Positions 1-64,000 of a stretch of DNA of 64,000 nt are shown in pieces. The DNA comes from Candidozyma auris (Eukaryota > Ascomycota > Pichiomycetes > Serinales > Metschnikowiaceae). The stretch is taken from contig NC_072812.1 in NCBI RefSeq assembly GCF_003013715.1, positions 620,001-684,000 of the forward strand, written 5' to 3'. Both the position numbers and the translations under genes were made by a program. A model generated the notes under the pieces. It saw nothing but the letters and a program-made list of their open reading frames with translations. It made no database searches and had not been told where the DNA came from. The first letter of the stretch is position 1; each line of letters starts with the position of its first letter.

Positions 1-642
1 AAGGTATCAAAAGATCCCAGGAGTGAGCCTCAGTACAGAGAACGGATTCCCTACCTTGTAACTCGTGATTCAACTAAAGAGAGAGTCAAGGATAGATGCG
101 TCAGTCCGGATCAGTACGTATCATCTTACAGCTCGAATGATCCTTTGGAGCTTGATTTTGAGTACTACATTACTCGAGTTTTGATTCCACCTTTGGAAAG
201 GGTATTCAACTTGATGGGTGTAAACATCCAAGAGTGGTACAGAGAGATGCCGAAGTCCACGACTCATCTTGCATTGACAAAACAGGACGTTACGAAAATC
301 AGCGACATCGTGCAATATGACCAATGTTACTTTTGCCAACGAAGCCTCAAGCATTCACCATCGAGGTACTTGTGTCAATTTTGCTATGGTCAAGAGATGG
401 GATTAGCTATTGACGCAGTGTCAATGGTTAAACAAAAAGAATCTCAGGTCATGGACTACGAGAGGGTGTGCACGGCATGTATCCATAGAAATTTTGCTAA
501 CACTTCAAGCGTTGAATACGTGTGGCATTGTACAAATGGGGATTGCCAAATATACTATGGACGTGTAAAATGCTCAAGAGAGTACGGCAACATGGTCGCT
601 AGAAGCGATCAGGTGATGAAAGAGTTGGACCTACAATGGTGA
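1..642 (+). CDS. REV3: DNA polymerase zeta catalytic subunit, C-terminal part
   Basis: Partial gene; the frame is open from base 1 and its start lies outside the window. Rev3 is the B-family polymerase that extends from damaged templates in translesion synthesis, with Rev7 and the Pol31/Pol32 subunits. The visible part begins in the end of the polymerase domain (RIPYLVT motif) and continues through the thumb (DFEYYITRVLIPPLERVF). Two cysteine clusters close the protein: CysA (CYFC followed by CQFC) and CysB (CTAC, then C-x4-C and a last Cys). In B-family polymerases CysB carries a 4Fe-4S cluster that binds the accessory subunits. The ACIHRNF stretch is typical of Rev3 rather than Pol delta. 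It converges on HAC1. Confidence 0.9.
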   Translation, partial: KVSKDPRSEPQYRERIPYLVTRDSTKERVKDRCVSPDQYVSSYSSNDPLELDFEYYITRVLIPPLERVFNLMGVNIQEWYREMPKSTTHLALTKQDVTKISDIVQYDQCYFCQRSLKHSPSRYLCQFCYGQEMGLAIDAVSMVKQKESQVMDYERVCTACIHRNFANTSSVEYVWHCTNGDCQIYYGRVKCSREYGNMVARSDQVMKELDLQW

Positions 643-1093
643 TTTGAGATCTTGTGTTTATTTGCCTCGACGATCAATCTGTGTATTTGAAGAAGTCGCA
701 TCGACTCAAGCGAGGAGCGCCTATCTTCAAAGGCACTAGCACCATCAAGACTTTTAGTGACATAACTTCACAAGAATATAAATATCCAGGCGAAAAAAAA
801 AAAAAAAGGAAAAACTTATAAATAAAACCTCAATAACCCAAAATGAGCTTTTTTTTAGGTTTTTTTTTGTGGTTTTTGTTTTTTTGGTTTTCTTTTTCTT
901 TTTTTAGCCCTTTTTCTGGTTTTTCTTCGTACCTTTAACAATGTCATATGGGATCTCACTTAAAAAAAAATTATTAGTTCCTCTCTGAGATGAGTTTGAT
1001 TAAATTCCCAATGTATGTAATCCCGATATTTTACCATCATATCCACCCAAATTCATAAAATGTCACATATAAATCGACGAAGTTTTCATCGGT
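643..1093. other. REV3-HAC1 convergent intergenic region
   Basis: No gene seen. It holds the 3' ends of REV3 and HAC1. Between about 795 and 910 there is a run of A tracts followed by long T tracts on the + strand, so the HAC1 transcript would have an A-rich 3' UTR. I see no clear Ire1-docking element, though S. cerevisiae HAC1 has one in its 3' UTR. Confidence 0.6.
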
Positions 1094-2316
1094 TTAAAAA
1101 CACAAAAAATCCTCCATATCTAGGGAGCTGTGCTCTAAAAAACCGTCCTCGATCTTTACATCAAACGAAAAGTTCTTGCTCATTGGGAGGTCGAATTCAT
1201 CGTCCAATTTACTACCAACGTTCGATGAGGATCCATGTACAACAGGCTCGACTGGTGCTGCTGACCAATTGGTTATGCGTGAGAATGAGTGCGTGAGTTT
1301 GTCCAAGATTGTTACTTCGATGCTATGAATCGGCACCCTACACTACGACCTGCTCTGAAAACTTCTCACGCATATTAACCAACTACATATGATCACCTGA
1401 CCATGTGTAGCTGATTAATATACGTCTTTTCTTCACAGATTGTAGGAGCCAACGAGAAGTTGGAAATGGTGCGACAAGCAGAGAACAGTCAAGGAAATGG
1501 TAGCTCGGCAACTCAAGCCACGACTAACCTTGGGAACAAAACCGCTGCTGGATTTTGCGCCAATACGTCGAAGGCTGATGTAGCTGGACCCATCATCGAA
1601 ACGTCGTCATGATGATTGGACATGTCTGGTGTGCTTGGCATAGAGCCGGATGTACTTGAGCCAGAGAAGGACTCTGGAGCTTCCGTCGATTCGCTAGTCT
1701 TCAATTGTAGATCGATAGGCGAATTAACTGGGGAATTTATAGACACGGGCAGGAGGTAGTTGAAAAAGCCCGAGGATGAGGTTGACAAGAGTTGCGGCAG
1801 AGACACCTCCGCCTTGACAACAACTTTTGACTGTGGAGTCACCGCCTCCGCAACATCATCGCTTTCTTCCTTTTTGACTTGAATTCTTGGAGTTCCCTCG
1901 ACATTAAAGTCGCATTGGGAGTCGAAATCGTCAATCTCCTCGTCGCCGAACAGAACTGAACCGCTCTTGGTGCCCCTCGTGGAGTTGTTGTTCAGGGACA
2001 TGTTCGCGTGTATTTGATTTTTTAATGACGTCAAGTCTTGGAGAGCAGGCAAGTTGAGCGAGTCAATCTTGTCTTGAGGGAGAAGGTTGCAAACAGCGGC
2101 AAAATTGTCGGACAATTTGGCTAAGTTGGCCTCCATCAGCAACACGTACGATTCGAGATACTCCACGTGTCTCCGCTTCTTTTCTCTCGACGCGTGGGCG
2201 GCTCTTCTGTTTCTGAGAATCCGCTCCACACGACGCTGTTCCTTCTCCTCTTGAGTTCTAGCTCTCTTGCGAGGTGGCAAGGACGACTTGAAGTTAGGGT
2301 CGACGGCGACAGTCAT
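1094..2316 (-). CDS. HAC1: bZIP transcription factor of the unfolded protein response, with Ire1-spliced intron
   Basis: Hac1 is the effector of the unfolded protein response, made when Ire1 cuts its mRNA. The bZIP region (about residues 17-67) has the family basic motif RNRRAAHASREKKRRHVEYLE. Unspliced, the frame from 2316 stops at 1513-1515 and gives 267 aa. I place a non-spliceosomal intron at 1547-1261 (287 nt). Both boundaries read CAG|CAGC inside 7-nt loops closed by 6-bp stems. Joining 2316-1548 to 1260-1094 gives 936 nt, a 311-aa protein whose last 11 residues replace nothing in frame: the whole tail after NPA is new (ending EDFLCF). The 287 nt are not a multiple of three, so splicing changes the frame. 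The start is the first ATG. I computed the intron length from the sequence; cleavage itself is inferred from the XBP1/HAC1 consensus. Confidence 0.9.
1261..1547 (-). other. HAC1 non-canonical (Ire1/tRNA ligase) intron
   Basis: On the minus strand the 5' site is AAAATC-CAGCAGC-GGTTTT and the 3' site is ATTGGT-CAGCAGC-ACCAGT. Each is a 6-bp stem (each with one wobble pair) around the loop CAGCAGC, which matches the C-N-G|C-N-G-N rule for Ire1 sites exactly. There is no GT..AG boundary and no TACTAAC box. The centre folds into a 28-bp stem-loop. Confidence 0.88.
1368..1425 (-). other. 28-bp stem-loop in the middle of the HAC1 intron
   Basis: The two 28-nt arms (1425-1398 and 1395-1368 on the minus strand) pair with four G-U wobbles and one C-A mismatch around a nominal 2-nt loop, so the last pairs are probably open. 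The stem lies 122 nt from the 5' site and 107 nt from the 3' site, so it would bring them closer in the folded RNA. Confidence 0.75.
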
Positions 2317-4246
2317 GATGGCAGTGTAAGAAGGAAAGTAATGAACAGTGCGGTTAGCAAGTTGCTAAGTGGTATAGAAATGAAAGAGGTTGTTGAGTGG
2401 CCTGACGAAAGAACGAAAATTGGAGGTCGGCGGGAGGCAACCTATAAATATCGCTCCCCTCAACGCCGAGTCGGGCACTGCATGCACCAAGTGGGCAGAG
2501 AAAGTCGACGAGAGAAAGGGAAAAATAAAATATCTCTGAGACGGTGGTGCATGAAAGCAAATTCCAGACCCTGTGGGCAACACGGTATTGGGCAGCATGC
2601 CGACGAGGCGAAGGGCGTAGGCACGAGGTGTGCTTTTACAGTGGCCTTCAATGCCAATTATGAAACAATACTTTACGCCCTGAAACATGACGGTAATCGG
2701 AGAAGAGAAAAGAAAAAAAGGGGGGCGTGTATCAGTGACCCTAAGGGTTTATTCACCGCTTGTGTTTAAAAAAAAAAAAAAAAATTACGCACTTTCTCCT
2801 CATGATGCCAAGAGGCGTCACCAGGTGCAAAAAGGCTCTGTTTCACGAATTATCTCAAATGGCAGAGAGGGAGGTTGCGGTATCTCGAGGGTAAGAAAAA
2901 AAAAAAAAGGCTTCAAAATAGTGGCTCAGAATGGTGCCGTCGCGCCGAGAGGCAGGTATAACCTCGCCCTGTGGCACTGATAGGGACACTGCAAGGAAAG
3001 GAGGCACAAGTGATGGCAAAATGATGATTAGCAGCGAGAAATGAGAAATCGTAGCTTGGCTGCGTGGTTTAGTTTCCAAGTTCCACCATCGACTCCCAGT
3101 GCATCCTCCTGAATCCCTCATGGCAATTGCACCACTGGACCAAGCAGCAAGCTACGTTTTTTCTTTTTGTTGTTTTTTGTTTTTTTTTTTTTTTGTTTTT
3201 TTCACCTCTTTTTTTGCTTTTCCACAATTCATTGTGCACAAAGTGGTCCTGGCTGAGCCATTGTAATTTCCATCTGTCTCGCTATCTTTATTTTGAATCC
3301 TTCATCTGCCTACTCCGGTAGACGTCATTCCACCCACCCCCTTCAATCCCCACCCGGCATCTATCGCCCGTGCACAAACGGTGACAAGCCCGCTTCAGAA
3401 ATGTAGCCATGATAAACGCATGTAGTAAATTGCAAGGAATTTGGTTTTGCTAGTGCTACATGCATTTGATTTACTAGCAAGATTAACTGGCGTTTCCATC
3501 GCCTTCTGCTGTCCATGCCCGCCTTCTTAGCGAGCAAATTGCTGCAAATATTGCTCCGTTTCGCGCCAGTCTGCTTCAGTGTAAGCGAAAGTACGACTCA
3601 GGAATCTTTTTTGCGCACTGATTCGCTCAATTGCCCTAATAAGCTTTTTATCAGAGCAGGGCGCCGCCTTGTGGAACAGGCTGGAAAATCAACTACGCTT
3701 GTCTCAGACTCAATGTAAGATGCGTTTGTTGAAGGCAATTTTGTGAACTATAGATCTTTTAAAAGATTTTTTTTAGTAGTGCGTTTTACTTCTTTTCGTC
3801 TTGATTCTCAGTTTTTGCTCGCTTTGCGCAAATTTTTGCAACCAACCAAAACTCTTCACTAGATGTTGGGCATTAATGTACTTCGGAGCCCATGCACGAA
3901 ATTCTTCTTTCAGCCAATACCAAAAGGGCACAATTAGCTAATTGGCTCTTTTTCAAACCGTTCATCCAAGTCTTCTGGCACACTAATGGTATCGGAAAGT
4001 TGGCAATTTTAACCATTCTATGCGCATCCGTCCAGAGTGCTCCTTGAGGAGCAGTAGCACCTTTCAATGTGTTCACTATGGTCATCATATAAGTACAATG
4101 CTTTAGTCATATCATAGATCTAAGTATCGTAGTCTACATCGATCAGATACTTGGGACGTAGGTCGAGTCATCTCATCACGTGCAAAGCTACTTCTGGCAA
4201 CATCCGCTACTTTTAGTTTCCTAAGCATTCTCCTCCACATCAATAG
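2317..4246. other. Long HAC1-BUD16 divergent intergenic region
   Basis: About 1.9 kb with no convincing gene. The short open frames here lack recognisable domains and ordered composition. It includes A tracts near 2768 and 2896, a T-rich tract at about 3159-3220, and an E-box before BUD16. It must contain the HAC1 promoter and 5' UTR and the BUD16 promoter. Confidence 0.6.
4176..4183. promoter_or_regulatory. E-box (TCACGTGC) upstream of BUD16
   Basis: CACGTG core at 4177-4182, 64 bp before the BUD16 ATG. This is the Cbf1 or Pho4 type of core; which factor binds is not known. Confidence 0.4.
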
Positions 4247-5212
4247 ATGAAATCGGTTCTATCCGTTCAGTCCCATGTTGTGCACGGATATGTGGGCGGC
4301 AGAGCTGCTACTTTTCCACTTCAGTACCTTGGATGGGATGTTGATAACATCAACACAGTGAACTTCTCTAACCATACTGGCTATGGATTCGTGAGAGGTT
4401 CAGCAATAGAGGCCAGCAATATGACTGCTTTGTTTCATGGTCTCGTGGATATTAAGTGTAAATACGATGCCATAATCCTGGGTTACATTCCCTCGGCAGA
4501 ACTCATCGACATTATGTCCACGAACGTGCAGCTGCTCAAGACCAACAAGCCATCGACCATATACGTCTGCGATCCTGTCATGGGCGACCAGGGACAACTT
4601 TATGTCAGTGAGGACTGTGTTGAGGCTTACAGAAGACTTTTACACGAAGGGCAGGTGGACATCATCACACCAAACCACTTTGAGTTAGAGCTTTTAAGCG
4701 GGTGCAAAATCATTAATGAGACTGATTTAAAAATTGCTACAGACTACCTTCACAAAACTTGCAAAATTAAGCATATAGTCATCACGAGCTTGGGTGATGA
4801 ATTTAAGCTAGGGGCAAAGAGTCATTCGGATACCATATACTGTGCTGTGTCTTCATCCGACGATTCCAGCTTGCAATACTTTAGAATCCCCGTCATCAAG
4901 TCCTACTTCACCGGAGTTGGTGACTTATTTACTGCACTCCTTCTAGACAAGTTTTATAACAACCCGAAAAATATCATGGTTGCCGTGAACCAGGTTCTCA
5001 CCATCATGGCAGACGTGCTCAAGTTGACCCTTAAGCTCGGCAAGGAAGAATATCGTGAGTACAAGAAAATACATACCTTAGAAAATGAAGACATCTTGGA
5101 AGGAAAGATGAATGATGCTGACTCCATGAGATTTTTCGAGCTACGGGTAATTCAAGCTCGTGAATTCTACAATTATACGGGAGAGGGACAGTTTGAACCA
5201 GTGTCATCATAA
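4247..5212 (+). CDS. BUD16: pyridoxal kinase
   Basis: Predicted cytosolic PfkB-fold kinase that phosphorylates pyridoxal, pyridoxine and pyridoxamine to the PLP form. At 321 aa it is close to S. cerevisiae Bud16. The N-terminus has the family motif SVQSHVVHGYVGG and the substrate-site region NFSNHTGYG. TPNHFELELLSG and, near residue 224, the GVGDLF anion-hole/catalytic Asp motif follow in the usual order. The start is the first ATG in frame. The next gene, also on +, begins 133 bp downstream and encodes an unrelated oxidoreductase. Confidence 0.9.
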   Translation: MKSVLSVQSHVVHGYVGGRAATFPLQYLGWDVDNINTVNFSNHTGYGFVRGSAIEASNMTALFHGLVDIKCKYDAIILGYIPSAELIDIMSTNVQLLKTNKPSTIYVCDPVMGDQGQLYVSEDCVEAYRRLLHEGQVDIITPNHFELELLSGCKIINETDLKIATDYLHKTCKIKHIVITSLGDEFKLGAKSHSDTIYCAVSSSDDSSLQYFRIPVIKSYFTGVGDLFTALLLDKFYNNPKNIMVAVNQVLTIMADVLKLTLKLGKEEYREYKKIHTLENEDILEGKMNDADSMRFFELRVIQAREFYNYTGEGQFEPVSS

Positions 5213-5345
5213 CGGCTACTTCCCAATGCGATCTGAATGTACGCGGAATACCAGTATACCCCACTGCCTGCACTTTGACAACTACTAAAGGCGCATTCTT
5301 TGGACATCCTTCACTCACGTCTATTATTCACCTACTACAATTTTC

Positions 5346-6416
5346 ATGACCAAGCCAAATGTTCTTGTTGTTGGATCTGGCGGTGTCGGATCTATTGCTG
5401 CACTTGCTCTCACCTTAAATAATAAGTGCAATGTGACGCTTGTCGTGAGGTCCCTCTTTGGGAAAGCCTCTACAGAAGGTTTCGAGATCAAATCGGTAAC
5501 GTATGGAGAAATGCACAATTGGAAGCCTGATCACATCAGCAGAACGGTAGAGGAAGCTGTTTCAGAAAATGGCCCATTTGACTACATCGTTGTGACAACC
5601 AAGAACATTCCTGATGGACCGCTGCCCTGCGAAGAGATTATCAGACCTGCTGTGGTCGACGGGTTTAATACCATTGTGCTTATCCAGAATGGTATAGGCA
5701 TCGAGGGGCCCATGATTGAAGCATACCCCAACAACGTTGTACTTTCGGGTATTTCAATGATTGGCTCTACCAACATCAATTGCGTTGTGAATAATCTGCA
5801 CAAGGATACTATTAAGCTCAGCCCGTTCCATAATCCTAATGTTTCAGATGAAACAACAATGGAGAAGGTCAAAGAGTTTGCCAGCTTGTATCAGAACAAG
5901 AGCGAGGACGTCAATAAAGTCATCATTGAAGAAAGTGCCTTAAAGTCGAGGTGGGAAAAACTAGTTTACAATATGGTCTTGAACACCACATGTACTGTAG
6001 CTGGCTTAGATGTGAACAGATGTCAAATAGCGGGTGCTAATGAGAACATATTCAAGCCTGCTATGAATGAGGTGTTAGCCATTGCTGCTAGTGAAGGCAT
6101 AGATCTTCCTTCACTGACAAGTGATTACTTCATACACATCGGAGATGGGCTATTCTATTCACCATCTATGTTGGTGGATTCTAGAAAGAAACAGCTCTTT
6201 GAACTAGAGGTTATCTTAGGCAATCCTTTGAGAACTGCTGCTAAAAACGGAGTTCCTACACCTGTTCTTTCTACCTTGTATGGTTTATTGAAGATGATTC
6301 AACTCAGGATCAAGGAGGAGACTGGCGTCGTGAACATTGATGAGAAAGATTATCAAGGTCATAACAGTGATGACTATCCTAAAGTATTTCTTGAAAAGCA
6401 ACTGAAACATGCGTAA
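5346..6416 (+). CDS. ketopantoate reductase-family protein (PanE/ApbA), YDL144C-like
   Basis: A 356-aa NAD(P)-dependent oxidoreductase of the PanE/ApbA family. The N-terminal Rossmann motif is VLVVGSGGVGS, followed by VVTTKNIPDG and LIQNGIGIEGPM, the regions that contact cofactor and substrate. The C-terminal helical half includes SRWEKLVYNMVLNTTC, where the family has its catalytic lysine. Length and sequence fit the uncharacterised S. cerevisiae YDL144C better than the pantothenate enzyme Pan5, so a role in pantothenate synthesis is possible but not shown. Its stop codon is only 3 bp from that of the convergent LSB6 gene. Confidence 0.8.
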   Translation: MTKPNVLVVGSGGVGSIAALALTLNNKCNVTLVVRSLFGKASTEGFEIKSVTYGEMHNWKPDHISRTVEEAVSENGPFDYIVVTTKNIPDGPLPCEEIIRPAVVDGFNTIVLIQNGIGIEGPMIEAYPNNVVLSGISMIGSTNINCVVNNLHKDTIKLSPFHNPNVSDETTMEKVKEFASLYQNKSEDVNKVIIEESALKSRWEKLVYNMVLNTTCTVAGLDVNRCQIAGANENIFKPAMNEVLAIAASEGIDLPSLTSDYFIHIGDGLFYSPSMLVDSRKKQLFELEVILGNPLRTAAKNGVPTPVLSTLYGLLKMIQLRIKEETGVVNIDEKDYQGHNSDDYPKVFLEKQLKHA

Positions 6417-6419
6417 GGT

Positions 6420-8402
6420 TCAACACCATGTGAAGACGGGTGAAGTCGTATCAAGTTTTTCTAATCGCTCAATTACAACGGTTTTTGTATCGGTTTCTTC
6501 AATGCTTTCATAGTCATCCCTATCATCTCCTTCACGAGTAATATTATAATCAAATCCCGACATTCTCATTGGTTCGCTTTCACTAAAAGCGCTCTCTAGA
6601 CTTCCTGCTGATGATCTTTGTTTTTTAAGAGGCTCAAGAAGTGGCGTAGTCTCGCTGTGTCCGAGGCGATTGGCAACTGGCTCTCTAGTAACATCGTAGA
6701 TGCTTGTTTCTAAAGCATGGCTCAAGACGCTATTGTTGACCTGGACAGGAACGTTCATTTCGTCGTCCCAAATGAGTAAACTTTCTCTTCTCGTAAGCTC
6801 TAGAGGACCAGCGTGACTGGATTTCAAGATCTCGACAATATTGAATGCTTGACCTTTTAATACCGCTACTTGCTTCCGCCACATCCTTTCTTTGAAGTCG
6901 GCATCCTTTTCGAAAACGCTACGAAGTTTCATAATAGTCTGCTCCCACCAATATTTGGAGGTGAGAAGCGGCAAATAGTGCTGCCTCGTCTTGTATGAGA
7001 AGGGTTGACCAATTATCGCGTAAGGTAAAAACAACCATCCAAAGGGGAAGGATCGCCAGCCATCCGGATGCTTCCAAGGAAATGCAAGGCCTGAATCAAT
7101 AGCCCCAATCTTGAGATGGGGATAAATGTGTCTAAATTTGTCATCTGATGGCTGCTCTTTCCATTCAAGTTTTATCATCCAATTGTCAGCACCTCGATCT
7201 GTATTTCGCATGATGTAGTCTAATATTACAAGTTTTTCAAGTTGCTCCTGGAACTGTAGAAGTACTTCTTTCGTCCAGTGGAAAGTGAGCTGAAGCTCGT
7301 CGATTGGTAAGTCCAGCTCTACCAATATTATTTTACTGGCTGGTAGTTTCTCAATGTCCGTGGGCAACGGATATAAACTGAAGAAGTGTTGAGCTTCAAC
7401 ATAATCATTCAAAAACATTTGGAAGGAGCCTATCTTCAATTGGGGAGGAGTCGAACGCAACCTCTCCCACAATGTGTAGTAAAATGCATGGGACTTCAAG
7501 TAAATGATATCCGTATGAGGGACAATGTAGGAAAGAAGTTGGCGATCAAGGACGCAAGCAGCTGCTTCGCTGATGTAGCCCAAGTTTGGGATTAGACATG
7601 CTCTACCAAAGAAACACGGAAAAAAGGTTCGATGAAGCCACTTGGACCATTTTGGAGACAAAGGACCATATGGCTCTTCATCCTTGGGCTTGAAGATCCC
7701 TCTTTTGTAGATTTCAAAAGTGTACTCCAGAGAATTATCGTCGTGCTTCTCTTTCTTGCCTAAGATGAAATAGCTTCCCAGTGATCCCTGACTGATGCTC
7801 ATGGGTCGCAAATCAGTATCAAACTCGACATCATGTGTCATCTCAGAAACCAAATTCTCGAACTCATCATGTTTAATGAAGTTTTCAGGACTTAACTCAT
7901 TATTGTTCTCTTGCAGTAAGAAGTTAGCAGCATGCTCTTGAAGATCAGCCTCTGATTTTATCTGTGGTAAGTATTGAATGGGTCGAAATACCGAGTATTC
8001 TATAGTATACGGGCCTTCAATTACTTGTCTTTTCCGCTTTTTGCGTTTCAGGCTCTTGGAAAACCACTTTCCGGGCGATATGTACTTTCTAGACGGGGAT
8101 TTCAATCGACTTAGGGTACTCTCCGAGTTTCTTCTCTCTATGCGAGGAGTAAGCCATCGAGATCCTCCTAATATTGGAACGCTCAGAGAAAGGTTCTCCA
8201 TTTCAGCATCATCGTTTCCAATGGCTCGTCCGTGAAATGGAACTGGCAGTGAATAGGACTCGTCATGCGATCTAACAGGCGTGGCTGTCGCATACAAAGA
8301 CGTTACTTGATGGGTCGCTCTCGGGGAATTGTCATCTGTCTCTTCTAAAACATGAGCACCAGTCTTCACCAGACTATTTCTAGCATGATCCCTCGTGGGC
8401 AT
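6420..8402 (-). CDS. LSB6: type II phosphatidylinositol 4-kinase
   Basis: Type II PI4-kinases make PI4P on vacuolar and plasma membranes; yeast Lsb6 also affects endosome movement. The predicted product is 660 aa, near the yeast length (about 607), with a longer N-terminus. Family motifs in order: the glycine-rich stretch GSLGSYFILG, the catalytic segment DYIMRNTDRGADNWMIKL and the metal-binding AIDSGLAFPWKHPDGW. The cysteines of FFPCFFGRACL may be palmitoylated. The frame is open upstream to 8495 but with no ATG before the one at 8402, so I start there; an upstream exon is not excluded. The extreme C-terminus is acidic. Confidence 0.88.
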   Translation of the reverse strand: MPTRDHARNSLVKTGAHVLEETDDNSPRATHQVTSLYATATPVRSHDESYSLPVPFHGRAIGNDDAEMENLSLSVPILGGSRWLTPRIERRNSESTLSRLKSPSRKYISPGKWFSKSLKRKKRKRQVIEGPYTIEYSVFRPIQYLPQIKSEADLQEHAANFLLQENNNELSPENFIKHDEFENLVSEMTHDVEFDTDLRPMSISQGSLGSYFILGKKEKHDDNSLEYTFEIYKRGIFKPKDEEPYGPLSPKWSKWLHRTFFPCFFGRACLIPNLGYISEAAACVLDRQLLSYIVPHTDIIYLKSHAFYYTLWERLRSTPPQLKIGSFQMFLNDYVEAQHFFSLYPLPTDIEKLPASKIILVELDLPIDELQLTFHWTKEVLLQFQEQLEKLVILDYIMRNTDRGADNWMIKLEWKEQPSDDKFRHIYPHLKIGAIDSGLAFPWKHPDGWRSFPFGWLFLPYAIIGQPFSYKTRQHYLPLLTSKYWWEQTIMKLRSVFEKDADFKERMWRKQVAVLKGQAFNIVEILKSSHAGPLELTRRESLLIWDDEMNVPVQVNNSVLSHALETSIYDVTREPVANRLGHSETTPLLEPLKKQRSSAGSLESAFSESEPMRMSGFDYNITREGDDRDDYESIEETDTKTVVIERLEKLDTTSPVFTWC

Positions 8403-8688
8403 CGCCTTATTCAACTCGAGTGAAGTAAGTACAGCTCTAGCACTGTGTTGAAATGCGCGGGCTGATAAGACTCTGTAATTGCAGATGCACAGCACACTAC
8501 ATAATTTTCTTCATTAGGGAAGCTTACCGCTTACAGGCTGGACATAGGGTTGTGTTGATAGGAACTATCTATCTAGTGACTTTAAACCATGGGACGTAAA
8601 TAAAAGGTATAATTAAAATAACAAACCGAAATTAGTAAGGGTAACGAAAGAATTCGAATGCTTATGAAATGGTCTCGCTCTACAAAAC

Positions 8689-10413
8689 CTAAAGCATAAG
8701 CACACCGCCAAAAATGACCAACTGCAAGTAAACCATGAACATTGGAACAGTTCTAATAGAGGCACCAGAGCCTTGTGACACCTCCCTACGCTGATTGTTG
8801 CTTGCAGCGCTAGTAGAGGAACCGAAGAGACCCAAGAGGCCCCCAAGACCTCCTCCATTACCCCCAGTAGTGGTCTGGGTGCTTTCATCAATAGTGACGG
8901 TAACCATAGATCTGTAGCTTCTCGAGCTTGAGCTTGACCTGGAAGTCGTACTAGTGGTTGTTTCGGCATTGTCATTATCTGAGCCATATGTCTGCAAGAA
9001 CAAGCTCAAACTGTCAACTCCTGAGTTTGCTGCTTCTGAAACGCTCGAGATAGCAGAGGAAGCTTTAGAAGTAACTGAAGAAGCCTTAGAGGAAGCCTTA
9101 GAAGAAGGTTCACCGGTTTCACTTGCAGGAGAAGCAGATAATGCCGAAAGAATGGATGCCACTTCAGCTGCAGACTGCAGCTCATTAAGGTTATCATCGG
9201 TAGCGTAAGAAAAGTCACTGTTGTTTGAACTTAAAGTAATGGATGCCGACTCAGTTTCCTTAGAAGAGCTAGATGTCTTCGAAGATTTCGAGGAAGTTTT
9301 GGAAGCGTTGACGAATCCGCCAAGACCACCAAGGCCACCGAGACTGAAAGTTGCGGTTTTGGGCACAACAACGTTACCAGTGAAGAGAACGGGGGTGGAC
9401 ACAGTGTGCGACTCAGAGAAAACGTATTCGTTCAATTCAGCAAAAGTTCCAGACTCTTCGACGTCTTTCAAGATGTCTTTGACGGCATCGAAATATTTGC
9501 CCAAACCATCGGTCAAACCACCAAGCTGAAGTTGACCTGAAAGTAAGTACCCGACAGCACCACTGATCACTTGAGGTTGACTCAAAGCCTTCTGAGCAAT
9601 AGCGGTAACGTTCAAAGCGCTACCATTGAGGCGAAGGGCACCAGTGTTCATCACGTCAATCACAAGTTGAGCAGTCATGTTCTGGTAACCCTCATCGGCA
9701 AGGAAGTGCTTAACAGTGTAAGTTAGGAATTGAGTCTCATTCAAAGCAGTAAGAACATCTTTAGCAACATCAGCTACAAGTGTGGAAGACAAGGCAGTGG
9801 AGATGATGTTACCAATGAAAGTTTCCAACCCGCTGGATTCAGCCCTCTTCTGGTTCTTGTTGCTCTTGAAGACATCCTGAACAAGCCACAAAAAGGTGTT
9901 TTTCTGACTCTTCAAAACCCTCGAAATGAGCCTAACGAGAACAGGTCTGTAATCTTCATCCAACAAGATGCCGTCCAACAAGCTCAGGACAACTCCAGAG
10001 TCGGCAACTGCACTGACAATAGCAGAAACATTGAGATCAGACAAATCCAAGTTTAAGCCACTGGCCAAGTCTCCCACTTTTGAAAGGTCCACACCACCAA
10101 CAAGCTTAGCTGTTGCATTGGCGATAAACTCAATTCGTTTAGGGTAGTAAGCAACTTGATCCAAAATGGCCCAGATCACACCCGAGTCATTGACCACATT
10201 CAAGAGTGACTCAATGGTACGCTCGAGGCCATTTGTGTCTCTCTTCTCGATGAAAAAGTTCAAGTCGTCAAGATCATACGAGTCCAATCTCTCTTCAAGG
10301 GTGTCTTCGATGAAGGCTAAGTTGAACTCGTCTCCGACTGGAGTTGCAGCCGGCGAGGCTAGCGTCACTGATGTGAAAATGCAAAGGATGGTCGAGACGA
10401 ACGCAAACTTCAT
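8689..10413 (-). CDS. secreted, GPI-anchored cell-wall protein with two Kex2 sites
   Basis: A 574-aa protein. Residues 1-19 form a signal peptide (MKFAFVSTILCIFTSVTLA). Kex2-type Lys-Arg sites occur at 57-58 (IEKRD) and 189-190 (QKRAE). The body (about 60-330) is a repeated helical pattern of the type DSGVI-W-ILDQVA. From about 370 to 540 it is a Ser/Thr-rich stalk, with Gly-rich GGLGG clusters at both ends. The last 20 residues are hydrophobic after a small-residue stretch (SQGSGAS), as in a GPI signal. N-glycosylation sequons are frequent. The divergent neighbour at 11269 is a paralogue without stalk or anchor. I do not recognise the exact family; it resembles opaque-specific Op4-like proteins of Candida, which I cannot confirm. 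A TATA-like TTTATATA lies about 80 bp upstream. Confidence 0.8.
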   Translation of the reverse strand: MKFAFVSTILCIFTSVTLASPAATPVGDEFNLAFIEDTLEERLDSYDLDDLNFFIEKRDTNGLERTIESLLNVVNDSGVIWAILDQVAYYPKRIEFIANATAKLVGGVDLSKVGDLASGLNLDLSDLNVSAIVSAVADSGVVLSLLDGILLDEDYRPVLVRLISRVLKSQKNTFLWLVQDVFKSNKNQKRAESSGLETFIGNIISTALSSTLVADVAKDVLTALNETQFLTYTVKHFLADEGYQNMTAQLVIDVMNTGALRLNGSALNVTAIAQKALSQPQVISGAVGYLLSGQLQLGGLTDGLGKYFDAVKDILKDVEESGTFAELNEYVFSESHTVSTPVLFTGNVVVPKTATFSLGGLGGLGGFVNASKTSSKSSKTSSSSKETESASITLSSNNSDFSYATDDNLNELQSAAEVASILSALSASPASETGEPSSKASSKASSVTSKASSAISSVSEAANSGVDSLSLFLQTYGSDNDNAETTTSTTSRSSSSSRSYRSMVTVTIDESTQTTTGGNGGGLGGLLGLFGSSTSAASNNQRREVSQGSGASIRTVPMFMVYLQLVIFGGVLML

Positions 10414-11268
10414 TATTTTAATAACCAGTAGGAATGCTAAGACGAAGAAGCGTTGATGTTCTTCTGGCTTAGAATTTGAAGAGCGCCCTTAAGGTATATA
10501 AAGAGGAGGGCGAAGCAAACAAACTGCTAAGAGACACCCCCCGCTTAGGGAAATTCCAATATCTCATTACAGTCAAGATGCTGAGGTAGTGTTGTGCTAT
10601 GGGTGCAAAATTACTGTTTCCGTTAATGAGGAACTGTAGGAATAAAAATCCTTTCCCAAAAAGGAAGTGAGATTCGAAATTGTGTGCAGGTACAAGAATC
10701 ATGACATGCCTATTGTGGAAATGTAACTTTTCATGAGATGCATGTCATATTCACCCAGGTAACACCCTCCCAGCCATCGTGAGACATGAGACCAGGCAAA
10801 AACAGATAGATTCACGGAAAAAGATGAAGGCTCTTGATAAAATAAGTATCGTTTACTTGTATTTCAAGCCACTGAGTGTTTGTTAGGAACTAATACCGCA
10901 TTACTAGCGCTCGACGCCTTTTAGCGAGCACCAGAAGTACGAGGAAGGTGAGCCACATAGAAGAATTGTGAGCCCAATCCTGTCTCGCCGTGCGCACAAT
11001 GTAAACATCTCCTCCCCGATTCACAGAGAGGGCACATCGCCAAATGCGGTAAAAACAGCTAGTTTCACTGGATTCTTCTATTGATAAGATATATACCTTC
11101 TTTTTGCTCATCATACTTTAAAACTTTTCTTTGCAACTTAATTCTTTTGAAGGTCCCTTTGGCTTCATCGTCCTGTTCGTTCTTTTGCCAGCTTCAGCCT
11201 TGTTATTTCCGCTGATTTAACTCCGACTTGAATAAAAGAGGCGGCCATCCACAGAAAAGTTTGACAGC
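10414..11268. other. Divergent promoter region between the two secreted-protein genes
   Basis: 855 bp without a convincing gene. It carries the two promoters, including a TATATA element at about 10495-10502 for the leftward gene. I see no large repeat. Confidence 0.5.
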
Positions 11269-12327
11269 ATGAGGTTATACCCCTTCCTTACGACCTTGCC
11301 CTTGTTGGCATCACAGGCGGTGCAAGCCCTCCAACCTCTAGCTGTGCTTGATGATGAGACTCAGGTGGTGACAAGAGATACAAGTTCTTACGAGTTGGAG
11401 GCGATGAGTGAGCCATTTCACCAGTTGTACGAATACACCATGGATTTTCTCAAGCTGATTGATAATGACAGTCCCCTTCAAAAGCGTGACGCTTTGGAGG
11501 ATACCTTGACAGGAGTTCTCACTGAGGTGAAGAACTCACAAGTTATCGAGAAAGTTTTGTACGAAATAGCTGGGTCAAAGCAACAGATAGACAACTTGTC
11601 GAGATACATCTACCTGCTTTTGTCCAACATGGCATCAGGTAATGCGGGTGGGATGAACATAAGCTTGAAGTTGAATACAACCGAGATTTTGAACGAGGTG
11701 ATGGCATCCGGTCTCATTCAAAGTATTGGTGACGATTTGGTTGTCAATGATGCAAACAGAGAAAATTTGACAACAAATGTCGGCGATCTTCTTACTCAGC
11801 GCCCGTATATCGGAAAAATTCTTAACAATCTTGGTGCTGGTCAGGACTTGACTTTCGAAATGATCTTTAACACTGTAAGGAACTTCAAAAGCAAGGCACC
11901 AGAACTACAGGATAACCAAACAACCTATCAAAAGCGTGCAGATGACTACCTGGGATCTTTGAATGCGTTTGTGAACAACATTATCGGTTCTGCAGTGAAT
12001 GGAGGATTTGTCACCGATTCTCTTGGATCCATTCTTCGTGCTGTGAAGAGAAGCGGAATTGTTACCCCCATCGTTCTTACTGCAGTTGAAAGACCAATAA
12101 TGAACATGGTTGGTAGACTCTTGAGTAACCTATACGACTACGGAGTGCTCGACATGATTCCCATCAACGATTTTTTCCAAAAAGGCAAAAAAACACATGT
12201 TCTTGCTCACGGATTAGAAGATCTCTTGACTAGTGAGAGGTACTCACCAGGAGTGGCAAAGTTGTTCAAACAGCTAGAAGACCAAGGAACACTTGAAAAT
12301 GTCAGGCGCAGTTTGTATGGGCCGTGA
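11269..12327 (+). CDS. secreted protein with two Kex2 sites, paralogue of the gene at 8689-10413
   Basis: A 352-aa protein with a signal peptide (about residues 1-20, hydrophobic LTTLPLLASQAVQA). Lys-Arg sites are at 72-73 (LQKRD) and 222-223 (YQKRA), the same relative places as in the divergent neighbour. The segments after each site are alike in both proteins (for instance GLETFIGNIISTAL there and SLNAFVNNIIGSAV here). There is no Ser/Thr stalk and no C-terminal hydrophobic tail, so this paralogue should be released as processed fragments rather than held in the wall. N-glycosylation sites such as NIS, NTT and NLT are present. The function is unknown. Confidence 0.75.
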   Translation: MRLYPFLTTLPLLASQAVQALQPLAVLDDETQVVTRDTSSYELEAMSEPFHQLYEYTMDFLKLIDNDSPLQKRDALEDTLTGVLTEVKNSQVIEKVLYEIAGSKQQIDNLSRYIYLLLSNMASGNAGGMNISLKLNTTEILNEVMASGLIQSIGDDLVVNDANRENLTTNVGDLLTQRPYIGKILNNLGAGQDLTFEMIFNTVRNFKSKAPELQDNQTTYQKRADDYLGSLNAFVNNIIGSAVNGGFVTDSLGSILRAVKRSGIVTPIVLTAVERPIMNMVGRLLSNLYDYGVLDMIPINDFFQKGKKTHVLAHGLEDLLTSERYSPGVAKLFKQLEDQGTLENVRRSLYGP

Positions 12328-12541
12328 TTCTTTCCTGGCTCAATAGAGAGGTCAGGAGTTAATTCACGCAAGTCATCTTTCAATTCTTCAACGACTTTTA
12401 TACCACCGATGAGCGTTTGGCGTTTATCGTACGACTGTAATTATGCTCAATATTATAATTCGTAAAAACACTAAAAAATGCGATAAATCCCGAGCTTTAA
12501 CCCTTGCTCTTTTGAGTTCTCCGATGCTATTGAAACGCAGT

Positions 12542-15385
12542 CTAAAAGCTCAAGCATGTCATGATGCCGTAACCCACAGAGATGGTGATCACGTATGCTA
12601 TAAGCGACGCAGGGACACCCCTTGTAATGAAAGTGTTTACAGAGATGTACCTTTGTCCAACTTCATCTGTCATACTGATGGCGGTAACGTTAGGGAACCC
12701 AGATGTTGGTAAACCCATAGCAGCAGATGCCATCAAAGCTGTACCCATTATCAACAATAATGGGTGAGGGGTTGACATGGAGTCCCCAACTTCTTTAACC
12801 AAAGGAGCGATAATAATAGTAGCAACGGTGTGTGAGACAAATGTTGCTACAACAAGAATCAAGATACCAAAGATTGCTAAAACAACGAAGGCATCGAAAT
12901 CGGCTACTTTTCTTTGCAATGCCTTAGCAACAGTTGCTAATAGACCCGAGCTTGTGACTGCGGATCCCAATGCAAGGCCACCCATGGCCAACAAAATAAT
13001 AGTCCATGGAAAATTGTTAACATCATCGACTTTCAAGAGACCGGTCCCGAAGAACAAAACGATAGGAATGACTGCAATAATACCGGACGAGCCAAATGTG
13101 TCCTCAATCTCACTCAAAACGCACCAAAGTAAGATAGTTGCGACACAGACGATACTAATGTACCACTGTTTGGCTGTAAACTTCTCCTTGATAGGCTTGT
13201 ATGCTTTTACTTTAGTCTGAGAAATTCTGAACGTCATAATCAACTCCATCCAGATACCAACCATGGACAATATGGCGACAGGAAGGGCGATCGCAAACCA
13301 CTTACCCCAACCAGGGTTAGGGTTCATGTACTCGATAGCAATGACATTTTGTGGTGATGCAATTGGAGATGCCATACCACCAAGATTAGAAGCCAAGGCA
13401 ATTCCCAATACTAATGCTTGTGAAAGTGGGGAAGTTGTTGGTAAGGTTCTCAAGACCGGCTGAATCAAAGAATAAGCTAACACAGGAGCAGCCACATTCG
13501 AAATCCACATAGACAAAAACAAAGAAACACTCATGATTGCAAGAAGAATATTTCTTGGTTTAGTCCCTGCAAATGCCAACATGAACGAGGAGACAACCTT
13601 GGCAATATTGTACTTGGAAAGGGCCGCAGCTAAAGTGAATCCACCGAGCAAAATCATGAGTGTCGATGACCACATTGCCGACAAAATTGCCTTGGAAGCG
13701 GCTGCAGCTTCCATAGCTTCGCCATCCTCATTCTTCAAAACCTTGCATGTAACGACGAGCAAAGGCACTAACAATGATGTAACCCACAAAGGTAAAGCTT
13801 CAGATGCCCACAACATGGCACATGCAGCAAGAACAGCCAAGCAACGAGCTTCTTCCTTATCGTTCATGGTCTTGACCGTCAAAAGAACGATGAAGACTGG
13901 AATGATCACTGCGAGCTTAATGATTTGTGTGGTGAACAAAAACTGGGGAAGCTTGACATAGTCACGCTTAAAAATTCTCCAACCGAAAGGCAACTGTACC
14001 TTCTTCCAGCGCATTAAAAGCAACGAAGTTAAGTGAGCCTCATCGCCCATCTTGTTGTTTCTCGCAGCACTCTCATCGAGATTCAAGTTGTATTGTCTTT
14101 TCTCGATAGAAAGTAAATCCTTCCAGACGGTATTTCTTTCCCACACAATATGGTCTCTTAAATACGTCCTAAGCTCATCATTGATGGGCTCCAAGTCTTC
14201 AGATTTTGCATTGTTGACAGCCTTGCCAGAAAGGAAAGCGTACACTTTAACAATATGGTCAATTTTGTGATCAAGAATTTCCGAGGTCTCTGGAAAAAAT
14301 GTTCTGGAGTTGTTCGGCAAAAAGTTATTGACGAAGTCTTCTTTGATGGAGTAGTTGCATGTCTTGTCGAACTTCTTGCAGATCTTGGTGAATCCAATTC
14401 TATTCAACTCAATGAATGACTTCAACTCACTCAAGGTGATGAATAAATGTGTGGACCGCTGCTTTAGAGTGATTTGCTTCTGCTGCTTAATGTCAAAATC
14501 GTCTCTTCCGAGCAACGCTGAGCTCGAGCGGTGGTCATGCTCGTCTTCATCTTCCTCGTCATCATCCTCATCTTCTTCCAAAAAGTCAGCCTTCTCAAGA
14601 TCCTCGTAGTCCAAATGATTGACGGTATCGAAAACTGATGCATTACTTAATGTTCTTTCCAAAGTGGACTTAATATGCAAATTGCGATGCTCATTTTCGT
14701 CGTAGTTTTCCTTGCCGTAGGCTTCAGTAAAAAGGTAAGCGTCAATATGCTGTCTGTTTGCTTCCAAATCTTTTATGAGGTTATCATATTGCTTGTACAC
14801 TTCAACTTCTTTTGGCTTGAAGAATCTGTCAATTTTTGTGACCTCATCTACTAAATGCTTAGCAAACACAGGAAGGGGGTCCGAAGACTCTGCAGATATG
14901 GATCCCGCAGCAGCTGTCCAGGCATCCATGTCAAGAGATCCACGATATGTCGACTCGTCATTGTCAAAAGAGTATGTCACCTGGATCTCATTGATGTCGT
15001 CTTTCTCTGCATTTTCAGTGGCCACGACGCCCTTTTCCAAGTCTTCTTGAGAAGCTTCTGGGCTAGATGCTTTAGCCAGAGTGCCCTTCCTCTGCTTGAA
15101 CTTGTTGATGATTTTGGTTGCCGTGTATCTTTCCAGCGAGCCATCCTTCTCCTTGGCTTGTGCCAACGCCTCTCTTCTGTCGGCGATGGCCTGGTTTCTC
15201 CGGGCAATTCTGATCAACTCAGAAATGGTGGCATGGTTCATGACCACGGATCCATCCTGAGGTTGACCGTTTTCCAACTGCTCCTGCTGAGCATTGTAGA
15301 TGACTTTCTTTAAACCAGAGTAGTTCAAGTAATGGTCCTGCCACTCAGGTACAGCATTAAACTTAAGCGAATGCGAGAATTTCAT
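12542..15385 (-). CDS. PHO87: SPX-domain low-affinity phosphate transporter (Pho87/Pho90 type)
   Basis: A 947-aa membrane protein. The N-terminal SPX domain begins MKFSHSLKFNAVPEWQDHYL and includes the helix pair LIKDLEANRQHIDAY and KQITLKQRSTHLFITLSELKSF. An acidic low-complexity run (EEDEDDDEEDEDE) sits inside it. From about residue 480 follows a DASS/SLC13-type transporter of about 12 membrane segments, with SNVAAPVLAYSLIQP and the FVSHTVATIIIAPL motif. S. cerevisiae has plasma-membrane Pho87 and Pho90 and vacuolar Pho91 in this family; Candida species often have fewer, so the symbol is by similarity only. A perfect Pho4-type palindrome lies 326 bp upstream. Confidence 0.85.
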   Translation of the reverse strand: MKFSHSLKFNAVPEWQDHYLNYSGLKKVIYNAQQEQLENGQPQDGSVVMNHATISELIRIARRNQAIADRREALAQAKEKDGSLERYTATKIINKFKQRKGTLAKASSPEASQEDLEKGVVATENAEKDDINEIQVTYSFDNDESTYRGSLDMDAWTAAAGSISAESSDPLPVFAKHLVDEVTKIDRFFKPKEVEVYKQYDNLIKDLEANRQHIDAYLFTEAYGKENYDENEHRNLHIKSTLERTLSNASVFDTVNHLDYEDLEKADFLEEDEDDDEEDEDEHDHRSSSALLGRDDFDIKQQKQITLKQRSTHLFITLSELKSFIELNRIGFTKICKKFDKTCNYSIKEDFVNNFLPNNSRTFFPETSEILDHKIDHIVKVYAFLSGKAVNNAKSEDLEPINDELRTYLRDHIVWERNTVWKDLLSIEKRQYNLNLDESAARNNKMGDEAHLTSLLLMRWKKVQLPFGWRIFKRDYVKLPQFLFTTQIIKLAVIIPVFIVLLTVKTMNDKEEARCLAVLAACAMLWASEALPLWVTSLLVPLLVVTCKVLKNEDGEAMEAAAASKAILSAMWSSTLMILLGGFTLAAALSKYNIAKVVSSFMLAFAGTKPRNILLAIMSVSLFLSMWISNVAAPVLAYSLIQPVLRTLPTTSPLSQALVLGIALASNLGGMASPIASPQNVIAIEYMNPNPGWGKWFAIALPVAILSMVGIWMELIMTFRISQTKVKAYKPIKEKFTAKQWYISIVCVATILLWCVLSEIEDTFGSSGIIAVIPIVLFFGTGLLKVDDVNNFPWTIILLAMGGLALGSAVTSSGLLATVAKALQRKVADFDAFVVLAIFGILILVVATFVSHTVATIIIAPLVKEVGDSMSTPHPLLLIMGTALMASAAMGLPTSGFPNVTAISMTDEVGQRYISVNTFITRGVPASLIAYVITISVGYGIMTCLSF

Positions 15386-15710
15386 TCAAAATGCTTGTAA
15401 AATTTCTTAGCACTAGCCCTTTGACAGAAAAAAGCCGGCTTAGTGATGTCTTGGAAAAGTCTTGGAAGTCTTGGTACCTTGAACGGGGAAGCTGTCACAC
15501 GATCGACCGATGCACAGAAGAAAAAAAAAAGGAAAAAGGCACAAGAAAAATGATGAAAAAATGTAGGCCGGGGAATTTCTTGTCACAAACAGGAAACAGC
15601 TCGTGTGACCAGTTACCCGAAGAAAAAATGGCTTTTGCTTGGCTGCTTTGTGGTGCATTTCCCGGGCTCTGGATCTGATAAAGGAACGATTAATTAGAAG
15701 CGCAGCGCAC

Positions 15711-15720
15711 CCCACGTGGG
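15711..15720. promoter_or_regulatory. Pho4-type site (CCCACGTGGG) upstream of PHO87
   Basis: A perfect 10-bp palindrome that reads CACGTGGG, the high-affinity Pho4 sequence, on both strands. It lies 326 bp before the phosphate transporter ATG. Confidence 0.5.
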
Positions 15721-16951
15721 CCCTGTAAATAGCGATGAGTGCTGGGGAAGCAGAGAAAAATTAGCGAAAAAGAAACCGGCATCGCAGCCGACTACGGTGG
15801 ATCGGACACGGGCGATCTAACATGGTAGTTTTGCCGCGACTACCTGCACTAGACTACGCCATAGAAGCCTGCTCGCTCTGATTAGGCGCCCGGCAGACAA
15901 CCCTTTCATTTGGTTGCAAAATACAGAATCCCAGCAAGGGAACTCAGTCAATTATGGGGGATAAAAATCGCATTTACTGTGAATTCAAATTAATTGAGAG
16001 TCGTCAGTTTGTAAATTGCACAACCCTCGCGTCACTTTTGCTGTCACCATCCTGATATGCAGATGAAGATCAGCATACTTAACAGTATGTGATGCACTGG
16101 TACTATGTGCTTGAGCTTTCACTTTGGACATTTGATTTCATGCAAGAGAATGAAAATCTATCTATTCATCTTGTACATTCTGCTTTCCCCGTGTAAATAT
16201 TTCGAAAGCTACCTGAATAGCACCTGCAAGTGCCTTGCTGATACACTATCCTTTACTTGTAGTACTGTTCAAATATGCACATACAGCTCAGTGCTTCTCT
16301 AGTCTATTCAAAAACCTCGATTGCCGCAATGATCTTGTGAGATCATTATTATTGCGAGGATCGATACGGACTATTCGACAACCAAATTGGGTTCCAGGTT
16401 TCGAGAATAGCCTTGAAGACCCAATTCATAACAAGCGTACGAAAACATTGGCTACAAACAATATAAATCAGAAAAAGAGCATTTGGGACTTCTTTAAAAA
16501 GAAGTGGACTTAGTGGCAATGTATATAACCTGGGCTGTAACGCCAATGACACCTCATTTGGGGGTCTCTGATAAGCTCACCGCAAAATTGTGGCATATCA
16601 GTCCGCTTTTGATTGATAAGTTGCCAAACGCATATATTCGCACCAGGCTGTTCACTAATTGCTGGGTTACCACTGGACAAGAAAGAGTCTTTGACAAAAT
16701 ATGAATTATCGGTCAATGATCGAGAAATGAATGAAACTATGCTCTGCCAGGAGATTTCTGAACTGCGTTGAAGAATGGGTGCGAAAAGTCTAATCGCAAA
16801 AGAATTGCGAGAACTCGAAGGCTGTTCAAAAGAAAGAAATCAAGAGGAATGATCTACAAAATGTAACAATCAGATTTATATCATACTCAATATGCATCAA
16901 CTTTGTGACTAAAAAAACATGTCCCTTGTTAACGTGTCCATCGGTCATCTA

Positions 16952-16962
16952 CACGTGAGTCA
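16952..16962 (+). promoter_or_regulatory. Overlapping Cbf1 (CACGTGA) and Gcn4 (TGAGTCA) sites upstream of DUG2
   Basis: CACGTGAGTCA joins a CACGTGA core, which recruits Cbf1/Met4 in sulphur control, to a perfect Gcn4 site sharing TGA. It lies 95 bp before the DUG2 ATG, a good promoter position for a glutathione-degradation gene. Confidence 0.5.
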
Positions 16963-17056
16963 CTAACGATCGCACCTTCCCAAATGTGGCTGCACCGAGA
17001 CTTCTCTGCAGCATTCACCCACACTTCTTACAAGCTCTCCACTTATTGCAAATCCC

Positions 17057-19978
17057 ATGGGCGCTTTCAACAACGGGAACATCCATGAGGGTGAATATGT
17101 GCTGATTCCCATGCGAACAACTTTGCCCATAAATGCCACTGCTAGTTCTACGTCCCTGATACCCACTCCGGTTAGACACCAGCTGCCTCGTCCAGGTCGC
17201 CAGGAACACATCGAAACTTGCTCAAACCCACGAAACTGCAGCTTTGCTTATCCAGATTCTTCCAAAGAAAGTGAGGATGGTGTTTCCCTTGAAGAAGTGT
17301 TACCTTTGGTCCACAAATGGACACACACTCATTCCATCCTCAGCGTGACTCCTGCTCCAAAGAAAGAGTTGATCTTTTGTGGAACGCAAGACTCTAATAT
17401 CATGGTGTTTGACTTGAAGAGCTATAACTTGAAGCATGTGATCAATTGCGGTAAAAATCATTTTGCCACTTCAGTGCTTTGTTTGACAATCAGCGAAGAT
17501 GAGCGGTTTCTATTCAGTGCTGGGTCGGACTCATTAGTAAAAGTGTGGGACTTGTTTCCCTTTGATGACATTGATGCAACAGAATACTCAATTCCCTGTA
17601 CTCATATTGTCTACTCCTCCATGGATATTGGTGATATCTTCTCCATTTACTGGTCCGAGAAGCTACTGGCCCTATTCATCGGCTCTCAAAATGCTTCTAT
17701 CATGTGGTGCCACTTGCCTTTGGGCAGAGACGTGGACATCAAAATTGCCCGGTCGATTGAGCGTCTTCCGCATTTCAGGTACGATAAGTTCTTTGACTCT
17801 AAAGGTCCGGGTGGTTTCATTAACAAGACTCAGTCTGCCCATCAAATGCTTAAGAACAGTCTGAACTCAGAGGTGAATCCTTGTCTCGTCGAAATTCCTA
17901 TAACTGATATGATCCGCTTCGCTCATAACGGCTATGTTTACTGTATGGATTTTTTAACTGAAGCAAATGCTGCTGCGTTTTGCGATCTACATCAGTCCCA
18001 GTACGATAGCTTCTTAGCCAGCTGTGGCGGTGATGGCTATATCAAAATATGGGGCGTAACAGCATCAATTGATGGCTCCATCTCGCTCTCCTTAATCAAC
18101 AAACTCGATAACGACGAGTCAATTCTCTCGATGCATGTCATCGACTCGACTATATGTGTTGGGCTAGGCGACTCTACAGTCAATGCATGGGATTTGACTA
18201 CATGTCAACTTACTCGTTCTTTCAAATTTATTTCACCCCAATCCAGAGCTGATGAAGTTCTTTCGTTGTGCTTTCACAATGGGTATATCTATAAAGCCAC
18301 CAACTTAGGTGGACTCTGCAAGTTTCCTCTTAGAATGGACATACACTGCGATGGAGCAGATGGGGATGAGAAAACGAAAACACATCCCATCAGAAGTGCT
18401 GTGGACCTCAACTCCTTAACTCAAGACCCATGGAATCTTGAAGAGGGTTTGGTGTTCTCTGTTCAGAAATTCAGATACAGAGGCTCAACATATCTATTAT
18501 CAGGTGGACTTGGTTCCCTCTGTCTCTGGAACTTAAGTGTTATTGATGATTCAGTACCTACATCGGCCAATGACACGGGTAACATTCTCAAGCTTTCTAG
18601 CGAAGCCGATATCTCCAACGAGCATATGCTACAGTCATTAAGAAGAATCATATCCTACAAGACCATCTCAAAGCATCCTGGCACATATCTTGAAGATTCC
18701 AGAAGATGTGCACAATTTTTGGTTAAACTTCTCCGTTTGCTAGGAGCCACTAAAGCAAACCTACTTCCCGTACCGAATTGTAACCCGGTGGTGTTGGGAA
18801 AATTCGAAAAGAATGACAAAAGAAACACGAAATCTGAGACTAAGACTCTCCTTTGGTATGGCCACTACGATGTCGTAGAGGCTACCGCTGATAAAGAATG
18901 TTGGTCCACAGATCCCTTTGAGCTAGTTGCTAAGGATGGAAATTTGTACGCAAGAGGTGTGTCTGATAATAAAGGACCAACTTTAGCAGCCTTCTACGCT
19001 GTGCTGGACCTTCATATGAAAGAAGAGCTTCCAATAAATGTAGTCTTCATAATTGAAGGCGAAGAAGAATGTGGATCAATCGGCTTCCAACAGGTCATCA
19101 ACGAACACAAACCCATCATCGGTCCGGTAGACTTTATCTTGTTGTCCAATTCTTATTGGTTAGGGGACGATGTACCATGTCTCAATTATGGCTTGAGAGG
19201 AGTTCTCAATGCATCCCTAAGCGTCACCTCAGACAAGCCAGACAGACACTCTGGAGTGGATGGCGGTGTTTCCAAGGAACCCACTATGGACTTGATTCAA
19301 ATTCTCGGTCAACTCATCTGCTCCAACCTGAACAGAATTAAGATACCCGGCTTTTACGATGATGTCTTGCCAATTGATGAGACTGAGTTAAAGCTTTATG
19401 AGAGAATAAAAGAAGTCTCTCTCTCACTCGGTGTCACGAACACCGATCTTGATACTTTATTGGCAAAGTGGAGAAACCCTTCATTGACAATTCACAGGCT
19501 AGATGTATCAGGGCCAAAAAACAATACAGTCATTTCACAGAGAGCACAAGCTTCCGTATCTATTCGAGTTGTTCCCAATCAAGACCTTCGAAAAATAAAG
19601 CAGGCCTTTACTTCTTACATGCAAGCAACCTTTGACTCTCTTAAATCAGAAAACGAACTCAAAATCGATATTTTCCACGAGGCCGAGCCTTGGTTAGGTG
19701 ATCCAAACAACTTGGTTTTCAAAATACTATATGATAATATTAAAAAGCACTGGGGCCCATCATACCCTGATCCTTTATTCATCAGAGAGGGCGGCTCGAT
19801 TCCTTCCATACGTTTCTTGGAGAAGGCTTTCGATGCACCAGCTGCACAAATACCTTGCGGTCAAGCCAGTGATAATGCCCACCTCAAGGATGAGAAGCTT
19901 CGTATAATTAATCTATTCAAGTTGAGGGCCATCTTGACTGACACTTTTAAGGAACTAGGTGTAAGTCCTACAGCATAG
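17057..19978 (+). CDS. DUG2: glutathione-degradation complex subunit, WD40 plus M20 peptidase
   Basis: Dug2 works with the glutamine amidotransferase-like Dug3 to cut glutathione to glutamate and Cys-Gly, which Dug1 then splits. The 973-aa product has the unusual order of the family: WD40-type repeats (about residues 80-520, e.g. DERFLFSAGSDSLVKVWDLF) followed by an M20 metallopeptidase fold. Metal-binding and catalytic residues are visible: GHYDVV (H603, D605), SDNKGP (D637), EGEEECGS (E669/E670) and the late ASDNAHLKDE histidine. The fold also has the family insert that normally mediates dimerisation. It is somewhat longer than S. cerevisiae Dug2 (878 aa). The start is the first ATG. A composite Cbf1/Gcn4-like site lies 95 bp upstream. 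Confidence 0.9.
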   Translation: MGAFNNGNIHEGEYVLIPMRTTLPINATASSTSLIPTPVRHQLPRPGRQEHIETCSNPRNCSFAYPDSSKESEDGVSLEEVLPLVHKWTHTHSILSVTPAPKKELIFCGTQDSNIMVFDLKSYNLKHVINCGKNHFATSVLCLTISEDERFLFSAGSDSLVKVWDLFPFDDIDATEYSIPCTHIVYSSMDIGDIFSIYWSEKLLALFIGSQNASIMWCHLPLGRDVDIKIARSIERLPHFRYDKFFDSKGPGGFINKTQSAHQMLKNSLNSEVNPCLVEIPITDMIRFAHNGYVYCMDFLTEANAAAFCDLHQSQYDSFLASCGGDGYIKIWGVTASIDGSISLSLINKLDNDESILSMHVIDSTICVGLGDSTVNAWDLTTCQLTRSFKFISPQSRADEVLSLCFHNGYIYKATNLGGLCKFPLRMDIHCDGADGDEKTKTHPIRSAVDLNSLTQDPWNLEEGLVFSVQKFRYRGSTYLLSGGLGSLCLWNLSVIDDSVPTSANDTGNILKLSSEADISNEHMLQSLRRIISYKTISKHPGTYLEDSRRCAQFLVKLLRLLGATKANLLPVPNCNPVVLGKFEKNDKRNTKSETKTLLWYGHYDVVEATADKECWSTDPFELVAKDGNLYARGVSDNKGPTLAAFYAVLDLHMKEELPINVVFIIEGEEECGSIGFQQVINEHKPIIGPVDFILLSNSYWLGDDVPCLNYGLRGVLNASLSVTSDKPDRHSGVDGGVSKEPTMDLIQILGQLICSNLNRIKIPGFYDDVLPIDETELKLYERIKEVSLSLGVTNTDLDTLLAKWRNPSLTIHRLDVSGPKNNTVISQRAQASVSIRVVPNQDLRKIKQAFTSYMQATFDSLKSENELKIDIFHEAEPWLGDPNNLVFKILYDNIKKHWGPSYPDPLFIREGGSIPSIRFLEKAFDAPAAQIPCGQASDNAHLKDEKLRIINLFKLRAILTDTFKELGVSPTA

Positions 19979-20077
19979 TGAATGTACATAACATAAAACT
20001 TTTCATTATAGATTAAATATTAAAAGGAATTGTCTTTAAACGATAGTCAATGCAAGTTAGTCAATTGTATATGCACC

Positions 20078-22123
20078 TCAAACAACTTCTGCGAGACGGT
20101 TCTCCTTCTCGACATCCCTCTTTGGGGATTGCTCAAATGGCGTGGCGACACTATCCCTTTGGTTTTCATCACTATCAGTAGAAATCTCCTTGGCTGGCTC
20201 TTGTTGTGTAGTGGAGCGCTCACGTTCTCTAGCTTCTTTCTCAGCTGCAAGCATCTTGAAGTATGCCGCGTAGCCATACTTGGAACTCTGTCTGATCCTC
20301 AGGCCCCACTTGTGGAATGCGAAAGGAATTGGAACCATAGCCAATGCAATAAAAGCAAAGGTGGAAGTGGCCCAGTCAACGTGCAATCTTTGATACATTT
20401 GGAAGATGAACAACGGGAAGACTGAGGCCAAAAGGTAACGCAACAAGTTGTTAGCAGCCAATGCGGAGGCGACAAACTGCGGTGGGAATGATAAGGAGTA
20501 GTAAAGAACGATACCGAAGAAAACCCAAATTAAACCGAAACCGAATGGTATACCAGCCAAGGTTGGAGCAATCCAGTGAACCGACTTTCTCGCAGTCCAC
20601 GCCAACCAGAACAAAGCAATTGGCAAGAAGATTGCGCCAACTTCGGCGACAATCAATCTGCTTTCCGGGGCATCCCAGACTGGCTTACCTTCCTCGTCAA
20701 ACTTTCCTCTAGTTCCATCAGGATTCTTAGGGAAAAACTTGATGTGATCAAAAACGATGTAGCAGAGTACACCCAAGATCAAACCAACACCTACACCAAT
20801 GAATGGCAATCCTGAAGGGCCAACTCCAATTTCATAGATGCCTCTGAAGATGATAGGGTATGCCTCGAAGAAACCGAACAACACAGCAAAGACGAAAGCA
20901 ATGTAGACGGATGTCAAGCAAACAATAGGCTCTACCACCAACATCTCAGCGGGCCTGAAGAGAAACATAGTCAAGGCCATCTTGACAAACTCCCATGTGA
21001 TCTTTGGTTTATTCAACTTGATACCTCTCTTCTCTGCCCTCTTCTTCAAAATGGCTGGCTTGAAAGTTTCAGGGCACAATAAGATGCACGGCAAAATGGC
21101 ACCGGAGAACATCAAAGAAACCCATTGAGTCCACTTCCAGCCCTTGTGCTCAGCAGCGAAACCGCCGATAATAGGGCCAATGACTGGACCCAAAAATGGG
21201 GCAACACAGAAAAGAGCCATAGCAATGGACATGTCAGCAGGATTGTTGCCCCATAAATCAGAGACGGTACCACCAGCAATGGACATTGGTGGAGATCCAA
21301 AGTAGCCAGCAAAGAATCTCAATACAAGAACAGTTCTAATATTCTTCGCTAGTCCCACTCCCATGGTGAAGAGCATCGAAAGAGGCAACGAAATGATGTA
21401 GATCCAGCGACGACCAATGATCTCAGAAATTGGGGCAGCAATGACTGGGCCCATAGCCAAGCCAATAAGGTAAAATGTCAAACCTGATATACCAAGTGTC
21501 TGGCTGATTCCCATGCGAATCTGCAATTCAGGAACAGCTTCAACGTAAAGCGAGGATCCCAAGGATATACAGAGACAGTCAATAGCAACAGTGAATGTGA
21601 CAAACCATTTTTTCCAGGCGGGCCAGTTCTGCGGGTTTTCTTTATCATCCGGACCATCCCAGTCCAAGTCTTTTGGATTGACGAGCTTTTCCTCTGAGCG
21701 TGGTCTAGAGAGTTGTCTTTCTAAATGCGAAAGAGTATCGGATTGAGTAGCTATGCGGTTGAGCTCATTCTCGGTCATGCTTGTATAATCGACATTGCCA
21801 TTTTGCGGATAATCCGAAGCTTCGTAGTGATTTATCTTGCTTTCCTCCTCTTCTTCAGTGTGAATTGCAGTACCTTGCGTAGATCTCCTTTCATCGTCAA
21901 CAGCAGATTCCTCGTGGTCCCTCACAACAGCCAGTGAATAACGATCGGAGTGACTTTGGACATCTGCTTGCAGTTGGTCATCATTAGTGAATTCTGAAGC
22001 CGTTTCGTATGCGGACGATGTGGTTTTCAATGAGTAGCGGGAGCCACTTTCTTGAATGTGACTTTGCTGAGCGGCAGCTCTCAATGCCTCCTCGTCCTGT
22101 TTCAGTGTACCGAAGATTGGCAT
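20078..22123 (-). CDS. MFS drug:H+ antiporter (DHA1 family)
   Basis: A 681-aa transporter of the major facilitator superfamily with 12 predicted membrane segments and a cytosolic N-terminus of about 170 residues rich in Ser, Glu and Asp. The first core motif is WDGPDDKENPQNWPAWKKW, common in fungal polyamine, drug and toxin exporters. The loop motif GPVIAAPISEIIGRRWIY is the DHA1 motif A region, and RFFAGYFGSPPMSIAGG and FLGPVIGPIIGG are the segment 4 and motif C regions. The C-terminal tail is charged. The likely role is proton-driven efflux at the plasma membrane. Nag3/Nag4-, Yhk8- and Hol1-like proteins are candidates but the exact orthologue and substrate cannot be told from sequence alone. 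A TATA-like run (about 22220-22233) precedes it. Confidence 0.8.
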   Translation of the reverse strand: MPIFGTLKQDEEALRAAAQQSHIQESGSRYSLKTTSSAYETASEFTNDDQLQADVQSHSDRYSLAVVRDHEESAVDDERRSTQGTAIHTEEEEESKINHYEASDYPQNGNVDYTSMTENELNRIATQSDTLSHLERQLSRPRSEEKLVNPKDLDWDGPDDKENPQNWPAWKKWFVTFTVAIDCLCISLGSSLYVEAVPELQIRMGISQTLGISGLTFYLIGLAMGPVIAAPISEIIGRRWIYIISLPLSMLFTMGVGLAKNIRTVLVLRFFAGYFGSPPMSIAGGTVSDLWGNNPADMSIAMALFCVAPFLGPVIGPIIGGFAAEHKGWKWTQWVSLMFSGAILPCILLCPETFKPAILKKRAEKRGIKLNKPKITWEFVKMALTMFLFRPAEMLVVEPIVCLTSVYIAFVFAVLFGFFEAYPIIFRGIYEIGVGPSGLPFIGVGVGLILGVLCYIVFDHIKFFPKNPDGTRGKFDEEGKPVWDAPESRLIVAEVGAIFLPIALFWLAWTARKSVHWIAPTLAGIPFGFGLIWVFFGIVLYYSLSFPPQFVASALAANNLLRYLLASVFPLFIFQMYQRLHVDWATSTFAFIALAMVPIPFAFHKWGLRIRQSSKYGYAAYFKMLAAEKEARERERSTTQQEPAKEISTDSDENQRDSVATPFEQSPKRDVEKENRLAEVV

Positions 22124-23071
22124 GGTGTCAAGCTTAAACCTACAAAAAGCACTAGTATTTAAGTTGTAGGAATCAGAAAACTGAGATTATGCGCTTTGTG
22201 GCGCAAGTGGGACATAGAAGCTTTATATATTTATGACAGAAAGAACCGCGGCATGTAGAAATTGAGGCGTCCTGCAAGATATCACCGAGAGGTATATCTG
22301 AAGCGATGGACACGGCTATTCTTTACCGAGCCCATTGACAAGGTTGACGCCGGTCGCAATTGTTCTGCCAAGCTTTCAAGCAGGACAACACAACGTAGGG
22401 TCGGCTTAAAAGGTACCGAGTGAGTGGAGAATTAAGGTTTAGTATTGAAAAAAATCAGAAAAGTCAGCCTTCCCTCAAATGGTTATGGCCAACCAGAGAC
22501 GGGCAACAAAAACTCCGAAATGATTTTGGCTACGTTTCACCGACAGGACCGCTCAAAGCGGCTGAATTTCCCGCGAATTTTCCTGGTGCGTCGCTTAAGG
22601 AGTAAGTCACACCACGGCAAAGGAAGTTCAAAAACTAAACGGTTTAGGTCAAGCTGCTCTGAAACTGAGGATCCGTGAATTAGTCACACGGAATTAGGAT
22701 TTACCAGCCCATCTTACTTTGAGTCTCTGGATGCAGCCAAAGATTATTGTTATCTGCAGAGCGGGAATTCATGAGGATCCACAAAAACAATAACTTCAGA
22801 GCATGCGAATTGAAATTTGTCGCACACAGTAAGGAGACTTAAAGAATTTGTGCCGTTTTCGCGCACCTGTGATAGATACGCAAAGAATTCCCACGTTGAA
22901 GCTGTTGTGGTTGACGCAAAACGTAGTGAACATCCTCGGCTTTGAGGTATTGTGGTGGATCGGGAAAATGTATTTACGCGGGACACAAAACGTGTTCGGC
23001 GTAATCGCCTATGCGTGTTGACTGCTTCGGTATCGCCGAGGGCTATTGCAATAAAGAGAAAACCAACGCAT
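22124..23071. other. Intergenic region between the MFS gene and BRL1
   Basis: 948 bp with no supported gene. It holds the MFS transporter promoter and the BRL1 3' end. I see no repeat or structured element. Confidence 0.5.
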
Positions 23072-24271
23072 CTAAGCCCCGTAATACGTTCTGGCTCGTA
23101 TATATCCGAAGCCAAAGTTATACACATACACCAACAATACAGCACTAGCGAACACAGATAGCGTCTTGAAACTCAAGGGCTCAATGAGCGAGGTAATAAC
23201 CATTCCAATTGTCTGAGCCCCAAGGGAACTCACGTTCCCACCTCTTTCGGGATCTTGCTTCATACATTGCTCCCAGTAAGCACACCATTTTTCTAACGCC
23301 GGCACGATTTCGTCCGGGTGACATTTGTTTTCCTTGTAGCTACGCTCACAGGAGGCGATTTCCACGAGAAGGTTGTTGGCGTGTTGCGAAAGCTTGTGGG
23401 ACACGTCCTTGCGGATGGCTGCAACAATTGACCACACGATGTGTAATGCATAGGCAGACACGATGGTGTTGACGGCAAGTTGCAAGTATGATGAAAGCAC
23501 GTAGGCGTTTCTTTCCGCCGGAGAGGACTCTGAGTCCCATGGCAATGGCAATTCTCGAATGCGATGAGGTGGTGCCCTTGAGAGGTGCAACTGAGGCTCA
23601 GCTCTAAGCACATGCTGATCAACATCCATTGCTTGAGGTTTTGCACTGAGTTCAAGGTGTCCATATTCGTTCAGGCTTGGTACAGCATAATAGCTGGTGG
23701 TCTTTGCCCGATCTACACCGTAGTAGTGATGATGATGGACATGCATGGGAAAGGGCACGGGAAAGGTTCCGCGATAAACATTTGTTGTTTCCTGATGTAG
23801 GCCTGGTGTAGATGATTCTGGCTCTGGCTCCTCCACAGTGTACGACGGCTTTTGATATAAGTCCGACACTTTTCTCGAGCTGAAGGTGGTCTTATGGTTT
23901 TCTCGTAGAGCAGACTCTTGAGCAAGATCAAACGATAAGTCATGATCATCATGACTGTCTTTTCGCTGGTTCATCGCATACTGAGCCCCTAACGATGTAG
24001 GGCTAAGTAGACTTAAGACAAGCAGTCGCTCCTGAACCTCGTCTGATACGCTGTCCTCATCAACATTTGACATAGATACTTCTTCCGTCTTATTCCTTTG
24101 CTCGTTTCTATCTCTGCTTGAAATTTTCACCATGTTTTCGGTATCTCGATCTCCGTCGATACTGAAAGGCTCATGGGTACCAGGCTCGCTATCGATGTCC
24201 ATGAGATCATCATCGTGAGAATTGTCATCTTCTCGTAGGGAGAGCAGAAGCAAGACTCTATCAAGATCCAT
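23072..24271 (-). CDS. BRL1: nuclear envelope protein of the Brr6/Brl1 family
   Basis: Brl1 and Brr6 are paralogous integral proteins of the nuclear envelope and ER that act in nuclear pore assembly and lipid balance. The 399-aa product has an acidic disordered N-terminal half and the family domain at the C-terminus (about 245-395): two membrane segments (LSSYLQLAVNTIVSAYALHI and TLSVFASAVLLVYVYNFGF) flank a lumenal part with four cysteines (CERSYKENKC and CAYWEQC), which form two disulphides in the family. The long N-terminus favours Brl1 over the short Brr6. It is divergent from IPI1. Confidence 0.85.
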   Translation of the reverse strand: MDLDRVLLLLSLREDDNSHDDDLMDIDSEPGTHEPFSIDGDRDTENMVKISSRDRNEQRNKTEEVSMSNVDEDSVSDEVQERLLVLSLLSPTSLGAQYAMNQRKDSHDDHDLSFDLAQESALRENHKTTFSSRKVSDLYQKPSYTVEEPEPESSTPGLHQETTNVYRGTFPVPFPMHVHHHHYYGVDRAKTTSYYAVPSLNEYGHLELSAKPQAMDVDQHVLRAEPQLHLSRAPPHRIRELPLPWDSESSPAERNAYVLSSYLQLAVNTIVSAYALHIVWSIVAAIRKDVSHKLSQHANNLLVEIASCERSYKENKCHPDEIVPALEKWCAYWEQCMKQDPERGGNVSSLGAQTIGMVITSLIEPLSFKTLSVFASAVLLVYVYNFGFGYIRARTYYGA

Positions 24272-24442
24272 TTATACAAGTAGTATCAAGAACTTTCTCG
24301 TTACGAACTGGGTGTACACTCCACAATTCGCAACTGAGCTTTGACGTCAACAGAATATCTCAAGCATCGCGCACATCATCGCATACAGAAAATCTGGCGC
24401 TATCAGAGAATTACTACTTCGCATATACTTTGGGAAAACAGC

Positions 24443-25534
24443 ATGGGTTCAAAGCGGAAGAAACAGGAAAAGAAGAAAGATTTCCAAAAAACCAAGCTCA
24501 AAGTTGGCAAGACAGCTCGCAAGCCGGATAATTACACTGACACATCTTTCACTGCAAAGTCTATTTCGCTTCCTAATCAGTCTGTCACCAAGAAAGCCAC
24601 AAGACCTGCTTCCACAAAGGGTGAGGTGGACTTGAGCCACCACTTGTCATTGACTAAACATCATAGCGCCCAAACTAGAAAGGAGGTCCTAGGATTCATT
24701 GAAAGCCATCTCCCCTCGAATCCATCCATTTACAAGCAAATTATCAGCTCCACCGTTCCTCTCATCACTGACCAAAGCCATGAAGTAAGACTGGCCCTTA
24801 TTTCGCTATTACGGGCGTGTGCCCTAAGGCAAAGTGGTTTGTTGGAATTGCACATGAGGGCAATAGTGTTGTTCCTAAACTCTGCCATGACGCATATCCA
24901 GCCTGACATTAGAGCGACCTCGACTTCATTACTAGCTACGCTTGTGGATCTCTCGCCACAGCCGCTTGTCAAGGGTTACTTCGTGAAGCTCATGAAAAGT
25001 TATTTTTCTCTCATGTCGTGGCCTCTTGGAGGAGACCAGCAATCCGTGTCCCTCGCTGTGAATACGACTGGGTCATTAGGAAGCGGGAAGAAGTCGAGAG
25101 CAAAGCATATTCGCATTCTTAGTCAGTTCCTTGAAGCAGCCTTATTCGAACTAGAGACCCCTGCATCATCAATGTCGACCGATTGGTCTCTGGTCATTCT
25201 ACCACATCCCTCAACACCATGTTACATGATGCCTCAGGTGCCACAATCCTATTTTCATTACAAGCTATTCATTGACGAAATACCCTCCTCAACTTCATCT
25301 TCTATGAGCTCTGAGGATGGCAAAATATCTCTACGAGAAGCAGAATCAATGTCCACTGATGACATCGATGCAAGAAGAAAAATTATGATGGATGTTTTCC
25401 ACAAGGGCTTGCTCAAGAATTTGCAAAGCGCTGTAAAAGAAGGTGGTGAAATTGGAGCTGAAGCAAACACTTGCATCTCAACGATTCATAAAATTCAGGC
25501 ACCCATTGACTCAGCTAATCAGAGCCTTTTATAG
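24443..25534 (+). CDS. IPI1: pre-rRNA processing protein of the Rix1 complex
   Basis: Ipi1 belongs to the Rix1-Ipi1-Ipi3 complex, which removes ITS2 and readies the 60S pre-ribosome. The 363-aa protein opens with a lysine-rich nucleolar-type stretch (MGSKRKKQEKKKDFQKTKLK) and goes on with Armadillo-like helices (SHEVRLALISLLRACAL, IRATSTSLLATLVDL), which matches the family. The frame stays open upstream to 24341 but the first ATG is at 24443, which also gives the family-like start. Length is close to the yeast 334 aa. Confidence 0.85.
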   Translation: MGSKRKKQEKKKDFQKTKLKVGKTARKPDNYTDTSFTAKSISLPNQSVTKKATRPASTKGEVDLSHHLSLTKHHSAQTRKEVLGFIESHLPSNPSIYKQIISSTVPLITDQSHEVRLALISLLRACALRQSGLLELHMRAIVLFLNSAMTHIQPDIRATSTSLLATLVDLSPQPLVKGYFVKLMKSYFSLMSWPLGGDQQSVSLAVNTTGSLGSGKKSRAKHIRILSQFLEAALFELETPASSMSTDWSLVILPHPSTPCYMMPQVPQSYFHYKLFIDEIPSSTSSSMSSEDGKISLREAESMSTDDIDARRKIMMDVFHKGLLKNLQSAVKEGGEIGAEANTCISTIHKIQAPIDSANQSLL

Positions 25535-25668
25535 AATTCATGAAAGTCATCCATCGTAAGATTGTAGTTCCTTATTTTTTTCGCAGCCAACCTGTACCTG
25601 CAATTCTAAGTGACTGCGAAGTGTTCGCTCTGGAAAATTCACTTTCGACTGCTCCGCAAACGAGACAA

Positions 25669-26403
25669 ATGATTAGAGGCATTATAAGACCTGCCGTTTT
25701 CCTGAGGCGAAGAGTGGTTTCATTTATACTTCCAAGAAGATCTTTTTATGCAAGTCCATTGAGTTTGAAAAAAAGGTTAAGCAAGAAAACGATCGAAGTT
25801 GATGAAAGCTCGGCTGCCGTTGGTGCTACTGAGATCGATTTTGATGAGCTTAGGAGAAAGATGCAAGGTGTTGTTGACAGGTTTGGTAAGGTTGCCAACG
25901 AAGCTAAACTTGGAAAGTCAAATCCACAAATTTTCGACAATCTAATAATCAATACTGCGGATGGTGAGTTTCCATTTACTTCCACTGCTCAGACTGCTGT
26001 AAAGGGTCGTAATTTCATGATTACAGTCTTCGATCCATCCAATACCAAGCACATCGTGAGTGCAATTTTGGCATCTAATTTAAATATGACACCTATCGCG
26101 GACCCTCAGAATAAACAACAGCTAAAGGTCCCTTTGCCTCCAGTGACAACTGAATCGAAAAAAGAGACGGTCAAACATTTGAAAGAATCTTTTGAGAAAC
26201 TACGCAACGGGCCTGGTGGACATAGTAAGAATGCGCATACTCTTGCGTCCATCAGAGGTGACCTCAAGAAAAGGTTGTCGAAGAAGCAGAAGAAGTCAGA
26301 CGAAGATGCGAGAGCTTGGAACGACTTTGAAAAGTTGCATAAGCAATACTGCGATAAGCTCCAAGAACTTTTCAAGACCGCTGAAAAGGCAATTATGAAG
26401 TAA
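25669..26403 (+). CDS. RRF1: mitochondrial ribosome recycling factor
   Basis: RRF splits ribosomes after termination; this is the mitochondrial form. I choose the ATG at 25669 (244 aa), because the protein then begins MIRGIIRPAVFLRRRVVSFI, an arginine-rich presequence with RRSFYAS as a likely cleavage area. An earlier ATG at 25540 would add 43 residues that do not look like a presequence and sits only 5 bp after the IPI1 stop. RRF features include FDNLIINTADG, the FDPSNTKHIVSAI segment and the helical C-terminus with HSKNAHTLASIR. The 3' end is 18 bp from the convergent MON1. Confidence 0.85.
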   Translation: MIRGIIRPAVFLRRRVVSFILPRRSFYASPLSLKKRLSKKTIEVDESSAAVGATEIDFDELRRKMQGVVDRFGKVANEAKLGKSNPQIFDNLIINTADGEFPFTSTAQTAVKGRNFMITVFDPSNTKHIVSAILASNLNMTPIADPQNKQQLKVPLPPVTTESKKETVKHLKESFEKLRNGPGGHSKNAHTLASIRGDLKKRLSKKQKKSDEDARAWNDFEKLHKQYCDKLQELFKTAEKAIMK

Positions 26404-26421
26404 ACAGTCTAAGTCATGTAA

Positions 26422-28377
26422 CTAGAAAGTAATTGCCTCGCCAATGAAGAGCCGCTTCTTGTACTTTTCTACCCACTTGATGATTCGGATACTCTGATCT
26501 ATAATGTGTTGCGCTTGCACTGATCCACCACAGAGACAGTAGAAGTCGTAAGTTTTGCTTGATAGTAAGAATCCAGTGATCCATCCATCTTTTCTCTGCC
26601 ATCTTGTGTAGGTGAGTCTTTTTCCTTCTTTGTCGTCGTCCTTGATTGTAGTACTCTTCGCGTTATGCAAAGAAGTATAAAAATATAGCACTTGAAGATG
26701 CGTTGCAATGTTTTGATGATTATCGGTTTCAGTAGACAAATGCTTGATATCATCCATGAAGAATTGATTCTCTGTTTTTTGTCGGTAGATGAAATGCTTT
26801 ATGAAGGTACAGTTCAAGTCCTTGACTAGTCTTGCAGCCATTTCCATCTCGACAAGCTCTGCAGTTAAAGTAGTTTTTAAAGACTTATTACACAAAATCT
26901 TTGATATTATATGCGACCCAACCTGTTTCAATTCAAAGAAACTATTTTTGTTCGCTCCCAAGAGAGCCAACGACAAGGGCTCCGGATAGCCCGCGAGAAT
27001 GAACCGCTTAACGTAGACATACAAGAACCCTGTGTCATTAAAATTCGGCATGCACAATGGTATCCACAATTCGGCACCTTCTTCTTGTTGTGTCTCGCCA
27101 TAATGAAGAGATATAATCGCTAATAATAAATTGACATCATCCTTTCGTAGTCTGTGTTGGGTGGGTCGCATACTTGTAAGCACCTTGTCATTGATACATA
27201 TGAATCCAAAAAGAAGGTCGTTTGCAAGATATCTTTTGCTCTCGTAATTAGTCACTTTACTCATAACAGACGCTGCATCAGAGTCAGCATCCTTAACAGA
27301 CAACTTTCGAGAGGAAAGCAAAATTGAATTAAGCTTGCACCGAGTTGTGTGTGTGATTCTGACACATCTAATAGCTGAACCAAGCATGTGACTAATGTAG
27401 GCGTTGCTATCGAGTATGATCTCTTCGTTTGCCAGTGTTGATAAACCATACGTTTGTTTCATTAGCATGGAGTCTAAAAAAGCAATGTCTTGGTTCGACA
27501 AGACTTTGCGAAGGTCGTAGTTCATACGCCTCTCGAAGCTCCTCCTTATGACCGGCGCTGATAATACCGAAAGAAGGTAATTGTAAACGGACATAAGTTG
27601 TCTTTCTATCGTTGATGACACTATTTCTGTCGTCATCTCTAGCTCATACGCAACCTTAGTAATGAGTACAAGAATAAGTGGACTCTTGTTCATCACAACA
27701 AGCTTGAAACCATCTTGCGTGATATGATGAAACTCAGACTTCATTATCTCTTGGTAGGATGACACAATAGTTGTTATGAGGCCCATATACCCCATTACAT
27801 TATCATCGGAGCCATTGAGTGAATAAATGGGCTTGCCAGCCGTCGATAAAACGAATACTTGCTTTAGCTTGCCCAGGAATGAGGCAGACGAGTCCAGCTT
27901 GTCTGGAAGCAATCTCGAGCGTATGAAGTTGTCGTCGATCTCTGTATCTCCACCAGATATAAAATTAAGATTTTGTAAAGACGAGGATCCGAGACCACGA
28001 GCTTTCCCAATATCTTGGGCCATAAGGTTCTGAAGTATCTCGGTGAGATGGTTTGTCTCTGTTTCATCACTTTCACTGTGATCTTCCGCCAATGTTTCAT
28101 TGACCAGGCCAGCAATGCTTACCCTATCCGATTGGGATGTTACATTCAGCATCGATGGCCTCAAGCCTGGACTTAACATGCTGTGTTCTTCTTCATCATC
28201 AACATTTGAGGTGATCTCTGGCTGGTCCATGTTCTCTAAGGTAACCGCGGTAGTCGGGATTGCTACCAGGGTACCTCCCTGAGATGCTTGTGGAAGTAAG
28301 TTGAGTGATTCTTTTCTCAGCAATTCGGGCTTTGGAGACGGTGGTCTTAGGGAGTTCGATTCAGCATTATCACTCAT
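26422..28377 (-). CDS. MON1: vacuolar fusion protein, Mon1-Ccz1 GEF subunit
   Basis: Mon1 with Ccz1 activates the Rab7 homologue Ypt7 on late endosomes and autophagosomes. The 651-aa length matches yeast (644). After an acidic disordered N-terminus of about 160 residues come the longin-type domains: FVLSTAGKPIYSLNGSDDNV opens the first and GFICINDKVLTSMRPTQHRL the second. A third module follows (FLYVYVKRFILAGYPEPLSL) and the C-terminal TYTRWQRKDGWITGF motif is typical of Mon1. The start is the first ATG. No oddities seen. Confidence 0.9.
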   Translation of the reverse strand: MSDNAESNSLRPPSPKPELLRKESLNLLPQASQGGTLVAIPTTAVTLENMDQPEITSNVDDEEEHSMLSPGLRPSMLNVTSQSDRVSIAGLVNETLAEDHSESDETETNHLTEILQNLMAQDIGKARGLGSSSLQNLNFISGGDTEIDDNFIRSRLLPDKLDSSASFLGKLKQVFVLSTAGKPIYSLNGSDDNVMGYMGLITTIVSSYQEIMKSEFHHITQDGFKLVVMNKSPLILVLITKVAYELEMTTEIVSSTIERQLMSVYNYLLSVLSAPVIRRSFERRMNYDLRKVLSNQDIAFLDSMLMKQTYGLSTLANEEIILDSNAYISHMLGSAIRCVRITHTTRCKLNSILLSSRKLSVKDADSDAASVMSKVTNYESKRYLANDLLFGFICINDKVLTSMRPTQHRLRKDDVNLLLAIISLHYGETQQEEGAELWIPLCMPNFNDTGFLYVYVKRFILAGYPEPLSLALLGANKNSFFELKQVGSHIISKILCNKSLKTTLTAELVEMEMAARLVKDLNCTFIKHFIYRQKTENQFFMDDIKHLSTETDNHQNIATHLQVLYFYTSLHNAKSTTIKDDDKEGKRLTYTRWQRKDGWITGFLLSSKTYDFYCLCGGSVQAQHIIDQSIRIIKWVEKYKKRLFIGEAITF

Positions 28378-28609
28378 AGTTGGTATCTTATCAGCGCGAC
28401 TAGAATTGTATGTAGCTAGAGATTTAAAAGTGGGTTCTACAGCTACATCCAGCAGATGGGTGTATTAAACGCATCGTATAAAAACCATTTGAGGCTACTA
28501 CTATTTCATATCTTGTATATCATTCAAGAGTGTGTTTGCTTGCTTACTAGTGCTCTCATCATCGCTTTAAAGCGAGGGAGTTTGCAAGTTCGAATATGCA
28601 CGGAAGAGA

Positions 28610-29304
28610 TCAGCGACGAAGAAATATGTACCAAAACAAGAACACAAATATGAGGGCGCCGCCAGCAACTGGTACGTATTGTCTGATCATAGCATCAAAA
28701 TTGATCTTTTGTGCTTTCTTTCTGTATTTGATGGAGTCGTTCTTCAACGACAGCGACAAGTCACTCATCTTATCCAAAGAATCGCCTCTGTATAGCAAAT
28801 CTTCGATGTTCTTTGTCATGACTTTCTTTACATCTGCCAAATCATTATTGAGTTGATCAAGGTTGGACTGGGCTCTTTGGTCCTGGTAGATTTTTTTCGT
28901 CTTACTCAAAAAATTGTCAAAAGAGCTGAAGCCAAACGGCCTTGCCGCGGTACTCAATGCCTCCCGGCCATGTGAATGCTCGAACTCGTTGCTTATCTCA
29001 TGTAAGTACAGAAATGCTAGTTTTCTTGGGTATGATCTATCACACACGGTGATGTAGACAATGTTGTTCTGAATAAGATAGTGAATGTTATAATTACCAC
29101 TTTCTATGGTAGCTTGGGGTTCTGAGTTGGGCGTGATCCTACTAATGATAATTTTGCATTTCTTTTTCTGTTCATTTAGGTTTGGATCAAGATTGTCATC
29201 GACGGAGCCGCAAAGTGGGAGCGCTGGAAGTTAGTAGTCGACGAAGTCAAAGTATCACCTAGTTACATACCATCATAACGATAGATGAGCGTCGACTTCA
29301 CCAT
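28610..29304 (-). CDS. SEC22: ER-Golgi R-SNARE, spliced gene
   Basis: Sec22 is the R-SNARE for ER-Golgi traffic. The coding sequence joins 29304-29271 (34 nt) to 29223-28610, giving 215 aa (yeast 214). Exon 1 encodes MVKSTLIYRYD and exon 2 continues ALPLCGSVDD, matching the longin domain start. The SNARE motif includes NIEDLLYRGDSLDKMSD, with the zero-layer arginine, and the tail has one membrane anchor (YVPVAGGALIFVFLFWYIF). Without the intron, the frame would lose the first half of the longin domain. A CUG codon at 28753-28751 lies where yeast Sec22 has serine. Confidence 0.93.
29224..29270 (-). other. SEC22 spliceosomal intron (47 nt)
   Basis: Donor GTATGT, branch box TACTAAC and acceptor TTCCAG immediately after it. 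Removing it restores the conserved Sec22 N-terminus in frame. Confidence 0.92.
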
Positions 29305-29824
29305 GCCGATTCTAGATAATGTGGTTTGTTGATGCTATGTTGCATCAAAACACCTAAGCATGTATCTTCTCGCAGTTGCGCTTAGGTCACATGACATTCG
29401 CCGAGCTCCTGGCTAATACCAATCAGAGCATGGAAGTAGGTAAAGTATCTATATAATCTTTTGTTCACGTCTGTACTTGAACAATTTGAACTAACTGATT
29501 TCGTGATTCGTTCGGTCTTTTTATGGTTTTCGCTTAGGATCTAGTTGTGTAGCACCTTTTAAGGACTCCTTGAGCTTCGGAACGTGTGAAGGGCTTATTC
29601 TCAGTAATTCTGGAATGCCTTCAGTGAAATCGCCCCATCTACGTTGTAAATCTGCTTTACAATAGTGTGCCTCAACATAAGGGTGATGAGGTTTATTGTG
29701 GCTGCTAAGTGTGTCCTGCCCGACTGATAGTGCGACATAAACTCACTCCTCTCTGCGACAATATACATCAAGATACGATAACCACCAACACCCAGATCAG
29801 AAAAAAGTCACATTCATATATATT
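29305..29824. other. Divergent promoter of SEC22 and the HAPSTR1-like gene
   Basis: 520 bp, no gene seen. It must contain both promoters. I identify no specific site. Confidence 0.5.
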
Positions 29825-30523
29825 ATGGATTTGTCTAACTTATCGAGCGACTTGCCTTCGACACAAAATTTGGAGCAGGTATCTCTATTGGAGCTCAACA
29901 AGGAGCTCACATCGGAGTTCAAAAATGCAGCAAAATCCGTTGCTGCTCTATATAATAGCACTGGCGATACTAAGCAACAGAAAGCCCAGTTCGCAGATGC
30001 TGCAAAGGCCGTGGCCTCGCTTTACAGGCTAGGTACTAACTCAAACGTATTGCTGATGCACAAGGGGTACCTCGAATGTCTTGATGACCTTTTAGGAGTC
30101 ATCACCAATGGTGAAGATATTGAAAACTGGGCACTCACGAAAAGAGCCGAAGTAACGAAAAATAACACCACGAAGGAAAGGCTACCATCTTCGCAAGAAA
30201 TAGTCCAGGACGACTTACATATTCCACACGACTACGAGTTTTCGTTGCCACCTGAGCTTGCTCTGTCTTTGCATTTTAGGCCCACGTTTGCTCCTTTATC
30301 TGTAAACTACAGGCGGCCCAGATCTCGAGACTCACGAAAACCTGACAAAAGATCCCATCGTAAACCGGTCACGTTGAATCATGAAGCGAGTCAGTCCTCC
30401 GACAATGAGAGTGAGGGAACTGAACTGAGCGAGGATGCGGAGACGAAGAAGAGAAGAGCTTTGCGCTCACTTCACGATGCTGTGAAGAGGCGGAAACTTG
30501 ACTCATCCAGTGACAACGAATAG
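29825..30523 (+). CDS. HAPSTR1/TAPR1-like (DUF4588-type) protein
   Basis: A 232-aa protein. Residues 20-105 form a helical domain with two similar stretches, FKNAAKSVAALYNSTG and FADAAKAVASLYRLGTN, followed by GYLECLDDLLGVITNGEDIENW. This pattern resembles animal HAPSTR1 (C16orf72), a nuclear stress-response partner of the HUWE1 ligase, where an AA-x-AV-x-LY repeat is also present. The C-terminus is basic and acidic in turn (RRPRSRDSRKPDKRSHRKP and AVKRRKLDSSSDNE), which suggests nuclear location. The assignment rests on recall of this pattern and should be checked. It is not an essential-gene orthologue that I can name. Confidence 0.55.
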   Translation: MDLSNLSSDLPSTQNLEQVSLLELNKELTSEFKNAAKSVAALYNSTGDTKQQKAQFADAAKAVASLYRLGTNSNVLLMHKGYLECLDDLLGVITNGEDIENWALTKRAEVTKNNTTKERLPSSQEIVQDDLHIPHDYEFSLPPELALSLHFRPTFAPLSVNYRRPRSRDSRKPDKRSHRKPVTLNHEASQSSDNESEGTELSEDAETKKRRALRSLHDAVKRRKLDSSSDNE

Positions 30524-30631
30524 ATTACTTAATTTACACATATCATCATACCTCAATGCATGCATAACGATAGTCGAGTACTATCGGTCTACTCTATATG
30601 AAATTTCGTAGCTATTTAGAAGTTATAAAGC

Positions 30632-32038
30632 TTAATAAGCGAACAAGCCGTCAGAGTTGTCGCCATATTCGTAGTTGTACTCATCATCGTCATAACTACT
30701 CCCTGATGACGACTCGTCCAGAGATGATTCGACAGCAGATTCATCTTCAACATCGATACCATCTAAGCTGAAACACAATATCGTATCACCCTTAGCCTGT
30801 GTACCTTTGGGTACCTCATGAGTGGACTCGACATAGCAACTGACCAACTTTGATTTCGACCTCAAGATCACGTCATGACCAATAATGCAGTTTTCCAAAG
30901 CAACATCATCCTCTATAGAAACATTATCAAGAATAATAGATCCTGTGAGCTTCACTCTCTTTCCAATCTTACAATTATTTCCGATAACAGTCCTCTTGAC
31001 GTTGGTCTTCTCTCCAAGCTCACAATTCTCGCCAACCATCGCATCTGCTCCCACATTAGCAGCAGTCTTATCTTTTGGACCCAGATTTCTAGCAGCATTG
31101 AATTGAGCATGCAACTTTAAGTAGTGTCTATTGGACTCCAAGAGAACAGGCAAATTATTGGAACGAGTAAAGTGGGCTTGAGGAGGCACAAGCATAATAT
31201 CAATCGTCTTCGAGCAAGAAGTTTTTTGCCATGATAATCTCGCTAGATCACGTATGACCTTTATGAGAGCTCTGCTGGAGAAGTATATTTTTGTGAACTT
31301 CTCTGGGTACGTATCAAAGAGCTTCGAGATCTCTGCAGCAGACCCGAAGAAAATGGAGCTATTGAGTAACTTTGTACTTACTGTGGTCTCCGGGTAGTTC
31401 CATGCTAGTTGTGTCCTGATCTTCAAGGCTTTGTGAAAGTCGACATCCTCTGCAGAGTAGTAGTCCAAAAGCTGTGACTGTCCGGATGGTATTTCAGCAA
31501 ACATCGTGTAGTTCTTTGGGAAAATTTTGTGTTTTTTATCCTCAATGTCTAGCTGATTCTTGTAGTAGCAAACCATCCCCACGGCCTTATCTTGTCGAGA
31601 CCTGTATGCCTCGATGAGCACTTGAGGTGGTAGGTTGGTGATGAAGTCACAAGGCAAAAGAACAAAATGCTCGTACGGCTCTAGAATATCACTTTTCGTG
31701 AGAAGTCTCAAAATCTCGCCAGAGCTAGCCGTCTCCAGCTCCATAACCTTGATCAGATCCAAGAATTGAAAGCCCTGACTTGACTCATCTTCGCCTTCAT
31801 TCTTAGATACTCGTGACTTATAAGAATCTAACGCTGCCAATATATCTTGGCCAGACGTCTCGTCACAGATTATTGTAATTTTGGGAAAAAATGCTTTGGC
31901 ACACCAATCGAGAACATATTCGATCATTGGCTTATTTGCAATGGGTAAAAGAGCCTTCGCAGTCCCCGTGGCTCTGACTTTCGAAAACGGACTCAATGCC
32001 TTCCCCTCACCACAGAGGATCACTGCGTGGAATTCCAT
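30632..32038 (-). CDS. GCD1: eIF2B gamma subunit
   Basis: Part of the guanine-nucleotide exchange factor for eIF2, and so of general amino-acid control. The 468-aa product has the two modules of the gamma and epsilon subunits: a nucleotidyltransferase-like domain (AVILCGEGKALSPFSKVRATGTAKALLPIANKP-type start) and left-handed beta-helix repeats (GENCELGEKTNVKRTVIG, GKRVKLTGSIILDNVSIEDD). It ends with an acidic tail but lacks the C-terminal W2 catalytic domain of the epsilon subunit, which makes it gamma. It is shorter than S. cerevisiae Gcd1 (578 aa). Confidence 0.88.
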   Translation of the reverse strand: MEFHAVILCGEGKALSPFSKVRATGTAKALLPIANKPMIEYVLDWCAKAFFPKITIICDETSGQDILAALDSYKSRVSKNEGEDESSQGFQFLDLIKVMELETASSGEILRLLTKSDILEPYEHFVLLPCDFITNLPPQVLIEAYRSRQDKAVGMVCYYKNQLDIEDKKHKIFPKNYTMFAEIPSGQSQLLDYYSAEDVDFHKALKIRTQLAWNYPETTVSTKLLNSSIFFGSAAEISKLFDTYPEKFTKIYFSSRALIKVIRDLARLSWQKTSCSKTIDIMLVPPQAHFTRSNNLPVLLESNRHYLKLHAQFNAARNLGPKDKTAANVGADAMVGENCELGEKTNVKRTVIGNNCKIGKRVKLTGSIILDNVSIEDDVALENCIIGHDVILRSKSKLVSCYVESTHEVPKGTQAKGDTILCFSLDGIDVEDESAVESSLDESSSGSSYDDDEYNYEYGDNSDGLFAY

Positions 32039-32153
32039 GATAATAGCAGGCGAACCAACAAATCAACGACGTTTTAATGAACCTCAAAAAGACCCTCTGC
32101 TTCTTCAGGAGAGTGATATCGTGAGAAAAATGGCTGTAGATTTCGGTCTGTAT

Positions 32154-32161
32154 TCACGTGA
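32154..32161. promoter_or_regulatory. E-box (TCACGTGA) between GCD1 and RPT4
   Basis: A perfect palindromic Cbf1-type site, 99 bp before the RPT4 ATG and 116 bp from the GCD1 ATG, so it could serve either gene. Confidence 0.4.
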
Positions 32162-32259
32162 TGCGCGGTCCTCCCACTATGTACTAACGCTGAACAGTAT
32201 CGACAATGGTGAAGTTCTCAGTGGCAACTACCAATAATCATCATTAATAGCTACCAGTC

Positions 32260-33549
32260 ATGAGTGAAGATCAAGACCCTCTTTTGGCCGGTTTGCAGGG
32301 CGAGGATGGTCGTGACCAAAGCCAGGGAACCAATGGTGATTCAAGCACTTCGCAACCCGAGCAGCGTCAGCCAACTCCAGCAGAACAAGAGAGACATAAA
32401 GTACTTACCAACTTCAGAGAGAAGTTGATCGAGCATCGAAAATGGGATGCACGTCTTAAAGAGTTGAGAATGAGTATGCGAGATTTGGAGAAGACGTATG
32501 ACAAGACAGAAAATGATATCAAGGCATTGCAATCGGTCGGTCAGATTGTAGGTGAGGTCTTGAAGCAGTTGACTGACGAGACTTTCATCGTGAAGGCTTC
32601 TAGCGGGCCCCGTTACATTGTGGGATGTCGTAACACGATTAAGAAGGAGAATTTAAAGAATGGTGTCAGAGTCTCTTTGGATATGACGACGTTAACTATA
32701 ATGCGTATCTTGCCAAGAGAGGTTGACCCATTGGTCTACAATATGACTACTTTCGAGCCGGGCGAAATCTCGTTCAATGGTATCGGAGGCCTTACAGAGC
32801 AGATTCGTGAATTGAGAGAGGTGATCGAGTTGCCTTTGAAAAATCCGGAGTTGTTCACTCGTGTAGGCATCAAGCCGCCTAAAGGTGTACTTTTATACGG
32901 ACCTCCAGGTACTGGTAAAACGCTATTAGCCAAAGCTGTTGCAGCTACAATCGGAGCCAACTTCATTTTCTCGCCAGCGTCTGCGATTGTTGACAAATAC
33001 ATCGGTGAATCTGCGCGGTTGATCAGAGAGATGTTCTCGTACGCCAAAGAGCACGAGCCATGTATCATCTTCATGGATGAGATTGATGCCATTGGTGGAA
33101 GAAGATTTAGTGAGGGTACCTCTGCCGATCGTGAGATTCAGAGAACCTTGATGGAGTTATTGAATCAAATGGATGGTTTTGACACTTTAGGGCAAACAAA
33201 GGTCATTATGGCAACCAACAGACCTGACACATTGGATCCTGCATTACTAAGAGCCGGAAGATTGGACAGAAAGATTGAGATTGGGTTGCCTAATGAAGCT
33301 GGCAGATTGGAGATCTTCAAGATTCACACCGCTAAGGTCGCTAAACAAGGTGAGTTCGACTTCGAGGCCGCCGTCAAGATGACGGACGGTTTCAACGGTG
33401 CTGATATTCGAAACGTCGTTACTGAAGCGGGTTTTTTTGCCATCAGAGATGAGAGGGACTACATCGTACAAAACGACTTGATGAAGGCCGTTAGAAAAGT
33501 TGCTGACGTCAAGAAACTAGAGGGCAACTTGGATTACGAAAAGTTATAG
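32260..33549 (+). CDS. RPT4: 26S proteasome regulatory ATPase Rpt4
   Basis: One of the six AAA ATPases at the base of the 19S particle, which unfold substrates. In 429 aa it shows a coiled-coil start, the OB domain segment ([14 protein letters not shown] and [17 protein letters not shown]), Walker A GPPGTGKT at 214-221, Walker B IIFMDEID at 269-276 and the [50 protein letters not shown] is the Rpt4 signature rather than another Rpt. The C-terminus YEKL lacks the HbYX gate-opening motif, as expected for Rpt4. I see no classical Rpn4 (PACE) element upstream. Confidence 0.95.
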
Positions 33550-33619
33550 TGTGATAGAAACTACATCAAGAAGGCATGATATTTACTCCTTTATTTTGTA
33601 TTTACATGGTATTTGTTCT

Positions 33620-34579
33620 CTACTGTTGCTCTCTTTGATTCTCCTCTGCTCTTTGGTTCTCTTCGATTTTTTGCATGGTCTTCTTGAAATCTGGAATTTG
33701 GACCTTTGACAATGCCTCTAAATGGGCCAAAAGGTTAGGATTTTCGATTCTGGAAAGATGCTCTGCCATCCTCTGGCCAATAAACTCTTTGACCTCTTCA
33801 GATAATGGTTCGAGTTCTTTCTTTGGCTCTTTAGCCTTCTTGGCCAAGTAGATCTTCTGCTCGGGAGTCAAAGGCATGGTTGGCTCATTAAGTCGTCTAG
33901 CCTCCACATCTGAGAGTATCTTTTTCTTGTGCTTTGAGTATGGATTCCTGAGCTCATTCAATACTCCTTGTGGGATAAGGGGTTTCGCAATAGTTTGGAG
34001 CTCAAAAGTCTTATAGTGAGCCTCTGATTCTTTAGCAGCACGACCGCTGTCCACGTAGTCATTGTCAGGCGTGGGCCATGGAACTTCAATATGCTCGTGA
34101 TGTTTGACGAATCGTCTTGGCATCCACTTTTTATACCTGTCATCATAATACTCTCCCTTGTAAACAACTTCATCAACAACAAAATGCTTGATACTTCCCT
34201 TGTCGTCAACCTCTCTTGCAGCCAACTTAACGTGCTCTTGCGGTATTGGCTCGGGTGCCCTTATCAAGGGACTTGTCTGGCCATCGGCCCAAAACTCCCT
34301 CGGTACGATTACTTGCTTCAAAGCATCGTGGGTTGTGAATGAACCCAGTGACTCTTCATAATCGTAAACCCTCGTCAATGTGCCCTTGTATTGACCCTTT
34401 GTAATGTAGACATAATCACCTTTGGCAATTCCTCTTTCCTTCAAGTCATGTTTTCTCTCGGCCTTGGGTATGTATCGCCTTGGTGAGTGGGTGGGAAGAG
34501 ACATTCTCTCTCTTTGCTTTATCACGTTTTCCCTAAGAGCCGGAGACAACTTCTCCATGCTCTTGACGAATCTGCTCAT
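33620..34579 (-). CDS. MRPL40: mitochondrial ribosomal protein uL24m
   Basis: Large-subunit protein of the mitochondrial ribosome. A KOW motif (IAKGDYVYITKGQYKGTLTRVYDYEES) near residues 50-78 identifies it as L24-like, and the length (319 aa, yeast 297) and charged C-terminus fit yeast Mrpl40. There is no strong presequence; the start is the first ATG. The 3' end is 70 bp from RPT4. A 12-bp palindromic E-box lies 62 bp upstream of the ATG. Confidence 0.85.
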   Translation of the reverse strand: MSRFVKSMEKLSPALRENVIKQRERMSLPTHSPRRYIPKAERKHDLKERGIAKGDYVYITKGQYKGTLTRVYDYEESLGSFTTHDALKQVIVPREFWADGQTSPLIRAPEPIPQEHVKLAAREVDDKGSIKHFVVDEVVYKGEYYDDRYKKWMPRRFVKHHEHIEVPWPTPDNDYVDSGRAAKESEAHYKTFELQTIAKPLIPQGVLNELRNPYSKHKKKILSDVEARRLNEPTMPLTPEQKIYLAKKAKEPKKELEPLSEEVKEFIGQRMAEHLSRIENPNLLAHLEALSKVQIPDFKKTMQKIEENQRAEENQREQQ

Positions 34580-34640
34580 GTTGCCTGGAGAGGTGAACCT
34601 TGATGAAAAAATTAATCTACTCGCACATAAAAATCAAATC

Positions 34641-34652
34641 TCTCACGTGAGA
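34641..34652. promoter_or_regulatory. Palindromic E-box (TCTCACGTGAGA) upstream of MRPL40
   Basis: A perfect 12-bp palindrome around CACGTG, 62 bp before the MRPL40 ATG. In Candida species Cbf1 regulates ribosomal genes, so a link to a mitochondrial ribosomal protein is reasonable but not shown. Confidence 0.45.
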
Positions 34653-34804
34653 CCAACGGCCATAGACCTTGATGACACCCAACAACGAGTAATCGTGGAA
34701 CTATTTTTTTTTTTTCAATCACTATTTAATACGTTCTGAAAATTAATTTTATCTGTCTCAGCAATTTTATCAATCAATCTCACCTCAAGTTGTAACTCAC
34801 CGAC

Positions 34805-35410
34805 TTACTCTGTGCATATACTTATGAACTCTTGTTCATTGACTGCTGTTAGTAAAAAGGATCAAAGTAAAGACAAGATTAGTTTTTTGGTATGTACGTA
34901 CTTTCTCCGTCTTCATCGAGATCAAACTCGTCAATCATTGCCCGAAGTTCTTCGTCGGTGAGGTTCTCTCCCAATTCCCTAGCTACTTTCTTTAGATTCC
35001 TGAAGCTTATCTTTCCAGTATTGTCTTCGTCAAATAGCTTGAACGCTCTACGTATCTCTTCCATGGGATCTCTGTTCACAATACGTTCACCCACTTGTTG
35101 TTAGTATCGAATAAGATTTGAGGTCACCTCTAACATGATACGTACCAGCATGAAAGAAATTCTCGTAGGAAATCAAGTTTCTATCATCAGTGTCGTATTC
35201 CCGAATGATATCCAAGACCTCTCTCTTAGGCAAATCAAAGCCAAGGGCCTTAAGGGCGACTTTAAGTTCATGATAATCTAGTAAGCCATCGTTGTTCATA
35301 TCAAAAAGAGAAAAAGCCTCCCTTATCTCCTGCTTCTGTTCGTTAAGTAATTCAGCTTTTAAATTACTCATCCCTATCTTTTGACCACTTCCGTTCGTTC
35401 CTGACGACAT
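34805..35410 (-). CDS. CDC31: centrin, spliced gene with two introns
   Basis: Centrin of the spindle pole body half-bridge, also in nuclear export and DNA repair complexes. Joining 35410-35146, 35093-34902 and 34842-34805 gives 495 nt, 164 aa (yeast 161). Four EF-hand areas are visible: [14 protein letters not shown] is a canonical loop; [15 protein letters not shown] is the less canonical second; [14 protein letters not shown] the third; [14 protein letters not shown], restored by removing intron 2, the fourth. The protein ends ISICTE, as in yeast centrin. Both introns use GTACGT donors and TACTAAC. Confidence 0.93.
34843..34901 (-). other. CDC31 intron 2 (59 nt)
   Basis: Donor GTACGT, branch TACTAAC and acceptor AGCAG. 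Splicing turns EDGE-A into [16 protein letters not shown], completing the fourth EF hand. Confidence 0.9.
35094..35145 (-). other. CDC31 intron 1 (52 nt)
   Basis: Donor GTACGT and branch TACTAAC; the acceptor that keeps the frame (FFHA-VGERIV) is AAG, not the usual CAG or TAG. No alternative YAG close by gives the conserved sequence. Confidence 0.85.
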
Positions 35411-35533
35411 TCACTAGGTGTAGCTTTTGTTTATATCAGATACGCGATTATAGTGCGCAAAGAACTTCGGTAGTACCTATAACGTTCATTTGAGACCATA
35501 ACGTTCTCCTGAGAATTTGAAATGAGAGTATAG

Positions 35534-38158
35534 ATGGATTTTCAAATAGGTGATAAAGTCACAGTAAGAGATGAAGAAGGGGTCATACGCTTCATTGGAT
35601 CCACTCAATTCGCTGACGGAGATTGGATTGGTATTGAGCTAGACTCTACCCTAGGACGTAACGATGGGGCACTCAATGGAGTGCGATACTTTGAATGCTT
35701 GAAACCAGGAAAATATGGGGTTTTTGTAAGACCGCTGTTAGTGAAGCTGTCAACGTCGCAATACTTACAAAAAGCGCTGCAAGTGACAATGGATGTTAAC
35801 GTTTTGGTTGAGCGGTTGCAACAGAAGCTAAAACATGCTCTTGACGAGACTAAGCACGCAAAAGATGAGGTATCTCGTATGGAGATTATATTGAAAGATA
35901 AAGATACCAAATTAGAAAATTTAGAGGTTGATGTCGAAAATGCTGCCGTGGAGAACGAGGATTTGCAGGCTCAGAATGAGAAAATGAAGCGAACCATAGA
36001 AGACCTCCAGCGCGAATATGATGCTCTCAAACAAGATTTCAAAGCTGTGAGCGAGGAGTTGAGCATTAATAGAGAGCTCGAGGATGAGATTTTGGCACAA
36101 GCGCCTTCTCAAGTAAGCGCCAGCGAAGCTATCACTCTCATTAAGCAAAACAAAGAATTCGCAGAAGCACTAAATCAACTCAAATTGACTGTGTCCAATA
36201 AACAAGACGCTGTCAACTTGAAGGACAGTGAACTCATAAGCGTGAAGGAGGAATTTAAATTTCTAAAGGTGGCTCACAGCAAAACTGTCGAAGCATTAAA
36301 GAATTCCGAAGAAACCATCGAAGAGCTTCAAACACAACTAGAAGCGGTCTCTACACTGCACGAACTAGTGGAATATCTCAGTTCTGAGAATGATACCTTG
36401 CAAGAGAGGGTGACTGATCTTGACGCCACAGTTCAAGAGCTCAATGAAATACATGAGATAGATAAAGCATTGTTGCTGGACAGCAAAGAGCAAGAAGAAC
36501 GCCTAAAGGCAGAGATCTCCAGGCTTCTTAATTCAATAGAGTCGTACGAGTCGACGATTGCGGAATTGGCAGAAAACAATTCAGACCTCAAAAGACAACT
36601 TGATCAACACCTTTCGAAATCAAGGAGGTTGCAAGGTGATCCCTCAATAGATCTGAAAAAGGAGGAAGCAAAGGTTACCCTCGAAAAGTCCGACTACTTA
36701 AACAGCATTCTATCTACAACTAAAAAATCAAGACAAGAAATAATCAGCAATCTCATTGGTTCCGACTTCGAGAAGCAGTTTAACGCTTTGATTGAATTAA
36801 GCGATCTCTCAATAAAAGTAAGGGCCCAAATTCTGCTTTTTGAGGAACAGTCAATATATCAACAAAAGATTACTGTAAAGTTGAGGAGACTTTTGGCGAT
36901 GTTTAATTATCTCATTTTGATTTTGAAGCATAATATCCTTGACATTAATGACTCTGATCAGATAATCGACAAGATTAAGAAGACAGAAGAGGAAATAGAT
37001 TTAGTTCACACGCGCTTGTTGAACTCTGATTTTGAAGGCATTGCAGAATCATCACTATTTCAGAGCATGTTGAATATCTCATTAGCGTTTGAAAGTCCAG
37101 AAATGGGCAATCATGCCGAGTTGACTTACATATTGGAGAATATGATGGCGGAGGCTGATCTTCTCGTGAAAATTGTGAGGCATATCGAAGTATCATCATT
37201 GGGAAGAACTTTCAGTGGTCTCGCAGAGATATACACCACTACCAAAGATTGCATAATCTCGGGCGATTTCCTTCTAAAAGAACTCCACAACAGCATCGAC
37301 AGAGATTTGATGAACTTGAATGCCTTGTCGCTAGACTCATTGTCACTCTTGAGAAATAGCTTATGGGAGATAATATCTGACATTTGTGATTTGAAGATGG
37401 TTGATGAAGATGATGTCAGCGAAGCCGTTTGTGAAGCTGTGAGCACTTTTCAACTGCGCCATCCAGCTCTTGAAGAGGATATAAATCGATTAAAGTTTTT
37501 GAGAGATGATCTCGCCAATATAAAGTTAGTGTTCAGTGATTCTGCGTCGAAGTCTTTCGTTTTGAATTTCAGTCAACAAACTAATAGTACGGAGTGCTCT
37601 TCAAGTAATGATGCGGCATTGGCAGTAAAGGATAAACAGATTCACGACCTACTGTTAAACATAAAGCTTCTTGAGCATAACTTACAGTCCATGACGGAAA
37701 GTTATACGTCGGAATCCCAAAGACTCGAAAACCTTGTCGAGGAACTCAAAGAAGGGCACGCTCGTCTAGAGCTCCAGTATAAGTCATTGATGAATGAGAA
37801 TCTTACTTTGGAAAAGAAGGCGCATGAACTTCTCTCCCTCGATGCGATAACGGAAGCTGGTCAGCAAACCAAACACTTTGGTGATTTAGTTTCGAAGAAG
37901 AGGTATACCGAAGAGATGGCCCTTTGCGAGGAGATAGCATTCTTAAGAAGCTTACTTCGAAAGAAACCAATGCCATCGAAAAGAAAGACAGGTGAAGTTC
38001 TGTGGTTAAGGCAGCCGATCTCGATAAATTGGAGAAATATTGACGCGCCTCATTTCATGAGGTGGGCTCATGAAAGGCGTGCTTACGCTATTCGTATGTC
38101 AACAAGCTCTACACAACAGATGCCGAAGCATCGGCTTAACTTCCAAAGATGTACTTGA
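35534..38158 (+). CDS. NIP100: dynactin p150Glued-type subunit (CAP-Gly protein)
   Basis: Large dynactin subunit that links dynein to microtubules for spindle positioning. The CAP-Gly domain covers about residues 1-70, with the tubulin-tail motif as GRNDG and GKYGVFVRP. Most of the remaining protein is coiled coil, with heptads from about 90 to 390, a more ordered middle, and another coil near 700-800. Length 874 aa is near yeast Nip100 (868). The last 60-70 residues, from about KKPMPSKRK onward, are Trp/Arg/His-rich, unlike the preceding coil. It ends 16 bp from the convergent SPT14. Confidence 0.85.
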   Translation: MDFQIGDKVTVRDEEGVIRFIGSTQFADGDWIGIELDSTLGRNDGALNGVRYFECLKPGKYGVFVRPLLVKLSTSQYLQKALQVTMDVNVLVERLQQKLKHALDETKHAKDEVSRMEIILKDKDTKLENLEVDVENAAVENEDLQAQNEKMKRTIEDLQREYDALKQDFKAVSEELSINRELEDEILAQAPSQVSASEAITLIKQNKEFAEALNQLKLTVSNKQDAVNLKDSELISVKEEFKFLKVAHSKTVEALKNSEETIEELQTQLEAVSTLHELVEYLSSENDTLQERVTDLDATVQELNEIHEIDKALLLDSKEQEERLKAEISRLLNSIESYESTIAELAENNSDLKRQLDQHLSKSRRLQGDPSIDLKKEEAKVTLEKSDYLNSILSTTKKSRQEIISNLIGSDFEKQFNALIELSDLSIKVRAQILLFEEQSIYQQKITVKLRRLLAMFNYLILILKHNILDINDSDQIIDKIKKTEEEIDLVHTRLLNSDFEGIAESSLFQSMLNISLAFESPEMGNHAELTYILENMMAEADLLVKIVRHIEVSSLGRTFSGLAEIYTTTKDCIISGDFLLKELHNSIDRDLMNLNALSLDSLSLLRNSLWEIISDICDLKMVDEDDVSEAVCEAVSTFQLRHPALEEDINRLKFLRDDLANIKLVFSDSASKSFVLNFSQQTNSTECSSSNDAALAVKDKQIHDLLLNIKLLEHNLQSMTESYTSESQRLENLVEELKEGHARLELQYKSLMNENLTLEKKAHELLSLDAITEAGQQTKHFGDLVSKKRYTEEMALCEEIAFLRSLLRKKPMPSKRKTGEVLWLRQPISINWRNIDAPHFMRWAHERRAYAIRMSTSSTQQMPKHRLNFQRCT

Positions 38159-38174
38159 TCTGACATCAATCTTT

Positions 38175-39497
38175 TCAGGTCTTTATTGCGTTCTTATTTT
38201 TTTTAGGCCATTTGACTGCACGGTCGATATGTTCAGCAGGATAAAAGAACTCTAAAATAATAAGGAAAATAATATCGACGATTACACACAACGCATAGAG
38301 CTTTCCTGCGATTACACCACAGCAGTAATAGTTCCCTAACCTGTCAAGCAATGGCTTATTTATTGGTTTCGTATCCAACGAGTGATAAACTTTTTCGGTT
38401 CGCTTTGCAATGTTCGCCCAGCTATACATCTTTGCAACTTCTTTATGAAACTGTGATGTATCAATTGCACCCAGTTTGACAAGCTCTATGGCACCTGAAA
38501 GAGCCAGTACCAATGAATCCTCCTCTGGATTTGCGAAAGAAGTCATATGGTGTGGAAGAACTTCAGGAATTCCCCCTACTTTTGTAGTCACAACGTACAA
38601 GCCACACGAGGCAGCTTCCACGATGACTGTTCCAAATGCCTCGGTTAATGAAGGATGCAAGTAAATGTCGCCTTGAATCATGACATCTCGTACCTCTTCA
38701 TGTTTCACAGCACCAATGAGCGAAACCCTTTCTTGTAAGAAGAATTTTTCTCTCATTTGCTCCAAGTCTAGGAATTTCGGTCCGTCACCCGCAATTATGA
38801 AATCTACGTTTGGGTCCGCAGCACAGATACGTGGAACTATCGCTGTCAAAAGGTCTGCTCCCTTGTTAGGAAAGAGTCTGGAAATCACAACTATAGTCAC
38901 TCGAGACTTGTCTCGACTTCTAGAAAAGTCTGGTGCGAAATCGGCAGATATAACAGCATTTGGAATCACAGAAACATCACTTGGATCTAGAGATGCTCGT
39001 AGCGTGGTGTTCTCTTTACAGGTATGAGAAACGCATATAACATGGCTTATATCACTGAGGGTAAATTTTAGGAGTTTATTACCCACAATCGAGTTGAAAT
39101 CAGCGAAACCAAATAATGAATGATCTGTGAATACAGTTTTAAGCCCCATAGTACGTCCATGGAATATGGCCTCGCACCCCAAACTAGAGAAGGAACCGTG
39201 GCCGTGTACAATGTCTATTTCCTCTCTTATAAATATATTTCGTAGAATGGGGAAAGCCAGAAAGACTGTAGGAAATGTAGTACTTCTGTAAACTTGAAGG
39301 AAAGCTAAATAATACACTCGTAGTCCGTTTGTCAACATGCGTACTCCTGTTCGAGAACCATAGTCGTGAGTGATTATGATGACTGTGTGACCCAACTCAA
39401 TTAGCTTTTGCGAAAGGTGATAGACATGGAACTCAACTCCACCTGGTTGGGGGAAAAAATAGTCCGTGACCATCGCTATGTTGTGCTTTTTTCTCAT
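38175..39497 (-). CDS. SPT14: GPI GlcNAc transferase catalytic subunit (PIG-A)
   Basis: Catalytic subunit (Gpi3) of the ER enzyme that starts GPI-anchor synthesis by moving GlcNAc to phosphatidylinositol. The 440-aa product has the glycosyltransferase-4 fold: MVTDYFFPQPGGVEFHVYHL at the start, NKGADLLTAIVPRICA in the donor half, and the EX7E motif EAFGTVIVE near residue 300. A hydrophobic segment close to the C-terminus (LYALCVIVDIIFLIILEFF) is the ER anchor. A GTG two codons upstream is ignored; the first ATG is at 39497. It shares GPI logic with the anchored protein at 8689 only by pathway. Confidence 0.92.
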   Translation of the reverse strand: MRKKHNIAMVTDYFFPQPGGVEFHVYHLSQKLIELGHTVIIITHDYGSRTGVRMLTNGLRVYYLAFLQVYRSTTFPTVFLAFPILRNIFIREEIDIVHGHGSFSSLGCEAIFHGRTMGLKTVFTDHSLFGFADFNSIVGNKLLKFTLSDISHVICVSHTCKENTTLRASLDPSDVSVIPNAVISADFAPDFSRSRDKSRVTIVVISRLFPNKGADLLTAIVPRICAADPNVDFIIAGDGPKFLDLEQMREKFFLQERVSLIGAVKHEEVRDVMIQGDIYLHPSLTEAFGTVIVEAASCGLYVVTTKVGGIPEVLPHHMTSFANPEEDSLVLALSGAIELVKLGAIDTSQFHKEVAKMYSWANIAKRTEKVYHSLDTKPINKPLLDRLGNYYCCGVIAGKLYALCVIVDIIFLIILEFFYPAEHIDRAVKWPKKNKNAIKT

Positions 39498-39601
39498 TCT
39501 CACCTATTAGTGATGGGTTAAGTAGCTATCTATATGTGTATCGCAATGCGCGCATATTTACAAAGCATCCATGGAATCTTTGTTACAGTTAGATACTCTA
39601 C

Positions 39602-41401
39602 TTAACGTGCAAAGGCATCTGGCGGAAGAGTAGATGCCGAGATTTTGAAGTTTGATATGCATTGTTGGTAGTCCCAGTTGCTTTGTTGGCAAAGCAACAC
39701 CCCGTACTCGATGTTGAGCTTTGTCTCTAGGAGGACTTTCACAAGTAATTCCTGCTGCATGACATTCAAATTGGCCTTGACTTGAGCAGGAAGGTCCGCT
39801 GCTGTGGGCACGTTGACTCCAGGGGGGGTGGGGGTGTTCGTGTTGGGAACTCCAGGGCTTGGTGTTGCCGCTGTTCCTACGGCTGGAGCTGGCGATGGCG
39901 TGTTTTGAGGTTGTGGAGATGCTTGGGTAATCTGTTCAGGCCTGAAAGCGTCTGACCCAACATCTGAATGAACACATAGAAGATCACTGGCCACTATCAT
40001 GCTATTATTTGGCCCGGGTATGACAATGAGAGTTCTGTCGAATCCTTTGGTACCGAGGGTCACTTTCTTTTTGGGTTGATATTTGTTCCTTGCATGATTG
40101 TTGTTCATTTGCTCCAAATTTTCCGGTGGTGCAACTTCTTTGTAACTCCCATGCAAAGTTATACTAATAGCTCCCATCTGCGGTAATCGGTAGCACTCCA
40201 TGCTGAAATCATCAGGCTTTGTTAATAATTCATGCTGTGTCTTGGGTATTTGTGTGAACGATTTAAAAATTTGTTCTTGTCCGTGAGCTAGTTTACCCAT
40301 TCTGACTTTGGCAGAGGACATCTTAGTCAAGTTTCTTGATAAAGGAAGGTAATACGAAAAGTCAGGCAAGTCCTTCGAATCAAACGCTTTCGGATGAGAC
40401 ATGTCGATCTGCACTGAGAACTGTGATTCGTTTTGATATAGAACCATAAGTTGTTGGCGATTGCTGTCCCATAGGTTATAGAAATTTGTGATGAAATTCG
40501 TCGAAAGAGCTCTAGTTTCATCGTCTTGGAAGAACATAGCTTGAGGACGGTCAAACAGTAGGCTTAGATTTTTACGAAGAGCTTCTTCATTTCTCAAGAC
40601 CTCACCATCCAAAATAACTAGACGAGGGAACACTTTAAGAAGCTCTGATTTTATAGAATTAACTTCAGTAGGATTGGTGGTGTTGAGGAGTGGATTCCCT
40701 GCGAGAATAAGTTCTCTAAGGTAGCCAAGCTTCTTTTTCCAAACTTCAAAAACCTTCACTCGCGCCAACCTATTATTCAGCAAGGCCAAATTTTGCAATT
40801 TAGGAAACTCGCGAGCCAAATCTGAGACAGTCGTAAGATCAGTGAGATCGTTATTGGATAAATCTGCGCTGGTGAAGTCTAACTTCATTTCACAGGCCAC
40901 TTTTATCATTGCAGTGATGACTTTCGATTTAGTCGAAACGGATGAGAAAAACCCCTTTGCTGAAAGAGTAGGGTCTTGTTGAACAGCGCTCAAATTCAAA
41001 AGTTTGAGTTCAGGATTATATCTCAGCTTTAAGAACATTTTGAGCGTCTGGACAGTGTTGTCTGGTCCTCCTTGTGCACCAAAACCCAGTTGCTGATTTG
41101 AATTGACCTTAAATATCTTCAACACGCCGCCCGCAAACCTCACACCAGACCAGCTCGTTAGCTGGTCCGCTTCGCTGGGAGAGCGAACAAAGCCTCGTAT
41201 TCCACCAGTTGCATTGTTAACAGTGTAGTTGGTAACTGTGATTTTGCATTTTCGGGAGATGAAACTAATACACTCTTGAGCAGAGGCGCCATTCCAGCCA
41301 GTTATTTCAACCTCCACTCCATTATTCCCGCTGATATTGGAGAATGCATTATTATTCAGACCGAAACCACCAAGGTTGCCCCTACCACCTCTGAAGGACA
41401 T
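39602..41401 (-). CDS. MEX67: mRNA export receptor
   Basis: Mex67, with Mtr2, carries mRNA through the nuclear pore. The 599-aa product (yeast 599) has the family order: an RNA-binding N-terminal fold, leucine-rich repeats (FPKLQNLALLNNRLARVKVF, LRELILAGNPLLNT), an NTF2-like domain (about 310-470, including FITNFYNLWDSNRQQLMVLY), a Pro/Thr linker (TPTPPGVNVPTAADLP) and a C-terminal UBA-like TAP-C domain with NWDYQQCISNF. The linker's low complexity is usual. The start is the first ATG. Confidence 0.94.
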   Translation of the reverse strand: MSFRGGRGNLGGFGLNNNAFSNISGNNGVEVEITGWNGASAQECISFISRKCKITVTNYTVNNATGGIRGFVRSPSEADQLTSWSGVRFAGGVLKIFKVNSNQQLGFGAQGGPDNTVQTLKMFLKLRYNPELKLLNLSAVQQDPTLSAKGFFSSVSTKSKVITAMIKVACEMKLDFTSADLSNNDLTDLTTVSDLAREFPKLQNLALLNNRLARVKVFEVWKKKLGYLRELILAGNPLLNTTNPTEVNSIKSELLKVFPRLVILDGEVLRNEEALRKNLSLLFDRPQAMFFQDDETRALSTNFITNFYNLWDSNRQQLMVLYQNESQFSVQIDMSHPKAFDSKDLPDFSYYLPLSRNLTKMSSAKVRMGKLAHGQEQIFKSFTQIPKTQHELLTKPDDFSMECYRLPQMGAISITLHGSYKEVAPPENLEQMNNNHARNKYQPKKKVTLGTKGFDRTLIVIPGPNNSMIVASDLLCVHSDVGSDAFRPEQITQASPQPQNTPSPAPAVGTAATPSPGVPNTNTPTPPGVNVPTAADLPAQVKANLNVMQQELLVKVLLETKLNIEYGVLLCQQSNWDYQQCISNFKISASTLPPDAFAR

Positions 41402-41722
41402 GTTAGCAGGCCGGTGAGGTTGACTTTGAGCTTTGGTATTTCTGAGGTTCCAAAGTCAATTTTTTCTCTCTGCGCTCACTTTGCATTCACATCCGCACCA
41501 GTGCATACTTCACCAGAATACTACAGTGGCATCGCGCTACTACATCGCAAAGCTCTACGACATAGACAGATATAATTCCAATACCATATCTTCATTTTCG
41601 TAGACTAAACATAATTCGTTTGGCAATAGTGAAAAGCACCCAATCACCATAAGCCAACTTGTCGTCGAAGGAGTGCGCTGAGATGACAAAAGAAGGGACG
41701 CAAGAATATCTCGAGTCCTCTC
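41402..41722. other. MEX67-DAP1 intergenic region
   Basis: 321 bp upstream of MEX67 and downstream of DAP1 (both on -). I see no specific element. Confidence 0.5.
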
Positions 41723-42157
41723 TCACTCTTTCTCGTTGCTCAAGCTTCCGACAATAGTATACTTGCCCTCAAAATGAGATTCCCAGTTTTCCAAGGACTC
41801 TTTCTCTTCAGCGCTAAGATCAGACAAAGTATCAATGGGCTTGTCAAGAGGCGTAAGAACCGAAGGGTCGAAAGAATTGTAAGCCAAACCTCTCGAAGCA
41901 TCTCTGCCAGCGAAGTTCTCGTATGGGCCACCAGGTCCGTAAAAAGCTTTGCCTGCACTGACATCAAAGACTCTGCCTTTCACTGCAATATAGACCTTTT
42001 CATCATCTTTGCCATTATACTTGGCTAGCGTTTTGGGAGTAAAGGCTGTTTGAACTGGAGGTTCGGCGTTCACTTGAGCTGGAGCTGACATGAAGTCGGA
42101 GATGATCGACTTAGCAAAATACGCAATGAGACATACAATGATAATGAAGGCGATCAT
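41723..42157 (-). CDS. DAP1: membrane heme-binding progesterone receptor-like protein (cytochrome b5 fold)
   Basis: Dap1 is the yeast PGRMC1; it binds heme and supports the sterol P450s Erg11 and Erg5, which affects azole sensitivity. The 144-aa protein starts with one membrane segment (MIAFIIIVCLIAYFAKSIIS) and has the cytochrome b5-like domain KVYIAVKGRVFDVSAGKAFYGPGGPYENFAGRDASRG in the order of the family, with the heme-ligand tyrosine in AFYGPGGPY. The track would open at a TTG two codons earlier; I use the ATG at 42157. Confidence 0.92.
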   Translation of the reverse strand: MIAFIIIVCLIAYFAKSIISDFMSAPAQVNAEPPVQTAFTPKTLAKYNGKDDEKVYIAVKGRVFDVSAGKAFYGPGGPYENFAGRDASRGLAYNSFDPSVLTPLDKPIDTLSDLSAEEKESLENWESHFEGKYTIVGSLSNEKE

Positions 42158-42845
42158 GAGCAATTGATGGAGCCTTTTTTACTTGTCAATGGGTAGATTG
42201 AACTGTTATTGACACAATTCCTTAATTGCCTGTAAAGAGTAAAGGAGGTCTGTACGAGTATCTGAGTCGCATGGTATCACATACAGTGGTGGGGTGCCGT
42301 CACATGACAGATTCACATGCTCCCACAATAAATTGGGATCAATGGCTTCATGATTCAATCGGTAGGGAGCAGATAGTTGGAAAGAAATGAATATTTTTCA
42401 ATCCCCTTAAGATTCATGTGCTCTAATTTTTGATCATCTTTGGTTTGGGCCATCAGGACTAAATTTCTATAACTTGGTGGATATTCGCGAGAACAGTCAA
42501 ATTCTTATTGAACAATCCCACACTGTAAAAACAGTAAGGGAGCAGTATGGATGAATAATAAAGAAATTTGATTTAAAGGGCAAAGTTAAGACTGCCTGAG
42601 GTCATTGGGGCCCTCACGATAGAAGTAGGTTGGTAATTATGATATTTTCGTGGTGCCAGGAAAACGCTCAGAGTAGACGGAAGCTGTGTTTAATTGCACT
42701 TCCTGCTAGTAGGTCAAGGATCAAGGAAAATCCATATGTGTGTCAATGACTTTATGACTCAAGACTCCCAACGCAAATTTGGTGTACGATTACAAGAATG
42801 CATACTTCAGGCGCACTATTGTAGAACCATTTGAAAATAGACATT
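42158..42845. other. DAP1-NAT5 divergent intergenic region
   Basis: 688 bp with no gene supported. A small inverted repeat ACTGT-AAAA-ACAGT occurs at 42522-42535. Promoters for DAP1 and NAT5 must lie here. Confidence 0.5.
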
Positions 42846-43370
42846 ATGGGCAGAAACATCATTACGCTAGACGACTTGACAGTCAACAATATTGGTACTT
42901 TTAAAAAAATTTTACTGGTGACTTTGCCAACATCGTATCCAGAGACATGGCTCAAAGATGCATTTAATAATGATCACATAGTCAAGTTAGCCTTCTACAG
43001 TGAACTTCCGGTGGGCCAAATAAGAGGGAAGTTGTCGAATTCATCTCATAATATATCAAGCTTCGAGTCATCCACTTCAGCTCAATTGAATTCTAAGATA
43101 ATTCCAAACGCAATCTACATTGAGACACTCTCTGTTCTTGAAGCTTATAGAAACCAGGGTATAGGGTCAAAATTGCTTGAATGGATCATCGAGCAAGCTA
43201 AAGAGAGATTCATCCACGAGATATACGTTCATGTGCACATCAAAAATGACAATGCCATCAATTGGTACGAAAAGAAAGGCTTCGAGCGCTCTTCCGAGCC
43301 AGTGAAGGGATACTACGAGCTGCAAAACTTGAATGAGCCGGATGCGCTCGTGCTTACATTAAAGGTATGA
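42846..43370 (+). CDS. NAT5: N-alpha-acetyltransferase NatA-associated subunit (Naa50 type)
   Basis: GNAT-fold protein that sits on the NatA complex at the ribosome; the yeast form has weak or no activity of its own. The predicted 174 aa matches yeast Nat5 (176). The acetyl-CoA loop is RNQGIGSKLLEWI (Q/RxxGxG), with VHVHIKNDNAINWYEKKGF as the following conserved strand-helix. The substrate-side LPTSYPETW corresponds to the human LP/FPVSY region. The frame extends to a TTG at 42831; the first ATG is at 42846. It is convergent with SEC63 (47 bp). Confidence 0.88.
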   Translation: MGRNIITLDDLTVNNIGTFKKILLVTLPTSYPETWLKDAFNNDHIVKLAFYSELPVGQIRGKLSNSSHNISSFESSTSAQLNSKIIPNAIYIETLSVLEAYRNQGIGSKLLEWIIEQAKERFIHEIYVHVHIKNDNAINWYEKKGFERSSEPVKGYYELQNLNEPDALVLTLKV

Positions 43371-43417
43371 TTTTCGCAGACAATAGACGAACTTTACATA
43401 AATTATTATGGTACACT

Positions 43418-45442
43418 CTACTTCTCGGCCTCGTCCTCAGTGTCGGTGTTAATATCACTGAAAACACTTTCGTTGTCATCCTCTTCCTCTTCTTCTTCGG
43501 CAGATGTCTTCTTGACAGCTTCACCTCTGAGCGCTGCTAAAGCCCCAGCAAGGGAGTCCTCTTCTGGGTCAGAGATATCGCTGTCTGAATCTTCCTCTTC
43601 ATCGTCATCGTCATCACCACCACCACCAAAGGCTTTGGCAGCTTTCTTGACGGCTTCCACATTGATAGGGGGATCCAGAACCTTCATCTCTAATGGAATA
43701 TCAACGTCATTACCGAAGTATGCGTTATTTTTCAAAAGAAGCCTGAAGTGAAAAGTGCCTTTAGAGGGAGGAGCAGGTACGGCTAATTTTATTTTGAAAG
43801 AGCTGAGCACAACAACATCCTCCTTACCTTCTATCCATTCCTCCTGTGTGAGTTCTAAGTTGCTTAAGTCAACTCTCTCTAATTTTGCAGCTGCAGTTCC
43901 CTCCACAAATTTATTGTCCCTTTGACCAACGATGTAGCCATCCCAAAAGTTTGCGACTTGACGTGGGTAGTATGGGGCGTATGCATATGGTAGTTCTGGT
44001 TGAGTCTCATTCGATCTCAAAGGGTTCTTCAAATCTTCGATGTCTTCAACCTCAAGAAAACGCTCTTCGTTGATTTCTGGACAGGATTTAAGTCTCTGGG
44101 ATTTGATGAGGAAATTAATGACGACATGTGTTGTGGAGTTTGGGGTCACGATATCTTCTCCTGGGACACGGAATGTAGCATCAAGAACTCTAATAAAAGG
44201 AATATGTGCAGCAACATCTAGGGCAACTTCGAGCTTGTCAGTGTCAGTAATTCCCAATACCTTACCAACTTCTTCCTTCGGTAAAGTGAGCAATTTACCG
44301 ATTTTTTTCACATCCTGTGATTCAACAGAGGTCTTATCGACAAAAGGAAGTTGCAACAATTCTCTATGCTTGCCAACAGGAGAAGATGCCTGATAAATAC
44401 CCTTGAGCAAATCGTAGGCTGCACTTATCACATCGTGAGCTCTGAAATTGGTGGCAATCTCAATGAAACCTTCGATAAGCAGTGGTAGTTGAGAGATAAG
44501 ATTCAACTTTTCAGCTTCTAGAAGAAGGTCATCGGAAACGCGAGATTCACGATTCATGTGTTTCACAATAATAGACTTAAGCTGTTCGTGGGATAAATTA
44601 GCATATCCAGAGTTGATCTCATGAGATTGGAGTACCCAATCTAAAATGTCAAATGGTGTAAACACCTTTCCGGGGTTCTTGTCAGCCAACTTACGGACAA
44701 ATGTTGCAGCTGTGTCAACATGCAAGCCACCCTTGGTATGACTCTTGACGTTGTTCCACCAAGAGCCGACAACCACAGGCATCAAAACACCAATTAAAAG
44801 GAAGTAGAAGATAACCATGATTGGTGAGTACTTGCCCTCCACCAAAAACTTCGGAATGGCGATGCCGTGGGTGATTTGCTGTTGACCGTCAGGGTGACCA
44901 TATTTCTTAATGTTCTCCATGGTTACCTCATCAGTCAATGCTCTGTACGCCTGGTTCACACGAAGGAACTGGGCTTCCATTTCCTTTCTCATTGTTTCAG
45001 AGTACTTCACAAGCTTATCGGGATGATAGATCAAGGACAATTTCTTGTATTTGGACTTTATCTCCTTCTCATTTGCCGAGTATGGCAAATCCAAAATCGT
45101 ATGGGGATCAAAGAACCCCTGCAAGCTTACCTCCTTGGCAAAACTAGTCCAGATGAATGCAACTAGACCCCAGCCCAAAACGAGAAACAAGAGCTTCTTG
45201 TTGAAAATTCTGTCTGATTTGGCCTTTGAGTAAAACCTATCAATTGCATCTGCATGCTCCAAGTTCAAAGTCCTATGGTTATGTTCAATGCTGCCCTTTA
45301 TACGCTTCTTGGCTGGGGTCCCCATGCCTGCGGCACCCCACAAATATATAACGGTAATGGGCAACAAGGCGAACACAAGCAAAGCCAACACGAAGTATGG
45401 CCATGTTTCAGACCCTTCGTCGTAACTGTATTCGGAATCCAT
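43418..45442 (-). CDS. SEC63: ER translocon subunit with DnaJ domain
   Basis: Sec63 joins the Sec61 channel and recruits Kar2/BiP for post-translational import. In 674 aa, two membrane segments (about 15-36 and 84-101) precede a lumenal J domain with HPD at 140-142, then a third membrane segment (about 205-228), then the cytosolic Brl/Sec63 fold and FN3-like part, and a highly acidic tail (EEEEDDNESVFSDINTDTED-like). Length is near yeast (663). As an ER-folding component it is a plausible Hac1 target, which is inference. Confidence 0.94.
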   Translation of the reverse strand: MDSEYSYDEGSETWPYFVLALLVFALLPITVIYLWGAAGMGTPAKKRIKGSIEHNHRTLNLEHADAIDRFYSKAKSDRIFNKKLLFLVLGWGLVAFIWTSFAKEVSLQGFFDPHTILDLPYSANEKEIKSKYKKLSLIYHPDKLVKYSETMRKEMEAQFLRVNQAYRALTDEVTMENIKKYGHPDGQQQITHGIAIPKFLVEGKYSPIMVIFYFLLIGVLMPVVVGSWWNNVKSHTKGGLHVDTAATFVRKLADKNPGKVFTPFDILDWVLQSHEINSGYANLSHEQLKSIIVKHMNRESRVSDDLLLEAEKLNLISQLPLLIEGFIEIATNFRAHDVISAAYDLLKGIYQASSPVGKHRELLQLPFVDKTSVESQDVKKIGKLLTLPKEEVGKVLGITDTDKLEVALDVAAHIPFIRVLDATFRVPGEDIVTPNSTTHVVINFLIKSQRLKSCPEINEERFLEVEDIEDLKNPLRSNETQPELPYAYAPYYPRQVANFWDGYIVGQRDNKFVEGTAAAKLERVDLSNLELTQEEWIEGKEDVVVLSSFKIKLAVPAPPSKGTFHFRLLLKNNAYFGNDVDIPLEMKVLDPPINVEAVKKAAKAFGGGGDDDDDEEEDSDSDISDPEEDSLAGALAALRGEAVKKTSAEEEEEEDDNESVFSDINTDTEDEAEK

Positions 45443-45785
45443 GCTGGTGGGTTGGGTGAACGGTGGCTAACTTTTTTTACTTTTTCTGACGTTGGTGCTC
45501 GAGGTGAGCCAAGACTGCAGAAAAGTAAGCGACACGGTAGCCTTGCTCGTAGTAAGTATTAACAGTGAAGGAAAGCTCAATTTGTGGAGAAGGAAGAACA
45601 TGAAAGAATAAAACCCACAAAACAATTCTAAATAGGTGTATATAACAACTCTTTATTACTTACCTAATTTTAAGTGAGGGACGTGGGGATCTCCAGCGGT
45701 GGCGCGGATATTGTTTCGAATTCGTGCTGGTAGACTTACATTATGGATTCCAAAACGTACAAGTTGATGAATGCTACTTAAAATA
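45443..45785. other. SEC63 promoter and ADE17 3' region
   Basis: 343 bp with no gene. I see no certain unfolded-protein-response element. Confidence 0.45.
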
Positions 45786-47555
45786 TTAATGGTGGAACAA
45801 ACGGATAGGGTTCTCAACGTACACCATGTTGTAAGAGTCCGCGGCAGAAAATACTGCCTTGTCCATTACAGAACCAGAAGGAGCAGCGACGAACTTCACA
45901 CCCGATCTGGCGGCTCTGTGCACATTGTCTGGGAATGGGAAGAAAGCGTCTGATGACAAAGCGACACCGTTTAGCTTGTTCATCCACTCCTGTCTCTCTT
46001 CCTCGGTCAATGGGGCAGGAACCTCGGCGAACTTGGACTCGTACTCGCTCTTTTCAGGTTCACTCTTAGGAATCTGATTGGTGACGTACAAGTCGATAGC
46101 GTTGGACTTGTCCGGTCTCTTGACACCCTTGGCCCACTGAAAGCCCAACACTTTAGGGTGCTGTCTCAACCACCAGTTGTCGGCCTTCTCACCAGCCAAT
46201 CTGGTGCAGTGAATTCTCGACTGCTGACCAGCACCCAAACCAATCACCATACCGTTTTTAGCATAGCAGACAGAGTTGGATTGAGTGTACTTCAATGCAA
46301 TTGTAGCAACAGTCAAGTCAACTGTGCCTTGCTCAGTCAATTCCTTGTTTGAGGAGACAATCTCCTTGAAGGAGGAACCCTTGATGATTGCGTCATTTCT
46401 CTTCTGTTGCAAAGTTATACCATATACTTGTCTAGACTCAATAGCATCGGGAGTGAAGTTTGGATCAATCTGCAAGATACAGTATTTACCACCCTTCTTT
46501 TTCCTTAAGATTTCCAAAGCCTCCTCAGAATAGCCTGGAGCAATGACACCGTCGGAGACCTCTTTGGAAATAATTTGGGCAGTTGGGAGGTCAACGATGT
46601 TCGACAACGCAATCCAGTCTCCAAAAGAAGACATTCTGTCGGCTCCTCTGGCTCTGGCGTAAGCGTTGGCCAATGGAGACAAGTTCTCAATGTCCTCGAC
46701 GAAGTAAATCTTTTTCTCAACGTCGGAAAGAGGCAAACCAACTGCAGCACCAGCAGGAGACACGTGCTTGAAAGAAGCGGCAGCCGGCAAGTTCAAGGAT
46801 GCAGACAACTCCTTAACTAAGGGCCATGAGTTCAAAGCGTCCAACAAATTGATGTAACCAGGAGAGCCAGACAAAACCTTGAATGGCAATTCGCCCTGAG
46901 GAACGAAAGCCTGGGCAGGCTTCTGATGGGGGTTGGCACCATATCTCAAGGGCAATTGAGAAACGTTCTCAGAGTACTGCTTTCTGAAGAAATCAGAAAT
47001 GGCAACATCATAATCAGCAGTGTGCTCAAAAGCCTTGAGAGCCAATCTGTTTCTGGTATCAGCAGAAATTTCACCGGACTTTAATTCCTCCAAAAAGACA
47101 GGGTAGTCTTTAGGATCAGATAAGATGGTCACTCTAGCGTGGTTTTTGGCGGCGGCTCTCAATAAAGTGACACCACCAATGTCAATTTCCTCAACTGCTT
47201 CATCAACAGTGACGGCGACCTTGGAAACGGTCTCCTTGAATGGGTACAAGTTGCAGACAACGTAGTCAACCTTCTCAATACCCTGAGCGGCCAAGTCAGC
47301 TTCGTCGTTTTCCAAGTTTCTGGCCAAAATACCACCGTGTACGGCTGGGTGCAAAGTCTTCACTCTACCCCCCAACATCTCAGGAGCATGGGTGATGGAG
47401 GAAACGTCTTCAACAGGGAAACCTGCCTCGCGAACCAACTTGGCAGTTCCACCAGAGGCCAAAATTCTGACATTGGCAGCGGTCAAACCTTTGGCCAAGT
47501 CCAACAATCCGGTTTTATCGTAAACCGACAAAATGGCAGTTTTTGAATGAGCCAT
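45786..47555 (-). CDS. ADE17: bifunctional AICAR transformylase / IMP cyclohydrolase
   Basis: Last two steps of IMP synthesis: formyl transfer to AICAR and ring closure. At 589 aa it matches yeast Ade16/Ade17 (about 592). The N-terminal cyclohydrolase domain ([49 protein letters not shown]) and the C-terminal transformylase ([37 protein letters not shown]) carry their signatures. The frame runs upstream to 47621 but [14 protein letters not shown] at 47555 is the family start. Two Bas1-type sites lie 311 bp upstream. The symbol could be ADE16; many Candida have one gene only. Confidence 0.94.
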
Positions 47556-48314
47556 TTTTATGCGTGTTTTCTTTTGGTAGTGAATTGATGGTTGTCTATC
47601 AAAACCTTGGGATAATCGCAATCAATTGGATGTAAGGAGAGGAAGATTTGCTAATGACTTTCTTAGAAGCAGAACCTGTGTTTCCTTAACGTCAATGAGG
47701 ATGAAGAGCAGGCTAAAGAGACTAATCAAACTGGGATATTTCAGTATATACCAAAAAACCGTGAATGATACCAGATTAATTTTTCCAATTGTGTTCCACC
47801 TCGTTCCTCAATATTAAGGAGGCACGGGTGTTTAGCATAGTGCCATACTTTATTATGCCTGATACGAGTCAGACAATGACTCCGGGCGATAGGAACTCGC
47901 AGAATAGGGTTGATCGTATGACAGTTCAAATCAGATGTTTCATCTGTAGTTCGATGATGTAATACATGTCTCAGAATTTCTGTATTACTTTATCAAATGA
48001 AGCCATTTATTCGTTGCCATCCACGTAAACAAAATCAACTCCCTCCACGATAAGACGAGGCGTGATAACGGAAAATCAAGGACTCATCGTCAATAGATAG
48101 CTGACAGGTATTTTCACAATAATCTGGCAAATATAAAATAAATCCCTGTATATCAAAAGTAAAACTGTCCGTATGGCTATTGAGTGAGTTCGAGTAATCT
48201 TGTCAACTAAATAATTTCTACGCATACAAATCATCTTACAAGATGCTGTTCATACTTTCAATACACAAATGAATGGCACCAATAAGCTGCTTGAAAATCC
48301 TAGTGATGGGCTGC
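47556..48314. other. ADE17 promoter and RPL15 3' region
   Basis: 759 bp without a gene. It carries the TGACTC pair at 47866 and an 8-bp inverted repeat (GTAATACA at 47959-47966 and its complement at 47981-47988). Confidence 0.5.
47866..47882. promoter_or_regulatory. Inverted pair of Bas1-type TGACTC sites upstream of ADE17
   Basis: GAGTCA-GACAA-TGACTC: two perfect TGACTC hexamers facing each other with a 5-bp gap, about 311 bp upstream of the ADE17 ATG. In S. cerevisiae Bas1/Bas2 use TGACTC to turn on adenine genes; the pair position here is suggestive. Confidence 0.5.
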
Positions 48315-48929
48315 TTAAGATCTGTATCTCCACAAGGACAAAGTGTTGTGCTTCTTCCAAGTGTGACGACGGCCAGCCTTGGTGTTGTTGTACAAGTGAC
48401 CCTTGGCAATACCTCTGGACTTCTTGCCAGCGGAAGTAAGACCTCTAGCTTCTCTGTGCTTGTGAACTGGGTTAACAATCCAGTTGTATCTTGGGTCTCT
48501 TCTGATGGCATTGTGAGATGGGTCCACACAAATGACCTCGTAGTACTTGTAGGTGGAGTCCTGGTTCACCCAGTAAGAATTCAACACTCTCAAGTTGGCA
48601 GCTCTTCTACCAACTCTTTCCTCGGCGGTCACTCTCAAGGACTTCTGGTACTTGAGCTGAGTGACACCCTGGTTGGTTGGCTTACCGTAGGTGGCTCCCT
48701 TTGGCACAGGTCTCTTTCTACCACCTCTTCTAACTCTGATACGGAAGATGACGAAACCCTGCTTGGCCTTGTAACCCAATCTTCTGGCCTTGTCTGGTCT
48801 AGATGGTCTGGAAGCTCTGTGGATGACGTTTCTCTGTCTGTACTCCCAACATCTGACTCTCAACAAGAATCTAGCGACATCAGACTGCTTTTTTCTCTGC
48901 AATTCTTCCAAGTATTTGTAAGCACCCAT
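48315..48929 (-). CDS. RPL15: 60S ribosomal protein eL15
   Basis: Universal eukaryotic large-subunit protein, 204 aa (yeast 204). It runs from [20 protein letters not shown] to [11 protein letters not shown] and is intact, with the [13 protein letters not shown] and [19 protein letters not shown] motifs. There is no intron. Codon use is strongly biased, with no in-frame CUG that I noted. A poly-A run on the coding strand (about 48971-48984) lies just upstream. The Cbf1-type inverted pair and the Tbf1-type site 100-160 bp upstream match a Candida ribosomal-protein promoter. Confidence 0.97.
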
Positions 48930-49030
48930 TTTAGTTTAGTGGTAGATGAGATGTTAAGCACCTTTGAAGGTTTTTTTTTTTTTTCACCGAGACGCACGCA
49001 GCGAGGTCACAGACGGGTAACCCCTTGGTA

Positions 49031-49067
49031 GCACGTGACTTTTGAATCTTTTGTTTGAGTCACGTGC
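49031..49067. promoter_or_regulatory. Inverted Cbf1-type E-box pair upstream of RPL15
   Basis: GCACGTGAC at 49031-49039 and its reverse complement GTCACGTGC at 49059-49067, about 102-138 bp before the ATG. CUG-clade ribosomal-protein genes use Cbf1 in this way. Confidence 0.6.
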
Positions 49068-49083
49068 GTAATTGATGGCTCGA

Positions 49084-49090
49084 GCCCTAA
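49084..49090. promoter_or_regulatory. Tbf1-type site (GCCCTAA) upstream of RPL15
   Basis: Matches RCCCTAA, the Tbf1 motif that marks Candida ribosomal-protein promoters; 155 bp upstream of the RPL15 ATG and 17 bp from the E-box pair. Confidence 0.55.
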
Positions 49091-50338
49091 TGCCTTTTAT
49101 TCCGGTATCTGCGAAAACGGCATCTAACATCGGAGTGGCTAAAAGCACTTAGCTGCAAAAGGACCTCTGCATGACTTACGCCGTATGCGTACAGACATTA
49201 TAATTGTGGCCCCACCAATAATTCTTAGTGTCCACGTCTCCTCACGAGTCCACATATAGGGCTCGACAAAGAGACTTTTTTGAGTTCCGAAAACTCTGCA
49301 AAGGATCGCCACCTATGGTGATATAGAAAGTCATTGTGAGATATTATACACTGGGCGCAAGGCTACGTTATTTGTTGGGCGCTGAGAGGCAGCCTGAGTC
49401 GATTTAGTCTTCCGACCTGCCTATTCTGGTAAGGACCGCCCACACCGTTTGAAGTGCTGGTCATGTCCCTGGCCTGTCAAGTAATTTTGAGAAGTATTTG
49501 CTCGCAAGACACAAAGGTCGTGACCAATCAAGAGCGGAACGGATAAACGTCTATTGACACATTGCATTGTTGAGACTTTGGGGGTGCCAAAGTAAATCTA
49601 TCAGGCGCATGTTGTAAGTTATCTATTTTTATCTCTATTACTGTTAAATCACTCCTGGTCCTTGTAATTATTCCGATGGCCACTTAGGGTATTGTGGGAG
49701 GCAAGTTTTCGTCAAGTAATCTTTGTTTCTATCATTGAGCTTTTTTTCTTTTATTCAAATTCGAAGCGTGACAGAACATTGAGTCTGTGTTGGAACCCAA
49801 CAAGCCCACCTTACGGATTGCCAAATCCAGAAACCGCACAATACCCAAGAGCACGGCAATTGGGCGTAAAGGCACAGCAGGTTCCTGAATAATCCTACAT
49901 GGGGACTGGGGTATACCGCAACACGAACAGAAGGTTATTACTGAACGATGGAGGTGGTGCGCTTTCTCCTCACCGTAATTCGGATCATCTCTTCTCGTAT
50001 TCCTTGGCTTAGTTTTTCCGGGTACGTAAATGATGAAGCAAGGGGAAAAGTCTGCTGTCATTCATCATGCATCCTGTCCAAGGTGCGTTCCTTGCGTCAT
50101 GCATGGAAGTAGCGGGCCAGTCGCCTCGCCTAGAATTATGCACCCTCAGCTCAATACGGAAGGCAGATGAGATAACTATGTGAGCCAGACGTGGGCCGAT
50201 GCTTTTACGACAAATCTACGACTGGTACTTTCCTGCGGAAAAACTGTGCCACCAAAAAAAGTAGCAGGTGTCACTTGCGACCTGTCGATCCCCCCCCCCC
50301 CTTCCCGAAACTCATCTTATCAACAATGTCAGATATTT

Positions 50339-50372
50339 GAAATTCTTAGGGTCCTGAAATTCTTAGGGTCCT
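50339..50372. repeat. 17-bp perfect tandem duplication with TTAGGG
   Basis: Two adjacent copies of GAAATTCTTAGGGTCCT with no mismatch, each with a TTAGGG (Tbf1-like) core. About 1 kb upstream of the zinc-finger gene. Confidence 0.85.
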
Positions 50373-51423
50373 CATATTTCTTCTCAAGAGTAGTGGAAAG
50401 CTGTAGGCCTTGATATCTTCCATGACACCTGCAAAGAATCCATTCACCATTGTGCTTACCGAACCCATTCCCCCCTATTCTACTGTTTGCCCCACACCAC
50501 CCGTTGTGTAATTTTTCCAGCGTACATATTTACGGGCAGTTAAGTTTTTCTTGATCTGCCTTATGTGCGTCTACTGCGGCGACACTAAGCGCTCGGCACC
50601 CGTATATCTCCAGGCCACGCCTCATGGCGTATATTCAACGCTCCAAGGCTTACTCGTTCTATCGGCGCAGTGGGAAAAGTCAGCGTTTCTTTTTGACCTC
50701 GTTGTTGACCGGACTAACTCAAACACTTAAACTTTTACCTACGATAGCCATCGTCTGTGAAGTACCTGCTTCCGTGCAATCGAGCACGAAAAGAAATTTT
50801 AAGCTTCGTTGAGAAGTCGCATTTACCGCCTAACACCTTTTTCTCCAAAAAATTTCAACAAGAGTCTTCAATGCGGCCAACCTTCAACTTCTCAGCATTT
50901 TGATGCTAGATCCTTCATTCCCCGGTGCCTTATGCGAGATCTCCATTCGGGGTGAATAAATAAGAATCTTACAAGATGGGTCTGTGCGTCCGCGTGCATA
51001 GCCTTCTCGCAACTACATATGTCGGTTGTGCGCACAGCAGTGGAACCCTCTGGGACTTGCATGGGGAGTGACGCTGAAGGTACATGCGAGTAACAGTCCG
51101 AAGCGCTATTCAGGGAAGTCGTTGGCTACCTGCGTAGGTATAAATAGGAGGTCTCATTTCGCCGATTCTGGACAAATTTTTAAGAAAATGAGGTTAGCCA
51201 GCTATTTGAACTGTGTACACTTTGTCGTCCACAGAAGCCTGAATAATTGTATTCAATTTGTTTGAACTGGGTATTTATTCAGACATTACTTCTTCACCCC
51301 ACTTCAACACAGAACCCATACATCCTGAGTCATTTCAAAGCAACCGGTGACAGACTGCTGTCGTTTGCATCGTTGTTTCGATTTCCCATCGATTCGACTC
51401 ACCTGACTTCTACACCCTGGGTA

Positions 51424-52431
51424 ATGCCAGACGAGCAGCATCACCCTGCTGACTGGTCATCCGAGCAGTACTTCTCAGATTACAGGCAATCTGCTTCAGA
51501 AACAGCGAATATGACGTCTTACTATCAAGCTTATAATCATGGCCTACTGACTCTGCAATTTGAGAGCCAACATCCTCTGGATGAACAAACTTCGCTGCAT
51601 TTCGGCCATCGGGAAGAATTCACCTCGACGGTCTCCTATGGGCTCCCTTAATACTCTTTTAGAAATCAACAGCATCAAGACTTAACTCATAGTCCAACTG
51701 CGCAATTCTCGTACGGCGATAGAGCCTATGCTGGTGCATACGAGTCGGTGGTCCATGAGGCGCCTCTTACAAGGGTTATTTCGGAGAGTCTGGTGATGAA
51801 TGACCCACGTACTCAGCATAGTCAATTTAGACAGCCTTATTCTTATCATCCTGGCCTACGCTCTGAAAATGCCTCAGATGAACTGTCGGAAGGAGCTTCG
51901 CCAGAACAACTTGTAGGAAGCGAGTCAAGCTTTCAAGAACCATCCACATCAAACCCTTTAAAAGTACCCAACAATTTTGGACTGATGTCCTACCCAGATA
52001 TGACCACTATGGTGAACTCAGAAGCCAACATTCCGCTTCCGATGGTTGAGACGACTTTCGTCGACCCTTCCAAGTGCTTAGTTTGCGGTAAAAAAATCCT
52101 AAGAGACATGACAAGACACATGTGGACCCATCAAAAAGAAAAGCGTTTCAAATGTGTTTTCCCTAGAAGCAGCTGCCAACATAGATCGGGGCTGTTTAAT
52201 AGACGGTACGACTTCAAGAAGCATCTTCTCAACAACCATTTTATTTACGACGATATATCAGCACGCAAGGAGCATAATCTACGAGAGAAACTCACACAAT
52301 GGGGTACCTGTCAGTGTGGACAGAGATTTTTGTCGGGAGACTGGTTGAGTGAACATATCTTGACCAAAGACGAAAACAAAAAATGTCCTGCTCTACGAAA
52401 CCATGAACAGCTGCATGAATATAATATTTAG
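51424..52431 (+). pseudogene. Stp-type zinc-finger regulator gene interrupted by one in-frame TAA
   Basis: From the ATG at 51424 the frame runs 75 codons to a TAA at 51649-51651, then stays open in the same frame with no other stop to 52431. Downstream it encodes a DNA-binding domain: CLVCGKKILRDMTRHMWTH (Cx2C...Hx3H), CVFPRSSCQHRSGLFNRRYD-FKKHLLNNH, and CQCGQRFLSGDWLSEHIL. This is the Stp architecture of three unequal fingers and is close to the gene at 54957. The first half is Ser/Gln/His-rich, as in activator domains. A CAA-to-TAA change would explain the stop. A shorter protein could begin at the in-frame ATG at 51796, which keeps the fingers. It may be a strain-specific pseudogene, a read-through gene or a sequencing error. 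Confidence 0.65.
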
Positions 52432-52509
52432 TCAATAGAAGTATCGAGGATCATCGTTAACAAGATATAAAACTGAAAACATAGTATCATTAGTAAATCA
52501 GGCAGCAGA

Positions 52510-53205
52510 CTACTTTAGGGACTTGAAAAGAGTAATAAGCTCCTTTCCTCCCACAACTTTGACCTTTGGTTCCTCCGCAGGCTCCTCTGAGGACTGCTCG
52601 AGAGATTCCTCAGCCAAATGAACGGCTACTTTACCGACCTCACTGCCGTAGATAGGATAAAATAGGTTGTTGCCGATGAAGGTGTTGTGGAAAAACTTCA
52701 ACGTTCCCGCAGACAAGTCATTGAGAAAGCCCTTAGGCTTCTCACGCTCTCCCAACAAGGGCCCAGGACGCAAAATGATGGTGTGGGGGAACTTGAGAGC
52801 AATTACATCATCCTCCAAGCGGCCCTTTGTCTTGAGATACAACAAAGGGGACAGGCTATTTGCGCCGACAGAAGATACGAGAACAAAAGTCTTGACGCCA
52901 GCCTCTTTAGCTGCCTTGGCGATTTCCAAGTTGAGGTCATGATCGATCTCCACAAATCTTTTGGCAGAGCCAGCTGCCGCTCTTGTGGTGGCCAACGCAG
53001 AGAAAAGCACCGAGGCCTTGGCAGAGGAAATGATGTCTTTATATTTGGCGGGGTCTGCCTCGACTATTTTGTTGAGTTTGTCCGAGACGAAGTCGAAATC
53101 ACGACGAGTCACCGTGGTGATGTTACTGAACTTTGCCAGAGCAACTGAAGTTTTGAGGATTTCATTTCCGCAGAGGCCGGTTGCACCAAAGATTAATGCT
53201 GACAT
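52510..53205 (-). CDS. FMP52: mitochondrial outer-membrane NAD(P)-binding protein
   Basis: A 231-aa short-chain atypical reductase like yeast Fmp52 (231 aa). The glycine motif GATGLCGNEIL begins the protein and FVLVSSVGANSLSPLLYLKTKG is the Y-x3-K area (YLKTK) of the fold. RPGPLLGEREKPKGF is the family segment near substrate. Its reaction is unknown. The frame extends upstream to 53361 but the family start MSALIFGATG is at 53205. It lies between two Stp-type genes. Confidence 0.87.
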   Translation of the reverse strand: MSALIFGATGLCGNEILKTSVALAKFSNITTVTRRDFDFVSDKLNKIVEADPAKYKDIISSAKASVLFSALATTRAAAGSAKRFVEIDHDLNLEIAKAAKEAGVKTFVLVSSVGANSLSPLLYLKTKGRLEDDVIALKFPHTIILRPGPLLGEREKPKGFLNDLSAGTLKFFHNTFIGNNLFYPIYGSEVGKVAVHLAEESLEQSSEEPAEEPKVKVVGGKELITLFKSLK

Positions 53206-54956
53206 TATAAAGAATTGCTTGTTGAAATATTTGAGGATGTGTGTTGGGTGACACGAGTAGTTAAAAAGCAGAAGTGGCAAAGACGACGGGTTAGGGAGTG
53301 CGTTAGTTGGTGCGTAGTGATGCCACACTAGACAGGGAGGGCTGACGTACAGTCGCAACACAGCACTAAACCGAGTGAACAGTTGCTTTGTAGGACCCTT
53401 GCAATTCTAGTCCCCAGCGAGTATCCTTCGTAAAATCTTCGTCTTTCTGCTTATTGCATGCACCGTAACTGTGCTTCGAGGCGCTTTCACAGGACACGCT
53501 TGATCGTATGATATTTGCTTTTTGTACGTCTTCCAGTGAGGCGCCGTGATGCGTAGGTACTTTTTCGGCCTGGCCAACGGATGCAGACGTGAAGGACCTT
53601 CAGATGAGTGCACCGCTAAGAGCGGAGGGCACAGGGCCACAAACATGAAAAGGGGGATATAGAAGAAGGCGGTCTTTTATTTTTTTTTCTAAAGACCTGG
53701 GTTCGGTAATACGCCCAACCTACTTTGTGGGGCCACCTTGACGTCACCAGCAACGTACTAATATCCACTTTTTCAATGCCTCACAGAAAAGACAGCCAAT
53801 TGTTAAATTCAGTCAAAAGTACCAACTAGCAGCGTATTTATCACTCACTCCACATCGTCAGTTGCACTAGCACTGAACAATTGTCGGCTTCAATAAGGAA
53901 CGATATTGCCTTGATTGGTCCTGTGTGAAATGTTAAGATCCACTTTCGTTCAGTTTTCCCTTGAATTTTTCCCCTCAACTATACGTTTTTAACACCTTGT
54001 GCCTCTCGGGTGCTGGTGTCCGGCTCTGGGCCCAGCCAGAATCCCCACTCGCGAATGCGCGGTCTAGCGCTAGAAATCAAATTAAAATGTCGCTTTTTTT
54101 TTTTTTTCTCGCCTCCTACCATCGGGCATGCCTGAACCCTTGCGCACTCTTGAAGCAAGAATTTGCGAAAGATCAAGATTGAACTGTGAGGCACAAAAAT
54201 GCCCGCTGCTATCTGAGATCGTGGAATCACACCAACACTGGTGAGTTCACTTTCTAAAATTCTGTGATGAAACACATTGGAAGCGCTTTTTGACTATTCT
54301 GATTTTCCTCATCCTCTCATCGACGATGGCACTTCTTATATCTCGCTGACGCTGGCCTTACCTAACCGGGCACTATCTGTAATGGAGGCTAACTTAGGCC
54401 CAGGTTCCATGCATGCGTGCCCGTAAACTTGAACGCCTCTTCCAAAAGGTGCGATTGAGTTTATCCGAGGTGTAAGTCGCCTGCGCAAAGAAACGAGATA
54501 TTGGTGATTTTAACTTTTTAACTTTTGCTTTCGATTCCCTCCAGGTCGGGGGTTCCGACTTTGCATTCCATTCCTCTTGGCTATGTTGCCTGGCTGCAGC
54601 CACGTGACCAGAGCGCACTCTGGTATCACCGAGTTTTCCTCACAGAGGACGAAATTCGTGGAAAGCAACTCATCTTCTTTTTTGGTCGATACAGGTCCCC
54701 CTGCTAAAGCCGCCGAGGATCAAGTGACCAAACCTGCCCTAAAACGCCTGTCGTATTCCCTCGACTCCGCCTGTGCTGTGCAATCTCGAGCTGCATATTT
54801 TTCTTTCCGCAGACAAATCTTCCACTTTCGATCATTTCTTATTACGGTGGTGAGTTCAGCACATCTCGAAGCTTCTGGTACTGAATAGTGCAAGGGTAAC
54901 CTAACTAGCTATCTTCGAGGCTTCCTTCATATTCTTTGTTCACTTCTTTTAAACCC
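53206..54956. other. Long divergent region between FMP52 and the second Stp-type gene
   Basis: About 1.75 kb with no supported gene. It has T tracts (about 53680 and 54097) and a CACGTGAC site at 54601-54608. The long upstream region resembles that of the other zinc-finger gene in size only. Confidence 0.5.
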
Positions 54957-56840
54957 ATGTCTCAAGTCAAACAGGCCCATATTCCCCATTTTCAACCGCT
55001 CCCTGCAATGGACCTGAAACACGGCGATTTTCTTCGTCAGAACTCGTTGGACTTGCTGCATTTTCAGTCGGGACCAATTTCCGCGCCAGCGGTGCCGTCA
55101 ACAGGTGATGACTACTTTAGTTTCCAGCTACCTAGTCAATCGGCCGCCGGCGTGGAAAAGAACCGTCCGTCACATCAACATGAGCATACAGGTGCTGGCT
55201 CACAGTATGCTCCTCCTCCACACCAGCCTCCTCACATCAATCTATGGAAACCACATTCCCCAGTCGTCCAGAAGAATCGTGGCCATCTAAATGCCAGGCA
55301 AAGGATTTCTTCTGACAAAAGAATTCGTCACAAATCGCGTCTATCGAACTCCATCACTCATGATGGAAAAATTGCTGATGGTGATGAATCGTCTCCTGCT
55401 GTTCTAAGCTATTCCTCGGAGTCAAACAATCAAGACAATGAACAACTGAAGTCCAAATCGCCCGCAAAACGCAAAAATAACCCCGGCTTCCGTATTCCCC
55501 TCGATAACCTACAACCTTCAAATCCAGTCTCTCATTTCCAACAGCCTACGCACATCGGACTTGGAGCTGTTGGCTCCATCGGTTCTGAATCTAACCTCGA
55601 CCTCACCTATCAAAACATGAAAATCTCAGACCCTGATGTGTACTTTCATCGAAACGGCGGTGAATGGGACAGCGGTCAGGAGAATGTCACTCCGCTCATG
55701 AATCCTCCAGCTACCAATGAGTTGGGCTATTTTGGAGCCTTCGAAGTTCCCGTAAGCGATAAGGATGCCAGTTTCAATGCTCTTGATACCGGAATGCCAT
55801 CTGGTTATCTTTCGCTTCCAAGAGACGCGGAGCGGTCCAGTGTCACAAAGAGTGATGACAATAGTACTGACTTCGATGAATTTGCTGCAATACCCTTTGA
55901 TAGCTTTGTGCCAATTCAGGAGTCATTCGACGACTTCAGCCTGAGTGTAACGAATTTCGAGAATCAATTTGACGAACTGGGTTTTTCTCATCAGCACCCT
56001 AGTCACACACTGTTTGACAGTGGAGGACATGTTCCTGTTGTTGGCGAGTATCTTCAGCACGCTCAACGTCATAGTCATTCGAATCTTCATTTAAACCAAC
56101 ACTCACATTCACAATTACAATCACACGCTCCTCAATCTCAGCTCCGAAACCTTGGTTCTGAGCAGGTGTCGTACCCTCCTAGAGCTGTTAATCAACTGGA
56201 TGTGCCCAACGCCATGCGTCACACTGGGTATAACTCTACTATGCAATATGGTAATCAAGATCATTACCAGCTGTTCAAAGCAGACGCATCACCTAAGCCG
56301 CGAAGTCTTTTCGTCAGTCGTCCCATTTTGGAACGATCACAATCTGCGCAGAGTGCTGTGCCTCCAGTTATCAAGTCAGAGGTCAAAAAGAAGAAGAAGT
56401 CTTCAAGAGTTGTGATCTGTCCAATATGTGAAAAGCATATCAGTAGAGATTTCACTAGACATGCACGTATCCACAATGAAGTCGGTCGTTTCCAGTGCGT
56501 GTTCCCCAGAAATACCTGCTCACACAAATCAGGAAAGTTCAACAGACCTTACGACTACAAGAAACATTTGCTCAATGTGCACTTCACTTTCGATGATCCA
56601 AAGATTCGTTTAGCCCCGAACTTGAAGGAGAAATTGCTTGTCTATGGTCTGTGCAACTCCTGCGGTCAAAGGTTTCTTGGAAATGATTGGCTTGAGGAGC
56701 ATGTGCTCAATACAGACAAAGGCAAGCGATGCCAGAAGCTACAAACAGACATCGAAGTTGATCAAAAAGCTTTACATGCCACGGATAATCTTGAAGAAGA
56801 TAATTTTGCGCTTTTCATAAAGGAGGAGAACCTGGACTGA
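54957..56840 (+). CDS. Stp-type zinc-finger transcription factor
   Basis: A 627-aa predicted regulator. The N-terminal 450 residues are low-complexity (Ser, Gln, His and Asn-rich; HSHSNLHLNQHSHSQLQSH) with acidic patches such as FDEFAAIPFDSFVPIQESFD, likely activator. Residues about 480-590 are the DNA-binding domain: CPICEKHISRDFTRHARIH, CVFPRNTCSHKSGKFNRPYD with KKHLLNVH, and CNSCGQRFLGNDWLEEHVL. This resembles the Stp1-Stp4 family of S. cerevisiae; a Stp3/Stp4-like identity is likely but not certain. I chose the first ATG (54957); 55008 is a second option. Its paralogue lies beyond FMP52. Confidence 0.75.
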   Translation: MSQVKQAHIPHFQPLPAMDLKHGDFLRQNSLDLLHFQSGPISAPAVPSTGDDYFSFQLPSQSAAGVEKNRPSHQHEHTGAGSQYAPPPHQPPHINLWKPHSPVVQKNRGHLNARQRISSDKRIRHKSRLSNSITHDGKIADGDESSPAVLSYSSESNNQDNEQLKSKSPAKRKNNPGFRIPLDNLQPSNPVSHFQQPTHIGLGAVGSIGSESNLDLTYQNMKISDPDVYFHRNGGEWDSGQENVTPLMNPPATNELGYFGAFEVPVSDKDASFNALDTGMPSGYLSLPRDAERSSVTKSDDNSTDFDEFAAIPFDSFVPIQESFDDFSLSVTNFENQFDELGFSHQHPSHTLFDSGGHVPVVGEYLQHAQRHSHSNLHLNQHSHSQLQSHAPQSQLRNLGSEQVSYPPRAVNQLDVPNAMRHTGYNSTMQYGNQDHYQLFKADASPKPRSLFVSRPILERSQSAQSAVPPVIKSEVKKKKKSSRVVICPICEKHISRDFTRHARIHNEVGRFQCVFPRNTCSHKSGKFNRPYDYKKHLLNVHFTFDDPKIRLAPNLKEKLLVYGLCNSCGQRFLGNDWLEEHVLNTDKGKRCQKLQTDIEVDQKALHATDNLEEDNFALFIKEENLD

Positions 56841-57119
56841 TGAACTCGAAGAGGCCTCACGATTACACGATCACTCTTTCAATTCTTATTTTTTATTCAA
56901 TCACATCGCTTCCCCTCGGTTTATATAGGATTGCCGATTATTAATTGGCATGTTTCTACGAGGACAAGTATAAGCCTGTTGCCTAATTGGAGGGGACGCT
57001 GTCCAAGTAAAGTGATATTAATCCCTTTAATATATGCTTTCGGTTATTAGAGAAGTTGACTCCATGAACGGAGAAAGTATGTTACTTAATGAACTAAAAG
57101 GATCGATGAACCATTTAAC

Positions 57120-58418
57120 CTAGCTTTCCGGGTTAAGATCTTTGTAAAGGCTCTCCCAAAAGTCCCTTCCTTGAATGAACCAATCAGGAAGTTTATGCTC
57201 GGGTGGCAAGTGTATTTTGATGGGTTCAACGAAGGAAGACAGAGCTGTTGCTCTTGGTTTGTAGTATTGAAATCCGTAAATTTCTTTTGTCAATGCAAGT
57301 TCCTCTATTCCGCCTGATCTTTCTCTTTCAATTCGATAGTGCCGAAGACTAGTTTCAAAGGACGGCTTGCGCCCTGGTGACCTCTGCAATTCCGAAAAGC
57401 TTGGTTTTCGAAATCTTATGTTTGCAGGACGAGTAAACCTTGCGTCCATGGACAGTTTCCGTCGATGTGCCGCCAAGTTTATGCCATCGCCGCTGATGCT
57501 ATTGTGTCGACTATTAGCACTCGTGGGGAGTCCCTTTTCAAGCAGTAAACTGGATATTCTATGCTCAGGTGGGGTTTGTGGTGCGGAACCTTGATCATCT
57601 TGCTTCCTTTGTTCCACAAGTTTGAGTAAATTTGCAGGAATTTGGGGGGATGCCAGCAAAAGGTCATCATCCATGTCATCTTCATAGTCATCGACGGATG
57701 TATTATCATCATCGTTTGTTAGATTTCCCTCGTCAAGCGAAGGTTTCAGGCGACGTTGGCTGCCCGCCGATGATATTGAAAGGGTCCTTCCTTCAAATTC
57801 CAGGCCCTTTTCTCTTTTGCTCCTCAACCATTGATCAACCTCGTATGGAATCATCTCTATCTCTATAAGTTCCAAGAAATTTTCGGCATTGTAATTGTTT
57901 TTGCTCGAATTGCCCGTGTAGATACGGTACTCATTGACGATCGAACTGAAGTTCCACTTTTGAATCCGTCGAAGAATACCAACTAATGTCAGCGACAGAT
58001 CAACGAATAGAACATTGTGACGTGTTTTGTTCAACATGATTTCAAGAGCACTTTCAATGAGACCAGGCTCTATTAGCATCCATGAATTGGTTTCCTTGTT
58101 GTTCTCACTATTGCTTCCCCTATCGAGATCGATCACTTCTATATCCCCATGACTGACTGACAGTTGCGAGCTTCCAGGCTTTTCGTTCTCTTTGTTAAAA
58201 TTTCCGTGGCTCGAGAACTTAAGTCCGCCTAAGCGAAATAGCCTCACCTCGTTTTCTTCTAGATATGCCTTCAAGTTCCTTGGTGGCTTCGCTGCATCGA
58301 GAAGGACGATTGACTTTAGTTGTAAAGTAGCTAGAAAGGGCATATGGTCAGCTTCAAGCTTCAGACAACGGTATACCCCGGGCTCCACTAGCCCAAAGTT
58401 GTCAGGCGGCACGAGCAT
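57120..58418 (-). CDS. OCA4: Oca4-type protein, catalytically dead PFA-DSP phosphatase
   Basis: Member of the Oca/Siw14 family of small atypical dual-specificity phosphatases that handle inositol pyrophosphates, in a complex with other Oca proteins. The N-terminus (PPDNFGLVEPGVYRCLKLEA) and the helix after the active site (RRIQKWNFSSIVNEYRIYTG) align with Siw14 of yeast. Between them, where the catalytic HCx5R loop should be, the sequence reads FVDLSLTLVG with no Cys and about five fewer residues. So it is a structural subunit, as Oca4 is. The 432 aa include a long disordered C-terminal half. An 11-bp inverted E-box repeat lies 46 bp upstream. Confidence 0.85.
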   Translation of the reverse strand: MLVPPDNFGLVEPGVYRCLKLEADHMPFLATLQLKSIVLLDAAKPPRNLKAYLEENEVRLFRLGGLKFSSHGNFNKENEKPGSSQLSVSHGDIEVIDLDRGSNSENNKETNSWMLIEPGLIESALEIMLNKTRHNVLFVDLSLTLVGILRRIQKWNFSSIVNEYRIYTGNSSKNNYNAENFLELIEIEMIPYEVDQWLRSKREKGLEFEGRTLSISSAGSQRRLKPSLDEGNLTNDDDNTSVDDYEDDMDDDLLLASPQIPANLLKLVEQRKQDDQGSAPQTPPEHRISSLLLEKGLPTSANSRHNSISGDGINLAAHRRKLSMDARFTRPANIRFRKPSFSELQRSPGRKPSFETSLRHYRIERERSGGIEELALTKEIYGFQYYKPRATALSSFVEPIKIHLPPEHKLPDWFIQGRDFWESLYKDLNPES

Positions 58419-58463
58419 GATCTGAACCGGTCGAACATTGCCAGTGCTTGAGTATTGACTCTA

Positions 58464-58492
58464 TTCGCACGTGATTGTAAGTCACGTGCGAA
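58464..58492. promoter_or_regulatory. Perfect 11-bp inverted E-box repeat upstream of OCA4
   Basis: TTCGCACGTGA, a 7-bp spacer and TCACGTGCGAA. Both arms carry CACGTG and pair without mismatch; 46 bp before the OCA4 ATG. A double Cbf1-type site is the likely reading. Confidence 0.6.
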
Positions 58493-58903
58493 ACGTTTTA
58501 TGGGCTTATTTGCTCTAGAATACCACTCAAATGGGTATCTAATGCTACAAAATCATGCCTTGCAAAAAGCTTGGCGTTTCAAGCTTGTCAATTCATGCAA
58601 ATCTTGTAGCATCCTGTTCTTGACAAACACGAGCTCGTAACTCGCTCGTGCAGTGCGGTCGCCTCGCAGCTCACCAAGGTGGAAGACAGAAGTTGCCAAC
58701 TCAAGTGTAGAGTTCGAGGCGCCGTACTCGTGAAGGCAGTCAATAAGGTTTCCTGAAATGCTAAAGAGAATTTGAAAATTTTGCAGCAAATACATGTGCT
58801 CGTCATCGGCCCACGAAAGCTAACGGAAAAGCCAGCCATTGAGCTAATTTCGCAGCCAATATAAAATAACTTTGTGTCCTTCACAACGCTTTAAAGAGCC
58901 TCT

Positions 58904-58911
58904 TGAGCAAA
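58904..58911 (-). promoter_or_regulatory. Mac1-type copper site (TTTGCTCA) upstream of CTR1
   Basis: Perfect match to the Mac1 element TTTGC(T/G)C(A/G), 412 bp before CTR1. Mac1 sites usually act in pairs; I found only weak second candidates, e.g. TTTGCGCT near 59073. Confidence 0.4.
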
Positions 58912-59261
58912 TTTTGGTTCGAAATCAGTCGTGGTATTCGTGCAAGTCCACGCCATGAATTCATTTACCTTTTGTGCCATTCCATCTATTGAAGGCCACC
59001 TTAAAAGTCAGAAAATTGACTGGGGACAATTGGGACATGACAGCTAACTTACAAATAGCTTGAAAAGTAAAATGCTTTTTGCGCTGTTTAATTTTGTCCT
59101 CCTTTCTTTTGTACTCTGTCATATCAATCGACGTGGAACGGCTCGGCTCTTGACAAGTGCATCAATAGCCTCATGTAGACAGTGCAGGCGAGCAAGAAGT
59201 TCTTCCCAAACAGGCACACATAAATGCTCAATACCGATCACCCCCGGTCAATGATGAAAAG

Positions 59262-59268
59262 TATATAA
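59262..59268 (+). promoter_or_regulatory. TATA box (TATATAA) of CTR1
   Basis: 55 bp before the ATG, which leaves room for only a short 5' UTR. Confidence 0.55.
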
Positions 59269-59322
59269 TGCGGGCTAGAAACCCTTAAAACTATTCCAGG
59301 AATCTTCTCTAAACCAGTGAAA

Positions 59323-60045
59323 ATGGATATGAGCTCAATGTCGATGGATATGGGCAGCGCTACCACCTCGATGGCGATGGCTCACTCTACTATGGATCAC
59401 GCCCACATGAGTGGTATGAACCACATGTCTATGGACCACAGCTCCATGGACCATGGTTCAGTGGGCCATGGCTCCATGGGCAACAGCAGCGATATGGGGG
59501 GTATGGACATGGGTGGGATGGACCACAGCATGATGGGCATGAACATGTGGTTGACCACCACCTACCGTGATTACCCAGTTTTGTTCAAAAATCTCAAGGC
59601 CAATAACGGTGGCCAGGCTTTCGGAATATTCTTACTTTTTTTTGTGGTGGGTTTCCTCGGGAAAGGTTGTGAGTTTCTCAAGAACTACTTGGAAGTGAAA
59701 GTTTGGCACAACCCAATCTACAACCGCCAAACTACCATTATCGATGAGTGTGCTTGCGACGACGAGGAAGCTGGCTCTGGTAAAGTTCTGGAGTCACTTG
59801 AGCGTCAAGAGACGCCTGTGAGCCACTCTTTCTTTACTTATTTGATTAGAGACTGCATCAGAATTATTCTAGTGTTCATTTCCGAAATGTTCGGTTACGC
59901 CTTAATGTTGGTTGCCATGACTTTCAGTCTTGTTTACTTCTTTTCAGTAATCTTGGGTAACACCTTCGGTCGTGTTTTCTTCGAGAAGTTGAGCAATAAG
60001 CTCGAGATTCTGCCCGGCGCCAACAACTTTGCTGGCCACCACTAA
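59323..60045 (+). CDS. CTR1: high-affinity copper transporter
   Basis: Plasma-membrane copper(I) importer. The 240-aa product has the Met-rich copper-collecting N-terminus (repeats of the kind MSMDH, MDHGS, MGGMDMGGM, about residues 1-75), then three membrane segments. The first is GQAFGIFLLFFVVGFLGKG. The second carries the essential MxxxM as MLVAM, and the third the GxxxG packing motif as GNTFG. The loop between the first two has a DECACDDE cysteine cluster. A GTG two codons earlier is ignored. A Mac1-type site and a TATA box are upstream. Confidence 0.94.
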   Translation: MDMSSMSMDMGSATTSMAMAHSTMDHAHMSGMNHMSMDHSSMDHGSVGHGSMGNSSDMGGMDMGGMDHSMMGMNMWLTTTYRDYPVLFKNLKANNGGQAFGIFLLFFVVGFLGKGCEFLKNYLEVKVWHNPIYNRQTTIIDECACDDEEAGSGKVLESLERQETPVSHSFFTYLIRDCIRIILVFISEMFGYALMLVAMTFSLVYFFSVILGNTFGRVFFEKLSNKLEILPGANNFAGHH

Positions 60046-60094
60046 AAATAATATGTGAATAGTTTAATGATTTAATTCGACTTTTATTTCTTGC

Positions 60095-63000
60095 TCATGC
60101 ATAAATATCTGCGATTTTTTTAGAAAGCTCCTTGAATTTACTTTGATGGAAGGAACTCATTTCGCTCGGTTGAAGCTTATCGCTGTATATCAAGCGAAGC
60201 AAATTAAGCATCTCCTCACGAGTGAAAAGTTGTTTGTTTTGTGAAATTTCTTTGAGCAACTCTTGATCTTTTTTAGTGAAAAGGTCAAAATATTTGGATG
60301 CCTTGTCAAAGTCGACATGGTCCACCTGCCTCATCACACTTCGAAGCATTTGTTGTATCGTGGAGATATTTAAAACAATCCGTTTAATTCCAGGAGCGTT
60401 GGCAATCTTAACGCGTTCGCTTCCTTGCAAAAATGCTCTCGTCAAGAAAGTAGGCAAGCCAACGAAAGCACAATCGTTCTCTGCGGATGTTAATATTTCG
60501 CCTATCTTTGTTCCAATCGAGTAAACTTCACGATTGTATTGGCCAATGAATTGATCGCAATCTGCCGGCTCGGTACCATAAACAAAACTTTCGCCGTAAG
60601 ATTTACCAATGTAATGCAATGCCTTGAGTCGAAGATCATACCTCAAAGCAATCAAGCTCTGATCTCTTATGCTCTCGAAGGTTTGTATGACATCGTCAAA
60701 TTCTCCAATCTTCAACAGATTGAGAGTCAAATAGACGTTCTGTGTCCTCTCAGTGCCAGCAAATGTGGGTCTACCATTCTCTAGGATGGACCATTCAAAT
60801 CTCATTTCATCAACATCCGATATTCTAGCCTTCAGGTTCGCTCCCTCGTTAATTGAATAGTTGGACTCTTTTCTCATATCTGGTAACCACTGTAGGATCC
60901 ATGATGCTGTGAGTAGTAAATAGCAGACCTGATTAAACCATTCATCGTCAAGTAAATCATCCTTCGTGACGTCAAAAATATCGTAGTTCTGTTGTGACTT
61001 GTGGAGCATCAATTCAATCTCTTTGTCTATCAAAGGAGCACAATCCTTGAGATTGTCATGGTGTTGAAGTATACCTCCACTCATCTCGAGAAGAGCTGGA
61101 TTGTTGAGCCATCGATTAATTGGCAGAATATGGATCTCTCGCTCTCCAATTCCAATTCCCAATTCAGTTATATCGTGTCCGACACCTGATGACATCAATT
61201 CCTTAAAATATTCATTATACGCCTTTGCGAACTTCCTGAGTAGATTCAATGCTAGATTGCTAATATCTTCTCGGTATGTGAAAGACGTGTTAAGCGAATG
61301 ACATGTGTGAATGAATAACCTCCTAAAATTGCTTGCATTCATGTAAATCCTGTTCAGGGAAGACGCTTGACGTGAATAGCTTGTCATTGCTTGAGATTCC
61401 ACTTCTTCCTCGCTTAATGTAATTGTCTGTTGTGAGAATTTAAAACCGAACTGTGAGCCGTCTGCCGCTATACGTCGTTCATATTCACTTGTCATGCATC
61501 TTTCGAAACTCCTTTCGAGTTCATTCTGGAGCTTCTTGTGAAATGAGTTCTTCATGAAATTTTTAAAAAATTGGTTGGCTAACGAGGTTGACTCTTTTAT
61601 TTTGCCAAAATCATTTAGCATTTCATGAGAGGCTGCCGTGAATATAAGGAAGAACTCAAGGATAACCCTCGTATTGAAAATATTTTTGGGCACAAGGTCC
61701 TCGGCCAATATATTGAACTGTTCGTGCGTAATGTACGGTGACAATTCTGCTGTGGAAGCTTGCGAAGAACCTTTTGCAGAGCTCGGGCTGAAACCTGGGA
61801 ACATCTCGTTGAGAACCAAGGACATATCTTCCATTGTTCTGCTGGTACTCCCGTCAGATACATTATCAAACAGGAATAGTTTTTTATTAGCAAGGACTTG
61901 GTGTAACTTACTAGTCGATGAGCCATGATCCTTCAGGTGCTTGGATTTTTCAGCAGTGTTGTCTTCATGGATGTAGCTCACAATAAGTGTTTCAATTTCC
62001 TTTTTAAGCAAGTTCCATATGGTCTTGAAGTCGTAAGTTGGAGTTGGCGGCCCTATATTTGAATCACGCCCACTAGACGCATTATGGCTACCTTCAATTA
62101 GTTTCACTATATCACATACGACCCTGTGCTTCAGAAGAACTAAAATGGCCTTTGTGAGGATAGTGCTGAAGAAATCTTGTAAAATAGGGACAGCTGCATC
62201 ATTAAAGGTTTGCCCACTGATGGTGTCTGTGCCAGCACCTAGCTCGAACTTCATAGCTTTCGCAAGTCGAGATAATTGTGTCAAGTTTCTTTGCTTGCAT
62301 TCTTGCGTAGTGCGGTTGATCAAATCATGCAACTCAACCTGTACCGATGATAATAAAATGTCCAAGACTGAATGTAGCCTATTGAGTTTAGAGGCTGTTC
62401 TCAATAACATGTAAAGATAGTAATACTGCTCGGAAAAAGGGTTTGATGCATATTCTAGGATCAATGCGTAGTCGGCTTTGGAATTCTCAGATTTGGAGTA
62501 ATGAGCGTGAATTCTAGGAAGCTGACGTTCAATGAATGAAGCTGTTGTTTCTGTGAAACAACGTGCAATCTCTCCGATATCCAAATTCGCAGAGTTATAA
62601 ATGTACAGCTCTAAATTGTTCAGCTGTTGCACTAGTGTCTTAAAGGAGGCAATTTGTGGGTTATTCGACGAGAGGTGATCGATCCACGAGTCCTTGTCCT
62701 GATTGAAGATGTTTGAGCTCTTCAAGTAGATCTCATTTCTCAATTCGTCAACTATCATATCGTAAAGACTATTGGATTGATTATCTAGGTAGCTCTGAAT
62801 ACCCGACAAGGCAGGTAATTGCCATAGATTGAACTTGGCTGCAATTTTGTAGCCCTCAGATATCGTATCATACACTTTGTGTAATTCCTTGTCAGCGGAG
62901 AGCTTGTCCACTGTATCAGGAATACCATGTAAGAGCTCGATAGCGTCGAGGATCTCGAGCATCTCTGAATACTTCTCTGAGCTGCTATCTAGCTCCTTGA

Positions 63001-63412
63001 GGATCCCCATTCTGTCTTTCATGTCACGAGTACTGCTCTCTATGAGCTCCTTTATCTGCGCAGAATCTTCCTGAGACTCCTTTGCAATAGACATGAGCAT
63101 ATGATACAGCCCCACAGAGTTATTGAAGATCTCGTGGTTCTCCACAACAGCTTTCCTGAGTGTATCACTAGTGATCTCGCATAATTCATCGAACTCCGCC
63201 TTTCTGTGAGCTAGACCAACAGACGTGTCGTCAAGAAACGCAATTGCCAATTCTATTGGAGTGGTGTCACCTGTCGTCAATTGAGACCAGTCATACCGGA
63301 TATCTTTGTAAAGGGTTTTGACGTCAGCGAGCGATTTTTTTGTTTTTCGCTCTTCATCTTCTGACACCATGCCATTGAAGGCCATGCTCACGGCACGACG
63401 ACGATTTGCCAT
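60095..63412 (-). CDS. SEC8: exocyst complex subunit Sec8
   Basis: Sec8 is part of the exocyst, which tethers secretory vesicles to the plasma membrane at the bud. At 1105 aa it is close to yeast Sec8 (1065). The N-terminal region (about 40-180: LYKDIRYDWSQLTTGDTTPI, HRKAEFDELCEITSDTLRKA, coiled coil to residue 150) is the Sec8 exocyst domain, and the rest is the helical-rod fold with no catalytic motif. The start is the first ATG. It converges with CTR1 (49 bp). Confidence 0.92.
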   Translation of the reverse strand: MANRRRAVSMAFNGMVSEDEERKTKKSLADVKTLYKDIRYDWSQLTTGDTTPIELAIAFLDDTSVGLAHRKAEFDELCEITSDTLRKAVVENHEIFNNSVGLYHMLMSIAKESQEDSAQIKELIESSTRDMKDRMGILKELDSSSEKYSEMLEILDAIELLHGIPDTVDKLSADKELHKVYDTISEGYKIAAKFNLWQLPALSGIQSYLDNQSNSLYDMIVDELRNEIYLKSSNIFNQDKDSWIDHLSSNNPQIASFKTLVQQLNNLELYIYNSANLDIGEIARCFTETTASFIERQLPRIHAHYSKSENSKADYALILEYASNPFSEQYYYLYMLLRTASKLNRLHSVLDILLSSVQVELHDLINRTTQECKQRNLTQLSRLAKAMKFELGAGTDTISGQTFNDAAVPILQDFFSTILTKAILVLLKHRVVCDIVKLIEGSHNASSGRDSNIGPPTPTYDFKTIWNLLKKEIETLIVSYIHEDNTAEKSKHLKDHGSSTSKLHQVLANKKLFLFDNVSDGSTSRTMEDMSLVLNEMFPGFSPSSAKGSSQASTAELSPYITHEQFNILAEDLVPKNIFNTRVILEFFLIFTAASHEMLNDFGKIKESTSLANQFFKNFMKNSFHKKLQNELERSFERCMTSEYERRIAADGSQFGFKFSQQTITLSEEEVESQAMTSYSRQASSLNRIYMNASNFRRLFIHTCHSLNTSFTYREDISNLALNLLRKFAKAYNEYFKELMSSGVGHDITELGIGIGEREIHILPINRWLNNPALLEMSGGILQHHDNLKDCAPLIDKEIELMLHKSQQNYDIFDVTKDDLLDDEWFNQVCYLLLTASWILQWLPDMRKESNYSINEGANLKARISDVDEMRFEWSILENGRPTFAGTERTQNVYLTLNLLKIGEFDDVIQTFESIRDQSLIALRYDLRLKALHYIGKSYGESFVYGTEPADCDQFIGQYNREVYSIGTKIGEILTSAENDCAFVGLPTFLTRAFLQGSERVKIANAPGIKRIVLNISTIQQMLRSVMRQVDHVDFDKASKYFDLFTKKDQELLKEISQNKQLFTREEMLNLLRLIYSDKLQPSEMSSFHQSKFKELSKKIADIYA

Positions 63413-64000
63413 GTTGAATTGTACAAAGACCTACTCGTGCTTGAAAGAGTGGAGCTCACTGTCCAGCCAGTTGTACTGAAGTATCATGGTGCACGGGTGC
63501 AGGGTTTAGTCCAAATAGGCTGCAAATCAACTTGGAAGATCAGGCAGCACGAGGCGTGCGCTAAGAGCGATCTTCTTAGCGAAAAGGATGTAAGAGTTAT
63601 TAAAACAACCAAATCTTATCAAAGAAGTTCGAATGTTCATCATTTGACATAATTTCTATTTTTACTTCATTTTTTTTTTTTTTTTTTGCTATACTCGTAA
63701 GTGGAGTTTTAGAACATTTCGACGCTATTCGGCTAATACGGGGAAAGGCCAAAGACATACTACTCTTTTGAAAAATTTTAGGTTGATTTTAAAGAATTAA
63801 AAAGAATGAAACTAGATACTCACAGTATTTTTTTTTTTTTTTTTTTGAAAAGAGAACCCGGATTTCAACATTCTTGGATTATTCTCCAGTTGCTCATTGA
63901 TTTTACTAATATCAATATCTGTCCTACGTTTACTAGCGCGGTGTTTACCACTGCGCGTCTACCAGATCATGTTTAAGTACGCATCCGCTAATGGAAGTCA
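63413..64000. other. Region upstream of SEC8 to the end of the window
   Basis: 588 bp with no supported gene. Two T tracts (about 63670-63687 and 63828-63846) stand out. A neighbouring gene may begin beyond the window. Confidence 0.5.

Follow-up and report, generated by a model that had tools for sequence, protein, structure and literature searches.

A probable Ire1-type intron in HAC1 of a Candidozyma yeast, with a candidate conserved RNA element and a central hairpin inside it

In a CUG-Ser yeast belonging to the Candidozyma group, HAC1 almost certainly carries an Ire1-type intron that is spliced by the mechanism set out below. The gene lies on the minus strand of a 64-kb stretch of DNA, here called the window. 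Judged from its sequence, the intron would very probably be excised by Ire1, as in related yeasts, and the interpretation of the initial annotation as an Ire1-type intron is supported. Of greater importance than the presence of this intron, however, are a conserved element and a central hairpin within it, which appear to be shared with other yeasts of the clade. The gene and its splice-site hairpins are laid out as follows:

2316-1548, minus strand: HAC1 exon 1, with the bZIP domain inside (256 codons plus 1 nt)
1547-1261, minus strand: predicted Ire1-type intron of HAC1, frame-shifting (287 nt; 287 mod 3 = 2)
1547-1513, minus strand: intron-encoded end of the unspliced HAC1 protein (...AVLFPRLVVA), with stop codon
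1260-1094, minus strand: HAC1 exon 2, coding part with stop codon (tail end LDMEDFLCF)
1558-1536, minus strand: 5′ splice-site hairpin; loop CAGCAGC 1550-1544, stem 1558-1551/1543-1536 (pairing probability 0.72-0.95)
1269-1251, minus strand: 3′ splice-site hairpin; loop CAGCAGC 1263-1257, stem 1269-1264/1256-1251 (outer two pairs weak)

The unspliced frame runs from an ATG over positions 2316-1513 of the minus strand and encodes, in 267 codons, a bZIP protein with a Pfam bZIP_2 match at residues 25-71 (E 2.8e-07). In this HAC1 orthologue the intron interrupts the coding region close to its 3′ end, and exon 1 ends inside a codon. Excision of 1547-1261 in silico produced a frame of 311 codons with the C-terminus LDMEDFLCF. 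The two forms have 258 residues in common and differ in their private ends, of 9 residues in the unspliced and 53 in the spliced form. Translation of both frames confirmed the earlier observation of the HAC1 intron: cuts after each CAG indeed remove exactly 287 nt, the coordinates, the protein sizes of 267 and 311 aa and the end EDFLCF had been given correctly, and the claim that the intron shifts the frame was right. The intron sequence has a single match in the genome, which is itself.

Ire1 splice loops follow a 7-nt consensus, CNG/CNGN (the slash marking the cut), displayed on a stem. The match of both intron boundaries to this consensus, already proposed from the sequence, was borne out by the stems: the 5′ loop is closed by 8 contiguous pairs (6 of them Watson-Crick) and the 3′ loop by 6 (5 Watson-Crick). 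When the 1,467-nt gene strand was shuffled with its dinucleotides preserved, two such hairpins of at least 6 pairs were found in 0 of 3,000 shuffles and at least one in 39 (mean 0.013). The bare 7-mer CAGCAGC is not rare, with 7 copies in the window against 7.9 expected. CNGCNGN loops on at least 5 contiguous pairs occur three times on both strands of the 64 kb; two of these are the HAC1 splice sites, and the third lies outside HAC1, at 23515 on the plus strand. In context, the 3′ hairpin had probabilities of 0.80-0.94 for its inner four pairs and of about 0.01 for the outer two. Folded alone, the 5′ hairpin was equalled by 7 of 200 shuffles and the 3′ hairpin by 133 of 200, the latter thus showing no stability beyond shuffles. 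Because the two loops are identical, eight cut phases lead to one and the same spliced product, and the joined mRNA sequence cannot place the cut within CAGCAGC. Accordingly, the suggestion of a cut after CAG holds for the removal of 287 nt, but a junction CAG/CAGC would be no proof of the cut position.

HAC1 relatives were taken as the best 120 of 267 homologues found. A search of viral contigs for their DNA gave no match; they were read as proteins and back-translated, so that the nucleotide comparison covers their coding tails only. At least eight of these relatives (P0002, P0028, P0029, P0030, P0042, P0043, P0065 and P0077) share a C-terminal motif, L-[DT]-[IL]-[DE]-[EQ]-F-L-x-[FL], to which LDMEDFLCF corresponds in the window. 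The tail pattern was written after some relatives had been inspected and the eight were picked by this motif, so spliced forms that lack it are missed by the count. Seven of the eight have a junction at the matching position, which reads QN[SP]A/AP or, in P0077, QSSA/V; P0042 has no visible junction. The nearest of them, P0002, is 52% identical to the 54-residue exon-2 tail over 54 columns (E 1e-12 for that single comparison), and beyond P0002 the likeness is mainly that of the 9-residue motif (P0029: E 0.059). The source tag of P0002, 'lgn', presumably denotes the Logan assemblies; this entry may represent either a spliced transcript or a lost intron, and in both cases it would support the exon-2 frame. 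The window has 2,494 stop-to-stop frames with 15 or more codons, and exon 2 is the only one of them that has the tail pattern at its end. Once the intron is removed, the frame thus continues into a conserved C-terminal tail.

In the genome (12.25 Mb in 7 contigs), the IRE1 RNase domain has one match. It lies in a frame of 1,164 aa that also has a kinase domain and that, by reading, begins with a signal-like sequence and contains a hydrophobic stretch. The tRNA-ligase domain PF08302, the sole ligase domain searched, likewise had one genome match (E 3e-23). An Ire1 kinase and RNase and a tRNA-ligase domain are found alongside intron boundaries that are not spliceosomal. Splicing would very probably proceed as follows. 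The unspliced mRNA would yield at most the 267-aa protein, which ends inside the intron after its nine private residues. Upon ER stress, Ire1 would cluster and cleave both 7-nt loops, by analogy after the third base, and the tRNA ligase would then join the HAC1 exons. The resulting shift of frame would replace the short tail by 53 residues with an acidic-hydrophobic end, LDMEDFLCF, which is probably part of an activation domain. The cleavage, the ligation and their dependence on stress, like the activating function of the tail, are what we infer from the hairpins, frames and domains described here.

Two other accounts of the intron were weighed against Ire1 splicing. The hairpins could be relics in a HAC1 that stays unspliced, as is reported for C. 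glabrata in the portions covered of PMC6116095, and it fits this idea that the nearest database entry among the matches listed, P0001, with one residue different, is an unspliced form; no spliced form as near as P0001 is present among these matches (best 120 of 267). According to the same portions, however, the C. glabrata gene apparently lacks consensus sites, whereas here the loops at both boundaries match the consensus in full and have the same sequence, and exon 2 has retained its reading frame and end motif, which makes this account very improbable. Removal by the spliceosome has a probability close to nil. A single sequence resembling a 5′ splice site, GTTAGT, does occur at intron position 20, but none of the eight product-equivalent phases runs from GT to AG, TACTAAC is absent and, by arithmetic, excision from GTTAGT to the same 3′ end would take out 268 nt and place exon 2 in another frame.

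Excision by Ire1 being the preferred reading, we turn to the inside of the intron, where the following features were distinguished:

1529-1511, minus strand: closing stem of the intron, 5′ side, which also codes for the end of the unspliced tail; pairs with 1290-1271
1290-1271, minus strand: closing stem of the intron, 3′ side; pairs with 1529-1511
1490-1473, minus strand: conserved intron element GACUGUUCUCUGCUUGUC, that is GACTGTTCTCTGCTTGTC, with core CTCTGCTTGTC (18 nt, from intron position 58 on)
1425-1368, minus strand: central hairpin; 20 bp 1425-1406/1387-1368 plus 6 bp 1404-1399/1394-1389

The intron with its flanks folds to -124.5 kcal/mol, compared with -96.7 for shuffled sequences (z -5.2), and beats 100 of 100 shuffles. 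The closing stem has pairing probabilities of 0.98-1.0, with 0.51 for the last pair, and the 20-bp central stem has probabilities of 0.97-1.0. The closing stem and the central hairpin would keep the two splice hairpins close together.

Unspliced relatives without an early stop gave access to the intron of other yeasts, their predicted proteins running on into it; the intron stop codon is lost in P0003, P0006, P0013, P0015, P0016, P0017, P0019 and P0023. The stretches DCSLLV, TVLCLS and LFSAC in these read-through tails turned out to be the three reading frames of GACTGTTCTCTGCTTGTC. Since a single element is read in three frames, it is very probably kept as nucleotides and not as protein. Compared with 60 tails of at least 14 aa, the 18-nt element was compatible with 9 at 0 mismatches and with 12 at no more than one, while for 100 shuffled 18-mers these counts averaged 0.0 and 0.02 and never exceeded 0 and 1. 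It also scored top among 18-mers taken every 3 nt of the intron, the near rivals all overlapping it. For the core, the comparison comprised 62 tails, with five proteins added from the best 120 of 467 matches and with serine allowed as CTG, as P0094 needs. The 11-nt core fits 17 of these 62 tails and, among tails of at least 24 aa, 16 of 32; shuffled versions fitted 0.85 tails on average and 7 at most. Because the element was chosen after the data had been seen and several carriers are kin (P0013/15/16, P0047/48, P0081/83 and P0103/104), the independent cases are fewer than 17. Of the 16 long tails that lack the core, P0017 and P0060 carry near forms, which depart from the 18-mer by 2 and 3 mismatches, respectively; the others are 12 tails that are C. 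parapsilosis-like by sequence and have a type of their own, plus P0079 and P0120. In the genome, the element has one exact place and one further place with two mismatches, the latter count being matched by a backward control pattern. With the intron being structured, it seems likelier that the element acts as RNA than as DNA.

For the central hairpin, the best codon-degenerate stem was sought in each read-through tail of at least 64 aa (n = 6) and compared with 200 shuffled peptides; as codon degeneracy leaves letters open, the pairs counted are compatible ones rather than observed ones. The best stem fell at the corresponding place in five of the six tails (P0003, P0017, P0023, P0047 and P0048), and P0103, which also has a long tail, had no stem at that place in this search. 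Shuffled peptides did as well in 0 of 200 cases for both P0017 and P0023, in 34 for P0003, in 45 for P0047 and in 79 for P0048. Taken singly, the strength of the stem is thus significant in P0017 and P0023 only. In each of the five relatives, all of the first 12 pairs of this stem can be Watson-Crick pairs, whereas sliding the register by 1 to 4 leaves no more than 9. Over 18 pairs with G-U allowed, the pairs changed on both sides relative to the window numbered 2 in P0003, 3 in P0023, 4 in P0047 and 5 in P0048, and those unable to form 2, 1, 1 and 0, respectively; in P0017, 1 pair was changed on both sides over 12 pairs. The central hairpin thus appears to fit the tails of five relatives with compensating changes. 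A perfect 12-nt inverted repeat (1274-1285/1363-1374) overlaps the base of this hairpin, which could instead pair with the 3′ end of the intron. A comparison with Rfam returned no match in the window at the gathering score, and none in 900-2700 at E <= 1.

On balance, we favor the view, with rather better than even confidence, that HAC1 introns of the CUG-Ser1 clade contain an undescribed conserved RNA module, in which the 18-nt element (core CUCUGCUUGUC, starting about 30 to 90 nt past the 5′ cut in the relatives) is followed by the covarying central hairpin, and that the element may be the clade's signal for silencing or Ire1 targeting, via a protein or a tertiary contact. It is a candidate for these roles because 5′UTR pairing is undetectable here. 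We consider it most likely, with low confidence, that it binds a protein or makes a tertiary contact and in this way acts in silencing or in Ire1 targeting. No description of the element or the central hairpin was found in the literature searched, and among the titles listed none deals with an element of this kind in HAC1; Hooks and Griffiths-Jones 2011, the most relevant work, was outside that search.

Alternatively, what is conserved could be protein: the unspliced form would then have a degron-like tail, for which S. cerevisiae offers a precedent in a 10-residue intron-encoded degron (PMC5114014, in part). The unspliced tails are indeed alike within groups, ending in ILSPR[VL]LMV in the Clavispora-like and comprising 31-32 residues in the C. 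parapsilosis-like proteins. We nevertheless regard this as unlikely: the 11-nt core is read as SLLV, LCLS and FSAC in three frames, the element lies past the stop codon in the window, and P0003 runs on where its close relative P0004 stops. Conservation of the element as nucleotides therefore remains the reading that we prefer.

The unspliced tails themselves fall into distinct types. In the C. parapsilosis-like P0087, P0089, P0091, P0092, P0095-P0097, P0099-P0102 and P0105, the intron encodes a tail of the type ILSIEEEKQQP...AISV that is alike across species and looks as if it is kept as protein. The Clavispora-like P0010, P0011, P0020-P0022, P0025 and P0026 end, when unspliced, in [VE]IL[SH]P[RK][VL]LMV and then stop at once, and this end is a possible clade-specific degron. 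The S. cerevisiae degron is poorly kept in other yeasts, according to the part covered of Tehfe et al. 2021 (PMC8002603). Protein and RNA constraint on the unspliced tail are inseparable from proteins alone, since in the window its codons also form the closing stem.

In S. cerevisiae and K. lactis, pairing of the HAC1 intron with the 5′UTR serves as an attenuator (PMC6116095, in part). In contrast to these species, neither the intron nor the element paired with the presumed 5′UTR beyond shuffles here: 74 of 200 and 130 of 200 shuffles were as good for the intron, 54 of 100 paired as well as the element alone, and 172 of 200 were as good when the 1,200 nt upstream were taken as the partner. Pairing of the S. 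cerevisiae type was therefore rejected. When partners for the element were sought in other parts of the transcript, shuffles did as well in 8 of 100 cases in exon 1, 62 in the preceding and 21 in the following part of the intron, 50 in exon 2 and 14 in the 3′UTR, and its contiguous matches were equalled by 72 of 200 in exon 1, 69 in the rest of the intron and 72 on the 3′ side; none of these was taken as real. Attenuated systems also have a bipartite element in the HAC1 3′UTR (PMC6116095 and PMC2905327, both in part).

Ire1-type HAC1 introns occur throughout the CTG-Ser1 species examined by Iracane et al. 2018 (PMC6222058, portions covered), with lengths of 19-848 nt or, apart from C. albicans, of 152 to about 848 nt; that of C. 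parapsilosis has 626 nt and that of C. lusitaniae is of medium length. The remark that the present intron is far longer than the 19 nt of C. albicans is thus correct as to length, but this is no surprise given the other species of the clade. Outside it, introns of 252 nt in S. cerevisiae (PMC6222058 and PMC6116095, in part) and 322 nt in K. phaffii (PMC2905327, in part) are reported. Hence, 287 nt is an ordinary length and the kind of intron is already known in the clade, the internal element and hairpin being less ordinary. Gene, position, paired hairpins and C-terminal frame switch are as in the CTG-Ser1 introns of PMC6222058, the portions covered of which name neither this species nor an internal element. 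The medium length, the Ire1 hairpins and the early intron stop are shared with S. cerevisiae and K. lactis (PMC6116095, in part), and two seven-base loops and a new C-terminal tail after splicing with K. phaffii, where the tail has 18 aa as opposed to the 53 private residues here (PMC2905327, in part). C. albicans HAC1 belongs to the same CTG-Ser1 clade, but its 19-nt intron is too short for a closing stem, element and central hairpin. A report on the HAC1 intron of C. auris was not found by title among the matches listed in the literature searched.

As regards the host, the CTG codon is absent from three genes named by reading, RPT4-like (32260-33549), ADE17-like (45786-47555) and RPL15-like (48315-48929), and is used 2 to 10 times in each of ten other genes counted. 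The nearest named relative among the matches listed is Candidozyma duobushaemuli, and both this kinship and the CTG usage fit a CUG-Ser yeast. Convergent with HAC1, positions 1-642 of the plus strand encode the last part of a protein which, judged by reading, is similar to a DNA polymerase that has a cysteine-rich tail. An rDNA copy (G000:C5, around 1004483) has an ITS2 very near the C. auris oligonucleotides; the deviations are small, and one falls within the 5.8S region. By eye, this copy has one mismatch each to the published C. auris CauF, V2424F and probe oligonucleotides, three to CauR and none to V2426, and no exact CauR site occurs anywhere in the genome. These differences may mean that the copy has degenerated, that the assembly is wrong here or that the yeast is a sister species; it would be C. 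auris or a near sister.

The intron indicates that the standard Ire1-HAC1 switch runs the unfolded protein response in this Candidozyma yeast. The module, if true, would be at odds with the published picture of an intron conserved at its splice sites only, and the element, common to several lineages, would be a specific candidate for silencing unspliced HAC1 where no pairing with the 5′UTR is detectable.
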